This document shows positions 1-64,000 of a DNA stretch of 64,000 nt, in pieces. The notes under the pieces were generated by a model. It was not told the origin of the DNA, searched no databases, and saw only the letters and a list, made by a program, of their open reading frames with translations. Origin of the DNA: Nitrospinota bacterium (GTDB taxonomy: Bacteria > Nitrospinota_A > UBA7883 > JACRLM01). The number at the start of each line of letters is the position of its first letter. The stretch's first letter is position 1. The stretch spans positions 2,139,941-2,203,940 of the forward strand of contig JACQXA010000004.1 of the NCBI GenBank assembly GCA_016208975.1, in the 5' to 3' direction. The translations under genes were made by a program, and so were the position numbers.

Positions 1-37
1 GATTGATAGACAGGTTTCAAAAGAAGACAATACCCTT

Positions 38-298
38 ATGCCTGAAATATGCAGGTTCTTTGGTATCATTATCGCCATGTATTACAAAGACCACGCGCCA
101 CCGCATTTCCACGCTCGATATGGCGGGCAAAAGGCGATAATATCCATAGAGAGCCTTTCGGTCATCGATGGATATCTGGCTCCGCGCGTCCTTGGGATGG
201 TTACAGAATGGGCGTTGGCGCACAGGGCCGAGCTTTACGAGGATTGGGAGTTGGCGCTTGCTATGAAAGGGTTGAAATCCATCGCTCCATTGGAGTAG
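38..298 (+). CDS. DUF4160 family protein (toxin-antitoxin-like pair, first gene)
   Basis: An 86-residue protein of the DUF4160 type. The N-terminal MPEICRFFGIII and the aromatic/His segment KDHAPPHFHARYGG are what I recognise; the length is normal for the family. It is followed after 14 bases by a DUF2442 gene, and such pairs are common in bacteria and usually discussed as toxin-antitoxin-like modules, although the biochemical role is not established. The start ATG at 38 is close to the window edge, so an upstream promoter cannot be judged. Family assignment is fairly firm; function is unknown. Confidence 0.82.
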   Translation: MPEICRFFGIIIAMYYKDHAPPHFHARYGGQKAIISIESLSVIDGYLAPRVLGMVTEWALAHRAELYEDWELALAMKGLKSIAPLE

Positions 299-312
299 GG
301 AGGACACATACC

Positions 313-594
313 ATGCTTAAAGATGTCGTGTCTGTGAAGCCGCTTAATGACCACCGCCTTTTTGTCAGGTTCGAGGATGGCGCGGAAGGGGAGATAGATG
401 TTTCGGCGCTGGTGTCATTCTCCGGTGTGTTTGCCCCGTTAAGTGAAAAAACCGGTTTTGACAAGGTGCGGGTGAACAGTGAACTGGGCTCCATTGAGTG
501 GGAATGCGGAGCCGACCTTGACCCGGACGTGGTTTATTCCGTCATTACCGGCCAGCCCATACCCGACTACAGAAGCAAAGCCAAGGCTGGTTGA
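313..594 (+). CDS. DUF2442 family protein (partner of DUF4160)
   Basis: A 93-residue protein starting at the ATG of MLKDVVSVKPL, preceded by GGGAGGA at a usual ribosome-binding distance. The frame stays open upstream, but that part overlaps the DUF4160 gene and is not credible. The pattern (VKPLNDHRLFVRFEDG, then DVSALV, then a WECGADLDPD-like segment near the end) is that of DUF2442. Members accompany DUF4160 genes and may act as the antitoxin side or as a DNA-binding partner; this is inferred from neighbourhood only. It ends 7 bases before the convergent coiled-coil gene. Confidence 0.8.
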   Translation: MLKDVVSVKPLNDHRLFVRFEDGAEGEIDVSALVSFSGVFAPLSEKTGFDKVRVNSELGSIEWECGADLDPDVVYSVITGQPIPDYRSKAKAG

Positions 595-600
595 TAACTG

Positions 601-1326
601 TTACATCCCTCCGGCCGGTTTTGCTTTCTGTGACTGGTTCAGGCAGTTTTTGAACCGGCTTACAAAGCCGGAATATTCGGCGAAAAGTTTTTCCTCCTCC
701 ACGGCGGCTATCGCAAGGGTCCGCTCCAGCTCCACGGTTTCGGAACGGTAAATCGAAAGCTTTTCGAACAGTATTTCCCGTTTGCGCTCGCCGGATTTCA
801 CGCCGTCATCGGCCTGGCTTGTCTTTTCGGTTAGGCGTTTGCGCTTGTCTTCCATTTCTTTCAGCCGCCCCTCCAGTTCGGAAAAAGCGCCGGAAAGGGT
901 TGCCAAAAACTGCTCCTTGCGCGCGGCCAGCTCTTCCTTGTCTTTTTCGAACAGCGAATCGAAAGCTCCGTTTATCTCCTCCTTGCCCGTGCCGGGCAGG
1001 CGGCCGGTGAGCATTTCCAGGTATTTCCCTTTTACAACCGTCTCTTCCCGTTTGAGGCGTGATAGCTCCTCGCGGGAACGCAGAAGGTCTTTTTTAAGCA
1101 GATCTATGTTCTTAACCAGCTTTTTTAGCGTGTCGGCGGTCTCTTTGCGCAGAGCGGCCAGCTTGTCCAGCCGTTCCTTCGCCTGCGCTTTGCGGGCTCT
1201 GCTGGTTTTAAGCTTGTCCCGATATCCGCCCAAAGCGCTTTTCAGCGAATCCAGGGTTTGCCCCACCTCTTTTTCAAGGGCGGTAAGCCTCGATTCCATC
1301 ATGTCTCCGCCGGTCTTGTTATCCAT
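601..1326 (-). CDS. Coiled-coil protein of unknown function
   Basis: A 241-residue hydrophilic protein almost entirely made of heptad-like Lys/Glu/Leu-rich helix, with long runs rich in K, E, R and L between about residues 10 and 225. There is no signal peptide, membrane segment or catalytic motif. Translation may begin at M1 (1326) or at the MM pair at residues 9-10, which gives the same coiled coil. It converges on the DUF2442 gene. Such proteins are often structural or tethering factors, but nothing here names one, and similarity searches of coiled coils are prone to false hits. Confidence 0.6.
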   Translation of the reverse strand: MDNKTGGDMMESRLTALEKEVGQTLDSLKSALGGYRDKLKTSRARKAQAKERLDKLAALRKETADTLKKLVKNIDLLKKDLLRSREELSRLKREETVVKGKYLEMLTGRLPGTGKEEINGAFDSLFEKDKEELAARKEQFLATLSGAFSELEGRLKEMEDKRKRLTEKTSQADDGVKSGERKREILFEKLSIYRSETVELERTLAIAAVEEEKLFAEYSGFVSRFKNCLNQSQKAKPAGGM

Positions 1327-1460
1327 CGTTCAAAAATCCCGTCATCCAATTGACGCGGACATCCGCGATAAATAACAAGAACACAATCCGTGCCAAACCG
1401 GCGCGTAGATGGATTTTTGACGGGAGGTATGTTGCCTTTCCGGGATAAAGCGGGGGGGCC

Positions 1461-1494
1461 CGCTTCTCCGTGGTCGGGCGACCACGGGGAAGCG
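1461..1494. repeat. REP-like palindrome, full unit
   Basis: The core CGTGGTCG-GG-CGACCACG at 1469-1486 is a perfect 8-bp inverted repeat with a two-base centre. It is extended by CGCTTC on the left and GAAGCG on the right to a 34-base near-palindrome. The same core recurs at 29368 and 58420. Confidence 0.75.
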
Positions 1495-1524
1495 TTCGAT
1501 GGGCGACCACGAGTAAGCATTGTC

Positions 1525-1554
1525 CGCTTCTCCGGGGTCGCCCGACCCCGGTTT
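1525..1554. repeat. REP-like palindrome, G/C variant
   Basis: Core CGGGGTCG-CC-CGACCCCG at 1533-1550, preceded by CGCTTCT and followed by GTTTTC. Compared with the CGTGGTCG form, one T:A pair is replaced by G:C in both arms, so pairing is kept. The trailing T run would let the hairpin act as a terminator for plus-strand transcripts. Confidence 0.7.
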
Positions 1555-1758
1555 TCACTACCTCAACTAAGAGCCGTGGTCCGGCCGGGCTGTTGCCCAA
1601 ATAGTTTAGCGCCGTTTCAGCGATGTCGTCCCGGGCGTAGCGCAAGCGGAGACCCGGGATCAGGGCCTCTTTTCAAATACAGATAAGGTCGTGGCCCCGG
1701 CTCGCGCTTCGCTTGGCCGGGGTGACATTGCGGGAAACGGTTTGGGCAACAGCCCCCG

Positions 1759-1800
1759 GCGGCCACGGGGAAGCGCTAGATGGGTGGCCACGGAGTAACC
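1759..1800. repeat. Degenerate REP-like unit
   Basis: About 42 bases that align with 1478-1518: both read CCACGGGGAAGCG, a short spacer with GATGGG, then CCACG and GTAA. The left arm is decayed, so no full hairpin forms. It looks like an old copy of the same two-unit block. Confidence 0.5.
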
Positions 1801-1802
1801 TT

Positions 1803-1860
1803 GTCATGGTGAGTTTATCGAACCATGCCCCCCCATCACCCCTCGACAAGCTCGGGTGGC
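1803..1860. repeat. Second dispersed repeat: GTCATGGTGAG ... CGACAAGCTC
   Basis: GTCATGGTGAGTTTATCG at 1803-1820 followed by CCCTCGACAAGCTCGGG at about 1841-1856. The words GAG(C/T)TT(G/A)TCG and CGACAAGCTC are inverted relative to each other. Related words are found at 3358-3425 and 29421-29440. Confidence 0.5.
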
Positions 1861-1971
1861 AACTCAACTCTGGTGTTTCATTCCGGCTCTGTCCACGGAC
1901 GCCGTTGAACCATGCCGCCCGCTTGATGTAACATACTGCCTTCATTCATCGCCTGTTGGAGTTTATCCGAA

Positions 1972-3306
1972 ATGAAATTCCCGTGCAGACACGGCGCCAC
2001 GGCATGGCTGGGCGTGGCCATCACCTCCATGGCTTTCATGGGCGCCTATGCGTTCCTTATAGTGTTGAGCCGCGCGCCGGGTTTCAACATGCTCTTCACC
2101 GAGCAGGATTTTTTCAAGACCGCGCTGGTTACCCATGTGGTGCTGGCGGTGGTGATATGGTTTCTGGCCTTCGCCATATTCCTTATGTATTACGTCACGG
2201 CGGACAGGCAAACCCCCAGGCATGAGCTTTTCGCCGCTGGTGGCGCCTTGATGGGCGTGTTGTTCATAGTGGCCACCCCGTTTTCCGGCCCGGCTTTCCC
2301 GCAGTTGAACAACTATGTGCCGGTGCTGAACGCGCCGCTATATTTCACGGGCCTGCTGGTGTTTTTCGTTTCCGCCATACTGGGCTTTGTGTTCCGCGCC
2401 CCGGCGGTGTATGAGGCCACGGTTAAATCGAAGGCCGTGGAAGCCTCCGAGGGCGGCGCGTTGTTGCTGGCCGGGTTTGCGCTTGTCGTGGCGGTGACAT
2501 GTTTCGCGCTGGCGGCTGTCGAGTTGAACTCCACCCCCGGAATGGATGTGTCCCGGCTGTTCTTCGAATCGCTATTCTGGGGCGGGGGGCATGTTCTGCA
2601 ATTCGCCAACACGGCGGGCATGATGGCCGCCTGGGCCATTTTGGGCAGGAGCCTTTCCGGCGGGGCGGTTGTAAAGGAGAAGGCGGCATGGCTTGTGTTC
2701 GCGGCCATGGCGCTATTCATAGTGGCCGGCCCGCTTTATTACGCCAAAGCCCCGGTGGTTTCCACGGAGCACAGGACTTTCTTCTTACTGCTTAAAGGGT
2801 GGGGTTTGTCGTTCGGCCCAGTAGTTTTCGGCTATGCTGTGGCCAGCCGGTGGAGCGCCATAGGCGGGAAGGGGAGCGCGTCGCTGGGCTTGCTGGCCTC
2901 CATAACTCTTTTCGCGCTGGGCGGATTCATATCGCTGACCATAGAAGGGAGCGACACGCGGATACCGGCCCACTATCACGGCGTGATAGGCGCGGTTACA
3001 CTGGCGTTTATGACCATGGGGCTATCCGCCATGACGGAGAACGGCAGGCTGGCCGTTAGCGAGAAATGGAAAAAGTTCCAGCTGGGGCTTTATGGCGTGG
3101 GCCAGGCCATGTTTGTCATCGGCCTTTTTATCGGCGGCACCCGGGGATTGCCCCGCAAAACTTTTGGCCAGGCCCAGGAGTTGGACGACGCCATGAAAGT
3201 GCTGGGAATGGGCGTAATGGGCATCGGCGGCGCGCTGGCCATCACCAGTGGCGCCATATTCGTGGTGTTCATGATAAAGGCGCTGGCCAAACGTACAGAC
3301 GCGTAA
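1972..3306 (+). CDS. Divergent heme-copper oxidase subunit I-like membrane protein
   Basis: A 444-residue protein with about twelve hydrophobic segments, so an inner-membrane protein. Histidines sit where subunit I of heme-copper oxidases or NO reductases has metal ligands: H55 in the second helix (low-spin heme), H207 in WGGGHVLQF (CuB-type helix VI), H267 in TEHRTFF (helix VII), and H334/H336 in PAHYHGVIGA (helix X, the usual HFH site). Helix VII has only one His instead of the usual pair, and the HPEVY tyrosine is absent. A c-type cytochrome follows 126 bases downstream, a plausible electron donor. Likely role: terminal electron acceptor or NO/O2 chemistry; substrate unknown. Start ATG preceded by GTTGGAG. 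Confidence 0.7.
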   Translation: MKFPCRHGATAWLGVAITSMAFMGAYAFLIVLSRAPGFNMLFTEQDFFKTALVTHVVLAVVIWFLAFAIFLMYYVTADRQTPRHELFAAGGALMGVLFIVATPFSGPAFPQLNNYVPVLNAPLYFTGLLVFFVSAILGFVFRAPAVYEATVKSKAVEASEGGALLLAGFALVVAVTCFALAAVELNSTPGMDVSRLFFESLFWGGGHVLQFANTAGMMAAWAILGRSLSGGAVVKEKAAWLVFAAMALFIVAGPLYYAKAPVVSTEHRTFFLLLKGWGLSFGPVVFGYAVASRWSAIGGKGSASLGLLASITLFALGGFISLTIEGSDTRIPAHYHGVIGAVTLAFMTMGLSAMTENGRLAVSEKWKKFQLGLYGVGQAMFVIGLFIGGTRGLPRKTFGQAQELDDAMKVLGMGVMGIGGALAITSGAIFVVFMIKALAKRTDA

Positions 3307-3349
3307 GCTATGGAGCAGGATGGAATGGCGCGCTTAAGTTTAGCCGAGG

Positions 3350-3430
3350 CGTTCACCCTTCGACAAGCTCAGGGTGACAATTCATTGCCGTCATGGTGAA
3401 CCTGTCATGGCGAGCTTGTCGAGCCACGAG
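3350..3430. repeat. Second dispersed repeat with 10-bp inverted words
   Basis: CGACAAGCTC at 3361-3370 and GAGCTTGTCG at 3412-3421 form a perfect 10-bp inverted repeat. Between them GTCATGG occurs twice. The block fills the gap between the oxidase-like gene and the cytochrome gene and reaches to the cytochrome start codon. Confidence 0.6.
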
Positions 3431-3432
3431 CC

Positions 3433-3792
3433 ATGAGCCCGGACAAAACGCGCGTTAGGAAGTCCACCCTGAGACACTACCCGGTATTATTCGGCATTGC
3501 ATTATTCGCCATATGGCCGCAGGTTTGCGTGGCGGCGGATGCGCCCGCGGTTTACGCCATGTGCAGGAACTGCCACAACTATCCGGGAAGCATCGGCCCC
3601 CGGTCCGCGCCGGACCTTTCGGAGTCCACCTATACCCTTGACCAGTTTCGGAACCAGTTAATGAACGGATCCAAATGGCCCGGCAAACCCCCGAAGAAAC
3701 AGAAGTACCGCTGGAAAGAAATGCCGCCCCAGATAGGGCTTGCCGAAAAGCAGATAGTGGAGCTTTACGGGTATATAGTGAAGAGCCGGTAG
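3433..3792 (+). CDS. Small exported c-type cytochrome
   Basis: A 119-residue monoheme cytochrome c. It has an N-terminal signal sequence (basic start, hydrophobic LFGIALFAIW, then VAADAP), a heme-attachment motif CRNCH at about residue 44, and a Met in KEMPPQIGL near residue 97 that suits the distal ligand. It should act in the periplasm as electron carrier. It sits directly after the oxidase-like subunit, so it is probably its partner. No clear ribosome-binding site precedes the ATG, which lies at the edge of a repeat, so the exact start is less certain than the identity. Confidence 0.8.
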   Translation: MSPDKTRVRKSTLRHYPVLFGIALFAIWPQVCVAADAPAVYAMCRNCHNYPGSIGPRSAPDLSESTYTLDQFRNQLMNGSKWPGKPPKKQKYRWKEMPPQIGLAEKQIVELYGYIVKSR

Positions 3793-3793
3793 G

Positions 3794-4819
3794 TTACGGC
3801 TCCCAGGCCGGGTCGGCGTCCAGCTCCATGTAATCCATGAAGGCGGGGTTGGCGCTGTCTGCGAGATATTTATACGCTCCCACGGCGGCTATCATCGCCG
3901 CGTTGTCGGCGCATAATGACACCGATGGGATAATCACCGGCAGGCCCAGCGCCGCGCCCAGCGTCCGCATCCTTTCCCGCAAGGCGCCGTTACAGGCCAC
4001 GCCGCCGCCCACCGAGATGGATTTGGCGCCGGACACATCCACCGCCACCTTTGTTTTCGCTATCAGCGCGTCTATCAGCGATTTCTGGAACGAGGCGCAA
4101 ATGTCCGCCACGGGCATCACTCCGCCAGCTTTCTCCTGGGCGCGGATGATGTTCTTCACAGCGGTCTTGGGACCGGAGAACGAAAAATCCATCGTGTCGC
4201 CGGGAAGGGCCACAGGCACATGGAATTTCGCCGACCCTTGCCGGGCCATCCTTTCCACCTCCGGCCCGCCGGGGTATGCAAGGCCCAGCATCTTGGCCAC
4301 CTTGTCGAAAGCTTCCCCCGCCGCGTCGTCCCGGGTTCCGCCCAGCCGTTCCAGTTTGCCTATCTCCCGCACCACGAAAAGCTCCGAATGGCCGCCGGAC
4401 ACCAGCAGGGAAACCATGGGCAAAGGCGCCTGGGGATTTTCAAGAAACGCGGCGTACACATGCCCATCCAGATGGTTCACACCAATAAGGGGGATGTTCC
4501 TGGCGTAGGCGAAAGCTTTGGCGTAGGACACGCCCACCAGTAACGCCCCCACCAGCCCCGGCCCCCGGGTGACGGATACAAGGCCGATATCTTGAATGGA
4601 TACCCTGGCCTTGTCCAGCGCCTCCATCGCCAGCGGGCTTATAAGCTCCGCGTGACGGCGGGAGGCCAGTTCCGGCACCACGCCGCCGTATTTGTTATGG
4701 ATGTCCGTTTGCGACGCCACCACCGAGGATAGTATCTCGAACGGTCCCCGCGCCACCGACGCGGCGGTCTCGTCGCAGGAGGTCTCCAGCCCCAGTGTTA
4801 GAAGGTTATTTTCGTTCAT
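3794..4819 (-). CDS. tsaD: tRNA threonylcarbamoyladenosine synthase subunit TsaD
   Basis: A 341-residue protein with the full TsaD/Kae1/Gcp signature: LGLETSCDETAASV at the N-terminus (ASKHA fold nucleotide site), the metal-binding RRHAELISP motif, GLVGALLVG and the glycine-rich VSGGHSELFVV. Length is typical. With TsaB and TsaE (not in the window) it transfers the threonylcarbamoyl group to A37 of ANN-decoding tRNAs. It is convergent with the cytochrome gene, ending 2 bases after it, and has no obvious operon partner on its own strand. Confidence 0.95.
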   Translation of the reverse strand: MNENNLLTLGLETSCDETAASVARGPFEILSSVVASQTDIHNKYGGVVPELASRRHAELISPLAMEALDKARVSIQDIGLVSVTRGPGLVGALLVGVSYAKAFAYARNIPLIGVNHLDGHVYAAFLENPQAPLPMVSLLVSGGHSELFVVREIGKLERLGGTRDDAAGEAFDKVAKMLGLAYPGGPEVERMARQGSAKFHVPVALPGDTMDFSFSGPKTAVKNIIRAQEKAGGVMPVADICASFQKSLIDALIAKTKVAVDVSGAKSISVGGGVACNGALRERMRTLGAALGLPVIIPSVSLCADNAAMIAAVGAYKYLADSANPAFMDYMELDADPAWEP

Positions 4820-4844
4820 GGCATGTCAATGATACAGCAATTGT

Positions 4845-4900
4845 ATTTGTCATGGTTCGTGGCCCGGCAAGCTGGCCATGACAGGCCCACCATGACAAAT
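4845..4900. repeat. 12-bp inverted repeat upstream of tsaD
   Basis: ATTTGTCATGGT at 4845-4856 is exactly complementary to ACCATGACAAAT at 4889-4900, with 32 bases between. The inner part carries GGCC words and GTCATGG, so this is a fold-back form of the second dispersed repeat family. It lies just upstream of the minus-strand tsaD start. Degenerate pieces of the REP-like family (GGGCGACGCCGGGGAAGC) follow at 5022-5039. Confidence 0.6.
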
Positions 4901-5078
4901 GACACGTTGCCGTCCCGAGTTTGCCGAAGGGCGGGACCCTTCGCCTTCGTTCAGGTGGCAACTTATGCTTCACCGCGGTCGCCGACCACGGGTCTGGAGA
5001 ACAAAAGAGAAGCCAGGGCCGGGCGACGCCGGGGAAGCCAAATGATTCTTCAAACATTATCCGTGATAAAATTTTCTG

Positions 5079-5297
5079 ATGAAAGTGAAGGAACTTGCGC
5101 GTCTAATAGAAAAAGATGGCTGGTTTATGGTTCGGCAAAGAGGTAGCCACATGCAATTTCATCACAGCCAGAAAAAGGGGACGGTTACAATCGCCGGAAA
5201 GCCGTCAGCCGATGTTCATCCATTCGTAGTAAACAGTGTTCTAAAACAGGCGGATATTAAAACACCCGGCGCGGGCGGCGGAGGCCAGAATGAATAA
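5079..5297 (+). CDS. hicA: HicA-like mRNA interferase toxin
   Basis: A 72-residue protein of the HicA family, which has a double-stranded-RNA-binding-like fold. It shows the conserved N-terminal KVKELARLIEKDGW, then RQRGSHMQFHH with the catalytic His in GSH, followed by a VTIAGKPSADVHP segment and the NSVLKQADI helix. HicA toxins cut or block mRNA when the HicB antitoxin is lost. The gene overlaps hicB by 8 bases, the usual arrangement. The C-terminus has a Gly-rich tail (PGAGGGGQ) not normally needed for function. Confidence 0.88.
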   Translation: MKVKELARLIEKDGWFMVRQRGSHMQFHHSQKKGTVTIAGKPSADVHPFVVNSVLKQADIKTPGAGGGGQNE

Positions 5298-5499
5298 ATA
5301 CCTTATCTTTATTGAAAAATACGGTGACAGCTTTTCAGCTTTCGCGCCGGATTTGCCAGGGTGCGTAGCCGTTGGTGAGACAATTGAGGAAACGGAAGAA
5401 TTAATGCGCCAGGCCATTCATATGCATCTTGAGGATATGAAGCAAACGGGGGAATCTATTCCATCCCCCTCGGCGGTGTTCCGATATGTGGAAGTGTAA
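5290..5499 (+). CDS. hicB: HicB-like antitoxin (short form)
   Basis: A 69-residue HicB-type protein: YLIFIEKYGDSFSAFAPDLPGC is the first part of the partial RNase H-like fold, followed by GETIEETEELMRQAIHMHLE. It lacks the C-terminal DNA-binding domain (helix-turn-helix or ribbon-helix-helix) found in longer HicB proteins, so it may neutralise HicA without repressing the operon directly. It overlaps hicA by 8 bases and is followed by a 143-bp fold-back element. Confidence 0.88.
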   Translation: MNKYLIFIEKYGDSFSAFAPDLPGCVAVGETIEETEELMRQAIHMHLEDMKQTGESIPSPSAVFRYVEV

Positions 5500-5561
5500 G
5501 AAGCCTGCGCCGTGCGACGCCGGGGAAGCGGGATGTGGGGGCGAGGGATAAAAATCCGGTA

Positions 5562-5704
5562 GTGTCTCAGTTTGAAAGTACGGGGGAGATTCTTCGCTTA
5601 CGCCCGGAATGACAATATAAAAGCCGTTGATAACATTGTCATCCTGAGCGAAGCGCAAGCGAAGTGAAGGATCTGTCTGTTATTTGAGATTCAAACTGAG
5701 ACAC
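5562..5704. mobile_element. 143-bp fold-back (MITE-like) element, copy 1
   Basis: Bounded by perfect 15-bp terminal inverted repeats, GTGTCTCAGTTTGAA at 5562-5576 and TTCAAACTGAGACAC at 5690-5704. Inside, a second imperfect inverted pair (GAGATTCTTCGCTTACGC against GCGAAGTGAAGGATC) makes the whole element able to fold into one long hairpin. It has no coding capacity. Two more copies of identical length are at 26760-26902 and 58514-58656. A conserved GGTA lies left of all three, so the true edge may be slightly outside. Confidence 0.8.
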
Positions 5705-5804
5705 CACGAAAAAACTCTCCCTGTTGTTTTTTTTCTCCGCCGCTGGTAATATGCGCCATCAAGTTCATGGGGCTATGCCCGTTTATTACCCGGAAAACAG
5801 CAAA

Positions 5805-6245
5805 ATGCGATTTATAACCGCCATAGTTTTCGCGCTACCCTTGTGGCTTTTCGTGGCCGCCCCGCAGGCCGAGGCCCGCGACGCGGAGGCGATAATAGCC
5901 GAAGTGGGGCTGGCGGACGTCATTTGCGGGCTTAGCCACGGGCAGGTGGAAACTTCGCGGGGCGCCATGGCCGCTGAAGGCGCAAGCGCATCGCCCGCAT
6001 CACACAAACATGGCGGCAAATGCCACGGCGCGCCGCTGGTGGTAGCGGCGGTCGATGAATGTTGCCATTCCATGTGCGGCCCTGGCGACGCCATTGCCAG
6101 TTACGATCCTGGCAAGATTTTTCACATGATCACGTACCAGGCGGCAAAGCCTTTGCCCCTGTATGAAGGCGCTCAGCCTGTTACCGGGCGCATCGTCCCC
6201 CATTTTAGAACCGACGAACCCAACCCAAGACCTCCCACAGCCTAA
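5805..6245 (+). CDS. Exported Cys/His-rich protein of unknown function
   Basis: I start it at the ATG of MRFITAIVFALPLWLF because this gives a clean signal peptide ending at QAEA; the frame is open further upstream to 5724. The mature protein, about 120 residues, has a His/Cys-rich middle (HKHGGKCHG, then DECCHSMCG) that could bind a metal, and ends in RPPTA. Short exported proteins with such ends resemble DUF2946-type proteins found in copper-related clusters, but the match is weak. It is the first of five successive genes for exported proteins. Confidence 0.55.
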   Translation: MRFITAIVFALPLWLFVAAPQAEARDAEAIIAEVGLADVICGLSHGQVETSRGAMAAEGASASPASHKHGGKCHGAPLVVAAVDECCHSMCGPGDAIASYDPGKIFHMITYQAAKPLPLYEGAQPVTGRIVPHFRTDEPNPRPPTA

Positions 6246-6385
6246 GTTCCCGTCACGCTTTTGCCGTTCCGGCGTTACGGCCGGATATCTATCCGCGTGT
6301 CCGGGTTTTCCGGGCGGTTGAATCCAATTAACAATCCGGCGCCGGGGTATTTATACCCATTGGCGCATAACTTGAGGTTTGGGCA

Positions 6386-7306
6386 GTGAAACTGTTATCC
6401 ACTTTTAAAGCCATGGCGCGCATGCTGGCGGCGCCCGCCCTGTTCCTTTTCTCCATTGTGGCGTTGAGCGCCTGTGGCTCTTCCTCCGGTACGCCCGGTT
6501 ACGATGTGGAGCTTGTTCCAGGTTCCATGGCCACGGGCAAAAGCTCGTTCCAGCTTAAGGTGACCAGGAAAAGCGACGGCTCCCCGGCCACCGGCCTGGC
6601 CGGGAACATAGAGCTTGCGCCTTTGATGAACATGGGGACATTCGTCCATTCCACCGCTATTCCCGCGGACGCGGTTTCGGAGTCATCCACCCCGGGCACT
6701 TACGACTGTACGCTCTTTTTCGTGATGGGTGGCGACTGGACCGTGGACGTGACCATAGGATCCGAGACCACCACCCACGCGATGACGGTTGGAATGGGCA
6801 TGGGGTCGGACACTTCGGTGGTCAGGATGAAGAACGCCAGCGACATGTATATGTCCATGGACGGCGCCATGGGCATGAGGAACTACTATCTGTTCACCGA
6901 TAGCCTCGTGCCCGGGGAAACCCACGGTAGCGCGCTCACCGTGTTCGTGGCCACCCTGCAAGAGGGGCTGATGAGTTTCCCGCCGCTTACCGCCGGGCTT
7001 CAGCTTATGGGTATGGATGGATCTGTCCAGAAGACCATAGACAACTTCACGCTTGAAATCTCCGGCGACGGAGTGGAGTGGGACGCCATGACCTGTGACG
7101 GGAATTCCCGGTGCGAGGGGCATCTCCATCACGCATACGCCGCCGGTGAGCAAGGCACGGCCTATCTGCGGTTGACGGTGAACGGCGATGTTTACACCAC
7201 CGACGGCGCGGCGGCCAACAACTCCGCCGATCCGGCCAGCAACAACGCCAACGCGGTTTTTACGGTCACCATGGGCGGCAGTGACATGTCCAGTGGCGGC
7301 ATGTAA
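6386..7306 (+). CDS. Met-rich lipoprotein with a FixH/YtkA-like domain
   Basis: A 306-residue lipoprotein with lipobox LSAC (Cys30). Residues about 40-140 look like an immunoglobulin-like YtkA/FixH domain (a KVTRKSDGSPATGL segment, then TPGTYDCTLFFVMGGDWTVDV). The region after it is notably methionine-rich (MGMGMGSD, DMYMSMDGAMGM), which suits binding of Cu(I). The second half (about 150-300) contains CDGNSRCEGHLHH and a domain I do not recognise. The stop overlaps the start of the next gene (TAATG). Its probable role is periplasmic metal binding or delivery; this is inference from composition and neighbours. Confidence 0.6.
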   Translation: MKLLSTFKAMARMLAAPALFLFSIVALSACGSSSGTPGYDVELVPGSMATGKSSFQLKVTRKSDGSPATGLAGNIELAPLMNMGTFVHSTAIPADAVSESSTPGTYDCTLFFVMGGDWTVDVTIGSETTTHAMTVGMGMGSDTSVVRMKNASDMYMSMDGAMGMRNYYLFTDSLVPGETHGSALTVFVATLQEGLMSFPPLTAGLQLMGMDGSVQKTIDNFTLEISGDGVEWDAMTCDGNSRCEGHLHHAYAAGEQGTAYLRLTVNGDVYTTDGAAANNSADPASNNANAVFTVTMGGSDMSSGGM

Positions 7307-8292
7307 TGCGCTCTTTTAGCCATTCTTTCCTCATCTCCCTTTGCGCGGCGGCCCTTTTCCTCGGGGCCGCCGCCCCTATGGACGCATGGGCCGCGTCATG
7401 TTGCGGGGGCGGTTCCGCATCGTCGCTTGTCATGCCCAAATTCTCCCAGGGGATGCTGGACGTTTCGCTGGACATGGAAAAATACGACGGTTACTGGAAC
7501 GCCGACGGAAAATACCTGCCAGACCCTCCCGGCTCCAGCCTGAACCAATACCGGTTGAACCTGGCCGGAGCAAAACGCCTTGCTCCCCGGTGGCAGGCTT
7601 ATATTTCGCTACCGCTGGTGTGGAACGACAACCGGTATTCCGCCGTGAAGTCGGACACCCGGGGGGTAGGGGACGTTTCCTTGGGCTTCTGGTACGAGGC
7701 GTTCGACAACATCATGTGCGTGTGGAAAGTGCGGGAAATAGCGGATATGAAGCCCGCCGTTTACCTGGGCGCCTCCCTTACGGCGCCTACTGGCGCATCG
7801 GCATACGATGATGTGAAAAGCAGTTTCGACGTGACCGGGCGGGGCTTTTACAGGCTGGACGCCAACCTCCTGCTGGAAAAGACCATCTTTCCGTGGAGCG
7901 TGTCGTTCCAGTATTCATACGGGGTTCATCTGGAACGCCCCATCAACCGGGAGTATGGCGAGTATGTCAATCCATATCATAAAAAACTGGGGGACAGGAG
8001 GCTGTGGTCGGTCTCCGGCGGATACACCCATTTCATGGAGAGCATGAACTCCCTGAGCGCGGGCCTTTCGTACTCGGACCTGCTGGAGTCCGGCGGAACC
8101 ATAGACGGTATGGGCGACCCGACATCGGGGATGAAAAAGCGCTCTGTGGCGGGCACATTGGCTCTGGCCAGCGACGACCGGGACTGGGTGTTGAAATTCA
8201 GTTTAAGCCACACATTCAAGCAAGACGGTTTCGGGGCCAACTTTCCCGCCACGGACATCTATACCATAGGGGTAAGCCATGTATTACGCTAG
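7306..8292 (+). CDS. Outer-membrane beta-barrel protein
   Basis: A 328-residue protein with a signal peptide (hydrophobic SLCAAALFLGAAAP, cleavage near AWAA) and a mature N-terminus beginning SCCGGG. The rest shows alternating hydrophobic/aromatic strands (WQAYISLPLVWN, GVGDVSLGFWYE, FPWSVSFQYSYGVHL) and ends in GVSHVLR, typical of a barrel of the PF13557-like (phenol-degradation meta-pathway) porin group. It overlaps the preceding lipoprotein gene by one base and the following thioredoxin-like gene by 14, so the three are surely co-transcribed. Substrate unknown; the CC motif may bind metal. Confidence 0.65.
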   Translation: MRSFSHSFLISLCAAALFLGAAAPMDAWAASCCGGGSASSLVMPKFSQGMLDVSLDMEKYDGYWNADGKYLPDPPGSSLNQYRLNLAGAKRLAPRWQAYISLPLVWNDNRYSAVKSDTRGVGDVSLGFWYEAFDNIMCVWKVREIADMKPAVYLGASLTAPTGASAYDDVKSSFDVTGRGFYRLDANLLLEKTIFPWSVSFQYSYGVHLERPINREYGEYVNPYHKKLGDRRLWSVSGGYTHFMESMNSLSAGLSYSDLLESGGTIDGMGDPTSGMKKRSVAGTLALASDDRDWVLKFSLSHTFKQDGFGANFPATDIYTIGVSHVLR

Positions 8293-8818
8293 ACTGGCGC
8301 TGATATTGCTCGCGGGTTTTTTAGCCTCCTGCGGGGACATGAAGAACGACCTGCTCCCTTCCGGCGAAGACCGCTCGGCCTCGGCCCAAACGGAGGAAAC
8401 GGTGGTGGAAACGGTGGCCGATTTCACGTTGCCGGACACCCTGAACAGGTCCGTATCGCTGTATGAAACCCTGGCCGGTTACGATGGGGTGGTACTTTAT
8501 TTCACCATGTGGTGCCCCGTATGCTCGGCGCACATGGACCATATGCTGGCCAACGTGACGCCGCTTTACCCCAATGTGAAGTTCTTTTTGGTGGATTACG
8601 TTTCCGGCTCGGTGGAGGCGGCCCGCACGGCGGAGGTATCCAACGGTTACGCCATCTCGGCGTTTACAACCCTGGTGGACGTAAATGACGACCTATTAAA
8701 AACCTTCGGCGCCACCATGGGGACAACCGTGGTGATAGACAGTTCCGGAGCCATTGCAATGAAAGAAGACTACAAGGATGGAACAGCCCTGAAAGCGGCG
8801 CTGGAGGGGTTGAAATGA
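8279..8818 (+). CDS. Thioredoxin-like lipoprotein (TlpA/ResA type)
   Basis: A 179-residue lipoprotein with lipobox LASC (Cys18), then an AhpC/TSA-type thioredoxin fold beginning near residue 40 (VADFTLPDTLNRSVSL). The active site is MWCPVCSAHM, a CxxC with Pro-Val between the cysteines. The cis-Pro position is unusual: the fold's later part reads GTTVVIDSSGAI. It should act in the periplasm as a disulfide reductase, for example keeping cysteines of metal-binding or heme-accepting proteins reduced. It overlaps both neighbours (14 bases upstream, ATGA downstream). Confidence 0.75.
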   Translation: MYYARLALILLAGFLASCGDMKNDLLPSGEDRSASAQTEETVVETVADFTLPDTLNRSVSLYETLAGYDGVVLYFTMWCPVCSAHMDHMLANVTPLYPNVKFFLVDYVSGSVEAARTAEVSNGYAISAFTTLVDVNDDLLKTFGATMGTTVVIDSSGAIAMKEDYKDGTALKAALEGLK

Positions 8819-9096
8819 GGCGGCTTCCGTTCGCGTTCTTTTTGACCGTGGCCTTTGCCGTTCCGTTATGGGCCGCCGCTGAAAATGAGGGATACATCGC
8901 CGGGGAGCGGCTGTTTAATTCCCGGTGTGGCCTGTGTCATCAGCTTCCAGACCCCAAATCCTTAAGCCGCGCCCAATGGCAGGTGGCCCTTAAGACCATG
9001 AACAAGCGGCTTGAACGCAACGGCATGGAGCCCCTTACAGATGTGGAGAACCAGGCTTTACGGGCGTATTTTGAGGCTGTCGGGGCGGGGAATTGA
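8815..9096 (+). CDS. Small exported c-type cytochrome
   Basis: A 93-residue monoheme cytochrome c with signal peptide (FAFFLTVAFAVPLWAAA) and heme motif CGLCH followed by QLPDPKSL. A Met in NGMEPLTD is the likely distal ligand. It ends the five-gene exported cluster, sharing ATGA with the thioredoxin-like gene, and is followed by a stem-loop at 9114. It is probably the electron-transfer partner of the cluster. Confidence 0.75.
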   Translation: MRRLPFAFFLTVAFAVPLWAAAENEGYIAGERLFNSRCGLCHQLPDPKSLSRAQWQVALKTMNKRLERNGMEPLTDVENQALRAYFEAVGAGN

Positions 9097-9113
9097 CCAA
9101 TCACTCCTTAACG

Positions 9114-9137
9114 GCCCATTCATTAAAGTGAATGGGC
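9114..9137. terminator. Stem-loop after the exported-protein cluster
   Basis: GCCCATTCA (9114-9122) pairs perfectly with TGAATGGGC (9129-9137) around a 6-base loop. It lies 18 bases after the cytochrome stop codon. There is no T run after it, so it may be a weak or Rho-assisted terminator or an mRNA end stabiliser. Confidence 0.5.
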
Positions 9138-9202
9138 AAAGCTTGGTCCCTCCCCCTTCCTTGCGCCCCAAACCATAAACTTTCCGCTAACGATAATTGA
9201 AA

Positions 9203-9230
9203 TTGAATTAGTTCCAGAAGGTGATATATT
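9203..9230 (+). promoter_or_regulatory. Candidate sigma-70 promoter for cheW
   Basis: TTGAAT at 9203-9208 and TATATT at 9225-9230 are separated by 16 bases in an AT-rich window. This lies about 100 bases upstream of cheW. No other good match was seen between the preceding stem-loop and the gene. Confidence 0.4.
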
Positions 9231-9336
9231 TTTAATTGTAGAAATCAGGGGGGCCTGAGGTCATAAATTTGGTATCGCTCACCGCAGTATAGGAGCGGAA
9301 CCTTCGGTAAAACCACTCCATCTTCCGGGAGGGAAT

Positions 9337-9852
9337 ATGAGCGACGCTGTAACGGCTGAAACGGGCGTCAAACCGGGCCAGCAAGGGCGGGGTAAAGAGG
9401 GCAAATACCTCACCTTCGTCCTGGGCGAAGAAGAATACGGCCTGGACATCACCAAGGTCAAAGAAATCATAGGGGTAATGGAGATAACCCACATCCCCCG
9501 CACGCCTCCTTTCATAAAGGGCGTTATCAACCTCCGCGGCAAAGTCATCCCGGTGATAGACCTCCGCCTCAAGTTCGGCATGGAAGAGGCGGAATACACC
9601 AGGGAAACGGTGTTCATCGTGGTGGAGGAGTCGGGCATACTCATGGGCATCGTGGTGGACACGGTGCGGGAGGTGCTGGACATCCACGAGGCGGACATCG
9701 AGCCGCCCCCTCAATTCGGCACCCGTCTGAATACCGATTTCATACTCGGCATGGGCAAGATTCAAGGCAAAGTGAAGATCCTTCTGGACATAGAGAAGGT
9801 GCTTTCCGCCGAGGAAGCCGCCATGCTTACCGGTTTGGCTAAGGAAGACTGA
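9337..9852 (+). CDS. cheW: Chemotaxis coupling protein CheW
   Basis: A 171-residue protein with a single CheW domain from about residue 23: YLTFVLGEEEYGLDITKV, the conserved IPRTPPFIKGVINLRG and VIPVIDLRLKFG. CheW links chemoreceptors to the kinase CheA at the inner face of the membrane. The start has a strong GGGAGGG site. The N-terminal 20 residues and a short acidic C-terminus are extra. A chemoreceptor gene follows after 66 bases, so the two are probably one unit; the CheA gene of the window is 26 kb away. Confidence 0.95.
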   Translation: MSDAVTAETGVKPGQQGRGKEGKYLTFVLGEEEYGLDITKVKEIIGVMEITHIPRTPPFIKGVINLRGKVIPVIDLRLKFGMEEAEYTRETVFIVVEESGILMGIVVDTVREVLDIHEADIEPPPQFGTRLNTDFILGMGKIQGKVKILLDIEKVLSAEEAAMLTGLAKED

Positions 9853-9918
9853 GAGGCTTTTTCATAAATTTCCATAGGGCGGCGCGATGGCCCGAAATGG
9901 ATTAGGGGAGGTCCCGTC

Positions 9919-11940
9919 ATGAACTTCAAGAACATGAAACTCGGAACCAAAATCATCAGCGGTTTTCTGGCCATCCTCGTGATAGCCCTCGCCTTGGGCG
10001 GTTTGGCCGTTTGGAACATGTTGAACGTCAAGACTGATACAACCCAACTTGCTGAAGAATATATCCCTGAAGTGGAAATCGCCATGGAGGTGGAGCGTTA
10101 CGCACTGAAAAGCGTGATAGACATGCGGAGCTACGGTTACACAGGGGACGCCAAACAGCTCGAAAGCGGCCGGAAGAACATGGGTGAAATCAGGAAGCAC
10201 CTGAAGGAGGCCGACGAGCTGGCGGACCGGGCCGAAAACCTGGTGAAGCTAAAGGGCGCCATGGCGGACGTGTCCAAGATACTTGCCGAATGGGAGGCGC
10301 TTGTAAACGAGACCGAAAAACAGAACAAGGAGCTGGATACCCACCGGGTTGAGATGACCGAAACCGCCAAGGTTTTTGTGGACAATGTGAACACCTATCT
10401 TGCCGATCAGGACGGGAAGATAAAGGCGGAGATAAAGGCCAAGGCCCCGGCGGATAAAGTGGCCTCCAGGGTAATGAAGATAAAGCTGATCAACGACGTG
10501 GTTGATTTTGGGAACGCCATCAGGGTTGCGTCCTGGCAATCCCAGGCCCTTCGGGATCCCGCCATTCTGGATCCTGTCATGAAGAATTTCGACGAGATAG
10601 ACAGGATAGTAAGTGAAGTGCTGGCTACAACAAGCCAGGAGGCCAACGTACAGCAACTTACGGCCATCAAGGAATCCGCCGCCAATTACAAGCAGATTTT
10701 GGCGGATATGAACGAGATAGCCAAGAAACTGCAAGAGATCGGCGTAAAACGGCAAGCCGCGGCAAATACGACCGCTGAAAAGGCCAGGGGCGTGGCTGAT
10801 GATGGCATGGCGACCACCGTAAGGCTGGCTGATGAAGCTGAACTGATGCTCAACACCGCCTCATGGGTGATGATCATCGGCCTTGGCGTGGCGGTGGTAT
10901 TGGGGCTGGGGCTGGCGTTCATAATTACTCGCGGAATAACCGGCCCAATGAACCGGATCATCGAGGGGCTTTCGGAAAGTTCCGACCAGGTGGCGGCGGC
11001 GGCGGGGCAGATCTCGTCCTCCAGCCAGTCTTTGGCGGAAGGCGCCACGGAGCAGGCCTCCTCGCTGGAGGAAACCTCGTCGGCGCTTGAGGAAGTGTCC
11101 GGCATGACACGGCAGAACGCCGACAACGCCAACCAGGCCAGTTCCCTTGCGCGGGACACCCGCGCCGAGGCGGAAAAGGGGAACCAGGCCATGGGCGACA
11201 TGATCAACTCAATGAAGGCCATCAACAAGTCTTCAGAGGAGATAGCCAAGATCATAAAGGTGATCGAGGAGATAGCGTTCCAGACGAACCTCCTGGCCCT
11301 CAATGCCGCGGTGGAGGCCGCCCGGGCGGGCGAGCACGGCAAAGGTTTCGCCGTGGTGGCCGAAGAGGTTAGGAACCTGGCCCAGCGTTCGGCCACGGCG
11401 GCCAAGGATACCGCCGCGCTCATAGAAGAGGCGGTGAAACGGGCATCCGAAGGGTCGGACATGGCCAACCGGGCCGGTGAAGTGCTCCACATCATAGTGG
11501 AGAGCGTAAAGAAAGTAACCGACCTGGTGGCGGAAATAGCCGCCGCCTCCAACGAGCAGGCGCAGGGGGTGGACCAGGTGAACACCGCCGTGTCGCAGAT
11601 GGACAAGGTGACCCAGCAGAACGCCGCTGGCGCCGAGGAAACCGCGGCCGCGTCCGAAGAGCTGAACGCCCAGGCCGAGCGGCTTAAAGACATGGTGGGA
11701 GAGATGGTTGCCATGGTGGAGGGTTCGTCGTCAGGGCGGTTTCGCGGCGCCCAGGCTGGCGCGGTTAAAAAGGTGAAACCCAAAGGGGCGCTGAAAGCCC
11801 CGGAGCTTCACGCTTCAAAGGAGAAAGCCGCGCCGCGGCGCATGGGGGCTAAAGAGCCGCAGAATCCTAAAGAGCCTTCCGGCGGCAAAGGCAAGGCGGA
11901 TGACATAATCCCTCTGGATGACGATTTTAAAGACTTCTAG
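9919..11940 (+). CDS. Methyl-accepting chemotaxis protein with large helical sensor domain
   Basis: A 673-residue transducer. TM1 is at about residues 9-31 and TM2 at about 315-335; the periplasmic part between them (about 280 residues, all helical) is long enough to be a HBM-type (two helical bundle) sensor rather than the usual four-helix bundle. HAMP follows, then the signalling domain with the canonical tip [20 protein letters not shown] near residue 450. The C-terminus ends DDDFKDF, an acidic/aromatic tail that may serve as a tether for adaptation enzymes. Strong GGGGAGG ribosome-binding site. A clear terminator follows. Confidence 0.92.
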
Positions 11941-11972
11941 AGCGACGTTATCCCGGCAAGGCGTTTAAACGG

Positions 11973-12001
11973 CCCTCCGCTGTAAAGGCGGAGGGTTTTT
12001 T
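11973..12001 (+). terminator. Rho-independent terminator after the chemoreceptor gene
   Basis: CCCTCCGC (11973-11980) and GCGGAGGG (11988-11995) form a perfect 8-bp stem with a 7-base loop, followed by six T. It separates the chemotaxis pair from the downstream peptide operon. Confidence 0.9.
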
Positions 12002-12099
12002 ATGACCGTGGCGTGACCTTTCCCGGCCTCCCGCTTACCTTGCAGGCCGTTCTTGTCAATATTCCCCCCTGGTAAGCATCCAGCGGCCGTAAAAATAGT

Positions 12100-12132
12100 T
12101 TGCAAGGAGCGTGAAATTATTATACTAATAAT
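12100..12132 (+). promoter_or_regulatory. Candidate promoter with overlapping palindromic operator
   Basis: TTGCAA at 12100-12105 and TATACT at 12121-12126 (15-base spacing) precede the 62-residue peptide gene. ATTATTA-TAC-TAATAAT at 12116-12132 is a perfect 7-bp inverted repeat over the -10 box, as expected for a repressor site. The DNA is far more AT-rich than its surroundings. Confidence 0.4.
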
Positions 12133-12166
12133 CAAAGTATATTTTCATATTACAGGAGGCGGGCTC

Positions 12167-12355
12167 ATGGTTGACGGAGGCGGGAAGCTGAGCGGCGCGG
12201 CTAAAAGCATGCTTAATGAAAGAAAGAAGCTGTTGACCGCGTTGAACAAAAAGAGCAAGGAAACGCTGGATCTTCAGATGAAGCTTACGGAGCTTCATGG
12301 GGAGCTGGTCAAGGAGGGGGTTTACCTTGATACGAACGCAATCATGTGCTGGTGA
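12167..12355 (+). CDS. 62-residue helical peptide, candidate precursor or partner of the downstream enzymes
   Basis: Starts at the ATG of MVDGGGKLSG, placed by a perfect AGGAGG seven bases upstream; the frame is open further up but without a site. Residues about 12-48 form a charged amphipathic helix (ERKKLLTALNKKSKE, DLQMKLTELHGEL), then the chain ends in a different, non-helical tail, GVYLDTNAIMCW. A helical leader-like part plus a short C-terminal tail with Tyr, Asp, Cys and a terminal Trp is the layout of many ribosomally made, modified peptides. It is the first gene of an operon with radical SAM and sulfotransferase enzymes, 20 bases before the next gene. It could instead be a small helper protein. 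Confidence 0.55.
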   Translation: MVDGGGKLSGAAKSMLNERKKLLTALNKKSKETLDLQMKLTELHGELVKEGVYLDTNAIMCW

Positions 12356-12375
12356 ACTAAAAGGTCTAAAGGGGC

Positions 12376-14214
12376 ATGCCTTGGGGCCGCGTTCCATACG
12401 CGTTTACCGGTGATGACGTTTTCCTGGTGGACAGCCGGGGTGGGCCGGTGTGGCCCCTCCGGTCTGAAACCGAGCTTATTGCCCTTCAAGCGCTGGCGCG
12501 TATCTTCGGCGGGGAGCTTTTTGAGACCCATGGGGTTGCCGGGCCGCCGGCCGCAGGGAGGGAAACCGTCGCAGTCTATGGGGAGGTGGATGAATACTCC
12601 GCCCGTCTTTACGCGCATCTCACAGGCCGCAGGTTTTTGAGGGCGGAGGCTTTGCGGGACATATCACAAGCCCCAGGCCTGTCGGTATTGATTACTGACG
12701 GCGGATCTCTTACGGGGAAAACCCTTCAGGCCATAAATAATAACCCAGTCTCACGGTTCCAGGTTCCCGGCGTAATCTGCGGTTATCACCCGGACCAGTT
12801 CCGGCTTCTTGCCATTTTAAAGACCGCTTCCGCGCGCTTTGTTACCGCCGGTTATGGGGATGTGGTGGAGATAGCGCCAGAACTGCCCTTTGCCGGCGCC
12901 GAGACTGAAGGGATTTCGCGGTTTGGCGGAAAGGCCAAAGTGGGCATGTTGAGGAACGCCTTGGGAAAAGGGAGCGATCAGGTTTTGATCCACTCCCATT
13001 CGGACGGAGTGGATGTTTCCCTGGGCCCGGGTGGTGTTTTGTGCCCTGTGACGGCCAAGATGAAGCCCACCGGTGCATTAACGCCGGATTGCATGGAAAC
13101 AAAAAACTGTTTCAGGCTGGAGACGCCCATCATCCGGGCGCAACGGAACAAGGTTTTGATACGGCCAGAGGAGGTGAGGTGCCGGGTACTCACACTCAGC
13201 GCCTGCTCGGCCCTTTTGCCGCCGGATTGGCATGTGGATCAGCGTATGGGGATAGCGCCAAGACTGCATGTTTCGCCATTCGTAGGCGCGATGATAATAA
13301 CCTGCGGGCTTTCACACACAAGCTTGCGGTTTATGGAGAAACTGGCCGGATTAATCGGGCAGGGGGTTCCTGTGGGGAAAGCATTGGCGAAGTTCCGGAA
13401 GATGGACATGATGAACGGAGGTGGCCGGAACCTCTATTTGATGGGGGATCCCCGCGTGGCGATACCCCCGGCCGGGCGCCGGGCTAAAACGCCTGTGGCT
13501 AAAATACCGGGCGGCAGAAGAAAAAGAGTGTTAATTGGGCGCGCAGGGGCGCAGGGGAGGCTGGCTTTTTTAAGGCTTACGCTGATGTCTGTGATAAGCG
13601 GGGGGAAAAAATCTTCCATAGCTGGAGAGGCGCAGGAGGCGCTGAACGCGCTTCTTGCGATGGAATATGCCCTGTCGCAGAATTGCCCACCCAAAGCCGT
13701 AAACTTTTGCGCGCTCCAGTCCAGGGTTATAAGACTTCTTCTTCAAACCCTCAGGTTTTACGATGATTGGCATAAGTTTTCGGAGCCGGTTGGAGAGTCC
13801 TTGCCGCATGGCGTTTGCCCGCGGTGCGGCGGCCTGGCCGAAATGCCCCGGCTCAAGCTCCGGATAGAGGGGGCGCCCAGCCGCCGCAAAACCCTATGCG
13901 CATATTGTGGCGTGCTGGAGGACACCTCGGCGGACTCAACCTTTTACCTTGACGCCACCCCGGAAGGCCGTTTGAAACTTATGGGGGAAAAGCCCACGGC
14001 GCCATGCGAGGGGGGCGCGCTGGCCCATGAAGTGGGCACGGGGGGAAAGCTGTATTTCCCGTGGCCGAAAACCGGCGCTGGAAAACTTGCCGCATATATG
14101 GATACCGGCAAAAGGTTCAGACCGGGCAGGTATTGTTTCCACTTCATGGCGATGTATGGGCTGGACATACATTACTCCATGCTTTTCTACCGCCCGGCGG
14201 CCAGCAAACGCTGA
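12376..14214 (+). CDS. Caspase-fold-like (clan CD / CHAT-like) protein with zinc ribbon
   Basis: A 612-residue cytoplasmic protein that I do not recognise as a whole. Residues about 200-365 have the marks of a clan CD cysteine peptidase of the CHAT or C25 kind: a strand ending in His (LIHSHSDG, H206/H208), a second strand ending in Cys (VLTLSACSAL, C277), and NLYLMGDPRV at 352-361, like the GDP motif that closes such domains. A zinc ribbon follows (C481xxC484 and C508xxC511), then about 100 residues of beta-rich sequence. The N-terminal 190 residues match nothing I know. It may process the 62-residue peptide encoded just upstream. It overlaps the sulfotransferase start by one base. Confidence 0.55.
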   Translation: MPWGRVPYAFTGDDVFLVDSRGGPVWPLRSETELIALQALARIFGGELFETHGVAGPPAAGRETVAVYGEVDEYSARLYAHLTGRRFLRAEALRDISQAPGLSVLITDGGSLTGKTLQAINNNPVSRFQVPGVICGYHPDQFRLLAILKTASARFVTAGYGDVVEIAPELPFAGAETEGISRFGGKAKVGMLRNALGKGSDQVLIHSHSDGVDVSLGPGGVLCPVTAKMKPTGALTPDCMETKNCFRLETPIIRAQRNKVLIRPEEVRCRVLTLSACSALLPPDWHVDQRMGIAPRLHVSPFVGAMIITCGLSHTSLRFMEKLAGLIGQGVPVGKALAKFRKMDMMNGGGRNLYLMGDPRVAIPPAGRRAKTPVAKIPGGRRKRVLIGRAGAQGRLAFLRLTLMSVISGGKKSSIAGEAQEALNALLAMEYALSQNCPPKAVNFCALQSRVIRLLLQTLRFYDDWHKFSEPVGESLPHGVCPRCGGLAEMPRLKLRIEGAPSRRKTLCAYCGVLEDTSADSTFYLDATPEGRLKLMGEKPTAPCEGGALAHEVGTGGKLYFPWPKTGAGKLAAYMDTGKRFRPGRYCFHFMAMYGLDIHYSMLFYRPAASKR

Positions 14215-15047
14215 TGGCGCGCGGCAAAAAGGGCGAAGCCGGGGAAAGGGTGAAAGAGCGGCCCGTTTTCATCTTCGCTTCCGGCCAGCGTACTGGAAGC
14301 ACTTTGTTACAGCGACTGTTGAACACTCACCGGGACATACATATTTGGGGTGAGCATTCCGGGGGGCTTGAACCAGGGCTGGCGCGAAATTTACGCATGG
14401 CGCGGCAGGGATTAGAGATAGCCGCCACCCGGGACGGCGGCGCGGAACAGTTCGAAAGTTACCGGAAAAACCGGGCCGACCAGTGGATGGCGGCCATGAC
14501 CCCGCCCGGGCCGTGGGATGACGTGTTCCGCGATGTTTTTATAGATCTTTACGCCGGCGCGGCCAGGGATATTTTCGGAAAACGCCGGTGGGGTTTCAAG
14601 GAAACCCTGTATGACGCCGCGGACGCGCGGTTTCTTGCAGGCCTGTTTCCATCGTGCCGGATAATATTCCTGTTCCGTGATGTCCAAGAAACATACCGCT
14701 CCATGCGCCGGAACAGCGCCATATCACCTTTTTTTTCCATAGACACATTCGTGGGCCAATGGGTCCGCATAGTCACCTCATTTCTTGAAAACGCAGGAGA
14801 CAAGCCGAACGTGACGATGGCGCCTTTCTCGCAACTTATAAAAGACCCTCGCGAGGCGATGGAGATGGTGGCCGGGTTTCTTGAGGTGGACGCTGATGGA
14901 TTTGACATGGGCATTATTAAAAACGTGATTCCCGGGGCGCCGGAAATTAACTGCCCTGCGCCTAACGAAGAGGAGCTGGAGTTTATCGAGCGGGTGGCTG
15001 GTGAGACCCGGCGGGAGCTGAAGAAGCGTTTCGGAACGGCTGGATAA
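14214..15047 (+). CDS. PAPS-dependent sulfotransferase family protein
   Basis: A 277-residue protein starting at the ATG that overlaps the preceding TGA (TGATG); the longer open frame upstream lies inside the previous gene. Near the N-terminus it has the 5-prime-phosphosulfate loop FIFASGQRTGSTLLQRLLN (about 19-37) and, near 152-163, the 3-prime-phosphate site FLFRDVQETYRSM, both typical of the Sulfotransfer_3 type. No membrane segment. Known members transfer sulfate from PAPS to sugars, lipids or peptide tyrosines. With a peptide gene in the operon that has a Tyr (GVYLD) beside acidic residues, tyrosine sulfation is a reasonable but unproven guess. Confidence 0.8.
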   Translation: MARGKKGEAGERVKERPVFIFASGQRTGSTLLQRLLNTHRDIHIWGEHSGGLEPGLARNLRMARQGLEIAATRDGGAEQFESYRKNRADQWMAAMTPPGPWDDVFRDVFIDLYAGAARDIFGKRRWGFKETLYDAADARFLAGLFPSCRIIFLFRDVQETYRSMRRNSAISPFFSIDTFVGQWVRIVTSFLENAGDKPNVTMAPFSQLIKDPREAMEMVAGFLEVDADGFDMGIIKNVIPGAPEINCPAPNEEELEFIERVAGETRRELKKRFGTAG

Positions 15048-15076
15048 AGAATTGTTGAATTAATTCGGGGGGGGCG

Positions 15077-15976
15077 ATGGCTCTTAAATATTTCGGGTGG
15101 GAGATAACCCACGCATGCAACTTAAGATGCCTGCATTGCGTCAATAAAACCGGCGCCCGAAGGAAGAACGAGCTTACGTGGGACGAGATGCTTTCCATGA
15201 TAGGCAAGATAAGGGAAGCGGGCGTTACAACGGTGTTCTTTTCAGACGGGGAGCCGCTAATGTCGCCGCTGTTCATGCCGCTGGCGCGGAGGCTGAGGCA
15301 AGAGGGGTTCGGGCTGGCGCTGGTTACCAACGGCACGCTGATGACTTGGGAGATGGCGCGGGAGATAGCCGAGTTAAAGTTCGATGTGGTTGGTATAAGC
15401 CTTGACGGGCCGGAGCCGGTTCACAACCATGTGCGCGGGCCGGCGGCGTTCGGGAAGGCGGCACAGGCGGCGCGATGGCTGAAAGAAGGGGGTATAAGGC
15501 TTAGCGTTACTACATGCGTGAACAACGTTACGGTGGACACCCTGCCGGAATTCGCCGGGATGGTGAATGACCTGGGCGCCGATGAGTGGCAGTTGCTCAC
15601 TTTGGTAAAAAGCGGCGATTTATCCGGGGATGTTGTTTATTTCGACAAGGTTGTGGCTGACAAGATGGACAGTTTCGTGATGAGGGTCAAAAACGGGAAC
15701 GGCTACGGTTTCAATCTGCGGGTGATGAACTGCCTGGACCAGTTGCCGGTGAGCGTGGGGGAAAATCCGTTCAACAACCGGTGCGAGGCGGGAACGACTT
15801 TTCTTTGCATGGCCGCCGACGGTCTGGTGAAACCATGTTTCGCCCAGCCGGACGATTATTTCCTGGGGGACATGAGGGTTGAGTCGCTTGCGGACATATA
15901 TGGAAGGCTTGCCGATCCGGCGCATCCTTACTGGAGCCGGAAATATTGCAAGGGTTTTTGCAACACCATAATTTGA
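15077..15976 (+). CDS. Radical SAM protein with SPASM/twitch-type C-terminus
   Basis: A 299-residue radical SAM enzyme. The [4Fe-4S]-SAM motif is CNLRCLHC (C14, C18, C21), followed by SDGEP (the GGEP-like SAM contact) and VVGISLDGP. The C-terminal 80 residues carry further cysteines, NRCEAGTTFLCMAADGLVKPC and KYCKGFC, which suit an auxiliary cluster of the SPASM or twitch kind. Such enzymes often modify ribosomal peptides by thioether or carbon-carbon links, or mature cofactors. It starts 29 bases after the sulfotransferase with GGGGGGG upstream. No separate RiPP recognition domain is visible, so leader binding would have to come from elsewhere. Confidence 0.8.
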   Translation: MALKYFGWEITHACNLRCLHCVNKTGARRKNELTWDEMLSMIGKIREAGVTTVFFSDGEPLMSPLFMPLARRLRQEGFGLALVTNGTLMTWEMAREIAELKFDVVGISLDGPEPVHNHVRGPAAFGKAAQAARWLKEGGIRLSVTTCVNNVTVDTLPEFAGMVNDLGADEWQLLTLVKSGDLSGDVVYFDKVVADKMDSFVMRVKNGNGYGFNLRVMNCLDQLPVSVGENPFNNRCEAGTTFLCMAADGLVKPCFAQPDDYFLGDMRVESLADIYGRLADPAHPYWSRKYCKGFCNTII

Positions 15977-15982
15977 CACCCA

Positions 15983-17017
15983 ATGAGCCATGTCAAGTTC
16001 CGCCCGCTGGGCGCCACGGGGTTGAAGGTCTCCATCCCCTGTTTTGGCGGCCTGCACCTGGCCACAAAGCTTGGCCCGCGTGAGGCTGAAAAGCTGGTCC
16101 GTTACGCCGTGGAGCGGGGCATAAACCTGTTCGACACCTCCCGCGCCTATATGGACAGCGAGGAAAAAATAGGCCGCGGGCTGGAAAATATCAGGGGCGA
16201 TATCCTGTACTGCACCAAGAGCATGCGGCGCGACGGGACGATCGTGGAAGAACTGGATGCGTCGCTGATGGCGTTGAGGACCGGTTATGTGGACATTTAC
16301 ATGTTTCACAGCGTGGACCGGGAGGAGGATTACAGGAGCGTTATCCGGCGGGCCCTGCCAGCCGTGGAACGCGCAAGGCAGGCGGGCAAGATAGGGCTAT
16401 TGGGCCTGTCCACCCACTCCCGGCGGATTCTGGAACTTTCAGCGCGGGAGGGGGTTTTCGATTGCCTGCAATTCCCCTTTAACCATGCGCACCGCGCCGG
16501 GCTTGCCGATGGGCTTGGAGATGAGATAGCCGGAAAAGGCATTGGCATATTGGCCATGAAACCCTTTGCCGGAGGGGTTTTGAACGATCCGGAGCTGGCC
16601 GTAAGTTTCATTGCGCAATACCCATGGGCCGTTCCCCTGGTAGGTTTTGAGAAAAAAGGGGAGATAGACCAGATAATAAGCCTGTTCGAAAATCCGCCCC
16701 CTTTCGATGAAAGGATGCGCGCCAGGGCCGACGCGGCAGTGGCCCGGACCGGGAGCGGATTTTGTTGCGGGTGCGAGTATTGCCAGCCCTGTCCCCAGGG
16801 CATTTCCGTGGCGGCTATCATGTATTACCCCGTGATAGAGCGGCAATATGGGCGGGAGAAGATGGACGCGGTGACGCTCCAGCGCCACTTTGAGCGGTTT
16901 GAAAACGATTGCGACCAGTGCCGCCAGTGCGAAAGCAAATGCCCATTCAGCCTGCCCATACTGGAAATGGCGCCCAGGCATCACCGGCGTTTTGTGAAAC
17001 TGATGAATGGCGGTTGA
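15983..17017 (+). CDS. Aldo/keto reductase fused to ferredoxin-type 4Fe-4S domain
   Basis: A 344-residue protein. Residues 1-240 are an aldo/keto reductase TIM barrel with the catalytic tetrad in place: D51 and Y56 (NLFDTSRAYMDSEEKIG), K79 (CTKS) and H109 (MFHSVD). Residues 260-325 hold two cysteine clusters, FCCGCEYCQPCP and CDQCRQCESKCP, of ferredoxin type. Proteins of this architecture are common next to radical SAM genes and may pass electrons between NAD(P)H and iron-sulfur clusters. Here it directly follows the radical SAM gene (6-base gap) and is the last gene of the operon, 8 bases from the convergent hybrid kinase. Confidence 0.88.
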   Translation: MSHVKFRPLGATGLKVSIPCFGGLHLATKLGPREAEKLVRYAVERGINLFDTSRAYMDSEEKIGRGLENIRGDILYCTKSMRRDGTIVEELDASLMALRTGYVDIYMFHSVDREEDYRSVIRRALPAVERARQAGKIGLLGLSTHSRRILELSAREGVFDCLQFPFNHAHRAGLADGLGDEIAGKGIGILAMKPFAGGVLNDPELAVSFIAQYPWAVPLVGFEKKGEIDQIISLFENPPPFDERMRARADAAVARTGSGFCCGCEYCQPCPQGISVAAIMYYPVIERQYGREKMDAVTLQRHFERFENDCDQCRQCESKCPFSLPILEMAPRHHRRFVKLMNGG

Positions 17018-17025
17018 GGCGCGGC

Positions 17026-19449
17026 CTAGTAGATGAACCTGCGGACGCGGGGAATGAAATCGGCGGGCTCCATGAGTTTTGAGATGAAATCGTTGGCGCC
17101 CAGCCGGAAGGCTTTCTCACGGGTTTCCATGTTGGAGTCGGACGTGACCACGATTACCGGGACGTTCTTGGTTTTGGGGGCGCCGCGCAGGCGCGTAAGC
17201 AGGTCGAACCCGCCCATCACCGGCATGAAGATGTCCATTATCACCAGGTCCGGGATAACGCTATCCATCATGTCCAGAGCCTCCTCGCCGTCGCCGGCCT
17301 CCTCGATTACCGCGTCTATCTTTTCCAGGTAGCGGCGGTAAACGGCGCGGACTATTTTCTCGTCCTCCACCAGCAGGATAAGCGGCTTTTTCACCGGGAG
17401 CGACGCTATAAACACGCTTCCCTTCCCTTTTTCCGACTCCACCGCTATGGAGCCGCCGTGGGCTTTCATGATGTCGTCGCAGTATGGAAGGCCAAGGCCG
17501 GTGCCTTTTTCGCCAGCGGTGCCAAGGGTGGAGGTCTTTATTTCATGACGGAACAGGTCGGGCGCGATCTCCGGGTTTATCCCTATGCCATTGTCCCTCA
17601 CCGCCACAGATCCCGGCTTACCCTTGGGCTGGAAAAGCTCGACAACGGATCCGGCGGGCGAAAACTTTATGGCGTTGGCGATGAGGTTTAGAAGCACCTG
17701 CGAGAAAAGCTCCGGGTCGGCGTAAATCCGCGAGCCGGGGGCCACGTTGTTGCGGATATTGATGGTTTTCTCCTCGGCCACGTATTTCATCGCCGACATG
17801 GCCGATTCAGCCAGGATGTGGGCGTCCTGGAATCTAGGCTGGGGGGTAATGGCGCCGGTCTTCAAACGGCTTATGTCCAGCAGTTCGTTGATCATCTGTA
17901 TGATCCGCTCGCCGCTCTTGCCTATGTGCCACAGCATCTCCCGGTGTTTTACCATAAGGTTCTGGCCCGCCTCGCGGTTGATGAGGTTTAGCAGGCCCAC
18001 CATGGAGGTGAGGGGCGACTTCAGGTCGTGCGCCACAAGCGACACGAACTTGTCTTTCAACCGGGTGGCTTCCTCCGCCGTTTCCTTGGCCTTTATAAGC
18101 TCTTCCTCCGAGGCTTTCCGCTGGTTGATGTCAATCATCGCGCCGCGCAATGACACGGGCTTGCCCTCCACGCGGGTGACGGTGACGATGTCCCGGAACC
18201 AGACGGGCTGGCCGTTGGAGTTCATGAAACGGTACTCCAGGTCGTGGTCGAGCCCCTTGCCGGCGGCGGTCATGGAATATTCCACGGCGCGGGCCCTGTC
18301 GTCCGGATGGATATGGTTTTTCCAGAAATCCAGCTCGCTCCATTTTTTTATGGGATAGCCCAGGATCTCCACGGCCTGGTTGCTGACGAAGGTGAACTGC
18401 CTGGATTGAGGATCCGCCTCCCAGGAGATAAGGCGCACTCCTTCCACCAGGAGCTTGTAGCGTTCCTGGCTTTTTAACAGCGCCTCCTGGGCCACGGCCC
18501 GTTCCCTGGCCTCAAGCTTCAGCCTCTGGTTGGCGCTCATAAGTTCCGAAGTGCGGCTGGTTACGCGGGTTTCCATCTCAGCCTGGGCGTTGGCCAGTTC
18601 CATTTCCGCTTCCTTCAGCTGGGTGATGTCCACCGCGAAGGCAATGACCCCTTTTATGATGCCCTCCCTGTCTTTGTAGGGGACCTTGTCTATCTTCACC
18701 CACCGGGAGCGCCCCTCTTTGCGGATGGTGGTGATGATGTTAGTCTTCGGCTGGCCGGTTATCATCACCTCCAGGTCGTCCAGGCGGAACCTCTCGGCGT
18801 CTTCCGGCGGGAAAATATCGAAGGATGTTTTTTGTAACACCTGGGCCCGGCCGGCGCCGATGAAATCCAGGAACGCCTTGTTGGCGCGCACTATCCGGTT
18901 TTCCCTGTCCTTGAATATCACCATGGCGGGGATGGCGTTGAGTATTGTCTCCAGCTGTTCTTCCTGCGCCTGCCACAATTCCTCGGCGGCGCGTTTGGCG
19001 GCCAGGGCCGTATTTCGTTCGGTAATGTCCCTGGCGATGGAAATAACTGTTTGCTTTCCATCCATGTCAAAAATATGGGAGCTTACCTCAACGGGTATTT
19101 TGCGGCCGCTTTTCGCCTTGTGGATCCATTCGATCCTGAGGGACTTTTTCTCCATGAATTCGGCCATTACCGTTTTCAGGTTTACGGTTGGCGAGTCCAT
19201 CCCGGAGATGTCCGCCACGGTCAGGCCCATAAACTCGCCGCGGCTGTATTCAAGCCTGTGGACGGCCACGTCGTTTACGTCTATGAATGGGCCGGGGGAA
19301 CCGTCTTCTAAAAGGTGATAGACGAAGATGGCGTCGTTGACGCTGTTGAACAGGAGGCGGTACCAGTCATCGCCCGCCAAAGCTTCCTTTGGTGGCTCTT
19401 GCCCGGCGCCTTTGAAAGCCGGTTTGGATATCTGGTCCAGTCCGTTCAT
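17026..19449 (-). CDS. Hybrid sensor histidine kinase, PAS-PAS-PAS-HisKA-HATPase-REC
   Basis: About 807 residues when started at the ATG at 19449; a TTG at 19497 would add 16. Three PAS domains (about 30-140, 170-290, 335-450), a dimerisation domain with H-box VAHDLKSPL near residue 475, an ATPase domain with N-box LLNLIANAIKF near 590 and DNGIGI, and a C-terminal receiver with phospho-acceptor Asp in LVIMDIFMPVMGG near 738. There is no membrane segment, so the sensor is cytoplasmic and likely senses redox state or a small ligand. No response regulator is adjacent, so its output is unknown. It faces the peptide operon tail to tail. Confidence 0.9.
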   Translation of the reverse strand: MNGLDQISKPAFKGAGQEPPKEALAGDDWYRLLFNSVNDAIFVYHLLEDGSPGPFIDVNDVAVHRLEYSRGEFMGLTVADISGMDSPTVNLKTVMAEFMEKKSLRIEWIHKAKSGRKIPVEVSSHIFDMDGKQTVISIARDITERNTALAAKRAAEELWQAQEEQLETILNAIPAMVIFKDRENRIVRANKAFLDFIGAGRAQVLQKTSFDIFPPEDAERFRLDDLEVMITGQPKTNIITTIRKEGRSRWVKIDKVPYKDREGIIKGVIAFAVDITQLKEAEMELANAQAEMETRVTSRTSELMSANQRLKLEARERAVAQEALLKSQERYKLLVEGVRLISWEADPQSRQFTFVSNQAVEILGYPIKKWSELDFWKNHIHPDDRARAVEYSMTAAGKGLDHDLEYRFMNSNGQPVWFRDIVTVTRVEGKPVSLRGAMIDINQRKASEEELIKAKETAEEATRLKDKFVSLVAHDLKSPLTSMVGLLNLINREAGQNLMVKHREMLWHIGKSGERIIQMINELLDISRLKTGAITPQPRFQDAHILAESAMSAMKYVAEEKTINIRNNVAPGSRIYADPELFSQVLLNLIANAIKFSPAGSVVELFQPKGKPGSVAVRDNGIGINPEIAPDLFRHEIKTSTLGTAGEKGTGLGLPYCDDIMKAHGGSIAVESEKGKGSVFIASLPVKKPLILLVEDEKIVRAVYRRYLEKIDAVIEEAGDGEEALDMMDSVIPDLVIMDIFMPVMGGFDLLTRLRGAPKTKNVPVIVVTSDSNMETREKAFRLGANDFISKLMEPADFIPRVRRFIY

Positions 19450-19634
19450 TAAAAGCCGCTTACCCCAGAGTTTGCCCTGTAAATTTGGATGCGACAATGG
19501 AAAACCGCTTCCTTAATTATAGTCCAATTTCCGTAGTTTTACCGGGGCTGGCGCATGTATGTTTTGACGGATGGGAGGTTGGGGGTTTTTACAATATAAT
19601 TGGTGGTGTATTAAACAGGAAAGCCGGGAGGAAA

Positions 19635-20543
19635 ATGATAATAGACGCCCACGTCCATCTGGTAACCATGTCCATGATCCTTTCCGCCCAAAAAAAATGG
19701 GACAGGGTGAAGCCGGGCATCATGGAGAGGGCCATCGCCCATGGCAGGGCGTTGATCAAGCGGGAAACGCTGACGTTCCTCAAGTCGGTCTCCATCCCGG
19801 CCCTCGCCCATATGTGGCTGGAACAAATGGACAAGAACGGGGTGGATAAGGCGCTGTTCCTGCCCATCAGGGGCGAAGGCTTATCGGAGCTGGATGAATT
19901 CATAAGCCTGGCGCCTGACAGGTTTAAAGGTTATGTCTTCCTGGACGACCCGGTAAAGAAGAGCTCCCAGGCGGTTCTGCGCCGGTGGCTTGCGACTGGC
20001 CGGTTCCGGGGGCTGAAACTTTATCCATCCCTGCAAATGATTTCGGCGGCGGACAAACGGCTGTTCCCGCTGTACGATATTTGCGCGGAATATTCCGCTC
20101 CTGTCTTGATGCATTTTGGTATCACACACGCGCCGGTGTCCGACTACCGGTTCACAAACCCCCTGGACATCCAGTATCCTTCCAAGCTCTTTCCGGACAC
20201 CCAGTTTATGATCGCCCATTTCGGAGCCGGGTTTTTCCGGGAGATACTTCTGCTGGGGTTCCATTCGGAGAATATCCATCTGGACACCTCCGGAACCAAC
20301 AACTGGCGGTTGTTTCTTCCTTCGGTGATGGGGCTGGACGGGATTTTCAAACGGGCTATCGAGGTTTATGGCTGTCAAAGGATCCTTTTCGGCACCGACA
20401 GCGTTTTGAACGGCGTGGCGGGATACCGTCAATTCGTGCTGGATGAGCAGGCGAAGGTTTTGAAAGCCATAAAGCTTAAGAAAAACGACCAGGCGCTTAT
20501 CATGGGCGGTAACGCCCAACGGCTTTTCAACCTGGACAAGTGA
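19635..20543 (+). CDS. Metal-dependent amidohydrolase (TIM-barrel, amidohydrolase-2 type)
   Basis: A 302-residue protein. I start it at the ATG of MIIDAHVHLV, with GGGAGG eight bases upstream; the frame is open for 50 codons more, but that part looks non-coding. DAHVH is the metal-binding HxH at the first strand. Later HFGITHAP, FMIAHFGAGF and FGTDSVLNG give the other His and the final Asp of the amidohydrolase-2 set, and the final helix GGNAQRLFNL is typical. Such enzymes are hydrolases or decarboxylases of small organic acids; the substrate cannot be told. The YyaL-like gene follows after 7 bases. Confidence 0.8.
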   Translation: MIIDAHVHLVTMSMILSAQKKWDRVKPGIMERAIAHGRALIKRETLTFLKSVSIPALAHMWLEQMDKNGVDKALFLPIRGEGLSELDEFISLAPDRFKGYVFLDDPVKKSSQAVLRRWLATGRFRGLKLYPSLQMISAADKRLFPLYDICAEYSAPVLMHFGITHAPVSDYRFTNPLDIQYPSKLFPDTQFMIAHFGAGFFREILLLGFHSENIHLDTSGTNNWRLFLPSVMGLDGIFKRAIEVYGCQRILFGTDSVLNGVAGYRQFVLDEQAKVLKAIKLKKNDQALIMGGNAQRLFNLDK

Positions 20544-20550
20544 CGCGCAC

Positions 20551-22611
20551 TTGAAAAAAACACTAATACTGGCGCTGGCCATGGCCATTACGGCCAATCC
20601 GGCTCCGGCCCGGGCCGGGCAGGATGGCCCGGCGGGCGCGTTCTACACAAAAGCCGTTACTTACGGCTCCATAAAGTGGTATCCATGGGATGGCGATACT
20701 TTCAAAGCCGCCCGCGCCGTTGGGAAACCCTTGCTTATATATATCGGCCAATACTCATGCGAAACCTGCCTGGATACCATTGTCAAACTATCAGGCGAAC
20801 CGGAGTTCGCCCAGCTTGTTAATGGGAGCTTTACTCCGGTACTGGTAGATAGCCTTGAACAGCCCCACGTAACCCAGTTTTACCTGCAATATTTCCAGAT
20901 AACGCTTCGGGAGAGCGGTTGGCCCATGCTGGTGTTCGCCACGCCGGATGGGACGCCGTTCATGGGGTCTGGTTCCTCTTTTGCGCCCCCCGGCGCCATG
21001 CATATGGACATGGCCCGAAAAGCCTTGGTCGTTTTTAACGAGGACAAACGCAAGATAAACGGTAATACCGCCGTGCTCCGGGAAGCCTATCAGCGGTTGA
21101 ACGGGATATCGGCTATCCACGCCAAACCTGGCGCCGTGAAACCGGATATCCTGGAGGAGACCCGCGCCCGGCATGACGCTACATGGGGCGGGTTCGGCCA
21201 GGGCGTAAAATTCCCGCAAGCTGTTCTTCTCCGCCATATCCTGTCCAATCCGGACAGCGCGCCGGAAGACATCCTGATGGTAAAAAGCGATGTGGACGCC
21301 ATGCTTTCATCTCCTTTGCGGGACCCCATTGGCGGCGGTTTTTTCCGTTACGCCAGGACCCGGGAGTGGGACTGGCCGGAACCGGAAAAGAACATGGCCC
21401 TCAACGCTGGGATGGTTAACCTGTTACTGGATGTTTACCGCGTCACAAAGGACAATGTATATCTGGCTTTCGCGGTGGAGACGGCCCAGTTCATGCTCCG
21501 GGAGTCCTACCGCCCCGGTGGAGGTTTCCGGGCGTCCCAACATTCCGCCGGAGGGGCGTATTACAAATGGACAGCAGACGGGCTGTTAAACGCCCTGGGC
21601 GGGGCGGATGGCCCATGGGCCGTAGATATGTTCGGGATGAGCGGCGCTGAAGGGCCGGCCTATCCACGCTTCGCTTCATGGAAAAGCGGGGAAGAGAATG
21701 ATCCGGCGCAAAGGATGGAACGCGTTAAAAGCGTCTTGCTGGCCAAAAGAGGTCAAACCCTGGCGCCGGACATTGAACATGTAATGGTAACTTCATGGTC
21801 GGCGCTGGCCGCGTCGGCGCTGGTCAACATGTACACGGCCACAAGCGCCGAAAAATATTTGATTCCGGCGGTCCGCACCTATGAGTCCATCGAAAGCCAT
21901 ATGAAAAGCGGAGCCATTTTGCCCCATCTGGTGGACGACAAGGGGAAGAGTGGCGGTGGCGCGTTCTTAGAAGATTATTCAGCGTTCATGGCTCTGGCGC
22001 TGGATTTATATGAGGCCACGGGTGGAAAGGCATATCTGGCCATGGCGCGGAAAATGGCAATGGAAAGCGAGAAACTGTTCTTGGCGGATGGGGGAGGGTT
22101 GTTGATAGCCGCAGTGGACGCGGATGTTCCACTCACCCGGCAAAAAAGCTTTCTGGATGGGGCCGCTCCGGCCCCGGGGGGGCTTATGGCCCAGAATTAC
22201 GCACGGCTTTACGGGTTCACAGGCCTGGTAAAATATTCCGAAAAAGCCGCCAGCGCCTCGGCGGATGGACTTAGGCTGTACGGCCTGGCCCCGCTGGCCG
22301 TGGCATCTTACGCCCAAGGGGCCATGATGGCCAAAGAAGGCGCAATGCTTTCAATCAGCTTGTCGGGCTCAGTTAACGACCCCGAATATTGGGCCGTGTT
22401 GGGGGAATTGCGGCAGGCGCCCATATTCAACAAGGTCATCATGACATCACCCAAACAAAGCGGGCCGGTGACGATGGAGGCCAGGCGCGCCGGAAACATA
22501 AAAACGATCACGGGCCCGCAAGCCATCCGTGAAATGGTAGAATCGGAAACGTTAAAATTTAAACAATTCGAAAAGTTATGGACAGCGACAAAGGACTCTC
22601 CGTTGAAATAG
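20551..22611 (+). CDS. Exported YyaL/SPATA20-like protein (DUF255 plus alpha/alpha barrel)
   Basis: A 686-residue protein of the DUF255 family. The TTG start at 20551 is chosen because it gives a clean signal peptide (KKTLILALAMAITANPAPARA). A thioredoxin-like domain (about 35-165) has YIGQYSCETCLDT and a SGWPMLVFATPDGTPF segment; the rest resembles a six-hairpin alpha/alpha barrel (WGGFGQGVKFPQ, FFRYARTREWDWPEPEKN). Most YyaL-type proteins have a CHWCH-like motif and no signal peptide, so CETC and export are unusual. Function of the family is unclear. It overlaps the ApaG gene by 34 bases. Confidence 0.78.
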   Translation: MKKTLILALAMAITANPAPARAGQDGPAGAFYTKAVTYGSIKWYPWDGDTFKAARAVGKPLLIYIGQYSCETCLDTIVKLSGEPEFAQLVNGSFTPVLVDSLEQPHVTQFYLQYFQITLRESGWPMLVFATPDGTPFMGSGSSFAPPGAMHMDMARKALVVFNEDKRKINGNTAVLREAYQRLNGISAIHAKPGAVKPDILEETRARHDATWGGFGQGVKFPQAVLLRHILSNPDSAPEDILMVKSDVDAMLSSPLRDPIGGGFFRYARTREWDWPEPEKNMALNAGMVNLLLDVYRVTKDNVYLAFAVETAQFMLRESYRPGGGFRASQHSAGGAYYKWTADGLLNALGGADGPWAVDMFGMSGAEGPAYPRFASWKSGEENDPAQRMERVKSVLLAKRGQTLAPDIEHVMVTSWSALAASALVNMYTATSAEKYLIPAVRTYESIESHMKSGAILPHLVDDKGKSGGGAFLEDYSAFMALALDLYEATGGKAYLAMARKMAMESEKLFLADGGGLLIAAVDADVPLTRQKSFLDGAAPAPGGLMAQNYARLYGFTGLVKYSEKAASASADGLRLYGLAPLAVASYAQGAMMAKEGAMLSISLSGSVNDPEYWAVLGELRQAPIFNKVIMTSPKQSGPVTMEARRAGNIKTITGPQAIREMVESETLKFKQFEKLWTATKDSPLK

Positions 22612-22991
22612 TAAAGCTTGAAAAGCTTCCCGACGACCGGGTTCCCGCTCCTTACAAGGGCGGATTCGCCTATACCATAAAGATCATCAACAAGAGCGGC
22701 GTTACGGTCCAGCTTCTGGGCCGGAAATGGATGATAAAGCAGGCCGACGGTTCGGTGGAGACAGTGGAGGGGGACGGCGTGGTGGGCGCCCAGCCTGTGA
22801 TCGCGCATAACGGGGAGCATGTTTACACCAGCTATTGCCTCCTGCACGGTACGCACGGGGCCATGTGGGGGTTTTATTTCGGGCGTGACCTGGAGGACAA
22901 TCCCGTGATGTGGCGGATACCGAAATTCGAGATGCGGATGGAGGCCCGAAGCGGATTCGGCCCGGAAGACGGGCTGGACGAAGCCCCATAG
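22578..22991 (+). CDS. apaG: ApaG domain protein
   Basis: A 137-residue ApaG protein with the fibronectin-like fold: YTIKIINKSGVTVQLLGRKWMI, EGDGVVGAQPVI, then TSYCLLHGTHGAMWGFY. The length is close to the E. coli protein. ApaG is linked to cation tolerance and to nucleotide polyphosphate (Ap4A) metabolism with ApaH, which is not present here. The start lies within the end of the YyaL-like gene (34-base overlap), so translation is probably coupled. Confidence 0.88.
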   Translation: MDSDKGLSVEIVKLEKLPDDRVPAPYKGGFAYTIKIINKSGVTVQLLGRKWMIKQADGSVETVEGDGVVGAQPVIAHNGEHVYTSYCLLHGTHGAMWGFYFGRDLEDNPVMWRIPKFEMRMEARSGFGPEDGLDEAP

Positions 22992-23019
22992 CATCGCGCA
23001 TGGCTACTTTTATTAATGA

Positions 23020-24390
<1,371 letters not shown>

Positions 24391-24408
24391 TAGGGTGGTT
24401 CTTTAAGG

Positions 24409-24750
24409 ATGATGGACAGGAAACCCTGGTTTCTTTTCGCAGTATCGGTGGTGTATTTCCTTTTGGTTACGATAGCCGCCCGGTACAAAGAGAACGGGTT
24501 TAATGACATAAACCGCTTATCCACCGCCATAGCGGAGGTTAGGGAAAAGATAACCGGGGTCACCGAAGAAAACGGCCTTTATGTTAAAGAGCTGGCCCAG
24601 ATAACCGCCAGCGACGAATATGTTGAGGCCATCGCCCGGGAAAGCCTGGGGGTGGTAAAGCCCGGCGAGGTGGTTTACGAATTCGTGGATATTGAGAAGA
24701 TAGCAGGCCACCAGCCGGTAAATGAGACGGCGGGGGAACCGTCTGAATAA
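24409..24750 (+). CDS. ftsB: Cell-division protein FtsB/DivIC family
   Basis: A 113-residue protein with one N-terminal membrane segment (PWFLFAVSVVYFLLVTIA), a periplasmic coiled coil, and the ending SDEYVEAIARESLGVVKPGEVVYEF that marks septum-formation initiators. FtsB with FtsL and FtsQ links early and late divisome proteins. It directly follows enolase, as in many Gram-negative bacteria. Translation may begin at either of two adjacent ATGs (24409 or 24412). Confidence 0.88.
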   Translation: MMDRKPWFLFAVSVVYFLLVTIAARYKENGFNDINRLSTAIAEVREKITGVTEENGLYVKELAQITASDEYVEAIARESLGVVKPGEVVYEFVDIEKIAGHQPVNETAGEPSE

Positions 24751-24889
24751 CGCCCGGCTTTAAGTGGCGGTCCATTCTCTGGCCTGTAGCGAGGGAAACG
24801 TAAAGCGGCCCGGCCTTTTACGGGAAAAAGGCTATTTTGTGCCATGGGCGCGAAAAAACTACCGGTTTCAGTGGAAATAAGTAATAATC

Positions 24890-24921
24890 AGGTTCCATAG
24901 TCTGTGGCTACTTGGGAACCT
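24890..24921. promoter_or_regulatory. Inverted repeat in the gap before the c-heme chemoreceptor
   Basis: AGGTTCC (24890-24896) and GGAACCT (24915-24921) form a 7-bp stem with an 18-base loop. There is no T run. It may be a regulatory site for the chemoreceptor gene about 80 bases downstream or a weak end signal for ftsB. Confidence 0.3.
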
Positions 24922-25003
24922 TTCCGCATTTCCGCGCCTGATTCCCGGCGCCATTTTTTCGTTCATGGGCGTTTTCGTTCTTTATTTTTGCGACTTTGAA
25001 TAA

Positions 25004-26725
25004 ATGAAGGAATTGCTGAAGAACCTGCTGGCGCTAAAAGCCCATACTTTAAGCGTAAAGCTTTCCATCCTGATGGGCATCCTTTTCCTCATTTTCTCCC
25101 TTTTTAACATATTAACCTACGCGTACAAGCAAAAAGAGCAGGCTATTTTCGAAGCCGAAACCAACGCCAGATCCATCGCAAATACGGTATTAAGCTCCCT
25201 CAACTCCATGATGGAGCAGGGGAGCATAGACCAGCGGGGGCTTTTCATAGACCTTCTGAAGAAAACCAGTGAAGGGTTGGATGAAATAAGGGTTTTCCGG
25301 AGCCACTCTGTGGTGAAGCAATTCGGCGAAGGACTGCCCGGCGAGGCGCCGGTTGACGAGATTGACCGGAGGGTGCTTGAGACCGGCAAACCGGAATTCC
25401 ATTTGGTCGGGGAAATGGGCCACATGAAACTGAGGGCCGTGGTGCCATTTCTGATAACCGACAACCGTGGCGGGATTAACTGCCTTAACTGCCATGATGG
25501 CAGGGCCGGGGACGTTAACGGAGCCATAAGCATGGTGATAAGCCTGGAAGAGGCGGAAAAGCTTGGATTGTCGGATATCATAAAGACATCTTTCTTCCAC
25601 CTGATCGAGCTTATCATCCTGCTTACGATGGTGCTATATATCATATACAGGGTTGTGCTTACGCCTTTGGGCAAGATAACCCATATGATAGAAGAGCTGG
25701 GCCGGGGCAACCTGCACGACAGGCTGGACATCAACAGGAAAGACGAGATGGGCCAGATGGCCAAGGTTATGAACCAGTTCGCCGACAATTTAAAACACGA
25801 GGTGGTGGCGGCGTTCGACAAGCTGGCGGAGGGGGATTTCACCTTCGAGGCCAAAGGCGTTATCCGCGACGGGCTAAGGGTGACCAACGAAAACCTGAAC
25901 CGCCTGATCGCTCAGATTAACGCCGCCGGGGAGAAGATAGCATTCTCGTCGGTGCAGGTGCTGTCTTCCAGCGAATCGCTGGCCTCCGGCGCGCAGGAGC
26001 AGGCCGGCTCCATAGAGCAGATAACCCATATCATGGAGCAGATGCGTTCCAAGATCGGCATAACGGCGGAAAACGCCATGGAAGCCAACAGGCTTATGAC
26101 CACAGCCAAAGAAGCCGCTGTGAACGGCAACCGCCAGATGGAAGAAATGGTGGGCGCCATGGCGCGCATTGTGGAGTCTGGCCAGAGCATATCCAAGATC
26201 ATCAAGGTGATAGACGAAATAGCGTTCCAGACAAACCTTCTGGCGCTCAACGCGGCGGTGGAAGCGGCCCGGGCCGGAAGGCACGGCAAGGGCTTCGCCG
26301 TGGTGGCAGAGCAAGTGCGAAACCTGGCCGCCAGGAGCGCCAAGGCCGCCAAGGAGACCGAGGAGCTTATCGAAAGCTCCGTTGCCAACTCCAGGAATGG
26401 CGCTCAGATAGCTTCCAAGACCGCAGGCGCTCTCAACGAGATCGTGGAGTCGGTAGGGAAAGTCACCGGCTTGGTGGAAAACATCGCCCACGCCTCCGGC
26501 GAACAGGCCGAAGGGATAAACGTGGCCAACGAAGGGGTTACACGGATAGACCGGGTGACCCAGCAAAACGCATCCATCGCCAGCGAAACCACCGAGGAGG
26601 CCGAAAAACTGGCGGCCCAGGTGGTGGAGCTGAGGAAGATGCTCTCCCGCTTCAGGCTTAAGAGCTTGCCCCACGGCCAGCCTGGCAATCAACAGCAGGT
26701 TAGAAGGCTCCCTCCGGCCCGCTAA
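25004..26725 (+). CDS. Methyl-accepting chemotaxis protein with periplasmic c-type heme motif
   Basis: A 573-residue transducer. TM1 is about residues 18-40 and TM2 about 195-216. The periplasmic sensor contains INCLNCHDG, a CxxCH motif (C160, C163, H164), so it probably carries one covalent heme; the layout resembles the Tll0287-like/DUF3365 heme sensors. HAMP follows at about 217-270, then a signalling domain with tip [20 protein letters not shown]. It should report redox potential, oxygen or NO to the Che system. It lacks the acidic tail of the other transducer. A fold-back element follows 34 bases after the stop. Confidence 0.9.
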
Positions 26726-26759
26726 AGGCGGAGTTACCCTCCATTCTTAAAGTGGGGTA

Positions 26760-26902
26760 GTGTCTCAGTTTGAAAGTACAGGGGAGATTCTTCACTTACG
26801 CTCAGAATGACAATATAACAGCCGTTGATAACATTGTCATCCTGAGCGAAGCGCAAGCGAAGTGAAGGATCTGTCTATTATTTGAGATTCAAACTGGGAC
26901 AC
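26760..26902. mobile_element. 143-bp fold-back (MITE-like) element, copy 2
   Basis: Left end GTGTCTCAGTTTGAA, right end TTCAAACTGGGACAC: the terminal repeats pair at 14 of 15 positions, with one T-G mismatch that would still pair in RNA. Interior is nearly identical to copies 1 and 3. It stands between the c-heme chemoreceptor and the small gene at 26930, whose start is only 27 bases away, so the element may provide or disturb that gene's promoter. Confidence 0.8.
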
Positions 26903-26929
26903 CACCTAAAATGGACTATGCTGTAAGGT

Positions 26930-27286
26930 ATGGAAGACATATTCTCGAAATTGCGGCAGGAAGCCATCCAAAAAGCGGAAGAGCGAACCAAGGCCTCTCC
27001 AGCCAATGAAGGCTCAAAGCCATTTGACGATGAGCGGATTGTCCGCCAGGTAGCGGAATTCACCGGCCTATCGGTGGATGAAGTGGCCTATTGTTGCGGG
27101 AACATCTGCCCCCATTGCGAAACTTTTCTGGACAAGGCCATAGCCCTGGTGGAGCTTGGATATGGGCATCACCTGTTTATGAATCCCATGCAGGAAGACT
27201 ATTTTACCGATGCGCTGGACACTTTCCGGCGGGATCGGCGGGAATACGAACTGAAAAAACAGGATCTTATGGACAGGATGCGGTAA
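26930..27286 (+). CDS. Small cytoplasmic protein with CCGNICPHC motif, unknown function
   Basis: A 118-residue soluble protein that I do not recognise. A charged N-terminal helix is followed by FTGLSVDEVAYCCGNICPHCETF at about 46-68, whose four cysteines could bind zinc or an iron-sulfur cluster, and then by two charged helices. No signal peptide. It stands alone, right after a fold-back element and before flgM, on the same strand as both. The CxxxCxxC-like spacing resembles but does not match known ribbons. Confidence 0.55.
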   Translation: MEDIFSKLRQEAIQKAEERTKASPANEGSKPFDDERIVRQVAEFTGLSVDEVAYCCGNICPHCETFLDKAIALVELGYGHHLFMNPMQEDYFTDALDTFRRDRREYELKKQDLMDRMR

Positions 27287-27432
27287 CCCCCCCATTGTTT
27301 ACGGTGGGGCGGAGCGGGGTTGGTTTTTTGTCTGGGGTCATTCCTTTCCCTATAGTTAAGCAAGCCCGGAAAAATATTTTTAACATATTATTAAAGTATT
27401 GATAAAACAAATAGTTGCAGGTTAAAATAATT

Positions 27433-27460
27433 TAAAGTTTATCTTTTTGGAAACCGATAT
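27433..27460 (+). promoter_or_regulatory. Candidate sigma-28 promoter for flgM
   Basis: TAAA at 27433-27436 and ACCGATAT at 27453-27460 resemble the flagellar sigma-28 consensus (TAAA, 15 bases, GCCGATAA), with a 16-base spacer. It lies 75 bases upstream of flgM, which in many bacteria is transcribed by sigma-28. Confidence 0.4.
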
Positions 27461-27534
27461 ATACATTGAGAACCGGGAATGGGACTGAGCGCCAGACCAT
27501 TCCATGCTCTATAAACTGAAGGGAGGTGAGGGAA

Positions 27535-27858
27535 TTGAAAGTATTCGGCGCGGATCCTAACTATAACCAGGCAAGGGTTGAGGATCTAAAAAAGCGGGAT
27601 CAGGCGGCGGCGGCCAAGTCGGCAAAGTATGAAAGCGGCGGGGCGGCATCGGCTGAATCCAAAACATCGGCCACAGTAGCCGTATCGGGTTTCGCCAAAG
27701 AAGTGTCCAAGGCTGGAACCGAGGTGCGCAACACCCCAGACATCCGCCGGGAGAAGGTGGAAGCCATAAAAGAGAAAATCTCTAAAGGGGAATACTACGT
27801 AAGTAGCGAGAAGATAGCCGGGAAGATAATAGACGACATAGTGAAACAGGCCAAGTGA
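27535..27858 (+). CDS. flgM: Anti-sigma-28 factor FlgM
   Basis: A 107-residue FlgM. I use the TTG at 27535 because a near-perfect GGGAGGTGA ends a few bases upstream; a GTG at 27526 lies within that site. The first half is low-complexity Ala/Ser/Lys. The second half has the family signature RREKVEAIKEKISKGEYYVSSEKIAGKIIDDIV, the helices that bind sigma-28 (FliA). FlgM holds back late flagellar genes until it is exported through the completed hook-basal body. No other flagellar genes are in the window. Confidence 0.88.
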   Translation: MKVFGADPNYNQARVEDLKKRDQAAAAKSAKYESGGAASAESKTSATVAVSGFAKEVSKAGTEVRNTPDIRREKVEAIKEKISKGEYYVSSEKIAGKIIDDIVKQAK

Positions 27859-27887
27859 CGGAAGTGACGTTATTAAACCACTTGGCC
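27849..27887. terminator. Inverted repeat at the end of flgM
   Basis: GGCCAAGTG (27849-27857, spanning the stop codon) and CACTTGGCC (27879-27887) are perfectly complementary with 21 bases between. No T run follows, so termination is uncertain. Confidence 0.4.
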
Positions 27888-27893
27888 TGCAAG

Positions 27894-27998
27894 CTATAAA
27901 ACCGGTTCGTTGCCCTCTTCGCCCGCATTGGGCATCATATTGAAATAAGAGCGGCAGTTCTTATAACCCGCCACGCATTCCAGACAAGACCTTTTAAA
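27894..27998 (-). pseudogene. Possible C-terminal remnant of a Cys-rich protein gene
   Basis: On the minus strand a 34-codon open stretch ends at a TAG (27896-27894) and reads CLECVAGYKNCRSYF, then NMMPNAGEEGNEPVL. The composition (regular Cys spacing, Gly-Tyr-Lys) is protein-like, yet there is no ATG and a TGA lies immediately upstream, so it looks like the tail of a lost or frameshifted gene. I cannot name the family. Confidence 0.3.
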
Positions 27999-28178
27999 TC
28001 AGTTTGAGTGATCCAAATAAATCTTAGGTTGGGGCAGATCTGCGCGTATGCCCGGTTTGTGATGGTTGCTTCATAAATATGGCTGGATAGGGGCTCCCGC
28101 CTGGTGTGGAACGCTAAAAAATTCGAGTCCTGGCCCATACCCTGTAACCTTTTATAAATGGATGCGTCATACGGGGAA

Positions 28179-28202
28179 AGGCAGGATGGTTGCGTCCTGC
28201 CT
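28179..28202 (+). promoter_or_regulatory. Stem-loop just upstream of the Cys-rich small-protein gene
   Basis: AGGCAGGA (28179-28186) and TCCTGCCT (28195-28202) form a perfect 8-bp stem with an 8-base loop, ending about 30 bases before the start codon. It could be an operator or a leader hairpin of the metal-related cluster. The surrounding 27999-28178 has no gene that I can support. Confidence 0.4.
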
Positions 28203-28233
28203 GCGCACAGGAGATTTAAAGGAGATGATGGAA

Positions 28234-28422
28234 ATGAAGGCGTATATGGAAAAGCTCATGAAAGGCTGTTGTGGCGATGATGGAGCGACGGCGATGGAAA
28301 ATATGCGGCGGATGATGAAAGAGCGCGGTTGCGCGTGCGGGTCTGGTCCGGCGGAGGGCGAGGACAAAAAACCTGAAACCGGCGAAGTGGATTGTAAAAA
28401 AGATAAAACCTGTTGCGCCTAA
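28234..28422 (+). CDS. 62-residue Cys/Met-rich small protein
   Basis: Starts at the third of three nearby ATGs (28225, 28228, 28234); AAAGGAG at 28218-28224 favours 28228 or 28234. The protein has seven cysteines in pairs: GCCG near residue 12, CACG near 33, C54 and a final CCA, plus many methionines (MEKLMKG, NMRRMMKE). It is soluble and acidic in its second half. This suits a metal-binding buffer or chaperone. It is followed by a 44-residue membrane peptide and an ECF sigma factor that also ends in cysteines. Confidence 0.6.
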   Translation: MKAYMEKLMKGCCGDDGATAMENMRRMMKERGCACGSGPAEGEDKKPETGEVDCKKDKTCCA

Positions 28423-28449
28423 AGTGGCCGGTTAAAGGGGGGTATAATT

Positions 28450-28584
28450 ATGTTTGGAACATGCGTTGCGGCCTGTGGTTCCTTTTGGTGGGTTCCACTG
28501 CTTATATTCGGCCTTATGGCTCTGGCCTGCTTCTTTATGATGAGAAGCGGCAAAATGTGCTGTATGGGCAGGAAGCCCGATTAG
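28450..28584 (+). CDS. 44-residue Cys-rich single-pass membrane peptide
   Basis: A short gene with GGGGGG a few bases before its ATG. The product begins MFGTCVAACGSFWW, has a membrane segment of about 20 residues (VPLLIFGLMALACFF), then MMRSGKMCCMGRKPD with a positive, Cys-rich cytoplasmic end. Five cysteines in 44 residues and two CxxxC/CC motifs suggest metal binding at both membrane faces. It is placed 27 bases after the soluble Cys-rich gene and 32 bases before the sigma factor. Being very short, it could be missed by gene finders. Confidence 0.5.
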   Translation: MFGTCVAACGSFWWVPLLIFGLMALACFFMMRSGKMCCMGRKPD

Positions 28585-28616
28585 CTCTTCTCCACCCGGT
28601 AACAGGGGGTTCTGCG

Positions 28617-29198
28617 GTGACTCGATTAATTGAAGGGCTTAGCCTGGATGACGCGCTTGGCATTTACAAGCCAAGGGTGGCCGGTTTTCTTTCCAAACTG
28701 GCGAGCGACCAGGCCGACGTGGACGACCTGACCCAGGAGACTATGCTACGGCTCTCCCGTGGATGGGATAACTTTCGCGGCGATGGCAAGTTGTCCTCCT
28801 GGATATTACAGATAGCCTCCAATGTGAGTATCGATTTTTACCGTCGAAGGTCTGTCAGGCCGGTTAACTCGTTGCTGGATGTTGAACTGCTTTCACAGGA
28901 TGGCGCCGATTTCGTGGAGGCGCCGGTAGAAAAGCGGCAGATGTCCGACTGTGTGATGGCGATGATGGATACTTTGCCGGAGAGCTACGCCAGGGTGTTG
29001 GTCCAGCATGACATGGAGGGGTTTAAGTTAAGGGAAATAGCCCAAGGGGAGGGGAGTAGCGTTAACGCCGTTAAGGTTCGGCTTCTTCGAGCGCGAAAAC
29101 GGTTCAGGAAAATCCTTGAATCCGCCTGTGATTTTTCTAAAAACCGCGACAACGTTTTACTGTGTGAGCCTAAGGAAAAATGCAATTGCGGCGGGTGA
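28617..29198 (+). CDS. ECF-type RNA polymerase sigma factor with Cys-rich C-terminus
   Basis: A 193-residue sigma-70 family protein of the ECF group, started at a GTG with AGGGGG eight bases upstream; the earlier open frame overlaps the small membrane gene. Region 2 is clear (DVDDLTQETMLRL, KLSSWILQIASNVSIDFYRRR), and region 4 follows (TLPESYARVLVQHDMEGFKLREIA). After region 4 there is a tail with C171, C183, C189 and C191 ending KCNCGG. Cys-rich tails are known to make some ECF factors respond directly to metals. No anti-sigma gene is adjacent, which fits direct sensing. Confidence 0.85.
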   Translation: MTRLIEGLSLDDALGIYKPRVAGFLSKLASDQADVDDLTQETMLRLSRGWDNFRGDGKLSSWILQIASNVSIDFYRRRSVRPVNSLLDVELLSQDGADFVEAPVEKRQMSDCVMAMMDTLPESYARVLVQHDMEGFKLREIAQGEGSSVNAVKVRLLRARKRFRKILESACDFSKNRDNVLLCEPKEKCNCGG

Positions 29199-29253
29199 GC
29201 GCCGAGAGGAAAAATCAATATTCAAAGCCTTACCATAATCCCCCATTTTATAG

Positions 29254-29283
29254 CGCTTCCCCGGGTCGCCCGACCCCGGTTTT
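29254..29283. repeat. REP-like palindrome, G/C variant, inverted
   Basis: CGCTTCCCC then GGGTCG-CC-CGACCC and a T run (GGTTTTC). It is the CGGGGTCG form with one base lost from the left arm, in the same orientation as 1525-1554. Confidence 0.65.
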
Positions 29284-29361
29284 CATTTATGGTTAACGTT
29301 ACTCAATTTTCACCGGAACGCCTAGCCTGGCCCACTTTCATTGATCCATGAGTAAACACCA

Positions 29362-29393
29362 GGAATCCGTGGTCGGGCGACCACGGGGAAGCG
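29362..29393. repeat. REP-like palindrome, full unit
   Basis: Perfect CGTGGTCG-GG-CGACCACG at 29368-29385 followed by GGGAAGCG, identical in core to 1469-1486. Confidence 0.75.
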
Positions 29394-29450
29394 ATATGCA
29401 CCCCGGGTCTGTCGAAATGTCACCACGAGCTTGTCGAGGGGTGAAGCGCA

Positions 29451-29481
29451 GGAATCCGTGGTCCGGCGATCACGGGAAGCG
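29451..29481. repeat. REP-like palindrome, degenerate
   Basis: CGTGGTCCGGCGATCACG at 29457-29474 followed by GGAAGCGG, with two departures from the core. The preceding GGAATC is shared with the copy at 29362. Confidence 0.55.
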
Positions 29482-29500
29482 GCAGAAAAGATTTAGATGC

Positions 29501-29764
29501 TCAACGTAGCCTTCCCTTCAACTCCTGTCCGTAAAACAGTCGGTACAACTGTACGCATTTAAGGCACACACCGGTTTTTGGCTCTGGACAATTGTCCTGG
29601 AGGTTGTGGTAATAGCATGTAAATAAAGAAGATGCAGTTTTGGCACGCTTGTTGTATTTAATTGGGGCGTGGCCGGATGGAAAGGCGGAAAGGCCGCCCG
29701 GCGGATTAGAAAAAAGATAAACGCTACACGATAGCGGATAAAAAGGAGACGAAAAATGGAACAC
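29501..29764 (-). pseudogene. Possible Cys-containing protein fragment
   Basis: A minus-strand frame whose last 45 residues look protein-like: KTASSLFTCYYHNLQDNC, then PEPKTGVCLKCVQLYRLFYG. The first 40 residues and the ATG overlapping the start of the next plus-strand gene look non-coding, so the real gene is probably a truncated remnant without its start. Family not recognised. Confidence 0.25.
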
Positions 29765-30061
29765 GCAATATACTTCCTGTCATACGCCGCTTTCATAACT
29801 GTGTCAGGCGTGGCGATGGCCGTTGCGTATTACATCCGGCACAAGAACGAAGGCGCCCCGATAAACTACAAGCTACTGGCGTATGTGGCCGGTGTCGGCC
29901 ACCTGATGTGGACCTGCGCCGCCGTCACCGTGTTCGTGTACGAACCGAGCGGGGCCGCCGCCGGGTTCATGACCCTGGCGGTTTCCATATGGCTCAGCGC
30001 TGGTCTGGTATGGCAGATGAAGCCGTATCTGAAAGGCATGGAAGAGTCCAGGGCGCTGTAA
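29756..30061 (+). CDS. Small membrane protein, three predicted segments
   Basis: A 101-residue protein with hydrophobic segments at about 6-26, 40-62 and 68-88 and a short charged end. No motif that I recognise. A good AAGGAG site precedes the ATG and a strong terminator follows at 30081, so it is a single-gene transcript. The composition and size suggest an inner-membrane accessory protein; function unknown. Confidence 0.65.
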   Translation: MEHAIYFLSYAAFITVSGVAMAVAYYIRHKNEGAPINYKLLAYVAGVGHLMWTCAAVTVFVYEPSGAAAGFMTLAVSIWLSAGLVWQMKPYLKGMEESRAL

Positions 30062-30080
30062 TCCGAATAGCTTCATAATC

Positions 30081-30117
30081 AACCGGGGGGGGTGTTTATC
30101 CCCCGCCGGTTTTTTTT
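30081..30117 (+). terminator. Rho-independent terminator
   Basis: AACCGG plus a G run pairs with a C run plus CCGGTT across a short loop, and eight or more T follow. It ends the small membrane-protein gene. The following 160 bases hold no gene. Confidence 0.85.
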
Positions 30118-30228
30118 GTTGGAGGGCCCGAGGTGAAACACACCGCGGACAGCAGGGCGCCAGTTGGATACTATCTCGGCACTGCATGTGTCACGCGGCC
30201 CTGGAAGGAGCGCATGGGCGCAGGGGGC

Positions 30229-30273
30229 ATTAAATTAGGGCGATGCGGCGATCCGCCCCGCCACGAATTTAAT
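30229..30273 (-). terminator. Inverted repeat after thrC
   Basis: ATTAAATT (30229-30236) and AATTTAAT (30266-30273) are perfect complements, with a GC-rich inner stem (GCGGCG against CGCCCCGC). The hairpin lies 11 bases after the thrC stop on the minus strand and probably ends its transcript. Confidence 0.45.
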
Positions 30274-30283
30274 CCGGTCTTCG

Positions 30284-31615
30284 CTACCCCGCCAGGCGCG
30301 CGTCCAGTGCGCGGCGCACGGCGTCCACGTCCGGCGGAAGGTTGATGGGCAGGTTGGAGTGGACGCTTTCCACGTCCGGCAGGCTCCGTTCGTGGTAATC
30401 CAGCTTGAATTTCGAGAACTTTAAACCGTGGGCGGTGGACACCACCACCACCTTGTGTTTATTGGTGATAACGCCCTTTTTCACCAGCTTGAATAACGCC
30501 GCAAGCGCCACGCCGGTGTGTGGGCAGGTGTACATGCCGGTCCTGTCTCCCCGGGCGCACGCGTCCGCCAGTTCCTGCTCGCTGGCCTGCTCCACTATGC
30601 CGTTAAACTGTTTCAATATGTCCACCGCCTTGTGGAGGGAGACTGGCGCGCCTATCTGTATGGCCGATGCGTAGGTTTTTTTGGCCTGGATGGGCTCGTA
30701 ATTCGTGTAACCGGACTGGTAATACCGGTAAAGCGGATTGGCCATTTCCGCCTGGGCGCAAACTATCCTGGGGCGTTTGGTTATAATGCCCAGCTGTTCC
30801 ATCAGCAAAAAGCCTTTGCCCAGCGCCGAAACGTTGCCCAGGTTGCCGCCGGGGATTATCACCACGTCGGGCGCCTCCCAGTCAAACTGCTGGGTCATTT
30901 CGATGGCAACGGTCTTCTGCCCCTCTATGCGAAGGGAGTTCTTGGAATTGGCCAGGTATATGGTCGGGTCTTTGGCCACCTCCTGCACCACCTTCATGCA
31001 CCCGTCGAAATCTGTCTCCAGCGAAAGCACCAGCGCCCCGTTGGCGATGGGCTGGATAAGCTGTTCGTTGGAAACCTTGCCCCGGGGCAGGAAAACGATG
31101 GACTGGATGCCCGCCGCCGCGCAATAGGCCGCCAGAGCCGCCGAAGTGTCCCCCGTGGAGGCGCAGGCCACGGCGCGGATCTGTTTGCCGTGGTTTATCA
31201 TGTGCTTGACCATGGAGACCAGCACCGTCATCCCCAGGTCTTTAAACGAGCCGGTATGGCTGTTGCCGCAAAGTTTTATCCAAAGGTCGGGGATGCCTAT
31301 TTCGGCCCCCAGCCGTTCGGCCCAGAAAAGGTTGCTCTCCCCCTCGTACATGGAGACGATGTCGTTGTTCTCCACCGTGGGGCAAACCCATTCCTTCATC
31401 CGCCACACGCCTGAGCCATAGGGCCATTGGCTCCGGCTCCGGCGCTCGTCGAAAATCCTCATCCACTGGGCGGCGGAGGTTTTCGAAAGCTCGTCCATGT
31501 CGTGGACAACCTGCAGGAGCGAGCCGCATACCTCACAGTTGTAGATTACGTCGGTAAGATGGTATTTCTTCCGGCACTTGTCGTTAAAACATTCGAACCA
31601 CGCGCTATAAGCCAC
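30284..31615 (-). CDS. thrC: Threonine synthase
   Basis: A 443-residue PLP enzyme forming threonine from O-phosphohomoserine. The GTG start gives an N-terminal zinc-ribbon-like part ([20 protein letters not shown]). The PLP lysine lies in [12 protein letters not shown], followed by [21 protein letters not shown] and the glycine loop [16 protein letters not shown]. This is the long type with an N-terminal ribbon. No other threonine genes adjoin it. It is divergent from priA; the 60-90 base gap between them must hold both promoters. Confidence 0.93.
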
Positions 31616-31702
31616 GTTATCACTTCCAAATTATGAGGTGGTTTTTGATACAGCTTTGAATTATATTTATCTGTCTTGGTCATTGTCAATTTCGCCGGGC
31701 GT

Positions 31703-33925
31703 GTGGAAACCAAATATATTACTGGATTTTTCGCCGAAGTAATGGTTCCGCGCCCTGTGCGCTCGCTGTTTACCTACTCCGTACCAGCCAGCGTTCAAAG
31801 CAAAATAGGGCCCGGCAAGCGGGTTTTGGTTCCGTTTGGAAAACGAAACCTTATAGGCCTTGTGGCTCGCATGACGGATAAAACCCGGGTGACGGGCATA
31901 AAACCCATCCTTGACGTTTTGGACGAAACGCCCGTTGCGGGCGCAAACCTTTTAAACCTGGCCATGTGGACCGCCGCCCATTATTACGCCCCGCCGGGCG
32001 ACATTTTGCCCCTAATAACCCCCAGGGGCGACATGACCGTGGACACCTTCGTGGAGATAGCCGAAGGCTCCACCCCGCCGGAAAGCGATGGGAAAGCCAG
32101 CGAGATATACGCCATCCTCAAGGCGCGGGGGGGCGGCAGAAAAGTCCACTTGCTGGCCAAAGACGCGGGCGTCACCGTAACCGGGCTTAAAAAAATTCTT
32201 GGCGGCTCCCATGCCCGGCAATGGGTGAAGTTTACCCAAGGGGCCAGAACCTATGGCAAAAGAGCCCGGCAAACCCATGTGGAGCAGGATAAAGATTCCG
32301 GGCTGGTGGAACTGACCCCCCAGCAGAAACACGCTGTTGAGGAAGTCTGGAAAGATGTTTCCGCTGGCCGGTTTTTCGTGAGCCTAATCCATGGAGTCAC
32401 GGGTTCCGGCAAGACCGAGGTTTACGCCCATCTGGCGCGGAGGACGCTGGCCATGGGCGGGTCGGTTCTGGTTCTGGCGCCGGAGATAGCCCTGGCGGAC
32501 ATGCTGGCCGAACGGCTGGAGAGAAGGCTGGGCGTAAAACCAGTGATTATCCATTCAGACATGGCGCCGGGCGAGCGGGACGCGCGGCTGGAGTCGTTGT
32601 CCCGCATGGAGGCGGCGCTGGTGGTGGGGGCGCGGAGCGCCGTGTTCGCCCCGGTGAGAAATTTGCGGCTAATCATCGTGGACGAGGAGCACGACCCGTC
32701 ATACAAACAAGAGAACTCCCCCCGGTATAACGGGCGGGACGTGGCCATAAAGCGCGCCTCGCTGGAAGGGGCGGCGGTGGCGCTTGGGTCGGCCACGCCA
32801 TCGCTGGAGAGCTATTATCACGCGGTGAATGGCAAATACGGCCTGCTGGAGCTTTCACAACGGATAGACGGGCGGCCCATGCCCAAGGTGGAGATTGTGG
32901 AGCCTGCGCCCGGCGCGGCCATGGGGGAGCGGTTGCTGACGGAAATAGGGGAGAGGCTCGCCAAAGGGGAACAATCGCTACTGTTCATCAACCGGCGCGG
33001 TTTTTCAAGATATGTCCAATGCCAGCAGTGCGGCCACGTGTATGAGTGCAAGAACTGTTCGGTGAGCCTTGTGCATCACGGCAAGGCGGGCAAACTGGCC
33101 TGCCACACCTGCGGATACGAGGAGCCAGCGCCGGACACCTGCGAAAAATGCGGCTCGCCATCGTTCTACCTGGGCGGGCCCGGCTCCGAACGGGTGGAAA
33201 AAGATCTGGCCGCGCTATTCCCCACCGCCAGGATAGCCCGGATGGACAGGGACACCACCACAAAAAGACGCGCCGGGGCCGGGATATTGAAAGCCGTGGA
33301 AGCAGGGGAGGTGGACATACTCATAGGCACCCAGATGGTAACCAAAGGGCATGATTACCCGTCCATAACCCTGGTGGGCGCCGTGAGCGCGGAGGACACC
33401 CTGCGCCTGCCGGATTTCCGCGCGGCGGAACGGACGTTCCAGCTTATCACCCAGGCGGCGGGCCGGGCGGGGCGCGGTGAGAAACCGGGGCTTGTGCTGG
33501 TTCAGGCCCATGGTAAACCGGGCCATGCCCTTCTTTGCGCGGCGGAGCACGATTACGCCGCTTTTCTGAACGCCGAGACGCCCTTGCGGCAGATTGTGGG
33601 GTATCCCCCATTCGCCCGGATCGCTTTTATAAAAATAGACGCTTCCGGCGAAAGGCGCGGGCTGGAATATCTGGCGAAAATGGCGCAGGTTTTGGAGCGT
33701 ATTGGCGGGAAAATAGGGGGCATAACAGTGTGGGGCCCGGCCGAATCGGTGATCTTCAAAACCAGGAACCGTTTCAACTGGCGGATCATGTTGAAAGCGC
33801 CGAACCACGCCATATTATACGCCGCGCTGGAAATGTATTTCGAGGGGGAGAAAAAGCTGTTCGGCGGAACCGGCGCGGCGGGCGTGAGCGTTACGGTGGA
33901 CATGGATCCTGTAAGCGCTATGTGA
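31703..33925 (+). CDS. priA: Primosomal protein N-prime, replication restart helicase PriA
   Basis: About 740 residues. The start is uncertain: GTG at 31703 places the product at the usual PriA beginning (ITGFFAEVMVPRPVRSLFTY), while a TTG at 31676 adds nine residues. Neither has a good ribosome-binding site. Walker A GVTGSGKTE near residue 234, DEEHDPSYKQ near 327, and eight zinc cysteines around 438-487 (CQQCGHVYECKNC, CHTCGYEE, CEKCG) are all present, as are late helicase motifs (GTQMVTKGHDYP, QAAGRAGRG). It reloads the replisome at stalled forks. Confidence 0.93.
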   Translation: METKYITGFFAEVMVPRPVRSLFTYSVPASVQSKIGPGKRVLVPFGKRNLIGLVARMTDKTRVTGIKPILDVLDETPVAGANLLNLAMWTAAHYYAPPGDILPLITPRGDMTVDTFVEIAEGSTPPESDGKASEIYAILKARGGGRKVHLLAKDAGVTVTGLKKILGGSHARQWVKFTQGARTYGKRARQTHVEQDKDSGLVELTPQQKHAVEEVWKDVSAGRFFVSLIHGVTGSGKTEVYAHLARRTLAMGGSVLVLAPEIALADMLAERLERRLGVKPVIIHSDMAPGERDARLESLSRMEAALVVGARSAVFAPVRNLRLIIVDEEHDPSYKQENSPRYNGRDVAIKRASLEGAAVALGSATPSLESYYHAVNGKYGLLELSQRIDGRPMPKVEIVEPAPGAAMGERLLTEIGERLAKGEQSLLFINRRGFSRYVQCQQCGHVYECKNCSVSLVHHGKAGKLACHTCGYEEPAPDTCEKCGSPSFYLGGPGSERVEKDLAALFPTARIARMDRDTTTKRRAGAGILKAVEAGEVDILIGTQMVTKGHDYPSITLVGAVSAEDTLRLPDFRAAERTFQLITQAAGRAGRGEKPGLVLVQAHGKPGHALLCAAEHDYAAFLNAETPLRQIVGYPPFARIAFIKIDASGERRGLEYLAKMAQVLERIGGKIGGITVWGPAESVIFKTRNRFNWRIMLKAPNHAILYAALEMYFEGEKKLFGGTGAAGVSVTVDMDPVSAM

Positions 33926-34024
33926 TGGATTAATATAATTTTATTTGTTTGAAGGAAAATTATTACAAAATGTGTTAGGATTTTCTTAGAAGCCCCGGTA
34001 ATACATTTGAAAAGGGGGTATGTG

Positions 34025-34405
34025 ATGAACACTGTCAAGCCCGCCATACGGTCCGCCAAACTGAAAACCTTCAAAGAGCGCCTGCAATACCTCATCGGAG
34101 ACACCAAGCCTTACGCCTGGTGCAAGCAGGTTGGTATCGAGAAGGGCCTGTTCCAGTATTACTGGCAGAAGGGGAAAATCCCCAAGTACGAAAATCTGCT
34201 CAAGATCCGCAACCATACCGGTTGTTCGCTGGATTGGCTCATGTCCGGCGATGGGGACCCTTACCCGGACCGGGTGGAGGATATGGAAGCGGCGGTTAAA
34301 AAGCTGACCGGCCATATAGACGATCAGATAGACCGGCTGGAGCGGATGATAGACCGGCTGGCGAAGCTCAAATCCAAAGCGGAAGGGTTGAGGAAACGGC
34401 GCTGA
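34025..34405 (+). CDS. CI-like helix-turn-helix regulator with C-terminal coiled coil
   Basis: A 126-residue protein. ATG at 34025 is chosen because AAAAGGGGG lies just before. The N-terminal half resembles a phage CI-type repressor HTH (FKERLQYLIGDTKPYAWCKQVG, then NLLKIRNHTGCSLDWLMSGDGDP, whose SLDWLMxG ending is the CI/BetR hallmark). The C-terminal half is a Leu/Lys heptad coil (HIDDQIDRLERMIDRLAKLKSK) instead of a peptidase domain, so it would dimerise but not self-cleave. It may control the neighbouring chemotaxis genes, or be a prophage leftover. A terminator follows. Confidence 0.75.
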   Translation: MNTVKPAIRSAKLKTFKERLQYLIGDTKPYAWCKQVGIEKGLFQYYWQKGKIPKYENLLKIRNHTGCSLDWLMSGDGDPYPDRVEDMEAAVKKLTGHIDDQIDRLERMIDRLAKLKSKAEGLRKRR

Positions 34406-34432
34406 AACAGCCTCGCATTGCGGGCTTTAGGG

Positions 34433-34460
34433 CCGGGCTTGGCTTATAAAGCCCGGTTTT
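34433..34460. terminator. Terminator between convergent genes
   Basis: CCGGGCTT (34433-34440) and AAGCCCGG (34449-34456) pair perfectly with an 8-base loop, followed by TTTT on the plus strand. It ends the CI-like gene and overlaps the last base pair of the convergent receiver gene. Confidence 0.8.
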
Positions 34461-35379
34461 AGAGAACCAGGATACCCAAGAGGATTTTTGCGATCATCCC
34501 CTGCACGTTTTCCGTATCGCCGGGTTTTATAACGCAATCGTCCACCATGGTTTCGGGGGAGAGGATGAAGTCCATCTTGTCCTCATGGGCGGTAAGTATC
34601 ACAAAATATACCTGCGGATAGCCTTTTTTGCCTTTAACCTCTTTGGCCAGTTCCACGCCGGAAATGCCGGGCAACTCCAGGTCGGACACCACGATGTCCG
34701 GCTTCCATTCCTTTATGCCGCCGATGGCGTCCTCGGCGCTGTTGGCGCCCTGGACGGTGAAGCCCAGCTTGCTGAATATCTCCTCCAGCATGTTGCGCTG
34801 ATAAGTGGAATCCGAAACGAAGAGTATCTTCACCGCCTTTGGCTTGAACCCCTTGTCGGAAAGCAGGAAATACACGAACCGCTCCATCTTGTCGATTATG
34901 TCCTGGGCGCGGCCCATTTCCCGCTCCAGCCGGTCCGTCTTCACTTTCATGGCTTCATTCAGCGTCACCAGCTCCCGGTTGCGCTCCGCCTCGTCCATAT
35001 CCCACTTGGAGCGTTTCACCGCCTGCTTTACCAGGTAATAGGCCGACTCCGGCGAGAGCGGCTCCGGTAACAGGCCATAGGCGCCCTCGTTGAAAATCAG
35101 GGTCAACAGCGGCGCGGAAAGCTCTTTGCCGGTGATAAAAATGAAACGAAGGGAAGGTTTCTTTATCCGTATGGCCTGCATGGCCTTGATGGAGGCCAGG
35201 TCCCCCTCATGGAACCGGGAGATTACCACCCCGCTGGAAAGCTCCGCCATTTTGTCCTGGAAACCGGGGTCGGTTATCTCCACATCAAGCCTGTTTACGG
35301 CCTCGCCCCTGCCGGTCAGGATTTTCTCCAGCCCGCCGAAGCTTTCCCCGGGGTCACCGGCCAGAATCACGTCAGACAT
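34459..35379 (-). CDS. Double receiver-domain protein, N-terminal receiver degenerate
   Basis: A 306-residue protein. Residues about 1-125 have the receiver fold pattern (SDVILAGDPGESFGGLEKIL, LRFIFITGKE) but without a clear phospho-Asp, so it is probably a pseudo-receiver. A coiled coil (about 130-180) leads to a second receiver with ILFVSDSTYQRN, phospho-acceptor Asp in DIVVSDLELPGISG and the Lys of VIKPGD. There is no DNA-binding or enzyme output. It follows cheA by 41 bases on the same strand, so it probably receives phosphate from that kinase and acts as a sink or adaptor. Confidence 0.75.
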   Translation of the reverse strand: MSDVILAGDPGESFGGLEKILTGRGEAVNRLDVEITDPGFQDKMAELSSGVVISRFHEGDLASIKAMQAIRIKKPSLRFIFITGKELSAPLLTLIFNEGAYGLLPEPLSPESAYYLVKQAVKRSKWDMDEAERNRELVTLNEAMKVKTDRLEREMGRAQDIIDKMERFVYFLLSDKGFKPKAVKILFVSDSTYQRNMLEEIFSKLGFTVQGANSAEDAIGGIKEWKPDIVVSDLELPGISGVELAKEVKGKKGYPQVYFVILTAHEDKMDFILSPETMVDDCVIKPGDTENVQGMIAKILLGILVL

Positions 35380-35420
35380 TTTTTTACGCTCCCGATTGTG
35401 CAGGCCGCATGGGCGGCTTT

Positions 35421-37565
35421 TTAAGTGCGCAGAAGCTCGTATTCCACCACGTCGTAATATTTCATCAGCTTGTCTTCGATGAACTTTTTGACCTTTTCTT
35501 CATCCAGAGACGAGGAGAACATCACTTTCAGCTGGTCTGAAATCCCCTGGTTCTCTATTTCCTCGGCGGTGGGCACCGCGCCGAAAATGTGGCCAATCTT
35601 GGCTATCCTTTTGAGTATTAGCAGAGCCACCAGGAACGGTTGCTGGTATTTCGGCTTGAACGAAAGGAACACCTGGTAAAGCTGTTTTTCCTCATACCTG
35701 TGGGCGAACAGGTTTATCTTCTCCAGCGAGCCTATGTGGAACGTGCGCTGGTGCACGTCCACCGGCTCTTCCACTTTCTTTTCCCTGGGTTTCTTGTATT
35801 TGTCTATGTTCTTCAGCAGGGCTTTGTCTATGGCCGGGGCGCGCCCCTCGGCCAGCGCCTGCTTGGCGTTTTTTATGGCGTCGGTGGCGTCGAACAAAAT
35901 ATCTATTATGTCTTCTGATATTTCAAGGGCGCCGGACCGGGCCTGGTCCAGCACCACTTCAACCTCGTGGATGAAGCCGCCCAGCTCCTGAAGGCCCACC
36001 ATCATCAGGTTTCCCTTCATGGAGTGGAAGTCCCGGAATATCCTGTTGACTATCTCCATGTCGCCGGGATTGCTCTCCAGGGCCAGGATCTGCTCGTCGG
36101 CGTCCTTTATCATGTCCTCCAGCTCCACGAAGAACTCTTCGCGGTGGGTGATCTCGCGCCCGATGTCCGACGATAATACCAGCGCGCCGCCCATGGCCAC
36201 GGTTTCGCCTTCGTGGGGCTCTTCCCCGCCAGCGGCTCTGGATGGGACGGAAACCGGCTCTTCCTCCAGTTGGCGCGCCATGGCCTTTTCCACCTGGATG
36301 GCCTCCACCCCGCCGGGCGAGATGCCCCGGGTGCGGTTGATAAGCTCCACCACGTCCACTATCATCCCCATCTTGTTTCCGGACAGGGTGGTGGTGCCGG
36401 ATATTCCCTGCACGTCGAAAACCTTTGAAAGAGGGGTGAACACCAGTTTCTCCGGCATTAACAGGTCGCTGACCCTCAACGCCATCCGGCCGTTCTTGCC
36501 TTCCACAATGACAACGGTTATGTTCTCTTCCGGAGGCAGGGGCGGGTCGTCCAGCAGGTCGTTAAGGTCGAAGAGCGTGACCAGGCTGCCAAGATAGGTT
36601 ATGGTGCGCGCCCGCTGGAGAGTGGAGTTTGTGCTGGTGAAGGGTATCCTCAGGGTGGATATCACGTTCAGGATGGGTATGGCGAACAGGTTGTTGCCAG
36701 CCCTCACGGTGAGACAGTCCAGTATGTTCACCGCCGTGACCTGGGGTATCCGGTAAATGAAGGTGGTTCCAGCGCCCACCTTGGTGTCTATTATCACCTC
36801 GCCACCCAGCTCTTCGATGTTGCTCTTCACAACATCCATCCCCACCCCCCGGCCCGATATTTTACTGGCGGAGGTTTTGGTGGAAAGGCCCGGATGGAAA
36901 ATTAGCGCCAGTTTCTCGTCGCGGGAAAGCGCAGACGAGGCGGATTCCTCCAGCAGACCGCGCCGGACAGCGGCGGCCGCCACCGCTTCCGGGTCTATCC
37001 CGCGCCCATCGTCTTTTATCTCCAGAAATATATTGTTCTCTTTCTGGTAGGCCTTCAGCGTAACCTTGGCCATCACCGGCTTGCCCATACGCTGGCGCTC
37101 CAGCGGGTCTTCAACGCCGTGGTCTATGCTGTTCCTTATCTGGTGGTTCAACGGGTCGTAAAGTTTTTCGGCGATGGTCTTGTCCACCAGTGTTTCCTCG
37201 CCGAAGGTGAGAAAGTCCACCTGCTTGCCGGCGTCCTTGGCCATGTCGCGCACGGGGCGGCGGAACCGCTGGAAGGTGGAGCGGATCTCCACCATGCGGA
37301 TGTCCATCACCAGGCTGTGCAGGTCCGACGAGGCGCGGCTGGAGGCCACCTCGGTCATCTTGAGCATGTCCATGGAGGTTTTGTCCATCGGCTTGGCCCG
37401 GTCGTAGAAATCCTGCAGGCGCCGGTTGGTGGTGGAAATGTTGTTGGAGGTGATTATTACCTCGCCGACAAGGTTTAAGAGGGTGTCCAGATGGCTTATC
37501 TTGACCATCATCCGGTCAACAACGCCCTTTTTCCCGCCTGTTTCCGCCGTCTCTTTAGTATCCAT
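35421..37565 (-). CDS. cheA: Chemotaxis histidine kinase CheA with permuted domain order
   Basis: A 714-residue CheA. In place of the usual P1-P2-P3-P4-P5 order it starts with the dimerisation domain (about 18-110: LVGEVIITSNN, MDIRMVEI), then the ATPase domain (HQIRNSIDHGVE at 141, DDGRGI at 185, GRGVGMDVV at 238), then the CheW-like domain (about 275-415). The phosphotransfer domain comes next, at about 470-575, with FRDFHSMKG and His514. The last 110 residues resemble the CheY/CheB-binding P2 domain. All catalytic parts are present. It overlaps cheY by 11 bases. It phosphorylates CheY in response to receptors. Confidence 0.85.
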   Translation of the reverse strand: MDTKETAETGGKKGVVDRMMVKISHLDTLLNLVGEVIITSNNISTTNRRLQDFYDRAKPMDKTSMDMLKMTEVASSRASSDLHSLVMDIRMVEIRSTFQRFRRPVRDMAKDAGKQVDFLTFGEETLVDKTIAEKLYDPLNHQIRNSIDHGVEDPLERQRMGKPVMAKVTLKAYQKENNIFLEIKDDGRGIDPEAVAAAAVRRGLLEESASSALSRDEKLALIFHPGLSTKTSASKISGRGVGMDVVKSNIEELGGEVIIDTKVGAGTTFIYRIPQVTAVNILDCLTVRAGNNLFAIPILNVISTLRIPFTSTNSTLQRARTITYLGSLVTLFDLNDLLDDPPLPPEENITVVIVEGKNGRMALRVSDLLMPEKLVFTPLSKVFDVQGISGTTTLSGNKMGMIVDVVELINRTRGISPGGVEAIQVEKAMARQLEEEPVSVPSRAAGGEEPHEGETVAMGGALVLSSDIGREITHREEFFVELEDMIKDADEQILALESNPGDMEIVNRIFRDFHSMKGNLMMVGLQELGGFIHEVEVVLDQARSGALEISEDIIDILFDATDAIKNAKQALAEGRAPAIDKALLKNIDKYKKPREKKVEEPVDVHQRTFHIGSLEKINLFAHRYEEKQLYQVFLSFKPKYQQPFLVALLILKRIAKIGHIFGAVPTAEEIENQGISDQLKVMFSSSLDEEKVKKFIEDKLMKYYDVVEYELLRT

Positions 37566-37944
37566 CGGTAAGCCTTGTCACCACTTTTTGTAATAGGGCC
37601 CGCTCGATTGGTTTGGGTACATAATCGTCGGCGCCCATGCTGATGGCCTTTACAAGATATGTGGCGTCGGTATGGGTGGAAAGCACCACCACGGGGATTT
37701 TATTGAGAGTGGGGTGGGTTTTTATCTCGTTGCAAAGCTCCAGCCCGTCCATCACCGGCATTACGATGTCGGTAAAGATAAGGTTGTACTTTTTGCCCTT
37801 GGCTTTTTCAAGCCCCTCCAGGCCGTTCTCCGCTTCTTCCACGGCGAACCCAAGCTCTTCCAACAGCTCTCTTAACGTAACGCGCATGCTGTGGTAGTCG
37901 TCCACCACCAGCGCGAGCGGTTTTTGCGAGGGCGCGTCACTCAT
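37555..37944 (-). CDS. cheY: Single-domain response regulator, CheY-like
   Basis: A 129-residue receiver: ALVVDDYHSMR with the two acidic residues, phospho-acceptor Asp in LIFTDIVMPVMDG, Thr/Ser in VVLSTHTD and Lys in YVPKPIE. No output domain. It is the first gene of a minus-strand unit with cheA (11-base overlap) and the double receiver. CheY carries the signal from CheA to the flagellar motor, or in other systems to pili or other targets; the flagellar option is supported by flgM in the window. Confidence 0.88.
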   Translation of the reverse strand: MSDAPSQKPLALVVDDYHSMRVTLRELLEELGFAVEEAENGLEGLEKAKGKKYNLIFTDIVMPVMDGLELCNEIKTHPTLNKIPVVVLSTHTDATYLVKAISMGADDYVPKPIERALLQKVVTRLTDGY

Positions 37945-38141
37945 GGGTCATCAAATCTCCGAAGAGGGAAGCTTGCCGCCAGATAAGTTCCATTCCCAAT
38001 ATACCTCCAGGACACAGGGCCACAGGCAGGAAATTTAAACGCCCCTTATAATTTAGAGCTATTATAGTTACGCTTGATGCGTTGTGTCCAAATTTATTTC
38101 CGCCTTTCGCCACGGCGCGGGGAGGCGGCGGGAACCATAAA

Positions 38142-38876
38142 TTGAACGGCTGGTACGCGGTTTATTACCGGGAGGTCCTTCTGCTCAAAAGGAAACTCCC
38201 GAAGCAGTTGGCATCCATGTCGGTTATGCCGGTCCTTTACGCCGTGGCCTTCGGCTATGGCATGGGCAAGGGCGTGGCGGTGGACGGCCACAGCTACATG
38301 GAATTTCTGATGCCCGGGCTTGTGGCCATGGCCAGCATGAACCATTCTTTCGCCATGGCCGGGGAGATAAACATATCCAGGTTCTACTGGAAAATATTCG
38401 AGGAGTTCCAGGCCGCCCCCATCAGGAACATAGCCTATGTTGCCGGGGAAGTGGCGGGAGGGGTGACCAGGGGCCTGCTTTCGGCGCTGGTGATACTGGT
38501 GATATCGTATCTTTTCGGTGTTCCGCTTTCATGCGGCCCGTGGTTCTGGCTGGCGGTGGCGCTGAACGCTTTTGTGTTCGCCTCGGTGGCGGTGTTCGCC
38601 GCCATGACCGTCAGATCCCATTCAGACCAGTCGCTTCTCACAAGTTTTCTCATCACCCCCATGGCTTTCCTCGGGGGCACGGTTTTCCCCATGGACCACC
38701 TGCCGGGATGGGCGGGATCCATACTGTCCCTGCTCCCGCTGACCCACGCCTCCAGCGCCATAAGGGCCGCCGCTTTCGGTTTGGGGCCGGAAATAAAATC
38801 GCTGGCCCTCATGGCGATATTCGGCGCCGTTTTCTTCGCCATGGCCTTTAAAACCGTGGACAAGGCCCGGCTGTAA
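38142..38876 (+). CDS. ABC-2 type transporter permease
   Basis: About 244 residues from a TTG at 38142, or 264 from a TTG at 38082 (the extra 20 residues look unlike protein). Six hydrophobic segments, an N-terminal amphipathic WYAVYYREVLLLKRK, and the conserved region AFLGGTVFPMDHLPGWAGSILSLLPLTH typical of ABC-2 permeases. Such proteins export polysaccharides, lipids or drugs. The ATPase partner is not adjacent: the neighbours are cheY (divergent) and a GH57 gene. It must therefore use a distant ATPase, or it is an orphan. Confidence 0.82.
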   Translation: MNGWYAVYYREVLLLKRKLPKQLASMSVMPVLYAVAFGYGMGKGVAVDGHSYMEFLMPGLVAMASMNHSFAMAGEINISRFYWKIFEEFQAAPIRNIAYVAGEVAGGVTRGLLSALVILVISYLFGVPLSCGPWFWLAVALNAFVFASVAVFAAMTVRSHSDQSLLTSFLITPMAFLGGTVFPMDHLPGWAGSILSLLPLTHASSAIRAAAFGLGPEIKSLALMAIFGAVFFAMAFKTVDKARL

Positions 38877-39020
38877 CCGGCATCCTTTTTTAACAGGGCT
38901 TTAATTCGCCCATGGGCGGTTTCCGGATATAGTAAAATGGCTATTTATGCGGCATGGGCCGCCGCGCGGTATTTCCGGTAAAGGCCCGGGTTTGCAACCA
39001 TAATTCATGAGCGGTTTTGA

Positions 39021-41165
39021 ATGAAGCCAGTTAATCTCCTCATAGGCATACACAACCACCAGCCGGTAGGCAACTTTGGCCACGTTTTCGAAGAGGCTCA
39101 CGACACTTGCTACCAGCCCCAGCTAAAAGTATTGGCGGAGCACCACGGCATACGCATAGCCATACACCACTCCGGCCCACTGCTGGAGTGGCTGGAAACC
39201 CACAGGCCAAAATATTTCGACCTGCTGGGCAAACTTGTGGACCGGGGCCAGGTGGAGATACTCTCCGGCGGGTTTTACGAGCCGATACTGTCCTCCATCC
39301 CTGAAGGGGACGCGGTTGGACAGATAGAAATGATGAACGACTACATCAAGCGCCGCTTCGGGTTCGAGCCCAAGGGCATGTGGACCGCCGAAAGGATATG
39401 GGACCCGTACCTGCCCCGGATCATTTCTTCCGCCGGGCTCAAGTTCACATTGCTGGACGACACCCATTTTTATTACGCCGGGCTCACCGCCAGCGACATG
39501 CACGGCTACTATGTCACCGAAAAACACGGCGCCTCCGTGGCGGTGTTCCCCATAGACAAGACATTGCGTTACAGCATTCCCTTCCGCCTGCCCCACGAGA
39601 CCATAGACCATATAAAGCGGCTTCGGGAACAGGGCGGCGTAACCGGCGTAACCTATGGCGACGACGGGGAGAAGTTCGGCCTTTGGCCCGAAACATACAA
39701 ATGGGTGTATGAAGAACGGTGGCTACACAATTTCTACGAGACACTGGAGAAACATCAGGATGTGGTGAACACCTCCTTCTTCTCCCAATATCTGGAGACC
39801 CACAAGGCCAGGGGGAGGATTTACCTGCCGCTGGCCTCTTACGAGGAGATGATGGAATGGTCTTTGCCGGTGGAGGCGGGGCTGAAGTTCGAGAGGGTTC
39901 TCCACGACCTGGCCGAATCGGGCAAAAAAGAGGAGTGGAAACCGTTCATCCGCGGCGGGTTGTGGGACAACTTTTTGTCCAAATACGACGAGTCGAACCG
40001 GATGCACAAGAAAATGATATACGTGTCCGGCAAGGTCGCCGCCGCCATGAAGGGGCTTTCCGGGAAGAAGAAAGACGAGGCCCGAAGGGAACTTTACCAG
40101 GGCCAGTGCAACTGCGCTTACTGGCACGGGCTTTTCGGCGGGCTGTACCTTAACTATCTGCGCCATGCTGTTTACCATCACCTGATAAACGCCGAGAGAA
40201 TAGCGGACGAGGCGCTCCATGGGGATAAAAGCTGGTTACATGTTGAAACCCTGGATTATGATACCGACGGGGCTCCGGAGATAGCTGTTGAGAACCAGCG
40301 GATAAGCGCTGTTATAGACCCTGACATGGGCGGGACATTACTGGAGTTTGATTACCGTCCGGCCTCATTCGCCTTGAGCAACACGTTCACCCGGCGGCGG
40401 GAGGCGTATCACGAGAAGATAAAAAGCCACGCGGGCGGCTCCGGTGAAAATGCGGACAAGCCGGTGTCCATCCATGACATTGTGCGGTTAAAAGAGCCGG
40501 GCCTGGCCGACGCCCTGCATTACGATCCTTCGCCCCGGAGGATTTTTGCCGACCATTTCCTTTCGCCGGAAGTGGGGCTGGAGGATTTCATGCGGGGCCT
40601 TTACCAGCCGCTGGGCGATTTCGCCGGGATAGCATACGAGCCCGAAGTTTCCAAGAGCCGGTCGGAGGCCGAAGTGACGCTTACGGGCAATGCCGTTATA
40701 ACGGTGAAGGGGGAACATGTCCCGGTGACGGTGGTTAAAAAGCTGTCCTTCAACTCGAAGGACGCGGCTATTGACGTTGAGTATGTCGTTAAGAACAAGG
40801 GTGGCGCCGCGCTGGATATCATTTTCGGCGTGGAACTTAACCTTACCCTTCTGGCCGGAGACGCCGATGACCGCTACTGGGTGGCCGAAGGGTTAAAGTC
40901 TAAACCCAGGCTCAAGGACATCATGAGCCATACCGGCGCCACCATGGCGGGCATGAGGGACGACTGGGCCGGATTCACGGTTTACGCCGAATCGAAAAAC
41001 CCTTTCGATGTGTGGTGTTTTCCGGTGGAGACTGTATCCCAGTCTGAAGGAGGGTTTGAGCGCACTTATCAGGGGTCGTGCTTGTTCATCCATCACAGGA
41101 TGGCTATAAAGCCCGGCGGCCGGAGCGGTTTTTCGTTCTCATTAAAGGTGGATGGGGGTAAATGA
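39021..41165 (+). CDS. Glycoside hydrolase family 57, 4-alpha-glucanotransferase type
   Basis: A 714-residue GH57 enzyme. The conserved regions are present: HNHQPVGNFGH near the start, GGFYEPILSSIP, MWTAERIWDP with the nucleophile E124, and TYGDDGEKFGLW with the acid/base D214, matching the numbering of the Thermococcus litoralis glucanotransferase (E123/D214). The C-terminal 300 residues are the beta-rich DUF1925/DUF1926-type domains. It transfers or hydrolyses alpha-1,4-glucans, so it works in glycogen or maltodextrin metabolism, probably in the cytoplasm as no signal peptide is seen. It overlaps hisD by 4 bases, an odd pairing. Confidence 0.9.
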   Translation: MKPVNLLIGIHNHQPVGNFGHVFEEAHDTCYQPQLKVLAEHHGIRIAIHHSGPLLEWLETHRPKYFDLLGKLVDRGQVEILSGGFYEPILSSIPEGDAVGQIEMMNDYIKRRFGFEPKGMWTAERIWDPYLPRIISSAGLKFTLLDDTHFYYAGLTASDMHGYYVTEKHGASVAVFPIDKTLRYSIPFRLPHETIDHIKRLREQGGVTGVTYGDDGEKFGLWPETYKWVYEERWLHNFYETLEKHQDVVNTSFFSQYLETHKARGRIYLPLASYEEMMEWSLPVEAGLKFERVLHDLAESGKKEEWKPFIRGGLWDNFLSKYDESNRMHKKMIYVSGKVAAAMKGLSGKKKDEARRELYQGQCNCAYWHGLFGGLYLNYLRHAVYHHLINAERIADEALHGDKSWLHVETLDYDTDGAPEIAVENQRISAVIDPDMGGTLLEFDYRPASFALSNTFTRRREAYHEKIKSHAGGSGENADKPVSIHDIVRLKEPGLADALHYDPSPRRIFADHFLSPEVGLEDFMRGLYQPLGDFAGIAYEPEVSKSRSEAEVTLTGNAVITVKGEHVPVTVVKKLSFNSKDAAIDVEYVVKNKGGAALDIIFGVELNLTLLAGDADDRYWVAEGLKSKPRLKDIMSHTGATMAGMRDDWAGFTVYAESKNPFDVWCFPVETVSQSEGGFERTYQGSCLFIHHRMAIKPGGRSGFSFSLKVDGGK

Positions 41166-42451
41166 AGATAATTAAGGCCTCGGGCCCGACATTTGAACGG
41201 GCCATGGCGAAGCTGGACGACAGGTTGAACGGAGGCTCGTCCGCCATTGGGGACACGGTATCGGCCATAATCGCGGAGGTGCGGAGGAGGGGAGACGCCG
41301 CCCTTGTCGCTTTCAGCAAAAGGTTCGACGGCTCCAATGTAACCCCCACCTCGTTGCGGGTGCTGGAAAAAGAGATGGGCAACGCCACCAGAGTGGCCAA
41401 CCCGGCGGTGGTAAAAGCCCTCAACGCCGCCGCCAAACGGATAAAGAGCTTCCACCAAAAGCAGGTGGAAAAATCGTGGTCCGTAAACGAAAAGGGTTGT
41501 GTGACCGGCCAGGTGATAACGCCGCTTGAATCGGTGGGGGTGTATGTCCCCGGCGGCAAGGCTTGCTACCCCAGCTCGGTTCTGATGAACGTTATTCCCG
41601 CCAGGATAGCCGGGGTGAAAAGGGTGGTAATGGTGACCCCGGCCCCGAGAGGCTATTTGAACCCCCACGTGCTGGTGGCGGCGGGAATCGCCGGGGTGGA
41701 CGAGGTGTGGAAGATAGGCGGGGCGCAAGCGGTGGCGGCGCTGGCCTACGGCACCAAATCCATCAAGCCGGTGGACAAGATAGTGGGGCCCGGCAACGCC
41801 TACGTGGCCGAGGCCAAGCGGCAGGTGTTCGGCAAGGTGGATATAGACATGATCGCAGGCCCCAGCGAGATACTGGCGCTGGCCGACGACACGGCCAATC
41901 CGGTTCTCGTGGCGGCGGACCTTCTTTCCCAGGCGGAGCATGACGAGAACGCCTATCCCATATTGGTCACAACGTCTGAAAAACTGGCCAAGACCGTGGA
42001 TAACGAACTTAAAAAACAGGCCGCCAGGCTGGACCGTTCGGCGATAATCGCAAAATGCCTGGCCAGCAACTGTTACGCGTTCGTGGCGAAAAACCTTAAC
42101 GAGGCTTTCGAAATAAGCAACAGGATAGCGCCGGAACATTTCGAGCTGTTGATAAAAGACGCGGAAAAACACGCGGGCAAGGTGAAAAACGCCGGGGCCA
42201 TTTTCGTGGGTCCGTGGACGCCGGAAGCTTTAGGCGATTATATGGCCGGGCCCAACCATGTGCTTCCCACGGGCGGGGCGGCGCGGTTCCAGTCGCCGCT
42301 GGGCGTGTACGATTTCGTGAAACGCACCAGCCTGCTCAACTTTACGCGAAAGGGATTCGAGGCTTTGGCCCGGGACGTGGTGGCCCTGGCCGAGGAGGAG
42401 GGGCTTGGCGCCCACGCCAATGCCGTCAGGCTTCGGATGGAGAGCAAATAA
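41162..42451 (+). CDS. hisD: Histidinol dehydrogenase
   Basis: A 429-residue enzyme for the last two oxidation steps of histidine synthesis. Characteristic stretches: PLESVGVYVPGGKACYPSSVLMNVIPA, GPGNAYVAEAKRQVFG, DMIAGPSEIL, SQAEHDENAYPI with zinc ligands, and NHVLPTGGAARF. Length is normal. The start overlaps the GH57 stop (ATGA). hisC follows after 30 bases, so these two are a partial histidine cluster without the rest of the pathway. Confidence 0.97.
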   Translation: MKIIKASGPTFERAMAKLDDRLNGGSSAIGDTVSAIIAEVRRRGDAALVAFSKRFDGSNVTPTSLRVLEKEMGNATRVANPAVVKALNAAAKRIKSFHQKQVEKSWSVNEKGCVTGQVITPLESVGVYVPGGKACYPSSVLMNVIPARIAGVKRVVMVTPAPRGYLNPHVLVAAGIAGVDEVWKIGGAQAVAALAYGTKSIKPVDKIVGPGNAYVAEAKRQVFGKVDIDMIAGPSEILALADDTANPVLVAADLLSQAEHDENAYPILVTTSEKLAKTVDNELKKQAARLDRSAIIAKCLASNCYAFVAKNLNEAFEISNRIAPEHFELLIKDAEKHAGKVKNAGAIFVGPWTPEALGDYMAGPNHVLPTGGAARFQSPLGVYDFVKRTSLLNFTRKGFEALARDVVALAEEEGLGAHANAVRLRMESK

Positions 42452-42481
42452 CCTTAAAGCCGGTGTGCTAAACTTTTCCCC

Positions 42482-43561
42482 ATGACAACAAGAAAAGAGA
42501 CCGTCAACCCCGAAGAGCTCATCCGGCCAAGGATAGCCTCCATCGGCGCATACCATGTGGAGCCCTACCCGTGCGAGGTGGCGCTGGACGCCAACGAGTC
42601 CCCATACGCCCCGCCGCCGAAACTGGCGGAGCGGATACACAGGGCTATGGGCGCCGTGGCGCTCAACCGCTATCCGGACATGCTGGCCCAAAACCTGAGG
42701 GACGCTATCGCCGCCAAGGAAGGGGTGGAGGCGGAGGAAATCCTGTTGGGCAACGGTTCCGATGAGGTTATCCAATGTCTTTGCGCCGCCACGCTGGAGC
42801 CGGGGGAAACAGTGTTGGTTCCGTCGCCCACATTCTCCATGTACCGGCAGATAGCCGGATATTTCGGGGCGGACACCGTGGAGGCGCCCCTGCGGGAAGA
42901 TTGGTCGCTGGACCTGGAGCGCATGCTGGACCTGATGAAAGACCGCGCCCCAAAGATCATTTTCCTGGCCACACCCAATAATCCCACGGGAACCCGGTTC
43001 GCCAGGGCGGAGGTGGAGACTGTTATAGAAAACGCGCCCGGTCTTGTGGTTGTGGACGAGGCGTACGTGGATTTCGCGGACTGGTCTTTCGGCCCTCTTT
43101 TCCGGCAGGCGCCCAACGTGGTGGTGTTAAAAACCCTCTCCAAGGTGGGGTTTGCGGCATTGCGGCTGGGCTACATGATGGCCGACCACAGGCTTTCCGC
43201 GGGCGTTAACAAAACGCGTCTGCCTTATAACATAAACTCCATAACCCAGGCCGTGGCGCGGGAGGTGGTGGAGCATTGGGATTGGCTGAAGCCCCTTTTC
43301 GGCATGGTGAAAAAGGAACGCGAAAAAATGTCCGCCGCCCTTAAAAAAACCGGGTGGCTTGCGCCGTATCCGTCGGAGGCCAATTTCATCCTCATGCGTG
43401 TGGACAAAGACCCGCAGACGGTTTTTAGCGGATTGCTTACCGATGGGGTGCGTGTCCGGTGGTTCAAGGACTCTTCCAGGCTGTCGGATCATTTCCGAGT
43501 GACCGTGGGGACGCCGGAGGAAAACGCGCGGTTCCTTAAGTCGGTGGATGGGATTCGGTGA
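42482..43561 (+). CDS. hisC: Histidinol-phosphate aminotransferase
   Basis: A 359-residue type I-fold PLP aminotransferase: [14 protein letters not shown] at the N-terminus, [27 protein letters not shown] and the PLP lysine in [16 protein letters not shown], ending with the Arg of [12 protein letters not shown]. It converts imidazole-acetol phosphate to histidinol phosphate. It is in the order hisD-hisC, which is common. A NUDIX gene overlaps its stop (GTGA). Confidence 0.95.
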
Positions 43562-43998
43562 AGCTTGAAATAAAATGTCCCCAGTGCGGCCATGGGGTGG
43601 CGGTGCGGCAAAATCCGTATCTTACGGTGGACATCATCATCGAAGTGGGGGAGAAGATCGTCCTTATCGAGCGGCGCGGCGGCCCGGAAGGGTTCGCCCT
43701 GCCCGGCGGGTATGTGGATTACGGCGAAACGGTGGAACAGGCCGCCGCGCGCGAGGCCAAAGAGGAGACCGGGCTGGACGTGACGCTCACCCGCCAGTTC
43801 CATGTTTATTCCGACCCGGCCCGGGATCCCCGCCGGCACAACGCCTCGGTGGTGTTCATAGGCAACGCCCAGGGCGTTCCGGTAGGCAGTGACGACGCCA
43901 AGAGCGCCGCGCTGTTCTCAAAAGCGGAGATACCACTGGAAAAGCTGGTGTTCGACCATTCGAAGATAATGGGGGATTATCTGGGCGGCAGGTATTAG
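43558..43998 (+). CDS. NUDIX hydrolase
   Basis: A 146-residue protein starting at a GTG that overlaps the hisC stop. It begins with a CPQCG motif (single zinc-like pair) and then the Nudix fold with the box [25 protein letters not shown]. It hydrolyses a nucleoside diphosphate linked to another group; the substrate is not determined by the sequence. Possible role: removal of damaged nucleotides or ADP-ribose-like compounds. It is last in the plus-strand unit and converges on the cysteine desulfurase gene. Confidence 0.85.
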
Positions 43999-44008
43999 CG
44001 CCTGCCCG

Positions 44009-44037
44009 CGCAGGGGAAGGTTTTAACCTGCCCTGCG
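44009..44037. terminator. Compound hairpin between convergent genes
   Basis: CGCAGGG (44009-44015) pairs with CCCTGCG (44031-44037), and inside AGGTT pairs with AACCT, giving one long stem. It lies between the NUDIX stop and the desulfurase stop, so it can serve both strands. There is no T run. Confidence 0.55.
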
Positions 44038-44041
44038 ACAA

Positions 44042-45271
44042 TCAATGCCCCAGCTTGGCGCCGCCGCTGACCTCTTCCAACGTAAGGACCTTCTGGTTCT
44101 TTGGATCCCACAAAGGCGATATCTCGCGGATGGTGTTTATTATCCTCGGCAGGTGGGTCATCACGTAATCCACGTCGTCCATGGTGTTCTCATGCCCGAA
44201 GGAGAACCGCAGGCTTCCATGCACTATCTCGTGGGGAATGCCCATGGAGGTCAGCACGTGGGAAGGCTCCAGCGAGCCGGAACTGCAAGCCGAGCCGGTG
44301 GAGATGGATATTCCGGCCATGTCCAGGTTGATTAAAAGCGCCTCTCCCTCCACGCATTCGAAACTCATGTTCAGCGTGCCGGGTGTCCTTTTTTCCCTGT
44401 GGCCGTTCACCTTGGTGAAAGGTATGGTCTCCAGAATCCGCCTTTCCAGTTCGTCCCGCAGGATTTTCACGTGGGCGGCGGTTTTCTCCAGCTCCGCCTT
44501 GCCTATCCGCACGGCCTCGCCAAAGCTCACGATACCCGCCACGTTCTCCGTACCGGCCCGGATGCCCCGCTCGTGATGCCCGCCATGGGCCAGGGCGTGC
44601 ATCTTGGTCCCCTTGCGGATATACAAAGCCCCCACGCCTTTTAAGGCGTTCACCTTGTGGCCCGACACCGATAGCAGGTCCACCCCCAATTCGTCCACCG
44701 TGAAGGGCACTTTCAGGAAGCTTTGCACCGCGTCGGTGTGCATGGCCACCCCTTTTTCCCTGGCGATTTTGGCGATCTCCGCCACCGGCTGAATGGAGCC
44801 AACCTCGTTGTTGGCGCTCATGATGGAAACCAGGATGGTGCTTTCAGTAATGGCTTCCCGGACAGACTCGGGGTTCACCAAGGCCTCGGCGTCCACCGGA
44901 ACCCGGGTCACCTCATAACCGTTCTTCGAAAGGTATTTGCAAGGCTCCAGCACCGCCGGGTGCTCGATGGTGGAAGTGATTATGTGCCCGCCGCCATGTT
45001 TCCGGTTGGCCCACGCGTATCCTTTAACGGCCAGGTTGTCCGACTCGGTGCCGCCGGAGGTGAAAAATATCTCGGATGGCGAGGCGCCCATGGCCCCGGC
45101 GACTATCTCGCGGGCTTCCGATATTTTGGCCCGGGCCGCCCGGCCCTGGCTGTGGGCCGACGACGGGTTGCCGAAATTATCCCTTAAGTATGGAAGGATG
45201 GCCTCTATCGCCTTCGGATAGACGGGCGTGGTGGCGTTGTTGTCCAGGTAAACCCTGCGAAGACCGCTCAT
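44042..45271 (-). CDS. Cysteine desulfurase, NifS/IscS family
   Basis: A 409-residue PLP enzyme: YLDNNATTPVYP at the start, FTSGGTESDNLA, PLP lysine in SVSGHKVNALKG, and the reactive Cys in STGSACSSGSLEPSH. It removes sulfur from cysteine as an enzyme-bound persulfide. It has the long C-terminus typical of the IscS/NifS type. It is the last gene of the long minus-strand unit and follows a PP-loop thiolase gene after 36 bases, so its sulfur probably feeds tRNA thiolation. No iscU or iron-sulfur scaffold gene is nearby. Confidence 0.93.
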   Translation of the reverse strand: MSGLRRVYLDNNATTPVYPKAIEAILPYLRDNFGNPSSAHSQGRAARAKISEAREIVAGAMGASPSEIFFTSGGTESDNLAVKGYAWANRKHGGGHIITSTIEHPAVLEPCKYLSKNGYEVTRVPVDAEALVNPESVREAITESTILVSIMSANNEVGSIQPVAEIAKIAREKGVAMHTDAVQSFLKVPFTVDELGVDLLSVSGHKVNALKGVGALYIRKGTKMHALAHGGHHERGIRAGTENVAGIVSFGEAVRIGKAELEKTAAHVKILRDELERRILETIPFTKVNGHREKRTPGTLNMSFECVEGEALLINLDMAGISISTGSACSSGSLEPSHVLTSMGIPHEIVHGSLRFSFGHENTMDDVDYVMTHLPRIINTIREISPLWDPKNQKVLTLEEVSGGAKLGH

Positions 45272-45307
45272 ATCATGCTTCTCCAGCTCAATAACGCTTT
45301 GGGGTGT

Positions 45308-46369
45308 TCACACCCGGAGCGATTTTAAAGTTTCATCATCGGCGGCGGCGCATAAAACGGTCCAAGCGCTTTCGCCCCCTTTTTTCCTGTAGTTTATCTT
45401 TGTCTCTTTGTCCCGGGTGTCGCAATACCGGGCCGTTATCCTTCCGGCCATCCCTATAACCTCGCGGTCCAGACCGCCTTTGACCACCGTAAGCGGGCCC
45501 CGGCCCTCGGCGGAGTAGAACAGGAAGTCCTCGTCGCCAGCCATGCGCATGAGTTTTTCGTTTTCTTCCTCATCGCGGCCAACAATTACCTTGCAACCGG
45601 CGGAGAGCCTGAAATGGCGGCCCATGCGCAACAGCCGGGCGTCTTTCACCCCGGCGGACGCGTCGTGGTCCAGCAAGTCCCGCATCCTGTCGGCGAAATG
45701 GGGGTCTGTAAGAAGACAGCCGCCGGAGGAGCAGAGGTTCTCGGTCATCCCGAACTCCTCTTTGGCGATGCGCACCTGCTCTTTCCTGCTTCTTCCATGG
45801 ATGTCCAGCATCAATTCGCGGTCTATCACCCCGTCAAGCTCCGGTTTGGTGGGTGGTAAAAGCTTTGCGCTCAACGGGCGCACCACCAGCCCTGAAAGGC
45901 CCGCCTCTTTTTCTATTTGCCGGAGCCTGTCAAACTTCTGGGACATCATCCTCTGGCCCACAACCTCGCCGGTGAAGATGAAAGCGGCGCCTATCTCCTC
46001 CATTACCTCTTTGGCCCTGCGGAATATCAATATCCGGCAGTCCACGCACGGGTTGATGTTTTTGCCGTACCCGTGTTTGGGGTTCCGCACCAGGTCTATA
46101 TACTCCTGCCCCATAAACTCCACCCGCACGGGCATGTTAAGCTCTTCGGCCAGGCGTTTAGCCTCGTTCTTGCATCCGTGGTCTTTCCTGGTGCAGGTGC
46201 AGAAAGGGCTCATGAAGTTGAGCACCGTCACCTCGAACCCCAGCTTTTTCATTATGCGCGCGGCCAGTGTGCTGTCCAGCCCACCGGACACCAGCCCCAC
46301 GGCTTTAACGGCTGTCCCCGCGCCTTGCTCCACCATGGCTGGGGCGCCTGATGCAATCTCCATATCCAT
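45308..46369 (-). CDS. PP-loop ATPase, MnmA/ThiI-like tRNA thiolation protein
   Basis: About 353 residues from the ATG at 46369; a TTG at 46387 overlaps the surA stop and would add six. The PP-loop SGGLDSTLAARI sits near residue 28 of the shorter form. Cysteine pairs FCTCTRKDHGC and NPCVDCRILIFRRAKE and a Cys in LCSSGGCLLTDP resemble the catalytic cysteines of tRNA 2-thiouridylases. The C-terminal part resembles the NFACT-R-like domain of related proteins. It adenylates a tRNA uridine and inserts sulfur, probably with the adjacent desulfurase. The exact modified position is not determined. Confidence 0.8.
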   Translation of the reverse strand: MDMEIASGAPAMVEQGAGTAVKAVGLVSGGLDSTLAARIMKKLGFEVTVLNFMSPFCTCTRKDHGCKNEAKRLAEELNMPVRVEFMGQEYIDLVRNPKHGYGKNINPCVDCRILIFRRAKEVMEEIGAAFIFTGEVVGQRMMSQKFDRLRQIEKEAGLSGLVVRPLSAKLLPPTKPELDGVIDRELMLDIHGRSRKEQVRIAKEEFGMTENLCSSGGCLLTDPHFADRMRDLLDHDASAGVKDARLLRMGRHFRLSAGCKVIVGRDEEENEKLMRMAGDEDFLFYSAEGRGPLTVVKGGLDREVIGMAGRITARYCDTRDKETKINYRKKGGESAWTVLCAAADDETLKSLRV

Positions 46370-46383
46370 ATAGCCTGGGCCTT

Positions 46384-47379
46384 TCAATACATCGCTTCTA
46401 TATACGCCTGCTGGCGGAGCCGTTCTATCCAGGTGTTCCGTTTCCGCGCGAAAGTCTCACCCATCAGTTTTTCGCGGATTTCGTTTTCCACTTTTTCAAA
46501 CGCCACGGGTATGGGCTCTTCCTTGTCCGTCACCATGATGATATGCACGCCGAACTGTGTTCGGATAGGCCCGCCAACTTCACCTTTTTTCAACGAAAAG
46601 GCGGTTTCCTCGAACACTTGCAGCATCTTCCCCTTGGTGAACCAGCCCAGGTCGCCGCCATTGGCCGCCGCGCCGTCCTCGGAGAGCCGCTTGGCCAGCT
46701 CGGCGAAGCTGGCGCCACCCTTCACCTCTTTCAATATGGAGCGGATCTTGAGCTCGGCGTCGGCGGCCTTCTCCGGCGCGGCCTCTTCCGGGGCCAGCGA
46801 TACTATATGGGAAAGCCTCACCCGCCCAGGCTCTAAAAACTGGCCTTGGTTCCGGCGGTAGTAGCCCAGCGTCTCGTCGTCGGAGATGTTCACGCCGCCG
46901 ATTTCCATGCCCGTGACCCGCTGGATGAGCATCTGGTTCTTCAGCTTTTCACGGTACTGGGGCATGCTCATCCCCTGGCCCTTTAGCATCTCTTCCAGGA
47001 ACTCGCTGGTGATGCGGTTGGTGGCCTTTATCTGCTCGATGGTCTGGTCAACCTCGCTTTCCTTTATGACGATGTTGTTCTCTTTGGCGTAGTGGGCGAT
47101 TATCTTGTCGTCTATCATGCGCCTGAGCAGTTCCGGCTCGGTGATCTTCTCGTCGGCGGCGAAAGGGCCCTGGCCCTTGAAGGATTTGATAAGGGCCATC
47201 TGCGCCCGCACGTCGGATAGCAGGATTATCTCGCCGTTGACGTTGGCCACAATCCTGTCCACAGTCTCGGCGCCGGCCGTAACCGGCGTCAATAGCGCAA
47301 GCGCCGCAAGGGCTAGCGCGGCGCCAAAGCCTCGGGATATACCGTGACCTGCGCGTTTTTCTTTACGTTCGCCAGCCAA
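46384..47379 (-). CDS. surA: SurA-like periplasmic peptidyl-prolyl isomerase
   Basis: A 331-residue periplasmic chaperone. TTG start with GAGGAG nine bases upstream. Signal peptide (ALALAALALLTPVTAGA), SurA N-domain (VDRIVANVNGEIILLSDV), and one PpiC-type isomerase domain (VRLSHIVSLAPEE, GGDLGWFTKGKML, GPIRTQFGVHIIMVTDKE). E. coli SurA has two such domains, so this is the one-domain form. It helps outer-membrane proteins to fold. The start lies 67 bases inside the end of the preceding ppiC gene. Confidence 0.85.
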   Translation of the reverse strand: MAGERKEKRAGHGISRGFGAALALAALALLTPVTAGAETVDRIVANVNGEIILLSDVRAQMALIKSFKGQGPFAADEKITEPELLRRMIDDKIIAHYAKENNIVIKESEVDQTIEQIKATNRITSEFLEEMLKGQGMSMPQYREKLKNQMLIQRVTGMEIGGVNISDDETLGYYRRNQGQFLEPGRVRLSHIVSLAPEEAAPEKAADAELKIRSILKEVKGGASFAELAKRLSEDGAAANGGDLGWFTKGKMLQVFEETAFSLKKGEVGGPIRTQFGVHIIMVTDKEEPIPVAFEKVENEIREKLMGETFARKRNTWIERLRQQAYIEAMY

Positions 47380-48269
47380 TTCGCAAACTCCTCGCCCCGC
47401 TTGAGGGACTTAATCATGTCCATTGCTCTTTCCCGCGACTCCGCGTAGCTCATGGCGCGGGGTTTCTCCCTTTTTGCCACCTTGAATATGTGATAACCGT
47501 AGGTGGACTTGATAACTTCGGAAATCTCGCCTTCCTTCAGGCCGAACACGGCGCTTTCAAACTCCGGCGGAAGCTGGCCGCGGGAATAATATCCCAGATC
47601 GCCCCCCTTCTCCGCATCGGGGCTTTGGGAGCGCTCCTTGGCCATTTTAGCAAAATCGGCGTTCCTTAACAGTTCGTTCCTTATTTCCACAGCCTCCGGC
47701 TCGGTCTGGGCCAGTATCTGGTAAACCCTTGCCCGCTCGGGCCACTTGAAGTCGTCAGAATTCTGGTTGAAAAATTCCTTTATCTCCGCCTCGTCCAAGG
47801 ATATCTTGTCGTCCACTTCCTGCTTGATCAGCTTCATGATCCGCATGCTTTTCTTTAGCCGGTCTTTCCACTCGTCCAGGGTCAGCTTGTTCCCCTCAAG
47901 AATCTTGCCCAGGGAATTATCGTCGTATTCGCCGATGAGGGACTTTACCTCCTCGTCCAGCTCGCCACCGCTAACGTCTATACCCTGCCTGTCGGCCTCC
48001 CATTCCAGCGCCTGGTCGTCCACAAGATGGTTGAGCAGTGATTTTCTCAGATGGTCCATCTTCTCCTTCGCCTCGTGGCTGTCCAGCCGTAAAATGGCGG
48101 AGTAGCGCGCGATCTCGGCGTCCAGCTGGACGGTGGTAATGATCCGGTCGCCAACCCTGGCCACGGGCAACGAGTTTTCGCGGGAGCCGGACTCTTTGGA
48201 GTCCGAGCCGGAGCATGCGGCCATGGCACTGGCCATTACCGCCGCAAATAGGATAGTTTTTGTTCGCAT
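47313..48269 (-). CDS. PpiC/PrsA-type peptidyl-prolyl isomerase lipoprotein
   Basis: A 318-residue lipoprotein with lipobox MAACSG. The N-terminal SurA-like helical domain (VARVGDRIITTVQLDAEI, LLNHLVDDQALEW) is followed by a PpiC domain (RARVYQILAQTE, GGDLGYYSRGQLP, EVIKSTYGYHIFKV). It probably acts on proteins in transit through the periplasm. It overlaps surA at its end by 67 bases and the glycosyltransferase-TPR gene at its start by 34, so these genes are tightly joined. It could be the second of a pair of chaperones with partly shared work. Confidence 0.85.
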   Translation of the reverse strand: MRTKTILFAAVMASAMAACSGSDSKESGSRENSLPVARVGDRIITTVQLDAEIARYSAILRLDSHEAKEKMDHLRKSLLNHLVDDQALEWEADRQGIDVSGGELDEEVKSLIGEYDDNSLGKILEGNKLTLDEWKDRLKKSMRIMKLIKQEVDDKISLDEAEIKEFFNQNSDDFKWPERARVYQILAQTEPEAVEIRNELLRNADFAKMAKERSQSPDAEKGGDLGYYSRGQLPPEFESAVFGLKEGEISEVIKSTYGYHIFKVAKREKPRAMSYAESRERAMDMIKSLKRGEEFANWLANVKKNAQVTVYPEALAPR

Positions 48270-49735
48270 AATTTGTTTCCGGGGTCGCGCTTTAGCGCCT
48301 CTTCATAAAGGGCGCGGGCGGCCGTTAAATCCTGTCTGTACACTTCCTTCAGCTGGGCCAGGTTGATCCTGGCGTCGTTCCTTTCCGGGTCTTTGCCGAT
48401 GGCCTCGCTCAACAACCGTTCGGCCTCATGAACATTGCCAAGGCTTAAATGCGCCGCGCCGAGGGCCGAATAAACCGCCGGATTATCCATATCCGCCGCC
48501 AAGGGGCCCAATGCCTCCACGGCCAGGCTGTACCGGCCCGTCATTACAAAACGTTCCGCCGCCTGGCCCAGCATTACGGCCAGCTCGCGGCCCGGAACTT
48601 TAAATTTTATCACGCTGTCGGTTGCCAGGCTAACGTTTCCGGATAAAACCAGCGATTGCCAAAGGCCGAACGCCGCCGGGGCGTAACCGGGCATAAGCTG
48701 TACAGCCTCCGAAAAATCCTGGGCCGCCTCGGCGTGGCGCCCCATGGAAGAAAGTAGGGCGCCCCGGTTGAACCGGGCCCCGAAATGGCCTGGAACCGCC
48801 AATATGACCCGGCTGTAAAGCTCGATGGCCTGTTCATGCCTTCCAGCGTCCCGCTCCAGCGCCGCCATGCTTACCAGCCCGTCGGCATGGCCGGGAACCA
48901 GCGCCAGAAACCGGGCCAGATATCCGGCCGCCTCATCTTTCCTTCCCAGCTTGTAGCAGGCGTTACCAGCGTAATAAAGGGAATCGGCGTAGGCGTTGTC
49001 CAGCCTGAAGGCCTGCAGGAAAGGTTTTACGCAGTCTTCCCACCTCCCTAATTCATGAAGCTGAATCCCCAACTCGTACTGCGCCTTGGCGTCTTCCGGC
49101 ATTTCCAGCGCCTTGCGGGCGGTAAGCTCAAGGTAGAATTCCTTTTTGGCGCGTAACGCCCCGGGTTCGGCCACCTTGCCGTAGTGATGAATGACCACCC
49201 AGGCGATTCCCACGGCCCACCGCGCCTCCGGGTCGTGGCAAATCACGTTTTCATGGATACGCCCCTCCCACCTCACATCGGGCCGGTTGCGGAACAGCCG
49301 CAGGGCGAAGTTGTCGGCGTAGCTGTTGTAACCTTTTTCCATTTCGGGATACTGGCCGCTGACGGGGAGCATGTTGTCGTAACCAGGGCCGGGCAGGTAG
49401 TGGCGCTGGATGAGCATGTAACCGTCGTTGCGCCCGTTGTCCACGAGGCCGCGGATGGCGTTGAAGTCCGTTTCCGAAATCCGCTCATCGGCGTCCAATG
49501 ATAAAACCCAGTCCGCCGTCACGTTTTCCAGCGCCAAATTACGCGCCTCGGAAAAATCGTCGTTCCAGGGGATGTGCGCCACCTTTGCCCCGAGGCTTTC
49601 GGCCATCCCCGCCGTGCCATCGGTGGAGCCGGTGTCGGCCACCACTATCTCGTCCACCAGGGGCCGGACAGTTTCGATAAGCTCCCGGATGTTCTGGGAC
49701 TCGTTTTTCACGATCATGCAAAGCGCCAGGCTCAT
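48236..49735 (-). CDS. Family 2 glycosyltransferase with C-terminal TPR repeats
   Basis: A 499-residue protein starting at the ATG of MSLALCMIVKNESQNI; the frame is open 27 codons further, but inside mfd. The N-terminal 220 residues are a GT2 domain (VVADTGSTDGT, WVLSLDADERIS, where DADE is the metal site). The C-terminal half is made of TPR-like helices (YELGIQLHELGRWEDC, YYAGNACYKLGRKDEA). This architecture is common in proteins that glycosylate surface structures or peptides. It shares 4 bases with mfd and 34 with ppiC. Confidence 0.88.
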   Translation of the reverse strand: MSLALCMIVKNESQNIRELIETVRPLVDEIVVADTGSTDGTAGMAESLGAKVAHIPWNDDFSEARNLALENVTADWVLSLDADERISETDFNAIRGLVDNGRNDGYMLIQRHYLPGPGYDNMLPVSGQYPEMEKGYNSYADNFALRLFRNRPDVRWEGRIHENVICHDPEARWAVGIAWVVIHHYGKVAEPGALRAKKEFYLELTARKALEMPEDAKAQYELGIQLHELGRWEDCVKPFLQAFRLDNAYADSLYYAGNACYKLGRKDEAAGYLARFLALVPGHADGLVSMAALERDAGRHEQAIELYSRVILAVPGHFGARFNRGALLSSMGRHAEAAQDFSEAVQLMPGYAPAAFGLWQSLVLSGNVSLATDSVIKFKVPGRELAVMLGQAAERFVMTGRYSLAVEALGPLAADMDNPAVYSALGAAHLSLGNVHEAERLLSEAIGKDPERNDARINLAQLKEVYRQDLTAARALYEEALKRDPGNKLCEQKLSYLRR

Positions 49736-52700
49736 ACGGAACTCTCCAGCATGAACAGCAGGAAATCCATTATAGAGGCGAACCGGTTTTTCCACCCGGT
49801 CCCGGACAAAACACATTCGGCGGAGGTTTCCGAGGTGAACCGGAACTTGCGTCCACCCTTATACGCGGCGGTGGCCAGTTTTACGGGATCCAGTTTTGTG
49901 GATGGGTCGAACACCAGGTACAGCTTGTCCCGGATGAGGTCCACCTTCAACACTTTCAACGTGGCGCAAAGGGCTTTAATGCGCGAGACCGCCAGCAGTT
50001 TCTCCACCTCTTCGGGGACGGGGCCGAACCGGTCCGCCAGCTCCACCGCCAGTTCCCGCGCCTGTTCCAGCGACGTGATGGCGTGGATCCTGTTATATAC
50101 CTCTATCCTGTGGGCAAGGGCGGGGATATATTCCGGAGGAACCCTTCCGGCGACGTTTATGTTCAGGTTCACGTCGAACCTTTCTTCGGAGACCACCCCC
50201 TTAAGCTCGTTGATGGCATCCTCCAGCATTTCGCAGTATGTTTCAAACCCTACTGCGTCTATGTTGCCGGACTGTTCCGGGCCCAGAAGGTTCCCCGCTC
50301 CGCGAATCTCCATGTCCCGCGCGGCCAGCTTGAACCCGCTCCCCAGTTCCGAAAGCTCCTCTATGGCTTTAAGCCGTTTCTTGGCGATGTCTGTTATCCC
50401 TGCCAGCCCCGGGGCCAGGAAATAGGCGAAGGCCCGGTGGCGCGCCCGGCCCACCCGGCCCCGCAACTGGTAAAGCTGGGCCAGCCCGAAATGGTCTGCC
50501 CGGTTGATGATGATGGTGTTGGCCGAAGGGATGTCCAGCCCGGACTCGATTATGGTGGTGGCCAGCAATATGTCGAACTGCTTCGCCACGAAGCCCATCA
50601 TCACCTGTTCCAGCTCGTTTTCGTTCATCTGGCCGTGGGCCACGGCGGTCCTGGCCTCGGGCACGATGCTCCGGAGGTGCTTTTCGAGGCTGTGGATGGA
50701 TTTCACCTTGTTGTGCACGAAAAACACCTGCCCGCCCCGGTCCATCTCCCTTATCACCGCCTCGCGGATCACAGTGTCCGAGAATTTCACGATGAATGTC
50801 TGGATGGACTGCCGGTCCGCCGGGGGGGTCTGTATAACCGAAAGGTCGCGGATGCCCAGCATAGCGGTATGCAATGTGCGGGGTATGGGCGTTGCGGTGA
50901 GGGTCAGGGTGTCCACCCCCGAAAAGGCCGAGCGCAGTTTCTCCTTGTGGGCCACGCCAAACCGTTGCTCCTCGTCCACTATCACAAGCCCCAGTTTTTT
51001 GAACTTCACGTCCTTTTGCAGTATCCGGTGGGTGCCTATGACGATATCCACCTCGCCCGCCTCCACCTTTTCCAGTATCTCCTTTTGCTCCTTGCGGGAC
51101 TTGAACCGGCTTAGCGCCTCCACCTTCACCGGGAAGCTTTTAAGACGCTCAGAGAAAGTCTGGAAATGCTGTTGGGTGAGCAGGGTGGTGGGGGCCAGCA
51201 CGGCCACCTGCCTGCCGTCGTAAACGGCCTTGAAGGCGGCGCGCATGGCCACCTCTGTTTTTCCATAACCCACGTCGCCGCACACCAGCCGGTCCATGGG
51301 TTTCTTCTTCTCCATGTCCTCGGCCACGTCGGCGATGGCGGAAAGCTGGTCTTCGGTTTCCTCGTATTCGAACGTGTCGGCGAATTCTTTGTGGAAGTTG
51401 TTGTCGTTTGAGAAGGCGAACCCCTCGGAAAGCTCCCGGGCGGCCTGGATCTTGAGCAGTTTTTCGGCCATGTCCATCATGGCCTTTTTCACCTTGGCGC
51501 GGGTCTTTTTCCAGGTTGTCCCGCCCATGCGGTCCAAAGGAGGCCTGCCCTCGCCGCCCCCGCTTATATACTTTTTCAGCAGGTGGGAGCCGGCGATGGG
51601 AAGCAGGAGCCGCTGGTTTTCGGCGTACTCTATCTCCATGTACTCGTCTTTAACGTCGGCTATCATCTCCTCGCGGGAGCCTATGTACCGGCCCACGCCG
51701 TGGTTCTTGTGCACAACGTAATCGCCGGGTTTTATGTCCGCCAGGCCCGCTATGAAGGCTTTCCGGGCCGGGGCGGAGCGCCGTTTTACCTTGATGACCT
51801 TGCCGAAAATCTCGTCGTCGGTGACCAGCGCCCATTTGTCGGAAGGGATAATGAAGCCTTCCGGCGCAACCCCGGCGGTGATGAACAGGTTCCCCTCGAA
51901 CAACGACCGTTGTGGCTCCATGATGTGGGCCACCAGGTTTTCCAGCCCCTCCGGATCCAACCGGCTGGCGCCCATGTCCTCTTCTTTCAAGAGACGGGCC
52001 AGCCGCTCCACCCCTCCCGTGGTGGCGGCGGAGATCACCACCGAAAAGCCCTCTGAAAGCATTTTTTTCAGGTCGCCGATGAAATCTTCCACCTTGCCCC
52101 GGTACCTTTCCGGAGCACGGGTGGAAACGATGAAAGCGTTTTCCCCTTCTTCGGTCATGGCCAATTCGCCAAGGCTTAGCGCGGCGTTGGCGGTGATCTC
52201 TCCATGGAAACCATCTTTGCTTATGAAAAGCGCCTCGGGCTCTAACGCTATGTCGTTGCGGGCGGAGGCCTGGGCGCGTTCCTCTTCGATAAGGGTGTAA
52301 AACGCCTCGATATGGGCCTCTATGGCCGAAGGCTCGTCCAGCGCGAAAAGGATGTTTTCCGGCAGGTAGTCCAATACCGTGGCGCTTTCGGGATAGAACA
52401 GCGGTAATAGCCGCTCCATCCCGGCGAAAAATTTCCCCTGCGTGAGCGCTTCGCCTATTGCCGCGGCCCGGCCCTGGGACATGCCCCACTGGCGGGCCCG
52501 GGCCATGAACACTTCCGATAGCCCCTGCTTGTCCAGCCCCTCGTAGAACACCTCCCGGAAGGGGAACAGGGTTACGCTTTCCAGCTGTTTTATGGAGCGC
52601 TGGTTCTCCACGCTGAAATTGCGGATGGAGTCCACCTCGTCTCCGAAAAACTCCAGCCGGGCCGGGTAGGCGCCATGCCCAGGGAATACGTCCACCACCC

Positions 52701-53223
52701 CGCCCCGCACCGAGTATTCACCACGGTTTTCCACCATGGCCGACCGTTCGTAACCGTAAGCGGAAAGATGGGCCACGAGAAGCTCCAGGTCCATGGAGTC
52801 TTTAACGTCTATTCGCAGGACCGCTTTTTTCAAAGCCGCCGGGGGCAAGGTCTTCCTGGCCATGGCTTCCACGGTGGTAACCAATATGGCGCCTTTTGGG
52901 TTGCCCATCAGCCGGGCCAGGGTGGAGAGCCTGGCTCCGGACACCTCCGGGTGGGGTGACATTTCCTCGTAGGGGAGTATTTCCCATGGCGGGAAGAGCA
53001 GAAGCCCTTCCTCTTGGGGAAGGAAGAACCGCAAAATGTCGAAAAGCTCCTCGGCCCTGGCCGCCTTATCGGCCAACAATACGATGGGCCGTTGGAGCTT
53101 TTTGGCCAAGGAGGCGATAAAAAGCCCTTTGGCCGACCGGGTAAGGCCGTTACAGGAAACCAGCCCCCTGTCTCCGGCGGCCAGTTTTTCCAGCACCGAT
53201 TCGAGGCCGTAAAGGGAGATCAT
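49732..53223 (-). CDS. mfd: Transcription-repair coupling factor Mfd
   Basis: An 1163-residue translocase. The UvrB-like N-terminal module (FPPWEILPYEEMSPHPE, VVDVFPGHGAYPARLEFFGDEVDSIR), the CarD-like RNA-polymerase binding domain near residue 496 (IKPGDYVVHKNHGVGRY), Walker A in GDVGYGKTE near 650, DEEQRFGV near 751, and the TRCF domain at the end are all present in the usual order. It removes stalled RNA polymerase and recruits UvrA. First gene of the long minus-strand operon. Confidence 0.97.
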   Translation of the reverse strand: MISLYGLESVLEKLAAGDRGLVSCNGLTRSAKGLFIASLAKKLQRPIVLLADKAARAEELFDILRFFLPQEEGLLLFPPWEILPYEEMSPHPEVSGARLSTLARLMGNPKGAILVTTVEAMARKTLPPAALKKAVLRIDVKDSMDLELLVAHLSAYGYERSAMVENRGEYSVRGGVVDVFPGHGAYPARLEFFGDEVDSIRNFSVENQRSIKQLESVTLFPFREVFYEGLDKQGLSEVFMARARQWGMSQGRAAAIGEALTQGKFFAGMERLLPLFYPESATVLDYLPENILFALDEPSAIEAHIEAFYTLIEEERAQASARNDIALEPEALFISKDGFHGEITANAALSLGELAMTEEGENAFIVSTRAPERYRGKVEDFIGDLKKMLSEGFSVVISAATTGGVERLARLLKEEDMGASRLDPEGLENLVAHIMEPQRSLFEGNLFITAGVAPEGFIIPSDKWALVTDDEIFGKVIKVKRRSAPARKAFIAGLADIKPGDYVVHKNHGVGRYIGSREEMIADVKDEYMEIEYAENQRLLLPIAGSHLLKKYISGGGEGRPPLDRMGGTTWKKTRAKVKKAMMDMAEKLLKIQAARELSEGFAFSNDNNFHKEFADTFEYEETEDQLSAIADVAEDMEKKKPMDRLVCGDVGYGKTEVAMRAAFKAVYDGRQVAVLAPTTLLTQQHFQTFSERLKSFPVKVEALSRFKSRKEQKEILEKVEAGEVDIVIGTHRILQKDVKFKKLGLVIVDEEQRFGVAHKEKLRSAFSGVDTLTLTATPIPRTLHTAMLGIRDLSVIQTPPADRQSIQTFIVKFSDTVIREAVIREMDRGGQVFFVHNKVKSIHSLEKHLRSIVPEARTAVAHGQMNENELEQVMMGFVAKQFDILLATTIIESGLDIPSANTIIINRADHFGLAQLYQLRGRVGRARHRAFAYFLAPGLAGITDIAKKRLKAIEELSELGSGFKLAARDMEIRGAGNLLGPEQSGNIDAVGFETYCEMLEDAINELKGVVSEERFDVNLNINVAGRVPPEYIPALAHRIEVYNRIHAITSLEQARELAVELADRFGPVPEEVEKLLAVSRIKALCATLKVLKVDLIRDKLYLVFDPSTKLDPVKLATAAYKGGRKFRFTSETSAECVLSGTGWKNRFASIMDFLLFMLESSV

Positions 53224-53280
53224 CTAGAACCGTTCGTTCGAGGTTATCAAGAATTTATCATGGCCGGGCGCGAACCCGGT

Positions 53281-53319
53281 TTAAAACAAAACGCCGGCCC
53301 CGGATAAACGGAGCCGGCG
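53281..53319 (-). terminator. Rho-independent terminator after leuD (minus strand)
   Basis: On the minus strand CGCCGGC (53319-53313) pairs with GCCGGCG (53298-53292), followed by TTTTGTTTT. It ends the leuC-leuD transcript. Confidence 0.8.
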
Positions 53320-53343
53320 CGTAATGCGGATTGGAAGCCGCGC

Positions 53344-53844
53344 TTAACTGGCCTTGCCGATCTTGTTCCGGGTGTAATTGATAAGCCCACCGGCGGAGAT
53401 AAGCTCCTGCATGAACGGGGGGATTGGCGTGGCCTGGTAGCTTTTGCCCTTGGTGGCGTTCCTGATTACGCCGGTGGAGAAGTCCACCGAAAGCTCGTCG
53501 CCCGTGGCCGCTTCCCGCGCCGCCTCTTCGCACTCCAGTATGGGAAGCCCCATGTTGAAGGCGTTGCGGTAAAAGATGCGCGCGAAGAACGGGGCTACCA
53601 CGCAGGCCACGCCCGCCGCCTTTATGGCTATGGGGGCGTGTTCCCGCGAGGAGCCGCAACCGAAGTTGTCTCCCGCCACGATTATCTCGCCGGGCTTCAC
53701 CTGTTTGGCGAACTCCGGATCCGCGTCTTCCATGACGTGCTTTGCCAGCTCCGCCGGGTCGGAAGTGTTCAGGTAACGCGCTGGTATGATCAGGTCTGTG
53801 TCTATGTTGTCGCCGAATTTCCAGCACTTGCCGGTAACGCTCAT
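53344..53844 (-). CDS. leuD: 3-isopropylmalate dehydratase small subunit
   Basis: A 166-residue aconitase-family swivelling domain. It has [21 protein letters not shown] at the start, [14 protein letters not shown] (the substrate loop) and [12 protein letters not shown]. The length is that of the archaeal/bacterial type 2 LeuD. With LeuC it isomerises 2- and 3-isopropylmalate in leucine synthesis. It starts 19 bases after leuC. Confidence 0.93.
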
Positions 53845-53863
53845 CGTTTAGTCTCCCTTAGCC

Positions 53864-55138
53864 TTACTCGACCTCTGTGGGGCCGGTGATGGTTCCTGTT
53901 AAGGCCGAAGCGGCGGCCACCGCCGGCGAGGCCAGATACACCTCCGATTTGGGATGCCCCATCCTTCCCACAAAGTTGCGGTTCGTTGTGGCCAGGCATT
54001 TTTCACCCTCGGCCAGGATACCCATGTGGCCCCCAAGGCATGGCCCGCAAGTGGGGGTTGAAACCACCGCGCCCGCGTCTATGAATATCTCCAGAAGGCC
54101 GCTCTTCATGGCCTTTTTGTAGATGTTCTGCGTGGCGGGGATGATTATCATCCTCAAACCTTTGGCGATCTTCCTGCCTTTAAGCAGGCCCGCCACCATC
54201 TGCAGGTCGGCGTAGCGGCCGTTGGTGCAGGAGCCCACCACCACCTGGTCCAGTTTTATTCCTTTGGCCTCGCCCACGGGCCTGGCGTTTTCCGGAAGAT
54301 GGGGGAAGGCCACCTGCATATCTATGTCCGCCCCGTCAAACTCCATCACGCTGTGATAGGCCGCGTCCGGATCCGACTCGTACACCTTGAACTCGCGCAC
54401 GGGTTTTGTCTCCTGGGCGTTGATGAAGTCCATGGTCTTCTTGTCGGCCTTTATGATGCCGTTCTTGGCCCCGGCTTCCACCGCCATGTTGGCCATGGAG
54501 AACCGGTCGTCCATGCCAAACTCCTCTATCATTGGGCCGGTGAACTCCATGGCGCGGTAAAGCGCGCCGGACACGCCGATCTTGCCGATGGTGTAGAGGA
54601 TCAGGTCTTTCCCGGAGATCCATTTGTTCTTCGGCTTGCCATTGAAGACAAACTTCATGGTCTCTGGCACTTTAAACCATATCTTGCCAGTCACCATGGT
54701 GGACGCCAGGTCGGTAGAGCCGATGCCAGTGGCGAACGCCCCCAGCGCGCCGTAGGTGCAGGTGTGGCTGTCCGCCCCGATGATAACGTCGCCGGGCAGG
54801 GTAAGGTTGCGTTCCGGCAGAAGCGCGTGCTCCACCCCCATCTCGCCCACTTCGAAATAGTTCTCTATATCGTGTTCACGGGCGAAGACCCTCATGGCCT
54901 TGGTCTGCTGGGCCGAGGCTATGTCTTTATTTGGCGCGAAATGGTCCGGCACCAGCACCACCCGCCTTTTATCGAATACGTCGCTTGCGCCCGCCTTCTC
55001 GAACTCCTTGATGGCGATGGGGGCGGTAATGTCGTTGCCCAGCGCTATGTCCACCCGGCAGTCCAGAATGTCGCCCGGCTTGACGGAGTCAACGCCTGCG
55101 TGGGCCGCCAGTATCTTTTCGGTAATCGTCATTCCCAT
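53864..55138 (-). CDS. leuC: 3-isopropylmalate dehydratase large subunit
   Basis: A 424-residue aconitase-family protein of the shorter homoaconitase-like LeuC type. It has [13 protein letters not shown] at the start, [35 protein letters not shown], and [13 protein letters not shown], which give the three Fe-S cluster cysteines. It pairs with leuD downstream. The substrate is most likely isopropylmalate, but homologous enzymes act on homoaconitate or citramalate-type acids, so this rests on context. Two possible ATGs two codons apart. Confidence 0.93.
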
Positions 55139-55241
55139 TAGTGAAAATCCTTTTTTAAATACCGTTTCATCTATGATGAAGTAATTTTTTATGATGACAA
55201 ATCCGGGCCTATAAAATCAACTTATTTTGGTGAATTCGATT

Positions 55242-55272
55242 AAAAAGGGCCGGCATTTTCCAATACCGGCCC
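55242..55272 (-). terminator. Rho-independent terminator of the His-rich barrel gene
   Basis: On the minus strand GGGCCGG (55272-55266) and CCGGCCC (55253-55247) form a stem with inner ATT/AAT pairing, then TTTTT. It lies 30 bases after the stop at 55303. Confidence 0.8.
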
Positions 55273-55302
55273 CGAAAGAGCGCCCGCGATATTACGCGGA
55301 AA

Positions 55303-56289
55303 TCAGAAAGTCAGGCTGGCTTCAAGCCCGACCATGGTGATGGCGCTGGTCTTGCCGTCGAAACTCCTGGCCTCCAGGTCCTTTTTCGCGTCGTCGGAAA
55401 GGGGATTTACAGCCCGGGCGAATCCGGTAACCGTCAGTCCGTGAAGGTGGTGGGGCGAATAGTCCAGCGCCAGCTCGATGGAAGAGTTATGGAGCCCGGA
55501 GAAGCTGGCTCCGGTCTCTGTCGAGGTTTCCGCTCCGGCGGTTTGCGTTAAACCGGCGGCCAAACCTTCGCGCGCCTCATGGGAGGAACCTTCGGTATCG
55601 GCGGTGGCGGTTTCTTCGGATGTTCCGGCTTCATGCGAACCCCCATGGGAGGAAACGATGCCGCTGGTGTTCAGATAATTGGCCATGGCCTTGAACCGGA
55701 GCCCAAGTTGCCCGCCAAGAGGACGCTGGTACGAAACTCCCGCGCCATGGTATGAGCGTTTTTCGCGGTCGAGCTCCCAGTTCAGGAGCAGGTCGAGCGT
55801 TAAATGGTGTGTCAATTTGTATCCGGCGGTAAGTTGCGCCTCGGTGGTGGTGAAGTTGTGGTTCGTGTGCTCCACCGAATTATATGCGGCGGAGATGTCC
55901 AGGCGGTGGCCATGCCAGCCAATATGGGGGCTTACCTCCCGCTCCACCTGCTCTTTGGATGTGGATACCATCATTCCGTGGATTCCGGCGTGCAAACCCC
56001 CACCCATCGAAAATCCAAGGCCCACAAAACCCTTGCTGGCTGTCTCATCGGTTACTATGACGCCGTATCGCTCATAACCGGACGACAGGCCGCCGCCCGC
56101 CTCTACATGAAACCCGGAATGATGTTCTTCTCGGCGCATTTCGCCATGTCCCTCGCCATGACCGGCCGGATGGGCCATAGCTTCAGCGCCATGATGTTCC
56201 GGGTGATCCGACGCCATGGCCATTGCGGGAGCCACGATCATGCTTAAAGCGGTCAACGCGCCAAACAATATTCCCCTCGTTGCAAACAT
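55303..56289 (-). CDS. Exported protein with His-rich N-terminus and beta-barrel features
   Basis: A 328-residue protein with signal peptide (GALTALSMIVAPAMAMA). The mature N-terminus (about residues 28-60) has about a dozen His in pairs (HPEHHG, HPAGHGEGHGE, EEHHSGFH), so it probably binds Ni, Zn or Cu. The rest consists of alternating strands (GGGLSSGYERYGVIV, YNSVEHTNHNF, YKLTHHLTLDLLLNW) and ends in LEASLTF, as outer-membrane barrels do. A low-complexity loop rich in E, T, S, H and A occurs at about 205-260. Single-gene unit with its own terminator. Function unknown. Confidence 0.6.
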   Translation of the reverse strand: MFATRGILFGALTALSMIVAPAMAMASDHPEHHGAEAMAHPAGHGEGHGEMRREEHHSGFHVEAGGGLSSGYERYGVIVTDETASKGFVGLGFSMGGGLHAGIHGMMVSTSKEQVEREVSPHIGWHGHRLDISAAYNSVEHTNHNFTTTEAQLTAGYKLTHHLTLDLLLNWELDREKRSYHGAGVSYQRPLGGQLGLRFKAMANYLNTSGIVSSHGGSHEAGTSEETATADTEGSSHEAREGLAAGLTQTAGAETSTETGASFSGLHNSSIELALDYSPHHLHGLTVTGFARAVNPLSDDAKKDLEARSFDGKTSAITMVGLEASLTF

Positions 56290-56608
56290 TCTTTTCCCCC
56301 TATTATGAGCCCTGATAAAAAATTGTTTTTTGCAGTTCCATCCAGTTTGAAACTCGGTAATCCCCCGGCATTTGTCGCGCCAAAGAATTACGGAATGACT
56401 GGAAGAGACGTAAGAAACGCCGGTGACACCCGGCTGGAGCGCATATTTTTACCAGCGTGTTTTCCATGTGTCCAGAGTAAAATACATATTTATAGCGTCT
56501 TTTATACGATTGAAAAATGTTGTCACTTCAGCGCCGATGGATGAAAATCCGCATCTAATAGCCGGAATAAACGGCCCCACGGCAAAATGGAGGAGTCTAG
56601 TTCACATC

Positions 56609-57568
56609 ATGACAGAAACCCGGGAACTTACGATCTACGCCCTGGAGGGGCTTGTGGCCGGTGGGGACATCAAAGGGGAGACCTTACGATGTCTCAATCT
56701 TGAAACCGGTAAGATAACCAATATCCCCGAGACCCAGGCCAGGCAGGACACTTCCTGGGATATGGCGTTCAAAAGGTCGGTCATCTACCTGAACAGCGGT
56801 CCCGCGGGCCCGGGGGACGTTCAGGGAGCTTTGATAGACCCCCCGGTGGACGTTTCCCGGGAAGATTTTGTGAAGATTACCGCCGACGACCTGAAACGCA
56901 AGTTCGATTCTGTCACCACCGTTCCACCCGGCGCGCAATTCAGGGGGGAAGATGTGGAGCCGGCCATATTCGACTGGCGGGTATTGAAAGATGGCAGATA
57001 CACCCACAATTCCGTTAAAGGCTGGAAATTGAGACTGGCCGACGGCGCAAGATACGCCAAGATGCGAATGAAAAGGCTCGAAGCCGATTGTAAGGCCATA
57101 ACCATACAGTACGCATATCAGCCCGGCAAAGACGCGCCTTTGGATGAGGAGCGGATGGCCACCATAAACCCCGGTGAATGTTTTAATTTCAAGACGGGCT
57201 CCATTGCGCCTGAAAGCGGCATGGAGTGGGATATTAAACATGACGGCTCAAGATTGCTCATCAACAGCTCCGTCAGCGGGCCGGGCCGGGCCGGGGCGCT
57301 GGGCTCAAATAAATATGGCGCGACGTGGAAAAACGTGGAGAACCCATCGGATTCCATCGCCTATTTCATGGACGAGTTCGGCGCGGTGTTCAGGAACCCA
57401 AAGTGGTACCGTTACAACATAGACGGCAAACATAACCTTCATCCCAACGGCGCCGTTTACGCCATAAAGACGCTAGCGGGTGTATATAAATTACAGGTGT
57501 ATGAGTATTTCGAGCATAAAGGCTCCGACTTGGGCAATTTCAGGATCCGCTACGCCCGCCTGGCTTGA
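56609..57568 (+). CDS. HmuY-like protein with two related halves, no signal peptide
   Basis: About 319 residues from the ATG at 56609, which follows a GGAGGAG by 13 bases; earlier ATGs (56537, 56423) lack a site. Both halves look like the HmuY heme-binding fold: ARQDTSWDMAFKRSVIYLNSG in the first and SGMEWDIKHDGSRLLINSS in the second; the end has WYRYNIDGKHNLHPNGAVY and YKLQVYEYF. HmuY proteins are normally surface lipoproteins that take heme from hosts; here no export signal is visible, so the location is uncertain. The ligand may be heme or something else. A small gene follows after 10 bases. Confidence 0.65.
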   Translation: MTETRELTIYALEGLVAGGDIKGETLRCLNLETGKITNIPETQARQDTSWDMAFKRSVIYLNSGPAGPGDVQGALIDPPVDVSREDFVKITADDLKRKFDSVTTVPPGAQFRGEDVEPAIFDWRVLKDGRYTHNSVKGWKLRLADGARYAKMRMKRLEADCKAITIQYAYQPGKDAPLDEERMATINPGECFNFKTGSIAPESGMEWDIKHDGSRLLINSSVSGPGRAGALGSNKYGATWKNVENPSDSIAYFMDEFGAVFRNPKWYRYNIDGKHNLHPNGAVYAIKTLAGVYKLQVYEYFEHKGSDLGNFRIRYARLA

Positions 57569-57578
57569 TGGAGGCTAG

Positions 57579-57866
57579 ATGAAACCTGAGGTAGTAACGT
57601 TGGACTGCCGGGAGAACCCCGGCAACAAGGTGTTCGACCAATTGCGGGACCTTTTGCTGAGTAAAAGGCTGGACGTGGCGTTCGTGGTAGTGGTGGCGCC
57701 AACTAAAAAGTTCGCCCGTAAAGTGGAGACCTTCGCCAACCTCACCCGCCTGCAGGTGTTCACGGAGCAGGTGGAAAACTACTGGAAAGTCACCGTTTCC
57801 CCTTCTTCCTGCGCTGTAAAAGGCGCGGTCCCGGTTCCGTTTATGGGTACGCTTGATGTAAAATGA
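57579..57866 (+). CDS. Small protein of unknown function with TusA-like strand-helix pattern
   Basis: A 95-residue soluble protein with GGAGG four bases before the ATG. The order of strands and helices (VVTLDCREN, a helix, DVAFVVVVAPTKK, a helix, WKVTVSP) is like that of TusA/SirA small sulfur carriers, but the conserved CPxP motif is absent: there is a Cys in LDCRENPG only. A rhodanese gene follows 63 bases downstream, which would fit sulfur transfer, though this is weak. I do not recognise the family. Confidence 0.5.
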   Translation: MKPEVVTLDCRENPGNKVFDQLRDLLLSKRLDVAFVVVVAPTKKFARKVETFANLTRLQVFTEQVENYWKVTVSPSSCAVKGAVPVPFMGTLDVK

Positions 57867-57929
57867 ATTGAATCATTTGGGCTTTTCCCGCATCTAACCC
57901 ATAAACGTAATTTGCAAGGAGTTATATAA

Positions 57930-58292
57930 GTGTTCAACGTTTTGTCGAGCCTGTTTCACGCCAATATCGAGGGTGCGGAGTTTGTTACCCCAGACGCGGC
58001 CAAAGAAGCCATGGAATCAGGGGCGATACAAACGCTAATAGACGTTCGCACTCCTGGTGAATTTCAGCAGGCGCGCATACCCGGCGCCATCCACATACCG
58101 CTGGACAAGCTGGCTTCTAAAATGGACAGCCTGAAGAACCGCCGCGAGGAGTCCATACTGCTTTATTGCAGAACCCATAACCGCTCGGCTATGGCGGCCA
58201 AATATCTTTCCGGCGAGGGTTTTAAGAACCTGAAAATCCTCAACGGGGGTATCACAAGCTGGGCCAGCCAGGGTCTCCCGCTGGAAAACTGA
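57930..58292 (+). CDS. Single-domain rhodanese-like sulfurtransferase
   Basis: A 120-residue protein, GTG start with AAGGAG nine bases upstream. Rhodanese domain: TLIDVRTPGEFQQARIPGAIHIPL, active-site Cys in LLYCRTHNRSAMAAKYL, and LKILNGGITSWASQGLPL at the end. The loop after the Cys is six residues long, as in sulfurtransferases (not the seven of phosphatases). Cytoplasmic. It may pass persulfide sulfur or detoxify. A terminator follows. Confidence 0.9.
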   Translation: MFNVLSSLFHANIEGAEFVTPDAAKEAMESGAIQTLIDVRTPGEFQQARIPGAIHIPLDKLASKMDSLKNRREESILLYCRTHNRSAMAAKYLSGEGFKNLKILNGGITSWASQGLPLEN

Positions 58293-58308
58293 ACTGTTTC
58301 GACAGACA

Positions 58309-58337
58309 AGCGGGGCTATTAACGCCCCGCTTTTTTT
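58309..58337 (+). terminator. Rho-independent terminator after the rhodanese gene
   Basis: AGCGGGGC (58309-58316) and GCCCCGCT (58324-58331) form a perfect stem with a 7-base loop, followed by seven T. Beyond it, 58338-58745 holds no gene but contains REP-like units and a fold-back element. Confidence 0.9.
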
Positions 58338-58382
58338 GTCGAGTACAAGTGGTGGGCCGGTTTGAAAAAATGGTGAAGAGTC

Positions 58383-58456
58383 CGTGGTCTGGCGACCACG
58401 GGGAAGCTGATCCCCTTTCCGTGGTCGGGCGACCACGGGGAAACTGACCCCCTTTG
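58383..58456. repeat. Tandem pair of REP-like palindromes
   Basis: Two direct 37-base units (58383-58419 and 58420-58456). Each starts with a CGTGGTC...GACCACG palindrome followed by GGGGAA, CTGA and CCCCTTT. They differ at about four positions. This is the only tandem arrangement of the family in the window. Confidence 0.75.
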
Positions 58457-58513
58457 GTGACGCGCTTTCCACCCTATATCATATGGCTCCGGTAAATATA
58501 TCCACGCCCGGTA

Positions 58514-58656
58514 GTGTCCCAGTTTGAAAGTACAGGAGAGATCCTTCACTTACGCTCAGAATGACAATATAAAAGCCGTTGATAACATTGTCATCCTGGG
58601 CGAAGCGCAAGCGAAGTGAAGGATCTGTCTATTATTTGAGATTCAAACTGGGACAC
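58514..58656. mobile_element. 143-bp fold-back (MITE-like) element, copy 3
   Basis: Terminal repeats GTGTCCCAGTTTGAA (58514-58528) and TTCAAACTGGGACAC (58642-58656) pair perfectly. At the seventh position from each end, copy 1 has T on the left and A on the right where this copy has C and G, so both changed together. It sits between the rhodanese terminator and the TlpA-like gene. Confidence 0.8.
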
Positions 58657-58745
58657 CACCCCACGCCCTTTCTGGTTGAACCACAGGACGCTGGAGGTTA
58701 AACTCTCAAAGACAATATTTACATTTAGCAGGCGGTTTTGTCCGG

Positions 58746-59363
58746 ATGGATAACTCGGTTGATTCAAGCAGGATAAGGTGGGCGCCATTTTACGCGCTTT
58801 TAGTAATAACGGTCATAGCTTCCGGTTTCTGGAAGCTGGAGAAAAGCAGGGAAGAGCCTTTAAAGCCCATGGAGCTGGAGGCGCCGCAGGCGGCAAGGCC
58901 CGCTCCTTCACCCATGGAGGGCAAACCCGCGCCGCAGTTCTCCCTCACCACCATTGATGGAAAACCCATGCGCCTGGCGGATTACCGTGGCAAGGTGGTT
59001 TTCCTGAACATCTGGGCCACCTGGTGCCCCCCTTGCAAGCAGGAAATGCCTTCCATGCAAGCGCTTTACGAGCATTTCAAGGGTAAAGACTTCGCCATGC
59101 TCACCATAAGCATAGACGAAAAGAAGGAAGACGTGCCCCCATTCATGAAAGAGTTGGGCTTAACCTTCCCGGTGGCTGTGGATCCGGAGCAGAAAGTTGT
59201 TTCCCAGTATGGTATTACCGGCGTGCCTGAGACTTATATAATAGACAAGGAAGGCGTAATCACCCATCACATAGTGGGCCCGGGTGAATGGAACAACCCC
59301 GGCATAATAAACGCTTTTGAGGGATTGGTAAGCAGACCGGCCAAGGCGGGACAGGGCGCTTAA
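58746..59363 (+). CDS. Membrane-anchored thioredoxin-like protein (TlpA/ResA type)
   Basis: A 205-residue protein with one N-terminal membrane anchor (APFYALLVITVIASGFW), a Pro/Ala linker, and a thioredoxin fold: FSLTTIDGKPMRLADYRGKVVFLNIWATWCPPCKQEMP with the CPPC active site. The later GVPETYIIDKEG has the cis-Pro. Periplasmic reductase, often needed for cytochrome c maturation. No ccm genes are nearby. It ends 4 bases inside the convergent glycosyltransferase gene. Confidence 0.92.
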   Translation: MDNSVDSSRIRWAPFYALLVITVIASGFWKLEKSREEPLKPMELEAPQAARPAPSPMEGKPAPQFSLTTIDGKPMRLADYRGKVVFLNIWATWCPPCKQEMPSMQALYEHFKGKDFAMLTISIDEKKEDVPPFMKELGLTFPVAVDPEQKVVSQYGITGVPETYIIDKEGVITHHIVGPGEWNNPGIINAFEGLVSRPAKAGQGA

Positions 59364-60025
59364 TAATAATCCGCCAGCTTTTGCGGGCTCACCCCCAGCT
59401 GGTGGAGGGTGATGAGCGCCAGGTTTTTCGTTACCCGGCGCCATACCCCTTCCCGTTCCCATCGCCGGGCGGAGGTTCTGGCGGCGTCGCTTAAAATAAC
59501 CACCTTGCCCCTGCGTTTCATGGCGGTAATCAGCCGCACATCCTCCATGAGGGGCACGTCTTCATAACCGCCTATCCCGTCAAACACCGTTTTTCTTACG
59601 AAAATGGCCTGGTCGCCATAGGGCATTTTGAGAAACCGTGACCTTAAGTTGGCTCCCGCCTCCACCAATTTTAACGTATGCTTTGGCGAATCTATGGCCA
59701 GCCGGTATGCTCCTCCTGCAACGTCTTGACGGGCCATAGCCTCTCGAACGGAATTTAAGGATCCAGGTTCTATTGATGTGTCGGCATGGAGGAACAGCAG
59801 TACATCTCCCCGCGCTTCCCTGGCGCCGGAGTTCATTTGAACCGCCCGGCCTTTGGCGCCTTCAACGACCTTGAGCCGGGGCAGTTTGGGCCTTACGGTT
59901 TGAGTGTCTTCCAGGCATAGGGAAATAATCACCTCCACCTTTGGCAGGTCCATAAATCTTTTCGCAAGTTCTCCAGGCGCGGAACCCTCCCGCCAGGCGG
60001 GGATGATTATGGATATAAGCTCCAT
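59360..60025 (-). CDS. Family 2 glycosyltransferase of the TIGR04283 type
   Basis: A 221-residue GT2 domain: ISIIIPAWREGSAPGELA, AKGRAVQMNSGAREARGDVLLFLHADT, YGDQAIFVRK and LMEDVRLITAMKRRGK. This short type (often called rSAM/selenodomain-associated transferase 2) is found near radical SAM or selenium genes, although no such gene adjoins here. No membrane segment. It is followed on the same strand by nothing; the upstream neighbour is the adenylate cyclase (21-base gap), so the two may be co-transcribed. Confidence 0.85.
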   Translation of the reverse strand: MELISIIIPAWREGSAPGELAKRFMDLPKVEVIISLCLEDTQTVRPKLPRLKVVEGAKGRAVQMNSGAREARGDVLLFLHADTSIEPGSLNSVREAMARQDVAGGAYRLAIDSPKHTLKLVEAGANLRSRFLKMPYGDQAIFVRKTVFDGIGGYEDVPLMEDVRLITAMKRRGKVVILSDAARTSARRWEREGVWRRVTKNLALITLHQLGVSPQKLADYY

Positions 60026-60046
60026 AAGGGAATTGCCGAGGTTGCG

Positions 60047-62041
60047 TTATTTAAGAAGCGCCCTGCGTTTCATGGGAGTGTATTTCTGGGTTATGAAATC
60101 CATAACCTGCTTTTTAAGCCTCACCTGGTTTTCCCCGGCAGGCACGAATATGTCGAACATTGATGGGTTGTTGAGTGAAAAATCGTTCCCGGCGTTTTCC
60201 AGCGCCTCCAGCGCCTTTTGCATCCCATCGGCAAAGCCCGCCGGATGGCAAAACGCCTCTCCCCAGCTGTTGGAGTAAAGCAAATGGATCATTTCCGGCT
60301 CCCGTTTCCACCGGTCGGACAATAAATTGACCACCACCAGTATTTTCAAAGTCCTGGCTTTGGCCAGAAGATCGTCAATCTTGAGGTCCGCCATCGCCAC
60401 GTAATGGAACAGGGTGTATATCCGTTCCAGCAGTTGCTGGATATCCTTGAGGGACACCGGCGTGGGATTTGGAATGAAATACATGAACGACTTGGGGGAA
60501 TAGATACGGTTCTGCGCCAGCCACATCAACAGCTCTACCGGATCCGGCCCGCGGTTGATGGCCAGGTGGTCCACCGGCGTCCCCTTGGCCAGCGCACTGG
60601 CGATGTTGTCCCGGTATATCGTCCATACCGGTTTCACCTTTGGCTTGATCAGCCCGGTGAAACAGATGGTTTCCAGCGCTTCCGCCTCGTCTTTTACCCG
60701 TTTTAGGTACTCAACTTTTCCAGGCTTCTTGGAATATATGGTAAACAGTTTCCTGCCGAGGACCGTAAGGTCTTTATCGGTGATGAAGTTCTTTACGTCG
60801 GGAAGGGTGGACACCTGGTCTGTAAGGTTTTTGTAAACCTCCAGCATGAATCCGTGGAGGGATGTGGCCAGCTTGGAGAGCCCCTTGAAATCCCAGCTTC
60901 TAAAGCCGTTCATCCTGGCCAGGCGCCCTTCGTCCCATCCCCATCGGCCAAGCACCCGGCGCAGGGCCTTTTCCTTGTATGTAAGCCCCTGCTCCATTTG
61001 CAAAGAACCCACCGTCCCATCCACGCACTTTATGAAAAAGCATTTTTCCAGGATGTTCAGCGCAGTGTTTCTGTCTTTGCCTTTGTAGAAACGATGGATG
61101 AAGTCCATCATCACAAGGTAGGGGTCCGCCTCTTCCAGCCCGTCCTTGTTCTCGTGCGCCATTCTTTTAAGCTCGTCGCAAAGAAGCGGCGCTCCGCTCC
61201 CGGCCATGATGTAGCTTTCCATCAGCGCCATTTTCAGGGCGGACTTGTGCGGGCTGACCATGGCTTTGTTGAACTGCCAAAGCAGGGCGCCGAACAGCTC
61301 CCCTGGCGGGATGGGCTCTGTGGGGCCAAGATCCACCACCTCACGGCTGTCTATCTCGGCCTCCATCATCATCATCTCTTTGTGTCTGGCGTACTCCTGC
61401 TTGCCAAGGCCCGCCGGAAATAGCCACCATAGCGGGTCTTTGCCCGCCACAAGGATGGCGGTCCGGTAGAACTCCTCCTTCAACAGATACGCCTGGGACG
61501 ACCCGGACGATTCCTTGTCCGTGGCGCCAAAATCGTTGGCCTGGGCTTTTTCCACTTCGGTGATGAAAAAGTGGGCCTCCATCTTTTGGTCTGAAAGCCA
61601 TTTTTCCACCGCCGCAAGCTTTGTCTTGAGCGCTTCAAGCTCCATGGGCGCCAGCTTTTTTCCGTCAACCACCACCCAATAGTCGTAGTCCGATTTTTTG
61701 CCGTGGGCCACCGTGCCGATGGAACCCATGATCATGACCGATTCGATCATGAACCGGTTCACGTTTCTCCGGCTTTCGGCCAGCTTGAAATCGAAATTGG
61801 GAAAATAACGGCGGATGGCTTTCTCCACGTTTTCAACGGGAGTGTAGAGGTATATTCCGGAGGCGAACGACTCTCCCTGGACATAGCCCGGCAGGTCCGG
61901 ATGGTTTGTATGTAAAAGATATGGCGTAACGTGGAAAGCCAGCCTTGCTTGATCCGGGCTGACCTCGGCGGCTCTCAACATCCGCCGGCTGTTATAGCTC
62001 CGCCAGGCGTCGCGGTTTCTTGCGTATTGTGATTGCGCCAC
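60047..62041 (-). CDS. Class I adenylate cyclase (CyaA-like)
   Basis: A 664-residue protein with a GTG start, resembling the catalytic part of enterobacterial CyaA. The nucleotidyltransferase-like motif MGSIGTVAHGKKSDYDYWV near residue 105 contains the G-S and D-x-D active-site pattern, and NDFGATDKESSGSSQAYLLKEEFYRTAI and WWLFPAGL are class I hallmarks. The enterobacterial C-terminal regulatory part is largely missing. It makes cyclic AMP, whose receptor is not in the window. It starts 10 bases after trxB. Confidence 0.85.
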   Translation of the reverse strand: MAQSQYARNRDAWRSYNSRRMLRAAEVSPDQARLAFHVTPYLLHTNHPDLPGYVQGESFASGIYLYTPVENVEKAIRRYFPNFDFKLAESRRNVNRFMIESVMIMGSIGTVAHGKKSDYDYWVVVDGKKLAPMELEALKTKLAAVEKWLSDQKMEAHFFITEVEKAQANDFGATDKESSGSSQAYLLKEEFYRTAILVAGKDPLWWLFPAGLGKQEYARHKEMMMMEAEIDSREVVDLGPTEPIPPGELFGALLWQFNKAMVSPHKSALKMALMESYIMAGSGAPLLCDELKRMAHENKDGLEEADPYLVMMDFIHRFYKGKDRNTALNILEKCFFIKCVDGTVGSLQMEQGLTYKEKALRRVLGRWGWDEGRLARMNGFRSWDFKGLSKLATSLHGFMLEVYKNLTDQVSTLPDVKNFITDKDLTVLGRKLFTIYSKKPGKVEYLKRVKDEAEALETICFTGLIKPKVKPVWTIYRDNIASALAKGTPVDHLAINRGPDPVELLMWLAQNRIYSPKSFMYFIPNPTPVSLKDIQQLLERIYTLFHYVAMADLKIDDLLAKARTLKILVVVNLLSDRWKREPEMIHLLYSNSWGEAFCHPAGFADGMQKALEALENAGNDFSLNNPSMFDIFVPAGENQVRLKKQVMDFITQKYTPMKRRALLK

Positions 62042-62050
62042 TACAAAACC

Positions 62051-62989
62051 TTATTTTGGAGCGGAAGGGTAAGCTCTTCCTTCCATTTCCGATATGTACT
62101 CTTCGGCTTTGGCGGCGGCGATGGCCCCGTCGCCCACGGCGGTGGACACCTGGCGTAACGGGGTGTCCCGGCAGTCTCCCGCGGCGAAAATCCCGGGGTT
62201 GGACGTGGTCATGTCCGCCCCGGTGATTATGAAACCCTGCGGATCCTTGTCGCACTCCACAAAGCCGGTGCTGGGCGTTATCCCGATGAACACAAAAATG
62301 CCGTCCACCTTTATATCCCTCGCCTCGCCGCTGTCGGCGTTTTTCACGCGGATACCGGTAACTCCGGAATCGTCCCCAAGGGCGGCTTCCACGCTGGAGC
62401 GCCAGAGGATTTCCACGTTCTCCCTGGCCAGCAGACGCTCCTGCAGGATCTTCTCGGCCCGGAACCGGTCTCGCCTGTGGATGTGGTAAACCTTGCTGGC
62501 CAGCCGCGACAGGTAGATGGATTCTTTAACCGCCGTGTCCCCCCCGCCGATGACGGCGATGGGTTTGTTGCGGTAGAAAGGCCCGTCGCACGTGCCGCAG
62601 GTGGAAATGCCTTTTCCCAAAAACTCCTGCTCGCCTGGGAACCCGAGCCTTTTAGGCTCCGCCCCGGTGGCGATTATCACCGCCTTGGTCTCCAGCGGGC
62701 CGTCGGCGGTGCGCACGGTTTTGTATGGGCCGTTTTGATCTATCCCGAGGACCTCGGTGAATTTCGTCTGCATTCCCACAGCGCGGGCGTGATCCTCGAA
62801 GTGTTTCATCAAGTCGCCCCCGGAGAGGCTGGGGAACCCCGGGTAGTTTTCGATAATATCGGAAAGGGCTATTTGCCCTCCAACCCCCAGTTTTTCTATT
62901 ACCAGGGTGTTTAGCCGGGCCCGCAGGGCATATATGGCCGCCGTAAGGCCCGCCGGGCCGCCGCCGATTATCACAAGATCGTACATCAT
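62051..62989 (-). CDS. trxB: Thioredoxin reductase
   Basis: About 312 residues from the ATG of MMYDLVIIGGG (62989); a longer reading to 63055 adds 22 residues that look non-coding. FAD site GGGPAGLTAA, the redox pair STCGTCDGPF, the NADPH site VIGGGDTAVKE and the final GIFAAGDCRDTPLRQ are all in place. It reduces thioredoxin and so supports the thioredoxin-like proteins of the envelope indirectly. The adenylate cyclase follows on the same strand. Confidence 0.93.
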   Translation of the reverse strand: MMYDLVIIGGGPAGLTAAIYALRARLNTLVIEKLGVGGQIALSDIIENYPGFPSLSGGDLMKHFEDHARAVGMQTKFTEVLGIDQNGPYKTVRTADGPLETKAVIIATGAEPKRLGFPGEQEFLGKGISTCGTCDGPFYRNKPIAVIGGGDTAVKESIYLSRLASKVYHIHRRDRFRAEKILQERLLARENVEILWRSSVEAALGDDSGVTGIRVKNADSGEARDIKVDGIFVFIGITPSTGFVECDKDPQGFIITGADMTTSNPGIFAAGDCRDTPLRQVSTAVGDGAIAAAKAEEYISEMEGRAYPSAPK

Positions 62990-63360
62990 CCGCATCCATT
63001 CAACCGCAGAAGGCCCTATTGCCGGTGTTAAGCCTGGAAAAGGGCGCTTCATCACCTGTTAAGAACTGAAACGCTGGCCGACTGTCAAAGCATACAGTCA
63101 TGGAGCCGTCGTAGGCAACGGTAAACAGCGCCCCGGGGCCATAAAAATAGCCCTGAGCGCCGGTGGTTTTCAAGGGGAGGAGGGCTGATAACAAAGCGTT
63201 TTCTCAACCATCCATCTTTAAATAAATGCCTGCGCAGGAAAGAATTGTAACACACAGCCATGGAGCCCGGCGCCGGGGACTAAAGTTCCAAAAAATGGCT
63301 TGTTTTAGAGTGGGCGGGTGATACACTTTAGCCAAGGTCAAAAATCACATCGGGTGGGTC
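62990..63360. other. 371-bp gap between trxB and an exported-protein gene
   Basis: Divergent promoter region. I see no gene or dispersed repeat in it; a GCCCGGCGCCGGGG palindrome at about 63266-63279 is the only notable word. See the separate promoter entry. Confidence 0.5.
63300..63327 (+). promoter_or_regulatory. Candidate promoter for the exported protein at 63361
   Basis: TTGTTT at 63300-63305 and TACACT at 63322-63327 with a 16-base spacer, 34 bases before the start codon. Confidence 0.35.
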
Positions 63361-63780
63361 ATGCTCAAGATAATCATCCTAAGTTTCGTGGCCATTTTTC
63401 CGTTCGCGCCGCTTACCTCCCATGCGGGCAGTCTTTCCACTGTAAAGGTGAGCTTCAAAACCCTTTCCTGCGACGGGACCAAGGGCCTGGCGTCGGTGGA
63501 CGCCGACCGGATAGTGAAGATACAGAGCATAAAATGCGACCCAGGCTCTGCGGTTAACGAGGTTTACCAGGTGCTGGTGAGCGGCGAGCCCGGGTCTGGC
63601 CTCACATACCGGGTGTTCGAAACCACAGAAAAAGAGGCCGAAAGGCTCCAGCGGGAAGTGGACGCTTATCAACATTCCAAAGAGCGTAGCCTTGAGCGGT
63701 CGGACAGGTTGATAATCGAACACGATGAACATCGGGGCGGTACTTACGGCAATCAGCCTGGAAATAAATACGGCAAATAG
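63361..63780 (+). CDS. Small exported protein of unknown function
   Basis: A 139-residue protein with a signal peptide (IIILSFVAIFPFAPLTSHA). The mature part has two cysteines (TLSCDGTK and SIKCDPGS), which may form a disulfide, then a charged helix (about 90-125) and a Gly/Asn-rich end (GGTYGNQPGNKYGK). No known domain is recognised. The gene starts without a strong ribosome-binding site (GGGTGGG). A further gene starts 16 bases after its stop. Confidence 0.6.
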   Translation: MLKIIILSFVAIFPFAPLTSHAGSLSTVKVSFKTLSCDGTKGLASVDADRIVKIQSIKCDPGSAVNEVYQVLVSGEPGSGLTYRVFETTEKEAERLQREVDAYQHSKERSLERSDRLIIEHDEHRGGTYGNQPGNKYGK

Positions 63781-63795
63781 AGGTTTGCGGCCCTC

Positions 63796-64000
63796 ATGAT
63801 CACCTCACAGGCCAGCCCAAGCCATGAAAATGGCAACCTGCAACGGTCCGAGGTGGCCAAAATAGTGAAAAATTTCATCGAGGCCGTGGAACAGGTGGTG
63901 GCCACCACCGCCCAGACCCGGGTAACCGCCCGCACAAAGGCGGCCACCCTTGCGGAGTACTCCTCCATCGAGGGGGACGCCGCTGGCGCCCTGGCGTTCA
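63796..64000 (+). CDS. Start of a gene cut by the window edge
   Basis: An open frame from an ATG at 63796 runs through the last base. The visible 68 residues begin MITSQASPSHENGNLQRSEV and continue with a hydrophilic helix (KIVKNFIEAVEQVVATTAQT), then AATLAEYSSIEGD. No signal peptide. The codon use is like that of neighbouring genes, so it is probably real, but the family cannot be told from this part. Confidence 0.5.
   Translation, partial: MITSQASPSHENGNLQRSEVAKIVKNFIEAVEQVVATTAQTRVTARTKAATLAEYSSIEGDAAGALAF

Follow-up and report, generated by a model that had tools for sequence, protein, structure and literature searches.

A five-gene operon of a Nitrospinota bacterium that may direct the modification of a small peptide

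In the RaxX/RaxST system, a small bacterial protein is sulfated on tyrosine; this system has neither a radical SAM enzyme nor an aldo/keto reductase (AKR) and uses a dedicated exporter-protease. The GDL/DUF1843 cassettes (TIGR03913) carry repeated genes for peptides of ~55-65 aa directly upstream of a radical SAM gene, with no annotated sulfotransferase or AKR alongside. In the mycofactocin scheme (mftABCDEF), a precursor is combined with a radical SAM enzyme, a peptidase, an oxidoreductase and a decorating transferase (PMC7491314). Methanobactin operons produce a RiPP with a peptide-directed sulfotransferase, MbnS, which is of the PF00685 type and targets Thr; the maturases are MbnB/C, and no radical SAM step is described (PMC3621798).

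We analyzed a window of 64,000 nucleotides from a Nitrospinota bacterium (assembly GCA_016208975.1, contig JACQXA010000004.1, positions 2,139,941 to 2,203,940), which contains a compact operon that can be compared with each of these systems. Like the mycofactocin cluster, it offers a small precursor-type gene in first position, a SPASM-class radical SAM enzyme, a candidate for the peptidase role, an oxidoreductase and a decorating transferase; unlike that cluster, it lacks an MftB/PqqD-type chaperone and a glycosyltransferase, and has a sulfotransferase instead. Gly-Val-Tyr, with which the mycofactocin precursor MftA ends, also occurs in the peptide of the operon, though internally, and a match of three residues is weak evidence. 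The GDL family supplies the best profile for the radical SAM enzyme and has small peptides upstream, but the peptide encoded here does not belong to DUF1843 and has no GDL motif, its gene is not repeated, and the radical SAM enzyme scores far below the family cut-off. The step that we propose for the sulfotransferase is the one known from RaxX/RaxST, and the methanobactin pathway differs in its maturases, target residue and sulfotransferase type. We favor the reading, with a probability of just under one half (about 0.47), that the operon came in by horizontal transfer and serves to make a peptide-derived product, along the lines of mycofactocin/PQQ or another RiPP. The operon and its boundaries are organized as follows:

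11971-11997, + strand: left boundary, an intrinsic terminator that closes the chemoreceptor gene upstream
12099-12126, + strand: promoter-like site TTTGCA-16-TATACT from a consensus scan, possible operon promoter
12167-12355, + strand: gene of the 62-aa putative precursor peptide, first in the operon
12376-14214, + strand: protein 2, a 612-aa orphan with a possible CHAT/clan CD-like domain
14214-15047, + strand: sulfotransferase (Pfam Sulfotransfer_3, E=1e-16)
15077-15976, + strand: radical SAM enzyme with a half-size SPASM ("twitch") C-terminus (Pfam Radical_SAM, E=6e-28)
15983-17017, + strand: AKR with Fe-S motifs (Pfam Aldo_ket_red, E=1e-25)
17026-19497, - strand: convergent PAS/HisKA/HATPase/REC sensor kinase, outside the operon (right boundary)

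The five genes occupy positions 12167-17017 of the + strand with spacings of 20, -1, 29 and 6 bases, the stop and start of genes 2 and 3 overlapping by 1 base. The recomputed coordinates reproduce the gaps given by an earlier reading made from the DNA alone (hereafter the sequence-only reading), and the two boundaries that it had described, a terminator at 11973 and a convergent kinase at 17026, correspond to a hairpin of 11 pairs followed by a T-run and to the PAS/HisKA/response-regulator kinase, respectively. Its start at 12116 lies upstream of the first gene; the promoter-like site is found there, but with a site count not above that of shuffled sequences it occurs at chance frequency and is a lead only. 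No riboswitch or other RNA was found in the leader. In codon usage, genes 2 and 3 depart slightly from the local norm but are not strikingly foreign. Farther upstream, before cheW, two adjoining + strand ORFs of >300 aa (window 6371-7303 and 7285-8289) show coding-like GC3 and have no Pfam match.

As far as the sequence tells, the ORF of 62 aa is a genuine gene. An AGGAGG Shine-Dalgarno sequence lies 7 bases before its ATG, GC content by codon position follows the coding pattern, and its codon log-odds of 0.372 bits/codon exceed the maximum of 0.268 reached by 83 ATG ORFs of >=55 aa taken from wrong frames of neighboring genes. AF2 run on the single sequence predicts a helix at residues 10-28, a turn and a second helix at residues 34-49 (mean pLDDT 74), in line with the helical body that the sequence-only reading had attributed to a 62-residue peptide, and gives low confidence beyond residue 50. 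The tail, EGVYLDTNAIMCW, carries the sole Tyr (Tyr53, 12323-12325), the sole Cys (Cys61) and the sole Trp (Trp62) of the peptide, and Tyr53 is preceded by Glu at -3 and followed by Asp at +2. The peptide matched no family in Pfam, NCBIfam, PHROGs or PADLOC, and no homologue was detected in 23 other genomes of the phylum or, above chance level, by tblastn against plasmids. As no homologue was found, there are no conserved core residues to set beside the tail residues that the sequence-only reading had proposed to compare. The tblastn matches on Rhizobium plasmids all have E >=0.3; the best of them, in CB3171, is read in the same frame as HtpG (heat-shock protein 90) and was therefore judged a chance match, although one such match has a radical SAM gene at a distance of 4 kb. 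Membership in DUF1843/GDL or Nif11 was also rejected, the peptide having no Pfam match, no GDL motif and no Nif11 signature.

Three of the other genes encode members of recognizable enzyme families. Besides its Sulfotransfer_3 match, the sulfotransferase has a PAPS-site FIFASGQRTGSTL, a TPST-like GE motif and a second PAPS-site FLFRDVQETYRSM; its nearest PDB sequences are protein-tyrosine sulfotransferases, a weak similarity (E=0.01) in which both PAPS segments are aligned. The AKR matches Fer4 models in addition to Aldo_ket_red, finds oxidoreductases in the PDB, and combines intact tetrad motifs (DTSRAY, TK, FH) with a C-terminal pair of Cys-rich 4Fe-4S (ferredoxin-like) motifs. The radical SAM enzyme, in which the SPASM match is sub-threshold, displays C14-x3-C18-x2-C21, C236-x12-G-x4-C254 and C291-x3-C295, which corresponds to the SPASM/twitch pattern of CxxxCxxC, C-terminal Cx9-15Gx4C and a downstream Cys. 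The sequence-only reading had named the same three families, with a SPASM-type radical SAM enzyme and an Fe-S AKR, and these assignments hold.

The subfamily of the radical SAM enzyme is less sharply defined. Its top NCBIfam profiles are the maturases of GDL-peptides (TIGR03913) and nif11-peptides (TIGR04103), both at about one fifth of their cut-offs; the score against TIGR03913 is 116 bits for a cut-off of 592, and that against the mycofactocin maturase MftC (TIGR03962) is 93.5 bits for a cut-off of 265. In a tree it sits on a long branch whose placement is not resolved, and the nearest rows by path are again GDL- and nif11-peptide maturases. The closest solved sequence is that of cytosylglucuronate decarboxylase.

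Protein 2 has no match in Pfam, NCBIfam, PADLOC, PHROGs or the PDB, and no clan CD family is significant. It appears to combine a putative CHAT/clan CD-like domain (approximately residues 130-365) with a helical region and a zinc-ribbon-like motif of four Cys. The single homologue detected, 24% identical over residues 131-598 (tblastn E=7e-16), is a 548-aa ORF (L041:9758-11404) on a 691-kb Rhodococcus opacus plasmid (NZ_CP095404.2) that is absent from the PLSDB gene table. The homology covers both the putative CHAT-like core and the zinc-ribbon-like motif, and Cys223, Cys239, Cys245 and Cys277 are invariant between the two proteins. Alignments place the residues of interest as follows:

12997-12999, + strand: His208, would-be catalytic His, Gly in the Rhodococcus homologue
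13204-13206, + strand: Cys277 in LTLSACSALL, would-be catalytic Cys, kept in the Rhodococcus homologue
13816-13908, + strand: zinc-ribbon-like motif C481-x2-C484 ... C508-x2-C511, conserved in Rhodococcus

With CHAT and clan CD proteins protein 2 shares a motif order (strand-His208, strand-LTLSAC277, helix, GDP near the end), from which it departs by its extra conserved cysteines and zinc-ribbon-like motif and by the absence of the His in its homologue; protein 2 has both residues of the putative His-Cys dyad, and the homologue (n=1) only the Cys. Global hhalign against CHAT proteins of the same phylum matched His208 and Cys277 to the dyad of CHAT at a non-significant P=0.02, and comparison with shuffled alignments gave z from -1.1 to 2.3, likewise not significant. 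Single-sequence AlphaFold produced no usable model (pLDDT 34). The caspase-like identity put forward by the sequence-only reading was thus not borne out; it is a lead, not a result, which the motif order alone suggests, and the four conserved cysteines allow Cys277 to be a metal ligand instead. A weak profile match to protein 2 (L045) proved to be an ABC-transporter ATPase by its ORFs, two others in other phyla are similarly weak and short, and no relative of protein 2 was found in viral contigs.

Orthologues of the five operon genes were found in none of 23 other genomes of the phylum (E limit of 1e-30 for the AKR), where the radical SAM enzyme has generic matches only (~28-40% identity). Because all five genes are absent from these relatives, their distribution fits acquisition as one functional unit, and we infer that the operon was acquired horizontally. 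Protein 2 has no convincing relative in sampled Actinomycetota (397) and Pseudomonadota (399), and the radical SAM enzyme no close relative in two phylum-level samples, one around G026 (347 genomes) and one around G027 (349); scans by pattern across 84,980 species returned no relative of protein 2 and only remote matches to the radical SAM enzyme (<=34% identity), these samples and scans being loose ones from which diverged copies can escape. A second copy of the gene set was found neither in 24 genomes of the phylum, nor in the sampled other phyla, nor in the scans of 84,980 species. In Rhodococcus, the surroundings of the protein 2 homologue consist of NRPS fragments, and within 10 kb none of the other four genes has a counterpart. 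The recurrence of the five genes together in other genomes, which the sequence-only reading had offered as a check, was therefore not encountered.

Modification of a peptide is the best reading of this locus, as a real small gene is packed with a SPASM/twitch radical SAM enzyme whose best profiles are peptide maturases and with a TPST-like sulfotransferase; that the operon truly modifies a peptide we regard as roughly an even bet. In its favor, the operon is tight, confined to one strand and clearly bounded, with the peptide gene in first position, and the arrangement expected of a RiPP operon, a coding small gene beside modifying enzymes, is seen in the coding potential, the Shine-Dalgarno sequence and the spacing. 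It is further favored by the GDL and nif11 maturases nearest to the radical SAM enzyme, which follow small precursor-type genes in other bacteria, by the protein-tyrosine sulfotransferases as closest solved sequences of the sulfotransferase, by the shared absence of the five genes from the rest of the phylum, and by the partial precedents of mycofactocin and of methanobactin MbnS. Counted against it are the features of the only relative of protein 2, found beside NRPS fragments, away from the other four genes and devoid of the would-be catalytic His. The searches described above also gave neither a homologue of the peptide nor another genome with the gene set, and the peptide has no GDL/DUF1843 or Nif11 signature. 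In addition, no RRE/PqqD-type peptide-binding domain was recognized in the operon proteins with Pfam and NCBIfam, and the operon contains no exporter.

Beyond the gene structure, the coding status and the families of three enzymes, which the sequence establishes, we infer a scheme in which the 62-aa peptide would be the substrate, its helical body serving for recognition and the tail of 13 residues as the core. In the tail, the twitch-type radical SAM enzyme would introduce a carbon-centered change (a cross-link, an oxidation or a decarboxylation), the sulfotransferase would sulfate the peptide, most likely at Tyr53, protein 2 would bind the peptide and might cleave it via Cys277/His208, and the Fe-S AKR would reduce a carbonyl made on the product. 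The sequence-only reading had proposed modification, sulfation and cleavage of the peptide; its core, peptide modification, stands as the best reading, and caspase-type cleavage is unproven, the His being lost in the homologue. It had been able to match the gene set to no named pathway, and we likewise found none with this combination. By title and abstract, no RiPP pathway with both a radical SAM enzyme and a sulfotransferase was recognized in the open literature, and no paper there has both "CHAT domain" and "radical SAM", absences that are weak evidence. If the peptide is indeed the substrate, radical SAM chemistry and tyrosine sulfation would meet on one bacterial peptide, and protein 2, with its zinc-ribbon-like motif, would represent a new family of proteins that process peptides. 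It is unlikely that the operon defines a new RiPP class that unites a twitch radical SAM change in the tail, sulfation of a single Tyr, a new zinc-ribbon CHAT-like protease and an Fe-S AKR; its product could then be a sulfated redox cofactor or signal. With its five genes in 4.9 kb, the operon is self-contained and hence directly testable in a laboratory host.

The hairpin predicted over residues 10-49 would also suit a helical accessory subunit or chaperone, a helix-turn-helix coiled coil, with the enzymes building or decorating a small molecule or lipid rather than a peptide. Fe-S AKRs often act on small molecules, as do many Sulfotransfer_3 members. The closest solved relative of the radical SAM enzyme, the decarboxylase mentioned above, points in the same direction, and so do the twitch enzymes with reviewed chemistry, BtrN and MoaA, whose substrates are small molecules and not peptides (PMC9012708). 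On the other hand, the low-confidence tail past residue 50, with the only Tyr, Cys and Trp, is unlike a helical helper, and the best family profiles of the radical SAM enzyme are those of peptide maturases. We consider such a helper role rather unlikely, but it is the main rival reading.

It is quite improbable that the five genes form a fortuitous or loosely linked recent cluster with separate roles (for instance redox metabolism for the radical SAM enzyme and AKR, and an unrelated sulfation) and no shared product. Every enzyme family involved is large and generic, co-conservation was not seen, and the sole relative of protein 2 stands apart from the other four genes, but the very tight spacing, the 1-base overlap, the common and unique distribution in the phylum, the uniform strand and the clear boundaries all argue for a functional unit. 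CHAT proteases occur in defence systems, and the radical SAM enzyme matches PADLOC pVip models (E=8e-22), which speaks for a defence-type operon with a viperin-like enzyme and a CHAT-like protease. Against the NCBIfam viperin profile (NF038283), however, it scores 68 bits for a cut-off of 180, with many other radical SAM families scoring higher, and it has an auxiliary-cluster domain that typical viperins lack. No other operon gene matches PADLOC and the CHAT fold of protein 2 is unproven, which makes a defence role very improbable.

In Azospirillum, Aureibacter and Nostoc, maturases of the GDL and nif11 types lie directly behind small precursor-type genes. One locus on an Aureibacter tunicatorum plasmid (L056:5144-7914) encodes three DUF1843 peptides, followed by a radical SAM enzyme whose score falls slightly short of the GDL-family cut-off and by a class I methyltransferase, and is possibly a variant GDL cassette in Bacteroidota. 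An Indioceanicola profundi plasmid (NZ_CP030128.1, L061:1189-5044) carries TIR and SIR2 genes next to a cassette of one PqqD-type gene and three radical SAM genes.
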